A stretch of DNA of 25,295 nt from a virus. Position 1 is the stretch's first letter; each line of letters starts with the position of its first letter. The stretch covers positions 1-25,295 of the IMG/VR virus record IMGVR_UViG_3300026519_000061. One strand, 5' to 3'. Made by a program: the position numbers and the translations under genes. Positions 1 to 25,295 of the stretch are shown here, one piece after another. The notes beneath the pieces are model-generated. The model did no database searches, had not been told where the DNA came from, and worked only from the letters and a program-made list of their open reading frames with translations.

Positions 1-39
1 TACTCCGAAGGTCAAATTTGTTCTTATTATTATTATTTT

Positions 40-735
40 CTAAGGTAATTCAATCTTTACATCAATCACTTTCCCTAACACTCTAAAATCAGAAAAAATC
101 TTTTTGTAATCTTTGTTTAGTGGGTTTAGGTATGGCGTTGCCCCATCGTATTTTAGTTGTTTGAATGTAACTGCATCATTGCCATTTTCTTTGGCCACAA
201 CAAATATGCCGTTGGTCTCATCTCCTTTCTGCTCTGGATCAACTATGATGATCGTTCCTTCTGGAAAGCTAAAAGGACCAATGTCTGTAGTCATTGATTC
301 GCCCATCACTCGTAGTGCATACGTGTTGCTAGAATGCTTTTTGTAGCAAGCAATGGTCTCATATTCTTCTGACTCATCAACAAATGCAACATGCGTTTCA
401 CCTGCTTGTATCCAAGAAATTATTGGCACATACCCATAATTTTTGTGAATGGCTGGTTGTGTGTTGGACGAGATGTACTTCGCACCTGATTCATTAACTT
501 GGCTATTTGAATATGTTGATCCTACTTCTTCTGGATTAACACCATACAATAAGTACTCTGGTGTTGTGTCCAGTACATCACATAGTTTAGTGAGGTTTTT
601 TCCTGACGGTTGATGTAAATCTTGTTCCCAAAAAGTGATAGTAGATGTAGATACACCAACTAATTTTGCAAGTTTCGGATTGCTAAACCCTCTTACTTTT
701 CTAACCTCTCTTATTCTAATTCCGCATGTTTTCAT
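40..735 (-). CDS. CI/LexA-like phage repressor (HTH + S24 peptidase)
   Basis: Lysogeny repressor of 231 residues. Residues about 5-65 form an XRE-type helix-turn-helix (KLAKLVGVSTSTITFWEQ). Residues about 103-225 form a LexA/S24 autoprotease domain: Ala111-Gly112 is the likely self-cleavage site, Ser147 in MGESM the nucleophile and Lys192 in VTFKQL the general base. All three are intact, so RecA-stimulated cleavage and prophage induction are expected from family knowledge. It is divergent from a Cro-like gene at 817, the standard immunity arrangement. A TATAAT lies only 7 nt upstream of the ATG, so the message is probably leaderless, as for lambda cI from PRM. No convincing Shine-Dalgarno sits at normal spacing. 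The assignment is firm; operator specificity cannot be read from sequence. Confidence 0.95.
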   Translation of the reverse strand: MKTCGIRIREVRKVRGFSNPKLAKLVGVSTSTITFWEQDLHQPSGKNLTKLCDVLDTTPEYLLYGVNPEEVGSTYSNSQVNESGAKYISSNTQPAIHKNYGYVPIISWIQAGETHVAFVDESEEYETIACYKKHSSNTYALRVMGESMTTDIGPFSFPEGTIIIVDPEQKGDETNGIFVVAKENGNDAVTFKQLKYDGATPYLNPLNKDYKKIFSDFRVLGKVIDVKIELP

Positions 736-742
736 ATTTTGT

Positions 743-748
743 ATTATA
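743..748 (-). promoter_or_regulatory. -10 box of the repressor promoter (leaderless message)
   Basis: A consensus TATAAT on the minus strand ends 7 nt before the repressor ATG at 735, so transcription should start at or next to the start codon. No good -35 box is seen at 16-18 bp, which fits a promoter needing activation. The near-palindrome GTATTATATTAC (741-752) overlaps it and could be an operator. Inferred from sequence only. Confidence 0.5.
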
Positions 749-755
749 TTACCTC

Positions 756-784
756 TTGACTTTTGTTTGCTATGTGATTAATAT
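756..784 (+). promoter_or_regulatory. Early rightward (PR-like) promoter
   Basis: TTGACT at 756-761 and TAATAT at 779-784 are separated by exactly 17 bp, a good sigma70 promoter. It drives the Cro-like gene at 817 and presumably the replication genes. Its -35 region lies just upstream of the -10 box of the divergent repressor promoter, so one bound repressor could control both. Confidence 0.7.
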
Positions 785-786
785 CC

Positions 787-798
787 TTAGTTAACTAA
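787..798. promoter_or_regulatory. Candidate operator palindrome TTAGTTAACTAA
   Basis: A perfect 12-bp palindrome lies 2 bp downstream of the early -10 box, across the expected start of transcription. This is a usual place for a CI or Cro operator. No second perfect copy was found in the 736-816 gap, so the assignment rests on position and symmetry only. Confidence 0.35.
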
Positions 799-816
799 CT
801 TTTCAATCTAAACAAA

Positions 817-1014
817 ATGATTATTACACGAGAACAAGCACTGAATGAATATGGAACAGTAATTGCATTGGCTGATGCTTTGGGTGTTACTGCTAGTCGC
901 ATATCCCACTTCAAAGACAAAGACTCTTTGCCAGAGGCGTTGGTTAATAAATTACAACTTCTTAGACCCAATGTCTTCATGAGTGAAGAAGTTAAAAAAC
1001 GAATCATACATTGA
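817..1014 (+). CDS. Cro-like transcriptional regulator
   Basis: A 65-residue protein. Residues about 10-45 read as a P22-Cro/YdaS-like helix-turn-helix (ALADALGVTASRISHF), followed by the LPEALVNKLQ segment common in such proteins. It is the first gene of the rightward early operon, divergent from the CI-like repressor, which is the classical Cro position. The predicted role is repression of the cI promoter and later of its own promoter. The ATG at 817 has no clear Shine-Dalgarno. Its 3' end contains the ribosome-binding site of the next gene, suggesting coupled translation. Family-level similarity is judged by eye. Confidence 0.75.
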   Translation: MIITREQALNEYGTVIALADALGVTASRISHFKDKDSLPEALVNKLQLLRPNVFMSEEVKKRIIH

Positions 1015-1025
1015 AGGTGAATATT

Positions 1026-1232
1026 ATGAGTCTTGAAAGGAAATCGATACATGTGAAGATAAGTCCAGATATGCACAAGCAGCTGCAAATAATGGCAGAG
1101 TTCCAAAATAAGCCCATGGCAGAATTGGCCGCTTTGTTCTTGGAGAAAATGATTATTGCTGATTTTCATGAGCACAGAATAGCATTTAATCGAATGCAGA
1201 AGGCTGGAATGTCAGGGAATATCAGGCAGTAA
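1026..1232 (+). CDS. Arc/MetJ-type ribbon-helix-helix protein
   Basis: Small protein of 68 residues from the ATG at 1026. That start is preferred over upstream TTG (1011) and GTG (1017) codons because AAGGTGA lies at good spacing before it. An amphipathic strand (KSIHVKISPDM) is followed by two helices (HKQLQIMAEFQ and AELAALFLEKMI), the ribbon-helix-helix plan of Arc, CopG and MetJ repressors. It sits between the Cro-like gene and the replication gene, so it may be a second early regulator in the place of CII or Arc, or a copy-number regulator for the origin. It would act as a dimer on DNA. Its target is unknown; the paired AGTGC repeats at 1302-1316 are one candidate. Confidence 0.65.
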   Translation: MSLERKSIHVKISPDMHKQLQIMAEFQNKPMAELAALFLEKMIIADFHEHRIAFNRMQKAGMSGNIRQ

Positions 1233-1270
1233 GGTGGAACATATCAATAACAAACACACTAGAAAACAAA

Positions 1271-1294
1271 AAAGCCCCAATTTCTCGGAGCTTT
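1271..1294 (+). terminator. Weak hairpin between regulators and replication gene
   Basis: AAAGC (1271-1275) pairs with GCTTT (1290-1294), with CC/GG pairs inside across one mismatch. Only a short, interrupted T run follows. It could attenuate transcription from the regulators into the replication gene. Weak support. Confidence 0.25.
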
Positions 1295-1301
1295 CTATCA
1301 G

Positions 1302-1316
1302 TAGTGCCTGCCAGTG
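1302..1316. promoter_or_regulatory. Paired AGTGC repeats before the replication gene
   Basis: TAGTGCCT begins at 1302 and a second AGTGC follows exactly one helical turn (10 bp) after the first, about 25 bp before the replication gene. The octamer TAGTGCCT also lies inside both 46-bp late elements (4136 and 10886). It may be a regulator-binding site, but an 8-mer match can arise by chance in 25 kb. Confidence 0.2.
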
Positions 1317-1341
1317 CTACTAAATACAAAGGTAATATTAA

Positions 1342-3282
1342 ATGAAAGATAAAGAAAATACAAGCTATCTTAAACAATATGGTAAAAAATTGATTGAAAA
1401 TGGTTATCAAATCGTGCCTATTCCTCCTGGCTATAAATACCCAAAGAATTTTCCACGATGGCAAAAGACAAACTTCAATAAAATTTTACCTAAATTACTT
1501 CAAAATGGTTCCGCGGATGCCTATGTTAGTATTAAGTTGGGGTATGGTGTATGTGCTTTAGATTTCGATATCCGCGATGAGTTTATTATTGATTTTATTA
1601 TTGATTGGTGCTTAGAAAACATAGGAGATACCCCTATAAGATATGGTAACAGACCTAAAGCAATGATGTTTTTTAGAACTGACGAGTTGATAAAAAAACG
1701 AACATCTCCTATGTACGTCGATTTGTTTGGTAATGACCATCAGATTGAAGTACTTGGCATTGGTCAACAGGCGTTAGTGTATGCTATCCATCCAACAACG
1801 GGTAAACCTTATGAGTGGAATGATTCTGGAATTGCCGACATTCACAAAGATAATCTACCGTTAATAACATCAAATCAGATAAATCAATTATTCAATTATT
1901 TAGAAGAAATTAAACCAAATAATTGGAAAATCAAAGAAAAAGCTACTTCTACTAATCTCAGTACAAGTCCTTTACTCAATTTAAAACCAACCTTAGACAT
2001 CTCCATTCAAAAAATAAAAGATACTTTATCTAATATTGACCCAGATAGTGAATATCACACTTGGTCAAAAGTTGGAATGGCTTTGTACCATCAATTTAAT
2101 GGCGATGTTCAAGGGTTTGAATTGTGGGACCATTGGAGCATGTTAGGCAGCAAGTATAATTCTTCTGAGATGGATCATAAGTGGTCAACTTTCAAAGCTA
2201 ACATAAAAACGACAAACCCAGTAACCTTTGCAACCGTACTACACCTAGTAAAAGATAAAAAAGAAGAAACGACAAACAAAATAGAAACAGGATTCAAGTT
2301 AGTTCATGCAAGTGATGTTTTAGACAAATTAGGTCCAATCGATTGGGCGGTAGAAAATTACTTTGAAAAGAACACTTTTGGTGTTCTTTATGGCGAACCT
2401 GGCTCATACAAATCATTTATTGCAATAGACATTGCTTTGCACATTGCCACAGACCAAATGTGGCATGGTAATGCGGTAAAGCAAGGACCCGCAATACTAA
2501 TTGAGGGTGAGGGTCACCAAGGGTTAGCCAGACGTTTGGCTGGCTGGTCAAAGGTTCATGATGTTGACCTATCGAATCACCCTGTGTATGTATCTCAAGC
2601 GGCTACCGCATTTCTTGATATGTCGGCAGTTAATGAAGTTTACCAAAGTGTGAAGAACATCGTAGAAATAACGGGTCAAAACCCGGCTGTGATTGTTGTT
2701 GATACTCTTGCCAGGAACTTTGGACCAGGGGACGAGAACAGCACCTCTGACATGAGCCAATTTATCAAGATGATAGATATTATTAGAAGTGAGTTTGAGT
2801 GCCTTGTTATGGTGGTGCATCACACAGGTAGATCAGATAAGAACAGAGCCAGAGGATCCATTGCTTTAGATGGTGGCGCTGACTTTATTTACCAAATCGA
2901 CAAGCCAAGCAACATGATGGCAGAGCTAACCTGCAAGAAGATGAAAGATGCAATTGAGCCAGAAAAGACCTATTTTCAAGCTCAGTCAATCTTAATTGAT
3001 ATGACAGAAGATCAGGAGATTACTTCTCTAGTTTTCGATAAAACAGAGGCACCTATTAATGTTCAAAAAGCACTTAAAGGCAATCAAGAATTGCTATATA
3101 AATTGGTTCAGAAGCATTGTTTTGAAGGATCTGTTGACAGAGGTCATATAGTCGAAATGGCAATTTTAGAGGGTATTTATAAATCAGAAAGTTCGGTTAG
3201 ATCAGCGTTAAACAGATTATCAGAAGCTATTTATATTGAACTAAAAAGTAATGAAATCATAGACTTAGGTGACCGGGGATGA
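1342..3282 (+). CDS. Replicative primase-polymerase / helicase fusion
   Basis: A 646-residue replication protein with three parts. Residues about 8-200 look like a bifunctional primase/polymerase (PrimPol) domain with an acidic LDFDI motif (Asp74, Asp76). Residues about 220-305 match the PriCT type of primase C-terminal domain (SEYHTWSKVGMALYHQFNG, ending KWSTF). Residues about 325-550 are a RecA-like, RepA/AAA_25-type hexameric helicase: Walker A GEPGSYKS (Lys357, Ser358), Walker B VIVVD (Asp454) and the VVHHTGR motif near residue 494. The last 70 residues resemble a winged helix. AAAGG precedes the ATG. The origin-like repeats begin right after the stop, so it probably loads at that origin, primes and unwinds. 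Domain names come from motif reading, and the PrimPol call is less certain than the helicase call. Confidence 0.85.
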   Translation: MKDKENTSYLKQYGKKLIENGYQIVPIPPGYKYPKNFPRWQKTNFNKILPKLLQNGSADAYVSIKLGYGVCALDFDIRDEFIIDFIIDWCLENIGDTPIRYGNRPKAMMFFRTDELIKKRTSPMYVDLFGNDHQIEVLGIGQQALVYAIHPTTGKPYEWNDSGIADIHKDNLPLITSNQINQLFNYLEEIKPNNWKIKEKATSTNLSTSPLLNLKPTLDISIQKIKDTLSNIDPDSEYHTWSKVGMALYHQFNGDVQGFELWDHWSMLGSKYNSSEMDHKWSTFKANIKTTNPVTFATVLHLVKDKKEETTNKIETGFKLVHASDVLDKLGPIDWAVENYFEKNTFGVLYGEPGSYKSFIAIDIALHIATDQMWHGNAVKQGPAILIEGEGHQGLARRLAGWSKVHDVDLSNHPVYVSQAATAFLDMSAVNEVYQSVKNIVEITGQNPAVIVVDTLARNFGPGDENSTSDMSQFIKMIDIIRSEFECLVMVVHHTGRSDKNRARGSIALDGGADFIYQIDKPSNMMAELTCKKMKDAIEPEKTYFQAQSILIDMTEDQEITSLVFDKTEAPINVQKALKGNQELLYKLVQKHCFEGSVDRGHIVEMAILEGIYKSESSVRSALNRLSEAIYIELKSNEIIDLGDRG

Positions 3283-3283
3283 T

Positions 3284-3437
3284 GCGTTTCAAAAATTTTG
3301 AAACGCTTTGCAACGCTAGCAAAAAACACCGTTGCAAAACTTTTGAAACGCTTTGCAACGGCAAAAGTTATCCACAGGCTAAACCACCATATAGGGTCGT
3401 TTCCGAGGTATTAAAGCGTTTCAAAGCTTTTGAAACG
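3284..3437. repeat. Iteron cluster of the origin
   Basis: A 23-bp perfect palindrome spans 3284-3306, with arms GCGTTTCAAAA and complement around one central A. TTTTGAAACGCTTTGCAACG occurs at 3296-3315 and again at 3341-3360, 45 bp apart. CCGTTGCAAA (3329-3338) and its complement (3352-3361) form an inverted pair around that second copy. A further palindrome with CGTTTCAAA arms spans 3417-3437. GCGTTGCA recurs at 3461. The shared half-site is CGTTKCAAA. Confidence 0.85.
3368..3376 (+). promoter_or_regulatory. Consensus DnaA box TTATCCACA
   Basis: An exact match to the high-affinity DnaA box lies between the second and third iteron groups. It suggests that the host DnaA protein takes part in opening this origin. 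Confidence 0.75.
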
Positions 3438-3480
3438 GTGTTCTGTTCAGTCTCAGCCGAGCGTTGCAGAAAAAAGGTGG

Positions 3481-3504
3481 TATATATATATATATATATA
3501 TATA
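3481..3504. repeat. (TA)12 tract, likely DNA-unwinding element
   Basis: Twelve uninterrupted TA units lie at the downstream edge of the iteron/DnaA-box region. TA steps melt easily, so this is the natural first opening site. The tract is also prone to length change, so its exact repeat number may be unreliable in an assembly. Confidence 0.7.
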
Positions 3505-3548
3505 CCCCTCTGTAACTGGGAGCCTTGGGCATTTTGGAGGATGTAAAA

Positions 3549-3833
3549 ATGATGAGTGATGGTTATCTAAAATATTATTTTTTACTGGTTGGTGAAACAG
3601 TAAATGGTTTTGAGATTTGGTATAGGCACAAACAAAGAAGAAAAAATGAATGGCACAATTATTATATTCGAAATGAATCACTCTCAGGAAGAAGGACTTG
3701 GAACTTCGCGCATAATGGTAAAAGATTTGCAAATGGGGAAAGCATTGAGAATCTAAAAAGGGAGCATCTGAAAGTTTTTAATTGGGCGATAAAAAAGATA
3801 ACCAACTTCCAAGAGGTATTTATAAATCGATGA
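3549..3833 (+). CDS. Uncharacterised small early/middle protein
   Basis: A 94-residue protein starting at ATG 3549, chosen because GGAGG (3536-3540) lies 8 nt before it. The sequence is basic and aromatic (GFEIWYRHKQRRKNEWHNYYIRNE; RRTWNFAHNGKRF) with no signal peptide or membrane segment. I do not recognise the family. It lies between the origin and the Mor/C-like activator, and its stop overlaps that gene in an ATGA arrangement, so the two are probably co-translated. A role in replication or the early-to-late switch is suggested only by position. Confidence 0.6.
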   Translation: MMSDGYLKYYFLLVGETVNGFEIWYRHKQRRKNEWHNYYIRNESLSGRRTWNFAHNGKRFANGESIENLKREHLKVFNWAIKKITNFQEVFINR

Positions 3834-4138
3834 AAAAAGAAATGAGTAATGATTTAAAAGCAGTCGGTGAAATTCTCCAAGAAAGTTTTTCTTCTCTCGA
3901 ATCTGATAAGCCAATATCTTTAGAAAAATTGAAAATTAAATTCCTAAAAAACCTTGGTGAAAATTTTAATGGTGACCGATTGTACATATCCAGCGATCAG
4001 AAGTTAATTGACAGAACAATGCTGGTGAGAAAATATTTATCCAGGAATTATTCAGTAAGAGAAATAAGTAAAGCCACAGGTATTCCTACAACAAGCGTTT
4101 TTAGAATTTTGAAAAAAATAGTCAGCTGTTCCGCTTAG
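3830..4138 (+). CDS. Mor/C-family late transcription activator
   Basis: A 102-residue protein read from the ATG overlapping the previous stop (ATGA). An upstream codon at 3782 is open but has less support. Residues about 43-53 (GENFNGDRLYI) match the conserved strand of the Mu Mor/C family. Residues about 66-96 (VRKYLSRNYSVREISKATGI followed by PTTSVFRIL) form its C-terminal helix-turn-helix. Mor and C act as dimers and recruit RNA polymerase to promoters lacking a good -35 box. The last codons of this gene lie inside the 46-bp element that recurs before gene I, and the lysis genes follow directly. This is the C - Plys - lysis order of Mu. I infer that it activates the two 46-bp elements. No similarity search was run. 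Confidence 0.75.
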   Translation: MKKEMSNDLKAVGEILQESFSSLESDKPISLEKLKIKFLKNLGENFNGDRLYISSDQKLIDRTMLVRKYLSRNYSVREISKATGIPTTSVFRILKKIVSCSA

Positions 4139-4171
4139 TGCCTAAAAAGTGGAACACTTTTTTGTTATGTT
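4126..4171 (+). promoter_or_regulatory. Late promoter element, copy 1 (before lysis)
   Basis: A 46-bp element, identical at 45 of 46 positions to 10876-10921. It holds a dyad: TGTTCCGCTT at 4127-4136 and AAGTGGAACA at 4147-4156, arms separated by 10 bp with one mismatch. A -10-like TATGTT follows at 4166-4171, and no -35 box is evident. A perfect 8-bp hairpin (AAAAAGTG, loop GAA, CACTTTTT; 4144-4162) overlaps the second arm and could also act as a weak terminator for the activator gene. The holin-like gene begins at 4196 with its own GGAG. Predicted to be bound by the Mor/C-like protein. Confidence 0.65.
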
Positions 4172-4195
4172 AGCGGGAACAATTTTGGAGTATCT

Positions 4196-4528
4196 ATGAA
4201 AAAAGCAGAAATAATCGGCAAAATAAAAAGACGCATTGGTGTAATTATCGCTTTTGTATTTGGCCTTTGGGTAATACTAAACCCAACAACATTCATCACA
4301 ATTGGTGGTGACATTGGCTATAAGGTATTCACGGCTATATGGGTATTGGTCATGGCTTATCTTGCGTTAAGTCAAATGGATAGGCACTGGTCAAAACCAG
4401 ATGATAAAAAAGAAGTTTCTCTTTCTAAATTTATGAAAGAAGAAGCGGATTCTGATAACAAGATGGTGATTTATGCCGTACTTATTTTTACTGTTGGCAA
4501 TATTCTGTCCGCAGTTATCTCAAGCTGA
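4196..4528 (+). CDS. Holin-like membrane protein
   Basis: A 110-residue protein with three hydrophobic segments: about residues 13-37, 43-60 and 89-109. A charged stretch (DRHWSKPDDKKE) lies between the second and third, and the N-terminus is basic. GGAG precedes the start at good spacing. It is the first gene after the late promoter and overlaps the lytic transglycosylase by 56 nt, the expected place for a holin that permeabilises the inner membrane and times lysis. Holins are too diverse for a family name here. The call rests on membrane topology and neighbours. Confidence 0.65.
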   Translation: MKKAEIIGKIKRRIGVIIAFVFGLWVILNPTTFITIGGDIGYKVFTAIWVLVMAYLALSQMDRHWSKPDDKKEVSLSKFMKEEADSDNKMVIYAVLIFTVGNILSAVISS

Positions 4529-5138
4529 GACAACAAAAAGATATGATGACCTGATTAAATCAGCATCAAATTTATATTTACCTTGGGATTGGCGTTGGTA
4601 TCGTTCGCAGCTTGAACAAGAAAGTTTATTAAACCCGTTAGCGGTATCACCAGTAGGAGCTAAGGGAATAGCACAATTCATGCCTGCAACATGGCAGGAT
4701 ATGCAAAGAGAATTAAAATTTACAGGTTCTCGAAATGATGCTTATAAGTCTATCCGTGCAGGCGCCTATTACAACAAGAAGCTAAGAAATATTTGGAAAT
4801 GGAAAAGACCTGAATCAGATAGAAGAAGATTAACATTTGCGAGTTACAACGCTGGAGCTGGAAATATTCTTAAAGCACAAAGGTATTGTGTTGGGTCCAG
4901 GAGATGGGAGTCAATACAAATATGTTTACACCAGGTAACAGGTGGTAATGCACTGGAGACAATAAACTATGTTAACACAATTGAAATCAGATTTGCAAAA
5001 CAGATTGGTAAAGATATTACTGGCAACAATATTGATTTTAGTTTTGATAATTTTTCTGAGTGGTGGCAAGCACAAGAGGAACTATGCAGCATTACAGATC
5101 AAGAAAGCGGATTTGAAGCAATGCCAGCAAGTCAATAA
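4473..5138 (+). CDS. Lytic transglycosylase endolysin with signal peptide
   Basis: A 221-residue peptidoglycan-cleaving enzyme of the SLT/GH23 type. Residues 1-18 are a hydrophobic leader ending LSQA before Glu19, a likely signal-peptidase site, although the n-region has no positive charge. The catalytic glutamate is Glu50 in LEQESLLNP, followed by GAKGIAQFMPATW (about residues 62-74) and FASYNAGAGN near residue 128. Secretion by a leader would make lysis less dependent on a large holin hole. An in-frame stop just upstream fixes the start at 4473. The gene overlaps the holin by 56 nt and the Rz-like gene by 170 nt, so its last 56 codons are read in two frames. Confidence 0.88.
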   Translation: MPYLFLLLAIFCPQLSQAETTKRYDDLIKSASNLYLPWDWRWYRSQLEQESLLNPLAVSPVGAKGIAQFMPATWQDMQRELKFTGSRNDAYKSIRAGAYYNKKLRNIWKWKRPESDRRRLTFASYNAGAGNILKAQRYCVGSRRWESIQICLHQVTGGNALETINYVNTIEIRFAKQIGKDITGNNIDFSFDNFSEWWQAQEELCSITDQESGFEAMPASQ

Positions 5139-5376
5139 AGAAGGAATTGAAAAGAGAGACGAATTAATAATCAGAATTAAAGAGCTTGTTGAAATACAGA
5201 AAAACACAGAAAAAAATATTTTAGAGGCTAAAAAAAGAATTGAGATTTATGAAATTACAGCGAAAACACAACTGGAAAAGAAGATTGAAAAACTTACAAG
5301 CCTACCTATCAATGATTGTGATGACATGCCTATTAGCGATGATGTTATCGAGCTGTGGTACCAGTCAGATTATTAA
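4969..5376 (+). CDS. Rz-like inner-membrane spanin
   Basis: A 135-residue protein with one N-terminal membrane anchor (KILLATILILVLIIFLSGG, about residues 15-33). A long charged coiled-coil-like periplasmic region follows, ending in an acidic tail (CDDMPISDDVIELW). This is the i-spanin architecture that bridges to an outer-membrane lipoprotein at the last step of Gram-negative lysis. GGAG lies 10 nt before the ATG. The first 170 nt lie inside the transglycosylase gene in another frame. The last 128 nt contain the start of the Rz1-like gene, the classical nested spanin arrangement. Confidence 0.8.
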   Translation: MLTQLKSDLQNRLVKILLATILILVLIIFLSGGKHKRNYAALQIKKADLKQCQQVNKEGIEKRDELIIRIKELVEIQKNTEKNILEAKKRIEIYEITAKTQLEKKIEKLTSLPINDCDDMPISDDVIELWYQSDY

Positions 5377-5584
5377 AACAGAATATGTTGATGTACCAGT
5401 GCCTCAAATTATCCCCATTCCTGTAAAACTTACACAACCCATTATGAAACCAAAAAAAGAAAAATTCACATGTGGAACAACCAGAGATATTTTGGTACCC
5501 ACACTTTTTAGCAAATTAGGCCAATGCAATAACAAACTGTTGGAGATTAAAAACTTAAAAGTAGATGATAAAAATGATGGATGA
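5249..5584 (+). CDS. Rz1-like outer-membrane lipoprotein spanin
   Basis: A 111-residue protein from the ATG at 5249; a TTG three codons earlier is also open. A basic n-region is followed by a hydrophobic stretch and the lipobox LSSC, with Cys36 as the expected lipidated residue. The mature part has a proline-rich segment (VDVPVPQIIPIPVKL) typical of o-spanins. It starts inside the Rz-like gene in another frame and ends beyond it. With Rz it would fuse inner and outer membranes during lysis. This lipobox protein is also the best evidence in the window for a Gram-negative host. Confidence 0.8.
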   Translation: MKLQRKHNWKRRLKNLQAYLSMIVMTCLLAMMLSSCGTSQIIKTEYVDVPVPQIIPIPVKLTQPIMKPKKEKFTCGTTRDILVPTLFSKLGQCNNKLLEIKNLKVDDKNDG

Positions 5585-5858
5585 ATTATGGGTAAAGATA
5601 CTCGGTGGTGGATTTCTTGCTTTTGTTTCTACGGTCCTAGGCATCAAAGCCGCACAGGCGAAAACACAAACAAGGCTTGACGCGATAGAAAAGTCGTTTA
5701 CAGAGAAAACAAACGCATTAGAGGTTTCAGTTAAAGAGCATTCTGAGTCATTGGAAAAAATAATTGAGAAGCAAGGTGTTTCGATGGGTAGAGAGATAGG
5801 CGAGATGAAAGCAGAAATTAAAACAATCAGAGATGATTTTTACAAACCAAATATTTAA
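5565..5858 (+). CDS. Membrane-anchored coiled-coil protein (Mu DUF2730-like)
   Basis: A 97-residue protein with one N-terminal hydrophobic helix (VKILGGGFLAFVSTVLGIKA) and then a long heptad-like charged region (LDAIEKSFTEKTNALEVSVKEHSESLEKI). Mu-like phages carry a similarly built DUF2730 protein between lysis and terminase genes, and this one sits in the same place. The start is uncertain: ATGs at 5565, 5574 and 5577 are all in frame and none has a strong ribosome-binding site. It overlaps Rz1 by up to 20 nt. Its function is unknown. The family link is by topology and position, not by a search. Confidence 0.6.
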   Translation: MIKMMDELWVKILGGGFLAFVSTVLGIKAAQAKTQTRLDAIEKSFTEKTNALEVSVKEHSESLEKIIEKQGVSMGREIGEMKAEIKTIRDDFYKPNI

Positions 5859-5861
5859 ATT

Positions 5862-6278
5862 ATGAAAAAAGGCAGGCCAACAAGGTATAAAAAAGAGTTT
5901 GCGGAGCAAGCTTATAAGCTTTGCCAGCTTGGTGCTACTGACAACCAATTGGCTGATTTTTTTGGGGTTTCCGAAGTAACAATCAATACATGGAAGAAAA
6001 AGCATTCTGAATTTCTTAAGTCCATAAAAAACAGTAAGTACGATTTTGACACAAAAATTGAAATGTCATTGGCTCAAAGAGCAATGGGTTTCTCTCATCC
6101 AGATGTTAAAGTTTTCAATAATGATGGCACTCCATTGGTAGTTCCAATAACAAAACATTACCCACCAGACACAGGTGCTTGTGTGTTTTGGCTTAAGAAC
6201 AGGAAGCCAAACCAGTGGCGTGAAAAAGTAGAACAAGAGCACACAGGCGGCGTACAAATCAAAGTGATTAGGGAATAA
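5862..6278 (+). CDS. Terminase small subunit
   Basis: A 138-residue DNA-recognition subunit of the packaging motor. The N-terminal GRPTRYKKEFAEQAYKLCQ and LADFFGVSEVTINTWKKKH segments (residues about 4-50) form the helix-turn-helix typical of this family. The region AQRAMGFSHPDVKVF, then ITKHYPPDTGACVFWLKNR and PNQWREKVE, matches the C-terminal half strongly. It lies 3 bp after the previous gene and 4 bp before TerL. It would bind the packaging-initiation site and stimulate the TerL ATPase. Confidence 0.93.
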   Translation: MKKGRPTRYKKEFAEQAYKLCQLGATDNQLADFFGVSEVTINTWKKKHSEFLKSIKNSKYDFDTKIEMSLAQRAMGFSHPDVKVFNNDGTPLVVPITKHYPPDTGACVFWLKNRKPNQWREKVEQEHTGGVQIKVIRE

Positions 6279-6282
6279 TAAA

Positions 6283-7593
6283 ATGTCAGCTTTGGCAGTT
6301 AGACCACTCGATGAAAACAGAGATTCTGAAATTATTGTTAAACTTAAAGTTCTACATAGTGGGCAAAGGAAGCTACAGAGAGAGAAAAAACAATTTAATG
6401 TTGCTTGCATGGGTCGCCGTTGGGGTAAAACCGTTTTTGGTGTTGATGTACTTATGCAGGAGGGTGGATTATTAGAAGGCATGCCATGTGGTTGGTTTGT
6501 GCCAACTTATGACATTATGCTAGACGTATGGGATGAAGTTTGCGAAATATTAGAACCTCTTATCGCCCATAAGAACAAATCAGAAAAGAGAATAAAGTTA
6601 ATAACAGGCGGTAAGCTTGAATTTTGGACGCTAGAAAAACCAAACGCGGGACGCTCAAGGAAGTATGCAAAAGTCATAATTGATGAAGCCGCCATGGTTA
6701 AAAACTTAATGGATGTTTGGAATAAGGCCATTTCAGCTACAACAATAGATTATGGAGAAAATGCAGAAGTGTGGTTTTTTTCTACTCCTGCTGGGTTTGA
6801 TGATTTTAGAGAGATGTACAAAAGGGGCAAATCTAAAGACTGGCCTAATTGGATGTCATGGAAAATGCCTACATCCTCGAATCCCCACATATCTAAAGAA
6901 TATTTAGAGATGAGGAAAAAGGAATTGCCAGAACTGGTATTCGCTCAGGAGCATTTAGCAGAATTTGTAGACTTCTCAGGATTATTAATAAACAGAGACA
7001 TGTTAAGGGTTGGGGTGCCAACAAATGTTGTGGCCACATCGATCGGTGTAGATTTGGCAATAGGTACGAGGGACATTAAGACAAACGCATACACAGCCAT
7101 TTCTGTAATGCAAAGAGATTTAAACGGCGGTGTGTATCTAAGGCAAGTTAAACGTGGTAGATGGGCGTTTAATGTAATACTAGAAATGATTGAGGCAATG
7201 GCACGTGATTGGAATGCAGATATTATAGGCATTGAGAAAGTACAGTTTCAGGATGCGGTAGTGCAAGAGTTGTTAAGAACAACGAATCTACCTGTTGTTG
7301 GTGTTGATACCGGCGGTCGTGACAAGATAATTAGATTCTTAGCGCTACAAAACAGGTACGAAAGGAAAATGATTTTTCATGATCCTGCATTAACAAATGG
7401 GGTTTATGAGGATGAGTTATTAACTTTTCCAAATGGTGAGTTTTTAGACATGGTAGATGCTACAGTCTATGCGTTTAGGTTGCTACCGGACAATAAGCAT
7501 TACAAAGTAGTTTCAACACAAGAAGAAAAAGAGTTTACAAAAAATAAAGAGCATACAATTAATAGAAGGAAAGGCTTCGGATCGGTGAAATAA
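6283..7593 (+). CDS. Terminase large subunit (ATPase-nuclease)
   Basis: A 436-residue packaging motor of the Terminase_6 type. The Walker A variant is GRRWGKT (Gly44-Thr50, Lys49) and Walker B is VIIDEAA (Asp134, Glu135). The C-terminal RNase H-like nuclease shows IGVDLAIG (Asp257), IIGIEKVQ (Glu318) and a late aspartate pair FLDMVDATVYAF (Asp389, Asp392). The length is close to that of related enzymes and all key residues are present, so it should be functional. It translocates DNA into the prohead and cuts concatemers. If packaging is headful, virion DNA is circularly permuted, which would fit this sequence closing into a circle. Confidence 0.95.
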   Translation: MSALAVRPLDENRDSEIIVKLKVLHSGQRKLQREKKQFNVACMGRRWGKTVFGVDVLMQEGGLLEGMPCGWFVPTYDIMLDVWDEVCEILEPLIAHKNKSEKRIKLITGGKLEFWTLEKPNAGRSRKYAKVIIDEAAMVKNLMDVWNKAISATTIDYGENAEVWFFSTPAGFDDFREMYKRGKSKDWPNWMSWKMPTSSNPHISKEYLEMRKKELPELVFAQEHLAEFVDFSGLLINRDMLRVGVPTNVVATSIGVDLAIGTRDIKTNAYTAISVMQRDLNGGVYLRQVKRGRWAFNVILEMIEAMARDWNADIIGIEKVQFQDAVVQELLRTTNLPVVGVDTGGRDKIIRFLALQNRYERKMIFHDPALTNGVYEDELLTFPNGEFLDMVDATVYAFRLLPDNKHYKVVSTQEEKEFTKNKEHTINRRKGFGSVK

Positions 7594-7594
7594 A

Positions 7595-9061
7595 ATGACA
7601 AAAAAAATAAAAAATGAAGATATAAAAAAACCAGTCACAGGAAGGGTTGTATCTTCTATAAGAAGTAGTAATGGGGTGTTCTCTGACTATATGTATGACA
7701 TGCTAACTCCTACAGATACCGTATTGGCTTCTATCGGGGGGGATTACAAAGTATATGATGAGATTTTACGTGATGATCAAGTGAAAGCATGTTTTCAGCA
7801 AAGAAGACTAGCTGTCATCTCATCAGATTTAATTGTTGAACCGGGAGGGGATTCTCTCCAAGATATTGCCTGTGCCAAGGCATTAAAAAAAGAGATAGAC
7901 CTTCTTAGATTTGATAATTTAACTGATAAGATGCTGTATGACCAGTTTTATGGATATGCAGTATCTGAAGTAATCTGGAAGCTAAGAGATTCTTTATATG
8001 GGTTTGATAAAATAGTTGTAAGAGAGCGTTCACGCTTTTATTTTGATAGTGATTGTGTCTTAAGACTTTCAGTCGCAGGTAAACTAAAGGGTGAGAAATG
8101 CGAGCCACCTTATTTTTGGGTCACATCAGTTGGTGCAACACATGATGACGAACCATACGGATTAGGATTGGCACATTATCTATATTGGCCAGTTCTTTTT
8201 AAAAGAGGAGGCATTAAGTTTTGGATGAAATTTGTTGAGAGGTTTGCACAACCTTCAATAATAGGTAAATACCCACTAGGTACTGGTGATGATGATATAG
8301 ATAATTTATTAGCAGCTATTAAATCAGTGGCAAGTGAAACGGGTACAGTATTGCCAGAGGGGATGGCAATAGAACTATTAGAAGCCACAAGGTCAGGCTC
8401 AGCGGATCAAGCGAAACTAATTGAGATTATGGACAAAGCTATTAGTAAAGTGATTCTAGGGCAAACAATGACAACCGATAATGGGTCATCTTACTCTCAA
8501 TCAAAAACTCATTACGAGGTGAGACAGGATATTATTGATTCAGACGCTAAGATACAATGCGAATCATTCCAGGATGGCCCGGCAACATGGTTTACAAAGA
8601 TAAATTTCAATAATGCTAAGGTCCCTAAAATCTATAGAAAGACACAGCCAGAAGAAGAACCCTCACTAAGAGTTAAAAAAGACGTAGAAATTAGCAAGCT
8701 TGGGTATAAACCAACGCAAGATTATATTGATCTACATTATGGCGAGGGATGGGTACCAGCTGTACAACAATCACAGGATAATCAAAGTAAGTTAAATTTT
8801 TCTGAGTTTGCAGAAAGTCAATTTCCTGATCAAAAAGAATTAGATGACGCATTGGAGTCAATAACTGACAATGAATTGCAAGAACAAATGGACCCTGTTA
8901 TTTCGCCAATACTTGATTTCGCAGAAAAACATGGGCCACAAGAGACTTTAAAAAGAATGTCTGAGGTTTATGAATCAATGGATATTGAAGATTTAACTGA
9001 TCAGTTAACCCAAATGCTTTTTGTTGCAGAGACACAAGGAAGAACAAGTGCCAACAGATAG
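7595..9061 (+). CDS. Portal protein, Mu gp29-like (DUF935)
   Basis: A 488-residue portal of the Mu gp29/DUF935 family. Recognisable stretches include LRDDQVKACFQQRRLAVISS (residues about 58-77), EPYGLGLAHYLYWPVLFKRG and FVERFAQPSIIGKYP in the middle, then LGQTMTTDNGSSYSQSKTHY and DYIDLHYGEGW. The portal forms the dodecameric ring through which DNA enters and leaves and to which the tail connects. It begins 1 nt after TerL and overlaps the head morphogenesis gene by 14 nt. The acidic C-terminal third is less conserved. Confidence 0.93.
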   Translation: MTKKIKNEDIKKPVTGRVVSSIRSSNGVFSDYMYDMLTPTDTVLASIGGDYKVYDEILRDDQVKACFQQRRLAVISSDLIVEPGGDSLQDIACAKALKKEIDLLRFDNLTDKMLYDQFYGYAVSEVIWKLRDSLYGFDKIVVRERSRFYFDSDCVLRLSVAGKLKGEKCEPPYFWVTSVGATHDDEPYGLGLAHYLYWPVLFKRGGIKFWMKFVERFAQPSIIGKYPLGTGDDDIDNLLAAIKSVASETGTVLPEGMAIELLEATRSGSADQAKLIEIMDKAISKVILGQTMTTDNGSSYSQSKTHYEVRQDIIDSDAKIQCESFQDGPATWFTKINFNNAKVPKIYRKTQPEEEPSLRVKKDVEISKLGYKPTQDYIDLHYGEGWVPAVQQSQDNQSKLNFSEFAESQFPDQKELDDALESITDNELQEQMDPVISPILDFAEKHGPQETLKRMSEVYESMDIEDLTDQLTQMLFVAETQGRTSANR

Positions 9062-10301
9062 CCTATATAACCAATTTAATCTAGCACCTAAACAGACCAT
9101 TAAATGGTTTGAAGGTAAAGGCAACGAAGTCAGTTGGGATTGGATGGATGTATGGCAAGAGCAACATGCCAGGGCTTTCACGGTAGCCAAATCTATGTCA
9201 TTTGACGTACTTGATGACATTAGGCAAGCTACAAAGCAAGCGCTTAAACAAGGGTTAACCAATAGGCAATATAGATCACTACTTACAAACAAGCTAAAGG
9301 CTAAAGGATGGTGGGGCAAAAAAGATATTGTTAACCCAGACGGGAAATTGCAAACAGTGCAGCTAGGTTCGCCATGGCGTTTAAATACAATCTATCAAAC
9401 TAATATGCAGTCAAGTTATATGGCAGGCCGTTGGAAAGCGTTTTATGACAATAGGAGAAACCGTCCATATCTTATGTATGTAGCGGTGCTTGATAGTGTC
9501 ACAAGAAAATCGCATGCGGAATTACACGGCAAAATCTTTCATATAAATGACCCTATTTGGAACAGTATTTACCCACCAAACGGTTTTAATTGTCGCTGTC
9601 GAGTGCGGGCATTAACAGAAAAGCAGGCAGTACAAAGAGGGTATAGGAAGAAGCAAAAATTTAGTGTGCATAACGATTTCCCAGACAAAGGATTTAGCCA
9701 TAATGTAGGGATTGGACAGGTTGCGAATGATATTAAAGCGTGGTCATCATGGGCTAAATTAGATGCGTTAAAAAGCAATAAATTTGTAAAAGAACAGATA
9801 AAAGTATTATTAAATGATAGCCCTAAATATGTACTTTATAACAGTATAATTAGCAAGCAGTTAAACAGAAAAAAGTCATCAAACAGAAATGAAATCAATG
9901 AGCTTTTAGTTGTAGGTTTTTTAAATAGCAAAGACTATACCCATTTAAACTCCAAGTTCGAAAAATTAGATAATGGGGTGATAGTTTTATCCGATAAAAT
10001 AACTATTGGTTTTAAAAGCAATAAACACGAAAAACTTGGAAATTCTTTATCTGAGTATGATTTAAGAAAGTTACCTGAATATTTACTGAAGAAAAATATC
10101 AGACTAATTGGCAGAAAAGACGGCGAAATAGTTTATTTAATAAAAAGTGAATACGATAAAAGGTTTATTAAAGTAGTAATAAATGCAGGAATTTATAAAA
10201 AAGATAACTGGTTAGGTGCAATAGTAAGAACTGTTTTTTATGTTGATAAGGAAACAGTTAACGGCATGATTAAAAACAAAGACACTTATGAAATAGAGTA
10301 A
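9048..10301 (+). CDS. Mu gpF-like head morphogenesis protein with C-terminal nuclease-like domain
   Basis: A 417-residue minor head protein. The start is set at GTG 9048 because AAGGAAG sits 5 nt before it; TTG codons at 9021 and 9024 are open but lack a site. Residues up to about 195 are the Mu F/SPP1 gp7 domain, including LDSVTRKSHAELHG, the PPNGFNCRCRVRAL motif and Cys182/Cys184. Residues about 300-410 are extra (RKLPEYLLKKN, GEIVYLIKSEYD, RFIKVVINAG, IVRTVFYVD). They resemble the phage-barnase-EndoU-colicin-RelE-like (PBECR) nuclease domains often fused to this family. Such a domain could be injected with the DNA. The F domain is confident; the nuclease reading is inference from pattern. 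Confidence 0.85.
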   Translation: MPTDSLYNQFNLAPKQTIKWFEGKGNEVSWDWMDVWQEQHARAFTVAKSMSFDVLDDIRQATKQALKQGLTNRQYRSLLTNKLKAKGWWGKKDIVNPDGKLQTVQLGSPWRLNTIYQTNMQSSYMAGRWKAFYDNRRNRPYLMYVAVLDSVTRKSHAELHGKIFHINDPIWNSIYPPNGFNCRCRVRALTEKQAVQRGYRKKQKFSVHNDFPDKGFSHNVGIGQVANDIKAWSSWAKLDALKSNKFVKEQIKVLLNDSPKYVLYNSIISKQLNRKKSSNRNEINELLVVGFLNSKDYTHLNSKFEKLDNGVIVLSDKITIGFKSNKHEKLGNSLSEYDLRKLPEYLLKKNIRLIGRKDGEIVYLIKSEYDKRFIKVVINAGIYKKDNWLGAIVRTVFYVDKETVNGMIKNKDTYEIE

Positions 10302-10397
10302 AACCGAGCGTGGGAGGCCGCCTGTCCCTCCATCAAATAATCTAAATTAGACCAAAGGCTAGTCCAGCGGTATAATTTCTAGCATCTTGCTCGGTTT
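10301..10397 (+). other. Structured intergenic element between the F-like and G-like genes
   Basis: AAACCGAGC (10301-10309) and GCTCGGTTT (10389-10397) are perfect 9-bp complements enclosing about 79 nt. Inside, TGG/AGG (10311-10317, one bulged G) pairs with CCTCCA (10327-10332), and GCTAG (10358-10362) pairs with CTAGC (10379-10383). Together they give a three-way junction. In a genome with genes nearly abutting, this conserved-looking gap is unusual. It could be a small RNA, an mRNA processing or regulatory structure, or a tRNA-like remnant. Folding was done by eye. Confidence 0.45.
10347..10376 (+). promoter_or_regulatory. Possible promoter before the gpG-like gene
   Basis: A perfect TATAAT lies at 10371-10376, with a poor -35-like TTAGAC 18 bp upstream at 10347-10352. 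Transcription would start near 10383, about 30 nt before the gene at 10415. It overlaps the second hairpin of the structured element, so promoter and RNA-structure readings compete. Confidence 0.3.
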
Positions 10398-10414
10398 GTA
10401 TTGGACATTATAAC

Positions 10415-10858
10415 ATGAAAATAACAGTAGAATCAACTCACGCAATTAAAGGGCTAAAAGAAATATCCGATAATATTAGTGATTTAACACCGTTGATGAA
10501 AAACATAGCTGGTTTTCTTGCAGATGTCACAGAGGACGCATTCCAAGGAGAATATGACCCAACAACTGGTGCAGGATGGGCGGGCTTACTTCCTGCAACT
10601 ATAAAGGCACGACAAAAGAAAGCCCATTGGCCAGGAAAAATATTACAAGATAGAGGTGAGTTAGCTTCAAGTATCGTTACTGATTTTGATTCAACGTCAA
10701 CACAAATCGGCACCAATAAAGTTTATGCATCCGCACATCAATTTGGTGTTGATAGTTACCCTGACCGCTCAGGCGAACTTGAAGCACGCCCATTTATTGG
10801 GTTTTCTCCACAAGATGCAGAAGAAATAGAGCAATTAATCGTTGATTTTTTAAATTAA
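10415..10858 (+). CDS. Virion morphogenesis protein, Mu gpG-like
   Basis: A 147-residue protein of the phage virion morphogenesis / tail completion family. Family features seen are DAFQGEYDPTTGAGWAGLLPATIKAR (in two parts, about residues 43-68), KILQDRGELASSIV, VYASAHQFGVD and the closing ARPFIGFSP. It follows the F-like gene as gpG follows gpF in Mu. In the family the protein is needed to finish heads or join tails. The start lacks a strong Shine-Dalgarno. Its stop is only 17 bp before the second late-promoter element. Confidence 0.88.
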   Translation: MKITVESTHAIKGLKEISDNISDLTPLMKNIAGFLADVTEDAFQGEYDPTTGAGWAGLLPATIKARQKKAHWPGKILQDRGELASSIVTDFDSTSTQIGTNKVYASAHQFGVDSYPDRSGELEARPFIGFSPQDAEEIEQLIVDFLN

Positions 10859-10875
10859 TTTAAAAAAGTTGGCTA

Positions 10876-10921
10876 CTGTTCTGCTTAGTGCCTAAAAAGT
10901 GGAACACTTTTTTGTTATGTT
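10876..10921 (+). promoter_or_regulatory. Late promoter element, copy 2 (before gene I)
   Basis: The second copy of the 46-bp element, differing from 4126-4171 at one base (T at 10882). The dyad arms are TGTTCTGCTT (10877-10886) and AAGTGGAACA (10897-10906), and the -10-like TATGTT is at 10916-10921. Transcription should begin about 7 nt later, essentially at ATG 10929, which would give a leaderless gene I message. Mu has its PI promoter at the same place. The conserved block also contains the 8-bp hairpin, which might terminate part of the upstream transcript. Confidence 0.65.
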
Positions 10922-10928
10922 GTGCGAC

Positions 10929-12053
10929 ATGGCAAAGAAAAAACATGAAATCGAAGTATTACGCACGGGTACATTTGTTGATGCAAATGGCAGGCGTGTA
11001 AGCATATCAATTTCAGATTTAAATGAGTTAGCTGACAGCTACGACTCAAAAATACATGAATCACCATTGGTAGCAGGGCACCCAAAAGATAATGATCCAG
11101 CTCTTGGTTGGGCCAAATCTTTTAAAGTTGTTGGCAACAAGCTAATTGGAATCACCAGAGAAGTTCACAAAAACTTATCTAAAGCAATTAAGAAAGGTTT
11201 GTATAAAAAAGTAAGTCTTTCTTTCTATGATGCTAATTCAACATCTAATCCGGTACCAGGGAAAAAATATATAAGACACATTGGAATATTAGGGGCAGCT
11301 GCACCAGCTGTGCCCGGTCTTAAACCATTGGCATTTAGTGATGATGAAAAAGGCGTTACAACAATTGATTTATCGTACACAGAACGCGCAACTATATCCT
11401 TTATGGGTAGGTTAAGAGACTTCTTTATCGAAAAGTTTGGGCTTGATGAAGCAAACAAAGTTATTCCACAGTGGGAAATTGATAGCGCTCGTGACTCACA
11501 AGCCAGAGAAGATGCGAAAGAAACAAAAAATGAAGCAGTTTCTGCTTTTTCAGAAACAACAAAAACAGACGAGGAAATAGACATGTCAGAACCAACAGCG
11601 AATGAAATCGCTTTACAACAAAAACTAGACGCTGCGGAGGCTGAAAAAAAACAGTTAATGACCGAGTTATCTGAACAGAATAAGCAAGCGAATTTAAATG
11701 AAATAAATTCATTTTGTGAAAAAGCTGTGCAGGATAAAAAACTAGCGCCCGCTTTGAAAGACACTGTGGTTGATTTAATGAGTGAGTTGTCAGATAACGA
11801 GATTGATTTCTCGGATGGCGATAAATCAACACTATTATCAAAATTTCAAGATTTTATCTCTAAACAGTCAGAGTTTATGAGCTTTAGAGAAAAATCAAAA
11901 CCAGAGGGCATACCAACAAGTCCTGTAAAATTTTCAGCACCAAGTGGTGAAAAGGTTAACCAAAAAGATTTAGACAAATTGGCAAAGGCTAAAGCATATG
12001 CCAAAGATAATAACGTCAGCTTATCAGAAGCTGCGCAGGCTATAGGGGAATAA
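10929..12053 (+). CDS. Mu gpI-like head maturation protease / scaffold
   Basis: A 374-residue protein. The start is set at ATG 10929 (MAKKKHEIEVLRTG); open codons upstream (GTG 10899, ATG 10917) lie inside the late-promoter element and are discounted. Residues about 1-135 match the Mu I protease: FVDANGRRVSISISDLNELA, SPLVAGHPKDNDPALGWAKS, KKVSLSFYD and YIRHIGILGAAAPAVPGL. The rest is charged and helical, typical of an assembly scaffold. The same frame holds an internal start giving a separate scaffold (11583). The protease would mature the prohead by removing the scaffold. No Shine-Dalgarno precedes 10929, consistent with a leaderless message. Confidence 0.87.
   Translation: MAKKKHEIEVLRTGTFVDANGRRVSISISDLNELADSYDSKIHESPLVAGHPKDNDPALGWAKSFKVVGNKLIGITREVHKNLSKAIKKGLYKKVSLSFYDANSTSNPVPGKKYIRHIGILGAAAPAVPGLKPLAFSDDEKGVTTIDLSYTERATISFMGRLRDFFIEKFGLDEANKVIPQWEIDSARDSQAREDAKETKNEAVSAFSETTKTDEEIDMSEPTANEIALQQKLDAAEAEKKQLMTELSEQNKQANLNEINSFCEKAVQDKKLAPALKDTVVDLMSELSDNEIDFSDGDKSTLLSKFQDFISKQSEFMSFREKSKPEGIPTSPVKFSAPSGEKVNQKDLDKLAKAKAYAKDNNVSLSEAAQAIGE
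11583..12053 (+). CDS. Nested scaffold protein, Mu Z-like
   Basis: An in-frame internal start within the protease gene. GAGGAAA (11571-11577) sits 5 nt before ATG 11583, one of the best ribosome-binding sites in the region. The product is the C-terminal 156 residues (MSEPTANEIALQQKLDAAEA onward), a charged, helical, coiled-coil-like scaffold without the protease domain. Mu makes gpZ from gpI in just this way, and lambda makes Nu3 within C. It is expected to be the main assembly scaffold, removed from mature heads. Confidence 0.7.
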   Translation: MSEPTANEIALQQKLDAAEAEKKQLMTELSEQNKQANLNEINSFCEKAVQDKKLAPALKDTVVDLMSELSDNEIDFSDGDKSTLLSKFQDFISKQSEFMSFREKSKPEGIPTSPVKFSAPSGEKVNQKDLDKLAKAKAYAKDNNVSLSEAAQAIGE

Positions 12054-12055
12054 TC

Positions 12056-12394
12056 ATGGCAACAGAAGCACCAATATACACAATCACTCTATCAGCAACA
12101 GGAACCGTTACAAAGCAAAGACTCGTTGAAGTAACTGGGGTTCACGCAAGTGCTGCGGGTAAAGCTATAGGCGTGTCTAGAGTAGATGCAGTAGCAGGCG
12201 ACAACTTTGGAGCGCATACATTAGGCACCTCTCTAGTAGAAGCTGGGGGAGCAATTGCGGTAGGCGCCACAGTAGAAGTAGGGACAAATGGTAAAGCAGT
12301 AACGCTCGCGGCAGGTGTTAAAGTAGGCAGAGCGTTAACAGCAGCTAGTGCAGACGGCGATATTATCGAAATTTATTTAATACCTAACGCATAG
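12056..12394 (+). CDS. Capsid decoration / cement protein (DUF2190-like)
   Basis: A 112-residue Gly/Ala/Val-rich protein predicted to be all beta strand. Its pattern (TGVHASAAGKAIGVSRVDAV, AIAVGATVEVGTNGKAVTLA, VKVGRALTAASADGDIIEI) is that of DUF2190/head-decoration proteins. It lies between protease/scaffold and major capsid genes, the usual place for a protein that stabilises the expanded shell. It begins 2 nt after the protease stop. Confidence 0.75.
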   Translation: MATEAPIYTITLSATGTVTKQRLVEVTGVHASAAGKAIGVSRVDAVAGDNFGAHTLGTSLVEAGGAIAVGATVEVGTNGKAVTLAAGVKVGRALTAASADGDIIEIYLIPNA

Positions 12395-12406
12395 AGGAGA
12401 AAGAAT

Positions 12407-13351
12407 ATGCCAATGAATCAAGCACAAATTAGAATGGGGGTAGATCCTTTACTTTCCGCATTAGCACAAGAGTATGCTCCCAATGAGTACAACGCAGGTA
12501 ATGCATTGTTTCCACATGTCCCGGTTAAATCAAGAAGTGGTAAAATTCCGATGTGGGGTAAAGAAGCCTTCCAAATTGAGGATACTGAACGTGCTCCTGG
12601 TACCGTTACAAAGCGTACTGGTATAGCATACTCAAGCCAAACTTTTGGTTTGATAGACCACGCTTTAAATGCACCAGTTGCTGTTGAAGATATGGAAGAA
12701 GCTGAAGCTGTACCAAGTATCGATTTAGCCGAACCCAGTATTAATATTACACAAGATAAAATACTTTTGTCTCTTGAGAAAGAGAAAGCGGATTTATCTA
12801 CTAATGCAGCATTATATCCAGCCAGTAATACTATTACTTTAGCTGGCGGCGCACAATGGAGCGATTACGTTAACTCTGACCCAGCAGGAGATGTGGAAAC
12901 AGCAATTAATGCGATTGAAGACGCGGAAGGAGTTGTGCCCAATGTATGTGTTATGTCTACGTTAGTGGCACGTAAATTACGTAAGCATACAAAAGTCATT
13001 GATTATATCAAAGGCATTGGGATGAACATTACTAAAGTGACTAACGCACAGCTTGCTGACTATCTAGGTGTCGATGAAGTTGTTATCACTAAAGCACATT
13101 ACACGGACACTGCCGGCAATAATCAGTATTTCTGGGGTAAGGATGTAGTACTGGCTTATGTTAACAAGAACCCAAAGTCTAACAAGGTTAGATCATACGG
13201 ATATACATACCAGAAGACAGGATACCCTTTTGTTAAGAAGCCTTGGTTTGATAACGATTCGGATTCTTTCATTTATGGTACCAAAGACTGTAGAAAGCCT
13301 TTCTTAACGGCAGTTTCTTGTGGGTACTTAATCAAATCAGCAATCGCTTAG
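12407..13351 (+). CDS. Major capsid protein
   Basis: A 314-residue major head subunit. It follows scaffold and decoration genes and has a strong ribosome-binding site (GAGGAGA before ATG 12407), fitting high expression. Recognisable capsid traits are the N-terminal YNAGNALFPHVPVKSRSGK segment and the central ETAINAIEDAEGVVPNVCVM with MSTLVARKLRKH, which resembles the spine/A-domain region of HK97-fold subunits. The C-terminal part carries YTYQKTGYPFVKKPWFD. It does not look like the Mu gpT type, so this subunit may come from another lineage. The HK97 fold is inferred, not shown. Confidence 0.85.
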   Translation: MPMNQAQIRMGVDPLLSALAQEYAPNEYNAGNALFPHVPVKSRSGKIPMWGKEAFQIEDTERAPGTVTKRTGIAYSSQTFGLIDHALNAPVAVEDMEEAEAVPSIDLAEPSINITQDKILLSLEKEKADLSTNAALYPASNTITLAGGAQWSDYVNSDPAGDVETAINAIEDAEGVVPNVCVMSTLVARKLRKHTKVIDYIKGIGMNITKVTNAQLADYLGVDEVVITKAHYTDTAGNNQYFWGKDVVLAYVNKNPKSNKVRSYGYTYQKTGYPFVKKPWFDNDSDSFIYGTKDCRKPFLTAVSCGYLIKSAIA

Positions 13352-13361
13352 GAGTTATGAG

Positions 13362-13508
13362 ATGAATTTATTATATCAGGTAAAATGTGGTGACAAAATA
13401 TACCCTGTTGGTGAATACAAAGGCGGTTTGCCAAAAGACGTAGAAAAAGACCTTAAAGAAAAAGGTTACTTTGAAACACCAAAAGCAAAAGCAAAAGCGG
13501 AAAAGTAG
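13362..13508 (+). CDS. Small conserved-position head protein, 48 residues
   Basis: A short gene from ATG 13362 (MNLLYQVKCGDKIYPVGEYK) to TAG 13506-13508, with GGAG at 13351-13354 in good position. The stop is directly followed by the next ATG. The tail of the protein is a Lys-Ala repeat (PKAKAKAEK). It occupies the slot of Mu gp35, between capsid and gp36, where small proteins of unknown function are common. The translated sequence, ribosome-binding site and tight packing support it as a real gene. No function is assigned. Confidence 0.7.
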   Translation: MNLLYQVKCGDKIYPVGEYKGGLPKDVEKDLKEKGYFETPKAKAKAEK

Positions 13509-13937
13509 ATGGCATACGCAACATTAACAGATTTAGAAACAAGATTCGGGTCAGATGAGATAAACAACTTATCTGACCGAGATAATGACGGTTCTAATGA
13601 TGCTGGTGTTGTTGATGGTGCGCTTAATGAAGCCTCAGGTGAAATTGATTCCTACTTGGGTGTTAAATACACAATTCCCATTGCTTCACCATCTGATAAC
13701 TTAATCAGAACTTGTTGTGATATTGCACGTTTTAGATTACATAAAGATTTGGCCACAGAAGAAGTTGATTCCAGATATAAAAAAGCGATAGCTTGGTTAA
13801 AGGATTTAGCATCTGGCAAAGCTATTTTAACAGATGCATCCGGCAATCCGATATTAATTGGTAATACAAATACAGGCGGGGTTAAGTATTACAGTAGTGA
13901 AAGAAATTTTACTGATGATTTAATGGCAAGTTACTAA
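13509..13937 (+). CDS. Head-tail connector, Mu gp36-like (DUF1320)
   Basis: A 142-residue protein matching DUF1320. It opens MAYATLTDLETRFGSDEINN, then has the negatively charged DRDNDGSNDAGVVDGALNEA loop and SGEIDSYLGVKYTIPI. A helical segment CDIARFRLHKD follows, then YKKAIAWLKDLASGKAIL. Members of this family are small helical adaptor-like proteins after the capsid gene. It would sit at the portal-tail junction. The stop overlaps the next start by one base. Confidence 0.87.
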   Translation: MAYATLTDLETRFGSDEINNLSDRDNDGSNDAGVVDGALNEASGEIDSYLGVKYTIPIASPSDNLIRTCCDIARFRLHKDLATEEVDSRYKKAIAWLKDLASGKAILTDASGNPILIGNTNTGGVKYYSSERNFTDDLMASY

Positions 13938-14359
13938 TGCTAGATTACTCACTTTGGCAAGATAGACTTGTTAGCCGGATAGGTAACAATGTTAAGAGCA
14001 TAGGTTTTGCTGATAGTATTAAATCGGTATTAGCAAATGCAGTAAAGGCAACACCTTCTCTACATGTGATACCGAAGGATGAAAGGGGTACAAATTTACA
14101 TACTACTGGTAGAAATGGGTCTCTTATAACTGCTGGGGTCGATGTGGTAATTATAGCAAGAGATAATAGTGATGCAGTTGGTGGGCAAGTGACAAAAAAC
14201 ATTAAGGCAATAGCGGATATGGTAGATAGTGCATTAATGGGATGGACTCCAAGTGATGCAAATCAGCCCATATTTTTTAGGAGTTCAAAGAGGATAGCAA
14301 TGTATAAAGGATTACTTATTTGGGCGCAAACATACGATACAAAATATTTAAAGGTATAA
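13937..14359 (+). CDS. Mu gp37-like protein (DUF1834), probable tail terminator
   Basis: A 140-residue protein in the Mu gp37/DUF1834 position. The sequence shows an alternating alpha/beta pattern (LHVIPKDERGTNLHTTGRNG, DVVIIARDNSD, IADMVDSALMGWTPSD, MYKGLLIWAQTYDTKYL) like small tail-terminator proteins. Its start shares a base with the previous stop (TAATG). It is expected to cap the tail tube at the head-proximal end. The order fits well; the function is inferred from family position. Confidence 0.75.
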   Translation: MLDYSLWQDRLVSRIGNNVKSIGFADSIKSVLANAVKATPSLHVIPKDERGTNLHTTGRNGSLITAGVDVVIIARDNSDAVGGQVTKNIKAIADMVDSALMGWTPSDANQPIFFRSSKRIAMYKGLLIWAQTYDTKYLKV

Positions 14360-14363
14360 GACA

Positions 14364-14528
14364 ATGGCTAAAGACAAAAAAACAAACAAAGAGCTACCAC
14401 CTATTGATAGTAGCAAATTAGATACTAAAAAGTTTCACTCATTTAAAAGAGACCCAGTCACTGGTGAAGTAGTAGGCATTGGAGAATCTACAAAGCCTTC
14501 GTTGACAACACAAAAAAGAGGAGCATAA
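14364..14528 (+). CDS. Small uncharacterised protein, 54 residues
   Basis: ATG 14364 to TAA 14526-14528, a Lys-rich protein (MAKDKKTNKELPPIDSSKLD, then FHSFKRDPVTGEVVGIGEST). It starts 4 nt after the gp37-like gene, and its last codons contain the AGAGGAG ribosome-binding site of the tail-tube gene. Mu has a small gene (gp38, DUF2635) near here, but similarity is not evident. The gene is real on spacing and reading-frame grounds; its role is unknown. Confidence 0.65.
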   Translation: MAKDKKTNKELPPIDSSKLDTKKFHSFKRDPVTGEVVGIGESTKPSLTTQKRGA

Positions 14529-14531
14529 ACC

Positions 14532-15482
14532 ATGGCTTTTAATAATTTCGATTCACAAACAATTCTCGCTAAAGTAGAAGTAACTGAGGGATTAGATCCA
14601 GTACCAACACCAGCTGCTAATGCTCTTGAGGTGTTTAACTGGTCGTGTAACCCATCTAGTGACACAGTGTCAAGAACACCAAACAAGAGTTTCTTTGTAA
14701 ATGATGAGGTATCGTACCCAAACAAAAAGTATGATATTAGCTTTGATATGTATTTAACTGGCGCTGGTGCGGCAGCTGTAACAGCAGGAACCCCACCACC
14801 ATATGACCCGATCATGTTGGCTTGTTCTCACGCTGGCGTTGGAACAGCAACCGTAGATTACCAATACTTACCAACATCTACAGGTTCAACGACATTAACC
14901 TTTTACTACTATCAGGGTGGTGTTTTGTACAAAGTACACGCCTGCCGTGGGAGCATCACTGATGAGATGAAGATTGGCGAAGTTAGAATGCTTAAAGTTA
15001 AAATGACTGGCGTGTATGCTTCTCCAGTTGACAGCGCGATTGGCGGGTCACCAGACTTCTCATCATTTAGAAGCCCCCTAATCGACTCAGACCCTAACTC
15101 TGTTTGTAATGTGCATGGCACCGAGGTGCATGGTAGAAGTTTAACTTTTGACCAGAACAATACAAACGAGTTTTACGAGACAACAAAATCCAAGACAATC
15201 ATCAATTCTGACCGAAAATCAAAAGCGAATTTAGTTGTAGGCTTAGAAACATTAGCATTGTTTGATGCGTATGGCCTATGGGAATCAGAAGCAGGTGGTG
15301 TAGTTTATTGGGAGACTGGAACTGTAACGGGCGACATCGTTCGATTGTCCATGCCTAATGCACAAATTGCAACGCCTAGTATCTCTGGAGGCGGTGCAAA
15401 CGTAACAGAACAAGCAATAGAGATTATCCCTCACCCAACCCCAGCAGGTTCGGATGATGAGTATGTGTACATTATTAAATAA
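14532..15482 (+). CDS. Tail tube (major tail) protein
   Basis: A 316-residue protein. N-terminal NFDSQTILAKVEVTEGLDPV and TPAANALEVFNWSCNP, then strand-rich sequence with YDISFDMYLTGAGAA and YDPIMLACSHAGVG, match major tail proteins of long-tailed phages. It forms the non-contractile tube. AGAGGAG lies at good spacing before ATG 14532. No sheath gene is present anywhere in the tail module, so the tail should be siphovirus-like rather than Mu-like contractile. It lies directly upstream of the frameshifting chaperone, the canonical order. Confidence 0.85.
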   Translation: MAFNNFDSQTILAKVEVTEGLDPVPTPAANALEVFNWSCNPSSDTVSRTPNKSFFVNDEVSYPNKKYDISFDMYLTGAGAAAVTAGTPPPYDPIMLACSHAGVGTATVDYQYLPTSTGSTTLTFYYYQGGVLYKVHACRGSITDEMKIGEVRMLKVKMTGVYASPVDSAIGGSPDFSSFRSPLIDSDPNSVCNVHGTEVHGRSLTFDQNNTNEFYETTKSKTIINSDRKSKANLVVGLETLALFDAYGLWESEAGGVVYWETGTVTGDIVRLSMPNAQIATPSISGGGANVTEQAIEIIPHPTPAGSDDEYVYIIK

Positions 15483-15499
15483 ACGACGTAGGAGTCAAA

Positions 15500-15829
15500 A
15501 TGTTAAAATTAAAAGAAAGTAATACCTTTGAAGCAAAAGTACGAGTAGTCCAACCTGTCGGCAACAAAATGGTAGCAGGTACTATGACTGTAATATTCAA
15601 TCACATTGATAAAAATAAGTCAGATGAGTACTTGCTTGAGAATGAAAACGTGGATGAATACTTAGAAGCCATTGTTGAAGATGTAAAAGATGTTGAAGTG
15701 CCAGATGGTATGGATGCCAAAGAGATGGTTCTTAGGAATGTACCTTGTAGAAACGCGATACTAGCGAAATACAGCGAGAAAATGGAAGGTATCGAGAGAA
15801 AAAACTCGAAGAGATCGCGTTATCGCTAA
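15500..15829 (+). CDS. Tail assembly chaperone, short form (gpG-like)
   Basis: A 109-residue zero-frame product located between tail tube and tape measure, where lambda gpG-type chaperones lie. It opens MLKLKESNTFEAKVRVVQPV and is acidic in the middle (ENENVDEYLEAIVEDVKDVE). GGAG precedes the ATG. A slippery heptamer seven codons before its end lets some ribosomes make a longer product. It should coat the tape-measure protein during tail assembly and is not expected in virions. Confidence 0.78.
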   Translation: MLKLKESNTFEAKVRVVQPVGNKMVAGTMTVIFNHIDKNKSDEYLLENENVDEYLEAIVEDVKDVEVPDGMDAKEMVLRNVPCRNAILAKYSEKMEGIERKNSKRSRYR

Positions 15830-16149
15830 TAAAGCCATCAAAAGTAACCCAATCATCTATTCAAGATAGAAAAAACTGGGGTGCTAGTGATGAAGATATA
15901 TCTGATTGGGTAGATTCAGTAACTACCACAATATTTCTGCTGCCTGTTAACGTATTAGCGGTAGAAATATTTAAGAGCTTAAAGATACAAGTTGAACATA
16001 CATTAGGCGGTGGGTTCTATAAAGGTTTTGACCGTGTAGAAATACTAGCAATCATGGACATATATGGGGTAACAAAAGACAAGAGAATAGATACATTAAA
16101 CAGAATTTCTATTATGGAAAAAGTGGTAGTAGATAAATTAAACAACTAG
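15500..16149 (+). CDS. Tail assembly chaperone, -1 frameshift fusion (gpGT-like)
   Basis: Joined product of about 216 residues. It follows the short form through the slippery site at 15799-15805, then continues in the -1 frame to TAG 16147-16149. The extension of 114 codons has no stop and reads like a real protein (LSLIKPSKVTQSSIQDRKNW, EDISDWVDSV, HTLGGGFYKGFDRVEILAIM). Without the shift, the 396 bases between the short form and the tape measure would be empty. The T-type domain is expected to bind the tail tube protein. The fraction of ribosomes shifting cannot be read from sequence. Confidence 0.8.
15799..15805 (+). other. Programmed -1 frameshift slippery site AAAAAAC
   Basis: The zero frame reads AGA AAA AAC, so the heptamer is exactly A AAA AAC, a strong bacterial slippery sequence. 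GGAAGG at 15784-15789, about 9 nt upstream, can act as an internal Shine-Dalgarno stimulator, as in dnaX. A tiny CTC-GAA-GAG hairpin follows at once. Confidence 0.8.
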
Positions 16150-16192
16150 GAGTCTATGAGCTGTACACCTCTTGATAACACTGACTCCTAGT
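16145..16192. repeat. Perfect 10-bp inverted repeat before the tape-measure gene
   Basis: ACTAGGAGTC (16145-16154) and GACTCCTAGT (16183-16192) are exact complements around a 28-nt loop. The left arm includes the stop of the frameshift product and a GGAG that could serve the 11-codon ORF at 16156-16191. No T run follows, so it is not a normal terminator. It may control translation into the tape-measure gene, whose own start has only a weak ribosome-binding site. Confidence 0.5.
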
Positions 16193-16224
16193 ATCACAGC
16201 AGGTAATGCGGCTCACCTAATAAT

Positions 16225-19200
16225 ATGCAAGATTTAAAAGTAGTACTACGAATAAATGCAGAAACTGGCAAAGTCAAGCTTGAAGTTAAAGAGCTTGGTA
16301 AAACTCTTGATGGTCTAGGCAACGAGGGTAAAAAGGCAGGAGACAAAGTATCACAAGGGATGAAAAAGGCCGAAGCCAGTACTAATTCAGCCAGAGAAGT
16401 TGCCAAAGGAATGCGTGATGAGCTACTTAGACTTGCATCAGTTGGTTTTGCTTTAAAAGCAGCAAAAGAAACACTTGTACTAGCGGACAACATGAAGTTG
16501 TTAGATGCCAAGATAAACCTTGTCGCAACATCTCAAGAAGCTTTCAACACAGGTCAAGAAGAAACACTAAGGATTGCCTTAGAAACTCACACAGCTATTG
16601 GTACAACAGTTGACTTATACACCCGCTTAGAAAGGTCATTAGCGGGTCAATCAGTAGCTCAACAAGATGTATTACAAATTACAGAGACAATTAATAAAGC
16701 ACTAGCAGTATCAGGTGCAACTGCTGCAGAAACATCAAGTGTAATTACTCAATTATCACAAGGACTAGCTGCAGGCGCTTTACGTGGCGAAGAATTTAAC
16801 GCTGTAAACGAGTCAGGTTCAAGAGTAATGCTTGCTTTAAAAGATTCATTAGGAGTTACTTCAGGAGAACTTCGCAAGATGGCTTTTGCAGGTGAGTTAA
16901 CCACAGATATACTAACCAAAGCTTTACTAGAACAATCATCAACCATTGCGAATGAGTTTGAAAAATTACCAGTTACTATTGATAAAGCACTAACTGATTT
17001 AAAAACACAGTTTAGTCAATATGCAAAAGGCTTAAATGAATCTGTTGACATAACAGGCAAGCTATCAGATGGCATCAGTTTACTTGCAAATAATATTGAT
17101 ACAGTTATAAAAGTTGTAACCGCAGGCGTAGCAATCAAACTACTTGCTCCAACACTCAACAGCATAGGCACATCAGCATTGGTCGGATTAACTGGTGTCA
17201 GTCGCTTTGGTATTGGACTAACCGCTGTAAATGTTAAAGCAGCATTATTGGAAAAATCCTTATTAGGCCTAAGAGGTGGAATGGCGTTACTGGGCGGACC
17301 CGCAGGAATTGCAATATTGGCAGCTTATGGAATTTATGAACTGGTTACCAATATGGATGAGTTGAGCGGATTATCAGATGAAACAGTAACAAAGATTAAT
17401 CAAATTAATAACGCACTAGAAAAGAAAACGGATTTTAGCAATATCGAGCAAGCTCAAAAACATTATAAATCTCTAAGAAATGAATTAATACAACTTGAAA
17501 CAGTTGAGTTAAGACGCGCTCAATCAAACGATGCTTTAAACTCAAGATATGGCACAACCGATGGAAACGGTGTACAATCAAGACAGCTAAAAGAACAAAT
17601 AAACGCATTAAAAGGTCGTATAACTTTAAGCGAAAAGCTAAACGAAATAGTTAGTAAATTAACTACTGCTACAGATAAATACGCAAAATCTATTAAAGAC
17701 AAAGAAATAAAAGCAATCAAAGAATCAAACGATGCAAAAAAACTAAGATTAAAACTCGAAAAAGAACACCAAAGAATACTGGATAACTCACTAAGCCTAG
17801 TTGCTCAATACGGTACAGAGCAAGAACGCATTGCAATTGTTGAGAAAGAGCGCAACGATTTAATCAAAGTTTTTAATGAACATGGTATTACGTCACAATC
17901 AGTAATAAATGCTTTAAATAAAAAATACGATGAACAAGTCGATGCCATAAAAGGTGTAAAAAAAGAAACTAAAGGTTTAAGTAAAGAAAAGGGACACTTG
18001 CTTGATATTGATAAGCAAGAGCGAGACCTCATTGAAAGTGGTTATCAAGCATATTTAGATTTAATAGATAATTTAGAAGAAGAAGAAAAGTTAATAGGAT
18101 TGACAACATTTGAACGCGAAAAAGCCATCCTTAAAAGGCAACTAGAAGCGCAAGAAATATATGCAACCAGTGAAGAACTTGAAAGATTGCTAAAACTTAG
18201 AGGAACAGAAAAAGGCTTTAGTAAAAATGATACATTTGCAAGTTTAGGTCAACAAGGACAAACATTAGGACAAATACTTAAGACCGCAGGCGAAGGTTTT
18301 AAAAATGGTCTTGAGTCATCGTTGCAGTCCATGAACATACTCCTACAAGGAGCTGAATATTTGGTTAATGTTTGGGATTCCACAGCTGGAAAGGATGATG
18401 CTGGACGTGTATTAACAACTTTGCAACAAGTATCAGCAGATGGTTATCTTGGACCCGTTGCTCAAGCAATTGCCCAAATTGCAGGCACTATTGATAACTT
18501 AGTTGGTGGCAGATTGCTTGGCACTGCTTACACACGAGAATCATCATCAATTAATTTTGATTTAGTTAATGGTGGTGGCGGAAATACAACAACTACTGAC
18601 GTAAGACAGCGGTCATTATTTCGCGGTAGACAATGGAAAACTGAGGTTGATGCACTCACAGGTGATGCACTTGATGCAATACGCAAGATATTCACACAAG
18701 TAGAAGTCCTGGCACAACAAACAGCAACAGCTGTTGGTGGCATAGCAACTGACATCATCAACGCATCATTTAGTCAACAATACGACAAAGATGGCAATCT
18801 GACATCAAGCCAATCAACTATCGATGGGCGGACTTATAATGACCCTGATTTACAGGCGTTTGCGAGCCGCGTATTTGCCGAACAAATAATAAGCGTGCTC
18901 GACACAGTATTGCCGCAAGTTGAATCACAAATACAAAATTACATTTATGACCCAGAATTTGGCGAAATAGCATTTGGCACATCAACCCAATTAGTTGGTG
19001 AAGCCACATCACTTGCAGAACAGTTCCGAGACCAAGGAGCGCAAGCATTACTTGATTTTGCACAATTTGCTGTATTGGCAGTATCAGATATACAAAATGG
19101 CAGTGAACTACTGGCAACATTGACTGGTAATCTTGCAATAGTACAAGAGTTACAAAAGCCAGGAGAACAATTAGCCGAAACTTATCAAAGGATTGCAGGA

Positions 19201-21249
19201 GCAACGGCAGTATTGACAGATGCCTATGATGTCATGGGCATAAGCACCGATGCAACGCGCGAGGAAGTTATACGGTTAGCTTCATCATTAAGCGAAATTG
19301 CGGGCGGTGTACAAGAGTTTGCAGGACTTTGGCAAACTTACTTTAGTGAATTTTACACACCAGAAGAATTACGCCTGCAATCAATAAATAATCAATCAGA
19401 ATTACTTGGGCAACAAGCGACAGCCCTAGGCATCGACCCAAGCATCACACAAGAGCAATTTAGAGAATTATTTGAGTCACAACTTGCTTTGGGGAATTTA
19501 TCTGAAGAACAGCAAGTTCAATATTTACAATTTGCTGGAACATTGTCACGAGTCAACAACTTAATAGAAGAACAAAATCAACTAGAGCGAGAAAGAGCCA
19601 CCGCATTAGCACAATCAATCGCAGAGTATAACGATTATTCAACAAGCTTAAAAAGGCAGTTAGATGACATCAATGGAGTAAATAACTCACTAAATGACAT
19701 AAGTGCAACATACCACAATAACGTTAATCAACTTAATGATTTAGCAATCGCAGCGGGTCGAGCAGGAGCAAGCACTCAAGATTTAGCCAATGCTCATGCT
19801 CTATATGTTGCACAAATACGACAAGCCACACAAGCCTTGTTTGACCAACTCTATGGTGATGAGTTAGATGCTCAAATTGCAGAACTCGAAGCAACACAAA
19901 CAACAGCAATAAACAATGTTGCCAGTGCAAGTAACAGCTTGTTTGATGGCTGGACTCGTGCGATTGATAATCTACGCGATTACACGCGCTCAAGATTAGT
20001 TGATGATTTTTCTCCGCTTGAAGCAACCGACAGACTCGCCCAAGCCCAAGCAGATTTTAATGCTGCACTAGCTGCTGCACAAGGAGGGGATCTAGGTGCC
20101 GCACAATCTCTTATTGGCTTAGCACAAACAGTCGACCAACTTAACGTAGCAGTTAATGCAAGCGGTCAAGATTACAATGACATCTATTACGCAATCCAAG
20201 ACGGGCTTAACTCTGTCAATATACCAAATGGCATATCGGACAACATCGTAACAGGTAATTTTGGTGGAAGTAGCTCCAATGCAGAACTCGAAGCACTTTA
20301 TGCTGAACGAGATGCTCGTCTTGCAGAACAAACAGCACAGCAACGATTAGAACTTGCAACTCAACTTGCAGAACACCTTAACGCCCTAGCATTAGCCGTT
20401 AATCAGCCGCTTTTCGAAGTAGCGGATCAAATCGGGCTTAACATGAACGATTTGGTGTCAGACCTTGGCGTTAATCTCGATGAACTAACAGTAGCATCGG
20501 TGCAAAACTTAGCAAATATCGCCAATCTACTTGGCGTTGAATTAACTGACTTAACAGACAACTTAAATGATGGGGTAAGTGAAGCACTTGGTGACTTAGC
20601 CAACGCACAAAGCCTGCTTAATGATGCACTAGAGGGTTCAATAACTGATTTACCACAAGAGTACACCGACTTACTCGCACCGTTATTGAGAGATGTCGAA
20701 ACCGCAGCGGATGGAACCGCTCAAGAACAAGCCTTAGCCGCGTTAGAACTCGCAACTAGCGGATTACCGATTGAGTACCGTAATGAGTTAGCGCCATATT
20801 TCGACAGCATCGACCCAACGACAGAACTACAAGAGCAGATAACAATTGCATCAAGACAAGTTGATATACTCCTAGGAATAAAAGACAACTTAGGTGCACA
20901 AAACACCGCCCAAGGTATTCCATCTTACGCGATAGGTACATCTTACGTACCCAAAGATACAATCGCGAACATTCACAAGGGCGAGATTATTATCGACCCT
21001 CAGTCATCAAACATATTAAGACGGTATGGCATTAATGCACAAGTTCAAAACAACTCAAATCCCGAAATGATTAAAGCTTTTGACAAGATGTCGCAAGAGA
21101 TACGCAGCCTTAAGTACCAACTAAGACAACTCAACGACTCAAACGATGCAATTGCTAACAACACAAGCAATATTGACGACAAGCAAGATGAGATTATCGA
21201 CTCAAACAGAGAAAAAAATATAAACAGAACAGCGTGCAGTAGCTTCTAA
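16225..21249 (+). CDS. Tape measure protein
   Basis: A 1674-residue protein, about a fifth of the window. Residues about 85-260 match the conserved N-terminal tape-measure domain (NLVATSQEAFNTGQEETLRI, DLYTRLERSL, GALRGEEFNAVNESGSRVML, LGVTSGELRKMA). A glycine-rich hydrophobic region (about 291-375) could be membrane-active. Long helical, coiled-coil-like sequence follows, Gln/Ala/Asn-rich in the last two thirds. A C-terminal motif YAIGTSYVPKD...NIHKGEIIID lies at about 1568-1592. It sets tail length and leaves with the DNA at infection. At roughly 1.5 angstrom per residue, a tail near 250 nm is expected. An in-frame stop at 16204 limits the start to 16225. Confidence 0.93.
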   Translation: MQDLKVVLRINAETGKVKLEVKELGKTLDGLGNEGKKAGDKVSQGMKKAEASTNSAREVAKGMRDELLRLASVGFALKAAKETLVLADNMKLLDAKINLVATSQEAFNTGQEETLRIALETHTAIGTTVDLYTRLERSLAGQSVAQQDVLQITETINKALAVSGATAAETSSVITQLSQGLAAGALRGEEFNAVNESGSRVMLALKDSLGVTSGELRKMAFAGELTTDILTKALLEQSSTIANEFEKLPVTIDKALTDLKTQFSQYAKGLNESVDITGKLSDGISLLANNIDTVIKVVTAGVAIKLLAPTLNSIGTSALVGLTGVSRFGIGLTAVNVKAALLEKSLLGLRGGMALLGGPAGIAILAAYGIYELVTNMDELSGLSDETVTKINQINNALEKKTDFSNIEQAQKHYKSLRNELIQLETVELRRAQSNDALNSRYGTTDGNGVQSRQLKEQINALKGRITLSEKLNEIVSKLTTATDKYAKSIKDKEIKAIKESNDAKKLRLKLEKEHQRILDNSLSLVAQYGTEQERIAIVEKERNDLIKVFNEHGITSQSVINALNKKYDEQVDAIKGVKKETKGLSKEKGHLLDIDKQERDLIESGYQAYLDLIDNLEEEEKLIGLTTFEREKAILKRQLEAQEIYATSEELERLLKLRGTEKGFSKNDTFASLGQQGQTLGQILKTAGEGFKNGLESSLQSMNILLQGAEYLVNVWDSTAGKDDAGRVLTTLQQVSADGYLGPVAQAIAQIAGTIDNLVGGRLLGTAYTRESSSINFDLVNGGGGNTTTTDVRQRSLFRGRQWKTEVDALTGDALDAIRKIFTQVEVLAQQTATAVGGIATDIINASFSQQYDKDGNLTSSQSTIDGRTYNDPDLQAFASRVFAEQIISVLDTVLPQVESQIQNYIYDPEFGEIAFGTSTQLVGEATSLAEQFRDQGAQALLDFAQFAVLAVSDIQNGSELLATLTGNLAIVQELQKPGEQLAETYQRIAGATAVLTDAYDVMGISTDATREEVIRLASSLSEIAGGVQEFAGLWQTYFSEFYTPEELRLQSINNQSELLGQQATALGIDPSITQEQFRELFESQLALGNLSEEQQVQYLQFAGTLSRVNNLIEEQNQLERERATALAQSIAEYNDYSTSLKRQLDDINGVNNSLNDISATYHNNVNQLNDLAIAAGRAGASTQDLANAHALYVAQIRQATQALFDQLYGDELDAQIAELEATQTTAINNVASASNSLFDGWTRAIDNLRDYTRSRLVDDFSPLEATDRLAQAQADFNAALAAAQGGDLGAAQSLIGLAQTVDQLNVAVNASGQDYNDIYYAIQDGLNSVNIPNGISDNIVTGNFGGSSSNAELEALYAERDARLAEQTAQQRLELATQLAEHLNALALAVNQPLFEVADQIGLNMNDLVSDLGVNLDELTVASVQNLANIANLLGVELTDLTDNLNDGVSEALGDLANAQSLLNDALEGSITDLPQEYTDLLAPLLRDVETAADGTAQEQALAALELATSGLPIEYRNELAPYFDSIDPTTELQEQITIASRQVDILLGIKDNLGAQNTAQGIPSYAIGTSYVPKDTIANIHKGEIIIDPQSSNILRRYGINAQVQNNSNPEMIKAFDKMSQEIRSLKYQLRQLNDSNDAIANNTSNIDDKQDEIIDSNREKNINRTACSSF

Positions 21250-22808
21250 TGAATAACTATATAATCACAGCAGAACACACAATTAAATCAGCTGGCAATC
21301 CTGATATTAATTATTATTTTGCTACAGGAACATACGTAACAAAATCAACTGACACACTAGCAAACACGGTGTTTCGTGGCGATATTACCAGTAAAATATC
21401 GCTTGATAAAGAAATCGGGTTTTTCGCGTGGGGAACCCAAAGCAAAACAACAATATCATCAATTAAACTAATAAACAGACCAGATAGAAAAGGTTTACCA
21501 GGCTTTTACGATGATATTCCGAGTCAATCAGTTAGAGACTCAAAAATTGTACTTAAAATAGTTAAGCAAAACGCATCTTATGACACCGCAATTAAAATTG
21601 GTGGGTTTATTGTTGATAATTACACTTATCCAAGTGATGATTTTATTGTTTATGACTTACTTGATAAAATATCGTTACTCGACAAAAATACGCAACACTT
21701 GCAATTTTCAGACTCAATACAATTTGCCAACAACAGAGGGCTAGATCAACCAATCCCAATAGGCTACGTGTACCAAGCCGACATCCCCTTAATCGACAAA
21801 AATAACGGATATTATCAAGTATCTACTGCTTATGGCAATGTTACTGATGTAATAAACCTTATAAGCAACAACACACTGAAAGAAAGAGCAGACCCATTCG
21901 TCTACGGCACAGACTACACCTATTTATTAACCATCCCGAATACTGGTGGTCTTGGGTGGGATTTAACCAATGCAACAAACAATGGTACAATCACATGCGA
22001 TTATTTGTCGCTACGATACAACGCATCTATTCAATCTAATACTTTCCAAGGCTTTGTTGGGCGATTACTTGTTGATGCAACAGGCTATCCTGCTACGGAT
22101 ATTGATTTTACATCTGCAGCACAAATTGATACTGATTTTGGTTATGGTTACGGCTACTACATAAAAACAGCAGAAAACGCAAAAGCCATACTCACCAAAT
22201 GTTGCTCGAGCCATTGCGGATTTTTCTATCAGAGCAATCAAGGGCAAATTGTCTTTGACGTGCTTAAACCACCACAGGCCACTGCAACTTTTGAAGTAAA
22301 CAGTCTAAACCTAGCAAGTGGCGTGAGCATCACACTTGATACCGCTCCTGGATTATCTGACTCAGCTGCAGCAAGAAAAAACGTGTATAAATTCAGCTAC
22401 GATGAAGTGCGCGACATCGGTGGATTAAGCGAAGAAGATAAACAAACTGCATCAAGTGAATACCAATACTATTGTCGCTCAACAGTCACAACAGCTGGCA
22501 ATGATGTATTTCACGACACATACGCACACGCACGCAATGGGTGCTACAAGCCAACACTATTGACAGAAAAAACAGATGCACAAGATTTTATCGTACAATG
22601 TGAAAACTTATACAGCGTTGAACGCAATCACTACGATATGAGTTACATAGCAGATAACTTGTTAGAGTTACTACAGCTTGAGCTTAATACAACATTCAAA
22701 CTAACACACGACAGATATTCACTCAACAGTGGAAAAAATCTAATTCTAACAAGAATGAAAATACCAAATTTATTGGCAAATAAAGCACAAATACGAGGAT
22801 GGGGATAA
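21249..22808 (+). CDS. Distal tail protein, probable baseplate/hub component
   Basis: A 519-residue protein directly after the tape measure, sharing one base with its stop (TAATG). This is the position of Dit/Tal-type distal tail proteins. It is strand-rich. Its middle has TITCDYLSLRYNASIQ, GFVGRLLVDATGYPATDIDF and a CCSSHCGFF cysteine cluster (about residue 320). The region NAKAILTKCCSSHCGFFYQS followed by GQIVFDVLKPP is reminiscent of hub proteins that adopt a base-plate fold. I do not recognise a named family with certainty. No peptidase or lysozyme motif is seen. Confidence 0.65.
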   Translation: MNNYIITAEHTIKSAGNPDINYYFATGTYVTKSTDTLANTVFRGDITSKISLDKEIGFFAWGTQSKTTISSIKLINRPDRKGLPGFYDDIPSQSVRDSKIVLKIVKQNASYDTAIKIGGFIVDNYTYPSDDFIVYDLLDKISLLDKNTQHLQFSDSIQFANNRGLDQPIPIGYVYQADIPLIDKNNGYYQVSTAYGNVTDVINLISNNTLKERADPFVYGTDYTYLLTIPNTGGLGWDLTNATNNGTITCDYLSLRYNASIQSNTFQGFVGRLLVDATGYPATDIDFTSAAQIDTDFGYGYGYYIKTAENAKAILTKCCSSHCGFFYQSNQGQIVFDVLKPPQATATFEVNSLNLASGVSITLDTAPGLSDSAAARKNVYKFSYDEVRDIGGLSEEDKQTASSEYQYYCRSTVTTAGNDVFHDTYAHARNGCYKPTLLTEKTDAQDFIVQCENLYSVERNHYDMSYIADNLLELLQLELNTTFKLTHDRYSLNSGKNLILTRMKIPNLLANKAQIRGWG

Positions 22809-23731
22809 TGGCACTAAATACTGGAATAAGCTATATAGACTGGATGAGATACCACGACAAATCATGGACTTATCTACAACTCCTTAATGGCACAGAAATA
22901 ATAGATATTAAAAACCTTGCAACGCCAAGAATAAAAGAAATATCACGCATATCAAATAGTATAACAGGCACTGGTGTTGGTGGTCTAGACTCGAAAGTTG
23001 AATTGTCGCTCTCTCAGAATTTACACCCTGAATATACTTATTATAATCCTATTGATGGATTGCCTGGCATGAAAGTCGGTATTGTAGCGATAGCTGGTTT
23101 GTTTACGAACATAGATTATAAAGCATATAGTTACGATATTACAATATACGCAGAAACTGGCATAGCTAACTTAGTTGGTGGAATAGACTATACAGTTATT
23201 GAGACAGTTACTAATAGTTACACAAACCACCCAAATAGCGGAAATGTAATGCACTATATTCTATTGTCTAGTGAATTATTAGTGCACAGAATTAGAGTTG
23301 AGATTACATTTTATAGCTTGATCGAACCCGCTGGTGTGTTCAGCGTAAGTCAAACAGATATCGGCAGGTTATGGATTGGAAACTACTTAGAAGCTTGCTT
23401 TGATGCGGATTATAATTTAAGTTATGGTGACGGAATAAACACAAGAAAATCGATGCAGTTTCAATCATCAATGATAGATGAGTCAAAAGTCATCGGCGGA
23501 CACCCGTCCTGGATAGATTTTGCAAAAACGGCATCATCAGGAAAAGAATTGTTATCAATCAATAACGATTCTTACCCAAACGGCAATGATGTAGTAATAG
23601 TGCCAAGAATCGACACAGCAACAGCATTAAGAGATTTGAGCATATATGGCATACTCACAAAACCAATCAAGTTAAGTCACGTTGCCGGGCAATTCTGGGA
23701 TGCTAGTATCGATGTTAAACAGCTAATTTGA
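22808..23731 (+). CDS. Distal tail structural protein, last gene of the late operon
   Basis: A 307-residue protein from ATG 22808, preferred over ATG 22799 because it overlaps the previous stop (TAATG) and has GAGG 9 nt before it. It begins MALNTGISYIDWMRYHDKSW. The stretch DIGRLWIGNYLEACFDADYN, then LSYGDG and IDESKVIGGHP, resembles minor tail proteins of long-tailed phages. No separate receptor-binding or fibre gene follows, so this protein or its neighbour may carry that role. A promiscuous fit to Dit-like proteins is possible. Function is inferred from position. Confidence 0.6.
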   Translation: MALNTGISYIDWMRYHDKSWTYLQLLNGTEIIDIKNLATPRIKEISRISNSITGTGVGGLDSKVELSLSQNLHPEYTYYNPIDGLPGMKVGIVAIAGLFTNIDYKAYSYDITIYAETGIANLVGGIDYTVIETVTNSYTNHPNSGNVMHYILLSSELLVHRIRVEITFYSLIEPAGVFSVSQTDIGRLWIGNYLEACFDADYNLSYGDGINTRKSMQFQSSMIDESKVIGGHPSWIDFAKTASSGKELLSINNDSYPNGNDVVIVPRIDTATALRDLSIYGILTKPIKLSHVAGQFWDASIDVKQLI

Positions 23732-23829
23732 TTCAAAGCCATTAGCAAAATTATTATTATTTGTACAATCTAAAAAACATATAAAATCATTAAACCTCCC
23801 GAAAATCAAAAAAATAACACCCGATTAAA

Positions 23830-23850
23830 TTTAGACAAATATTGTCTAAA
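23830..23850. repeat. Palindrome with TTTAGACAA arms near attP
   Basis: TTTAGACAA and TTGTCTAAA flank a 3-base centre (ATA) with no mismatch, 31 bp before the tRNA-like core. No T run follows, so it is a protein-binding candidate (integrase arm site, excisionase or other dimer) rather than a terminator. Confidence 0.5.
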
Positions 23851-23881
23851 CACATAAGTTATTGATTTATATATATAAAAA

Positions 23882-23930
23882 TGGTGGTTATGGGTGGACT
23901 TGAACCACCGACCCCGGCATTATGAATGCC
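23882..23930 (-). other. Attachment site core: 3' half of tRNA-Met (CAT)
   Basis: On the minus strand this 49-bp segment reads as tRNA from within the anticodon stem to the CCA end. It has loop TTCATAA with anticodon CAT, a T arm with GGTGG/CCACC stem and TTCAAGT loop, acceptor strand CATAACC, then ACCA. The pair at tRNA positions 27/43 (A against G) breaks just where identity should stop. There is no D arm upstream, so it is not a complete tRNA gene. Phages integrating in tRNA genes carry such 3' segments to restore the gene. With tail genes on one side and the integrase on the other, this looks like attP rather than attL or attR. Confidence 0.8.
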
Positions 23931-23964
23931 TGTAACATTCGTTAAAAATCAAAATGTTACAGGC
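23928..23964. repeat. 12-bp inverted repeat overlapping the attachment core
   Basis: GCCTGTAACATT (23928-23939) and its exact complement (23953-23964) flank a 13-bp spacer. The left arm shares its first three bases with the end of the tRNA identity. Placement suggests integrase or directionality-factor binding. A terminator role is unlikely because neither strand shows a T run after the stem. Confidence 0.55.
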
Positions 23965-24051
23965 TGTCAAATTCCCGAAAAAATCAATTGTTGGCTATTC
24001 TTATCAATTACTTAGCGATTTAGTTCCCGAATTAATTAAGACGTTTAATAA

Positions 24052-25098
24052 TCAATCTACCGCCTTATGTTCTTCAATTTTTGTATTGTATCTTTTTTTC
24101 ATTGACTCAGTAAGTCCAGCAATATCCTTATCTTTACTATCCGAAATTCCCTTGCTTTTGAGCAAGTGCAAATTCCAGTAGCCCTTTCCAACTTTCTTTT
24201 TTAGCCTACCCATTGCAGACTTTAAACCATCTGATTTAATTTTCTCACCGTTTTGATTTGTGAAAATGAATTTATCCTCGTTTAGAACTGTAATTTTTGC
24301 TCTTGGTCTTAGTGCCTTAGCTTTATCTATGGCAAGTCGTAAACGTGGCGTTATAGTTATGTAAGTATGTTTTGACCCTTTCGTGCGTCTTATCAATAAT
24401 TTATCGCCTAGGTCGTCTGATTCTCGCAAATTTCGCACCTCTATCGAACGGCATGCACAAAGGTATGCAACTTCAAAAAATGCTTGCAATAATGGACTTG
24501 CTTGGTTCAATTGTTTTGAATATTCTGTATGTGTAACGTAACGGGTGTTTTTTGGTGCTTTAAGTTTTTCAATGTTTAATATTGGGTTGATAGCAATGCT
24601 CAACCCTGATACAAAATTCAACCCCCATGTTATCATTGATGACAAATAAGCCACTTCATAATTTACGGCACTTTCCCCTTTTTTTCCTTTGGCTTTGTAT
24701 TGCTCTAGGCGTTTTTGCATTAACTCCTGCAAAAATGGCTTGGTTAATTTATTCAATGGCATTAATCCAAATTTAATTGTGTTACTTCCTTTTTTAATTT
24801 CATGATCTAAAATTCTTGCAGCAACTATATACCGCGGTTGTGTGTTTACACTTAATTTTTTGAATTTCGGCGATTGTTGAAATTTTTCTGAAAGCCATTG
24901 TAGCGTGTTTTTTTCTGGCTTGTTTTCAATTAATCTTATTATGTTTTGGTAACTTGACCATATTTGGTCTATGCTTTGGCGTGTTGTGCCGACTTGATAA
25001 TTGTATTTCACGCATTTTATTTGTTTTTGAAACCGCACATAATAACCTTTATCTATGTGGCAATTTGGCGGTAGTTGTTTTCTAAATCGAGTGGTCAT
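24052..25098 (-). CDS. Tyrosine-family phage integrase
   Basis: A 348-residue site-specific recombinase. Residues about 60-165 form a core-binding (SAM-like) domain. The catalytic part begins near 185: Arg217 in CACRSIEVRNL, a lysine in the RRTKGSK hairpin (about 240), His311-Leu-Leu-Lys314 in NLHLLKSKGISD, and Tyr337 in MKKRYNTK. The usual HxxR is HxxK, as in a known clade with HDLKAKGISD-type motifs. The second histidine/tryptophan before the tyrosine appears to be Leu329. Its 3' end faces the tRNA-Met attachment core about 120 bp away, so it presumably recombines there. Its ATG overlaps the stop of an upstream frame (ATGA). Confidence 0.92.
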   Translation of the reverse strand: MTTRFRKQLPPNCHIDKGYYVRFQKQIKCVKYNYQVGTTRQSIDQIWSSYQNIIRLIENKPEKNTLQWLSEKFQQSPKFKKLSVNTQPRYIVAARILDHEIKKGSNTIKFGLMPLNKLTKPFLQELMQKRLEQYKAKGKKGESAVNYEVAYLSSMITWGLNFVSGLSIAINPILNIEKLKAPKNTRYVTHTEYSKQLNQASPLLQAFFEVAYLCACRSIEVRNLRESDDLGDKLLIRRTKGSKHTYITITPRLRLAIDKAKALRPRAKITVLNEDKFIFTNQNGEKIKSDGLKSAMGRLKKKVGKGYWNLHLLKSKGISDSKDKDIAGLTESMKKRYNTKIEEHKAVD

Positions 25099-25295
25099 AC
25101 GGAATATTCATCATTTATATTTTGCTTGGATAAGCCCAGCCCTTTGTTTATAGCATCAACTGTGGTAGAAACGCCATTTTTAACGACTAGCCTGAATATT
25201 TCATAGTCCCTAAAAATATTAACAAAAAAATCAAAGACGTTTGAAAACTAAAAAAGTAGATGGGATTTCACAAAAATAGAGGGATTTTGTGCCAT
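25095..25295 (-). pseudogene. Amber-interrupted small ORF translationally coupled to int
   Basis: On the minus strand an ATG at the very end of the window opens a frame (MAQNPSIFVKSHLLF), meets TAG at 25250-25248, and then stays open for 50 codons (FSNVFDFFVNIFRDYEIFRL ... KQNINDEYSV). It ends in a TGA overlapping the integrase ATG. The second part has no ATG, GTG or TTG of its own. If the window closes into a circle, GGAG from base 6-3 would lie just before this ATG, after the repressor gene. It may be a decayed or readthrough small regulator such as an excisionase, or partly noncoding. Confidence 0.35.

Follow-up and report, generated by a model that had tools for sequence, protein, structure and literature searches.

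The DNA stretch analysed here, referred to as the window, is the entire contig C125 (25,295 bp) within a 3.25-Mb host assembly, and by its gene content it is classed as a temperate tailed phage of ~25 kb. The phage host is best explained as a member of the family of Marinicella (Gammaproteobacteria), and a nucleotide search of phages returned no relative of the window. The host assembly lacks a 16S gene. An S24/CI-type repressor gene (40-735, minus strand), a gene for a Cro-like protein (817-1014) and a gene for a ribbon-helix-helix (RHH)-type regulator (1011-1232) are located ahead of the replication gene rep (1342-3282, plus strand), with the RHH gene just upstream of rep. Lysis genes and genes for terminase, portal, protease, capsid, connector and tail proteins, including a tape measure on the tail side, are all present in the window, as is a tyrosine integrase (24052-25098, minus strand). 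The lysis genes (4473-5584), which encode an SLT-domain endolysin and a candidate Rz1-like LysC spanin, lie between the proposed origin region and terminase; in lambda, lysis genes likewise lie between the origin region and terminase. Two small ORFs (3549-4138) directly follow the proposed origin region, the first without a family match and the second with only weak HTH matches below the cut-off.

A fragment of ~51 nt resembling the 3' portion of a tRNA-Met(CAT)-like gene was read by eye at 23882-23932 (minus strand), in the gap that separates the integrase from the last tail-side ORF, and is likely attP. With a likely attP between the tail side and the integrase, the contig shows an excised or circular arrangement. 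No full tRNA was found in the window, and the tRNA fragment had no long match elsewhere in the assembly. The last 94 bp (25202-25295) match, at 99%, a stretch of contig C10 that adjoins a transposase gene, and the contig end seems to be an insertion-sequence copy between the integrase and the repressor.

Rep is a protein of 646 aa that combines an AEP/PrimPol N-terminal part, a PriCT-2 domain, an RSF1010 RepA-type helicase of RecA fold and a C-terminal winged helix. Pfam matches to PriCT_2 (4e-19) and AAA_25 (9e-32) were both well above their cut-offs; the Prim-Pol Pfam match fell below its cut-off, and phrog_1156 DNA primase matched at 7e-48 over aa 2-312. Protein-pattern scans with the single sequence returned nothing, and matches were obtained by alignment-based scans. 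The AF2 model of Rep has a mean pLDDT of 79, with low confidence over the first 67 residues, and its best PDB fold match was RSF1010 RepA (1nlf, E 1e-12). On sequence and model, the helicase is assigned to the RepA family, predicted to be hexameric, and not to SF3. The C-terminal winged-helix domain (aa 578-646; 3073-3279, plus strand) forms an AF2 block with pLDDT 65-96 and H-H-H-E-E topology, and residues 580-641 were modelled as a winged helix both in the full-length protein and in isolation. This domain aligned to the winged helices of MecI/BlaI, the MCM C-terminus, ORC2 and LexA with VIA-align Z 8-10; kinship with these proteins was rejected, as the matches show fold only. No second recognised replication protein adjoins rep, and in particular there is no separate RepC.

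A cluster of repeats at 3284-3504 directly follows rep, as described in the original prediction, with its first palindrome beginning one base past the rep stop codon. All of the elements listed there (motif groups, a 23-bp palindrome, a 20-bp direct repeat, a DnaA box and (TA)12) were recovered in place. The cluster is built from nine copies of a half-site, with the consensus CGTTKCAAA in the window, arranged in the order + - - + - - + - + over 190 bp. Palindrome 1 (3284-3306) is perfect over 23 bp and contains half-sites at 3285-3293 (+) and 3297-3305 (-), followed by an extra half-site CGTTGCAAA at 3307-3315 (-), 10 bp from the copy at 3297. Palindrome 2 (3330-3350) pairs half-sites at 3330-3338 (+) and 3342-3350 (-), and it too is accompanied by an extra half-site CGTTGCAAA (3352-3360, -), 10 bp from the copy at 3342 and within the 20-bp direct repeat TTTTGAAACGCTTTGCAACG (3296-3315 and 3341-3360, spacing 45). 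Palindrome 3 (3417-3437) comprises half-sites at 3417-3425 (+) and 3429-3437 (-), and a single half-site with one mismatch, CGTTGCAGA, lies at 3462-3470 (+). The two half-site versions had been taken to mean either one protein of relaxed specificity or two binders. One binder tolerating G or T is the simpler account, since palindrome 2 has one GTTGC and one GTTTC half in the same 9+3+9 arrangement as the all-GTTTC palindromes.

Some of the half-sites are embedded in a large stem-loop just 3' of rep with a single-stranded DNA fold z of -10. Its left arm of 30 nt (3325-3354, +) is complementary at 27 of 30 positions to the right arm (3413-3442, -), which contains palindrome 3, and the arms are separated by a spacer or loop of 58 bp (3355-3412). 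The segment 3361-3416, which overlaps the spacer, has a GC fraction of 0.43, above most of the contig, and is not AT-rich. The spacer holds the sole copy in the contig of the exact DnaA-box consensus TTATCCACA (3368-3376, +); by chance, 0.28 exact copies are expected per contig and 0.001 per 221-bp segment, the latter figure applying to a segment picked post hoc. To the right of the half-sites, (TA)12 (3481-3504) is enclosed in the palindrome GG-(TA)12-CC (3479-3506). No other 24- or 30-bp window of the contig is less stable than this tract, although at 50-100 bp the least stable stretch lies elsewhere, and the tract is a plausible candidate melting site. A DnaA box and an AT-rich tract, both looked for in iteron origins, are each present as sequence in 3284-3504, while use of DnaA is hypothetical. 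Rfam contained no family matching at the cluster.

The cluster exceeds chance by several measures. In the contig, 0.31 exact copies of the half-site CGTTTCAAA would be expected by chance and five are present; none of 100 shuffles reached five. The degenerate 21-bp palindrome CGTTKCAAANNNTTTGMAACG is found three times in the 3.25-Mb host assembly, each time within 3284-3504, and not once in 60 related genomes. Two exact palindrome matches in IMG/VR lay inside unrelated coding DNA and were taken as chance. Scored by 8-mer pairs without the TA tract, 3278-3478 reached 58, compared with a mean of 2.3 and a maximum of 13 in 1000 shuffles, and among all 300-bp tiles in the contig, the richest in repeats falls at the cluster (score 110; best elsewhere 18). 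GC skew, which had been suggested as a check, was uninformative: its course reflects gene orientation, and 3284-3504 does not stand out.

We compared the window with loci gathered by similarity to the helicase-domain protein alone, taking the best 80 relatives per collection and reducing these RepA-type helicase loci to a non-redundant set of 109. A metagene of 8-mer pair scores in 300-bp tiles, set against dinucleotide shuffles, gave one sharp peak at the helicase stop codon, with a mean score of 30 versus 2 in shuffles across the 109 loci. In the tile at -100, 62% of these loci exceeded shuffles by more than 10, while at most 5% did so in tiles at least 200 bp after or at least 400 bp before the stop codon, up to 1.8 kb away; 38% of loci were below the strict threshold in the tile at -100, the best one. 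Within the 250 bp past the stop codon, the median was 5.2 pairs per 100 bp, compared with 0.8 for the remaining intergenic gaps at these loci (P 2e-12). Most relatives' genes, in other bacteria and phages, are followed by a comparable cluster, in other letters, at the same place. The repeated motif differs between lineages, and neighbouring same-strand copies at the helicase loci are mostly 9-12 bp apart, or about one helical turn.

These comparisons bear on what the cluster does. It could be an operator at which CI, the Cro-like protein or the RHH regulator controls the genes after 3549, with no origin function. Repressors typically have palindromic half-sites, the next ORF begins ~45 bp past the TA tract, and an RHH-type regulator is encoded just upstream of rep. 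However, no copies of the half-site motif were found in the control region upstream of rep or around the CI, Cro and RHH genes, and promoter-like matches numbered 5 in 3000-4300 against 4.5 expected, with none in 3284-3549. In relatives, the downstream gene varies (terminase small subunit-like, integrase or NTP-PPase) and the upstream helicase is constant. An operator for downstream genes is hard to reconcile with a cluster that stays with the helicase while those genes change, and we consider this explanation quite improbable.

The position of the first palindrome one base past the stop codon, with an RNA fold of -11.4 kcal/mol, also suggests a transcription terminator or mRNA-stabilising hairpins ending the rep transcript, and one terminator-like match was found at 3417-3437. 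Palindromes 1 and 2 are not followed by a T-run, however, and a terminator needs no nine half-sites over 190 bp at fixed spacing. Many relatives, moreover, carry direct repeats rather than hairpins past the stop codon. As the purpose of the cluster, this is very improbable, and a terminator role would be at most secondary. Repeat clusters can also be centromeres, and a partition site of a plasmid-like prophage would accord with a contig that runs from tail through attP to integrase, as expected of an excised circle. Against this, no partition protein was present among the proteins scanned, a tyrosine integrase is encoded, and from lineage to lineage the cluster stays with the helicase gene; of the explanations weighed, we give this one the least credence.

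Motif similarity between loci tracked the C-terminal domain when the helicase core was controlled for, although the correlation is small (partial Mantel r 0.11, P 0.002); the reverse test, of the helicase core given the C-terminus, gave P 0.06. A peak at the helicase 3' end and a motif that tracks the C-terminus are what is predicted if the winged helix at the C-terminus recognises an origin there, and on the modelled fold this domain of Rep is likely the half-site reader. We conclude that the temperate phage very probably starts its replication at 3284-3504, with Rep, from the adjoining upstream gene, acting on this origin. The assignment was made from sequence and is supported independently by the comparison of 109 helicase loci.

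Whether this origin is led by Rep or by the host is a separate question. Iteron plasmids often use DnaA, and an exact consensus box lies in the spacer; the origin could be genuine with host DnaA as the main initiator at TTATCCACA, leaving Rep as helicase and primase only and the CGTTKCAAA sites as accessory. The single box, however, and the lack of enrichment of strict boxes around relatives' clusters (present in 1 of 109 relatives) make this unlikely. The DnaA box of the original prediction is thus exact and sits within the spacer, but it was rejected as a family feature, for which reason DnaA dependence is unproven; the box would be a possible help and not a defining part.

Nor is the large stem-loop a family feature: 22 of 30 pairs are reached at only 5% of loci, indicating that it is a trait of the window phage and of L095, a Granulosicoccaceae MAG whose protein is 40% identical to Rep over 645 aa. 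L095 and L094, a Nitrospinia MAG (42% identity over 616 aa; the closest by score among the loci collected), have the nearest full-length proteins. In L095, half-sites of the form CGAAGAAA(T/C) run from the stop codon in the order + - - + - + - +, and its inverted repeat is paired at 26 of 30 positions around a 49-nt loop, compared with 27 of 30 and 58 nt in the window; these are the two highest stem scores among the 109 loci tested (108 relatives and the window). Opposed half-sites build most of the arms, so the stem may be a by-product of half-site order, and the conserved trait of the window and L095, as read from the two sequences, is half-site order and spacing. Alignment of the two clusters as DNA was uninformative, as expected for different half-sites. 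L094 carries mainly direct repeats, mostly on one strand, and not palindromes, indicating that the exact architecture is not universal and that members of the clade differ in geometry. Two named isolates, Salicola phage CGphi29 and Idiomarinaceae phage 1N2-2, share the layout: their primase-helicase gene is followed by a gap of ~240-265 bp filled with half-sites. In genomes of the host family (L003-L006), RepA-type helicase genes that stand alone were also seen with an inverted repeat immediately past the stop codon; in L004, a small HTH gene precedes the helicase and an integrase-like ORF follows it. By their sequences, these loci resemble phage-satellite islands to which the same rule of origin placement applies.

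A further element recurs at 27 of the 109 loci, where TATAGGG/CCCTATA or a C4-6..TA..G4-6 element lies near the stop codon. Such C/G palindromes are ~25 times denser near the stop than elsewhere (0.59 versus 0.024 per kb), and most of those listed have inverted half-sites on either side. The form C4-6(TATA/TTTA)G4-6 was seen 3' of the helicase in L031, L058, L094, L095, L098, L103, L114, L156, L172 and others, and together with its flanking half-sites it is a candidate hairpin for opening or priming. No clear copy is present in the window, whose GG(TA)nCC palindrome is of opposite polarity; tentatively, ACCACCATATAGGGT (3383-3397, +) may be a degenerate version of the relatives' C-rich/TATA/G-rich palindrome.

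From the arrangement of sites and domains, we infer how initiation would proceed. Rep would first bind the CGTTKCAAA half-sites through its C-terminal winged helix, in pairs on the 9+3+9 palindromes and also on the extra half-sites about one helical turn away. The inverted half-site sets at 3285-3360 and 3417-3470 would hold Rep complexes on either side of the 58-bp spacer, and their symmetry may allow the spacer to be extruded as a stem-loop. Duplex opening could occur at (TA)12 or in the spacer, possibly with help from host DnaA at 3368-3376. Next, the helicase domain, a hexamer of the RepA type, would load onto the opened strands, the PrimPol/PriCT-2 part would prime, and the host replisome would extend.

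That an origin may lie 3' of an initiator-helicase gene is already known from SaPIs/PICIs, SCC elements and pRN1. The family-wide origin location for the RepA-type class, together with its variable motifs, appears to be new relative to the part of the literature covered. More broadly, the RepA-type primase-helicases of phages and islands may constitute one widespread class of self-contained replicon, in which each gene carries its own 3' origin, the C-terminal winged helix that reads it evolves fast and shifts in specificity along with the half-sites, and many lineages add a C4-6(TATA/TTTA)G4-6 palindrome with inverted half-sites as an opening or priming hairpin; we regard this generalisation as evenly poised between right and wrong. 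The origins of most uncultured phages are, to our knowledge, unknown, and a rule to look 3' of the RepA-type helicase gene would make hundreds of origins predictable from the protein alone. Matched pairs of protein and DNA would allow the evolution of initiator specificity to be studied, and single-gene replicons are possible compact vectors for non-model bacteria.

The description of the cluster as a plasmid-like iteron origin proved imprecise. Unlike the iteron plasmids of RepE and TrfA, the window has no tandem direct iterons of ~20 bp and only one 20-bp direct pair, and its layout of inverted half-sites is that of the PrimPol initiator-helicase modules of phages, PICIs and pRN1. RSF1010 oriV offers a likeness in the helicase, as Rep shares the fold of RSF1010 RepA (1nlf/1g8y), and in the jobs of primase, helicase and repeat reader that are divided there among RepB', RepA and RepC (PMC4234260). 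In the window, these functions are in one polypeptide with no separate RepC, and the sites are inverted 9-bp half-sites rather than RSF1010 iterons. PrimPol proteins with a RepA helicase and a winged helix have been described as a class (PrimQH-type primases), with the winged helix suggested to recognise the origin; the likeness to Rep is by domain composition only (PMC5862659). In SCCmec, repeats directly downstream of the cch2 helicase gene are bound by the C-terminal domain of Cch2, and an origin there is supported (PMC7581432), but Cch2 belongs to another helicase family and has a separate primase-polymerase. In PICIs/SaPIs, the pri-rep-ori module has its origin immediately 3' of the initiator gene and confers Rep-dependent plasmid maintenance (PMC6092414), a likeness that the window shows by position only. 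Two sets of short repeats flank a spacer in both, with the C-terminal domain as the expected reader (PMC6092414, PMC7581432). The window differs in that its spacer is not AT-rich and its AT tract lies outside the sets, to the right; its helicase is of the RepA-type RecA fold, and, having virion genes of its own, it is a whole phage rather than a helper-reliant satellite. Like pRN1 ORF904 and the protein of Bordetella BIP-1/BPP-1, Rep unites an archaeo-eukaryotic primase, a helicase and a C-terminal winged helix in one protein, although the helicases of pRN1 and BIP-1 are SF3 (PMC4234260) and that of the window is RSF1010 RepA-like. Replication of pRN1 requires a stem-loop 3' of orf904, with a 21-nt stem and a 58-nt loop, and a 3' stem-loop like it has been noted in phage BIP-1 (PMC4234260). 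The window likewise has a large inverted repeat just 3' of the gene, with a ~30-nt stem and a 58-nt loop, differing from that of pRN1 in that its stem is made of repeated half-sites.
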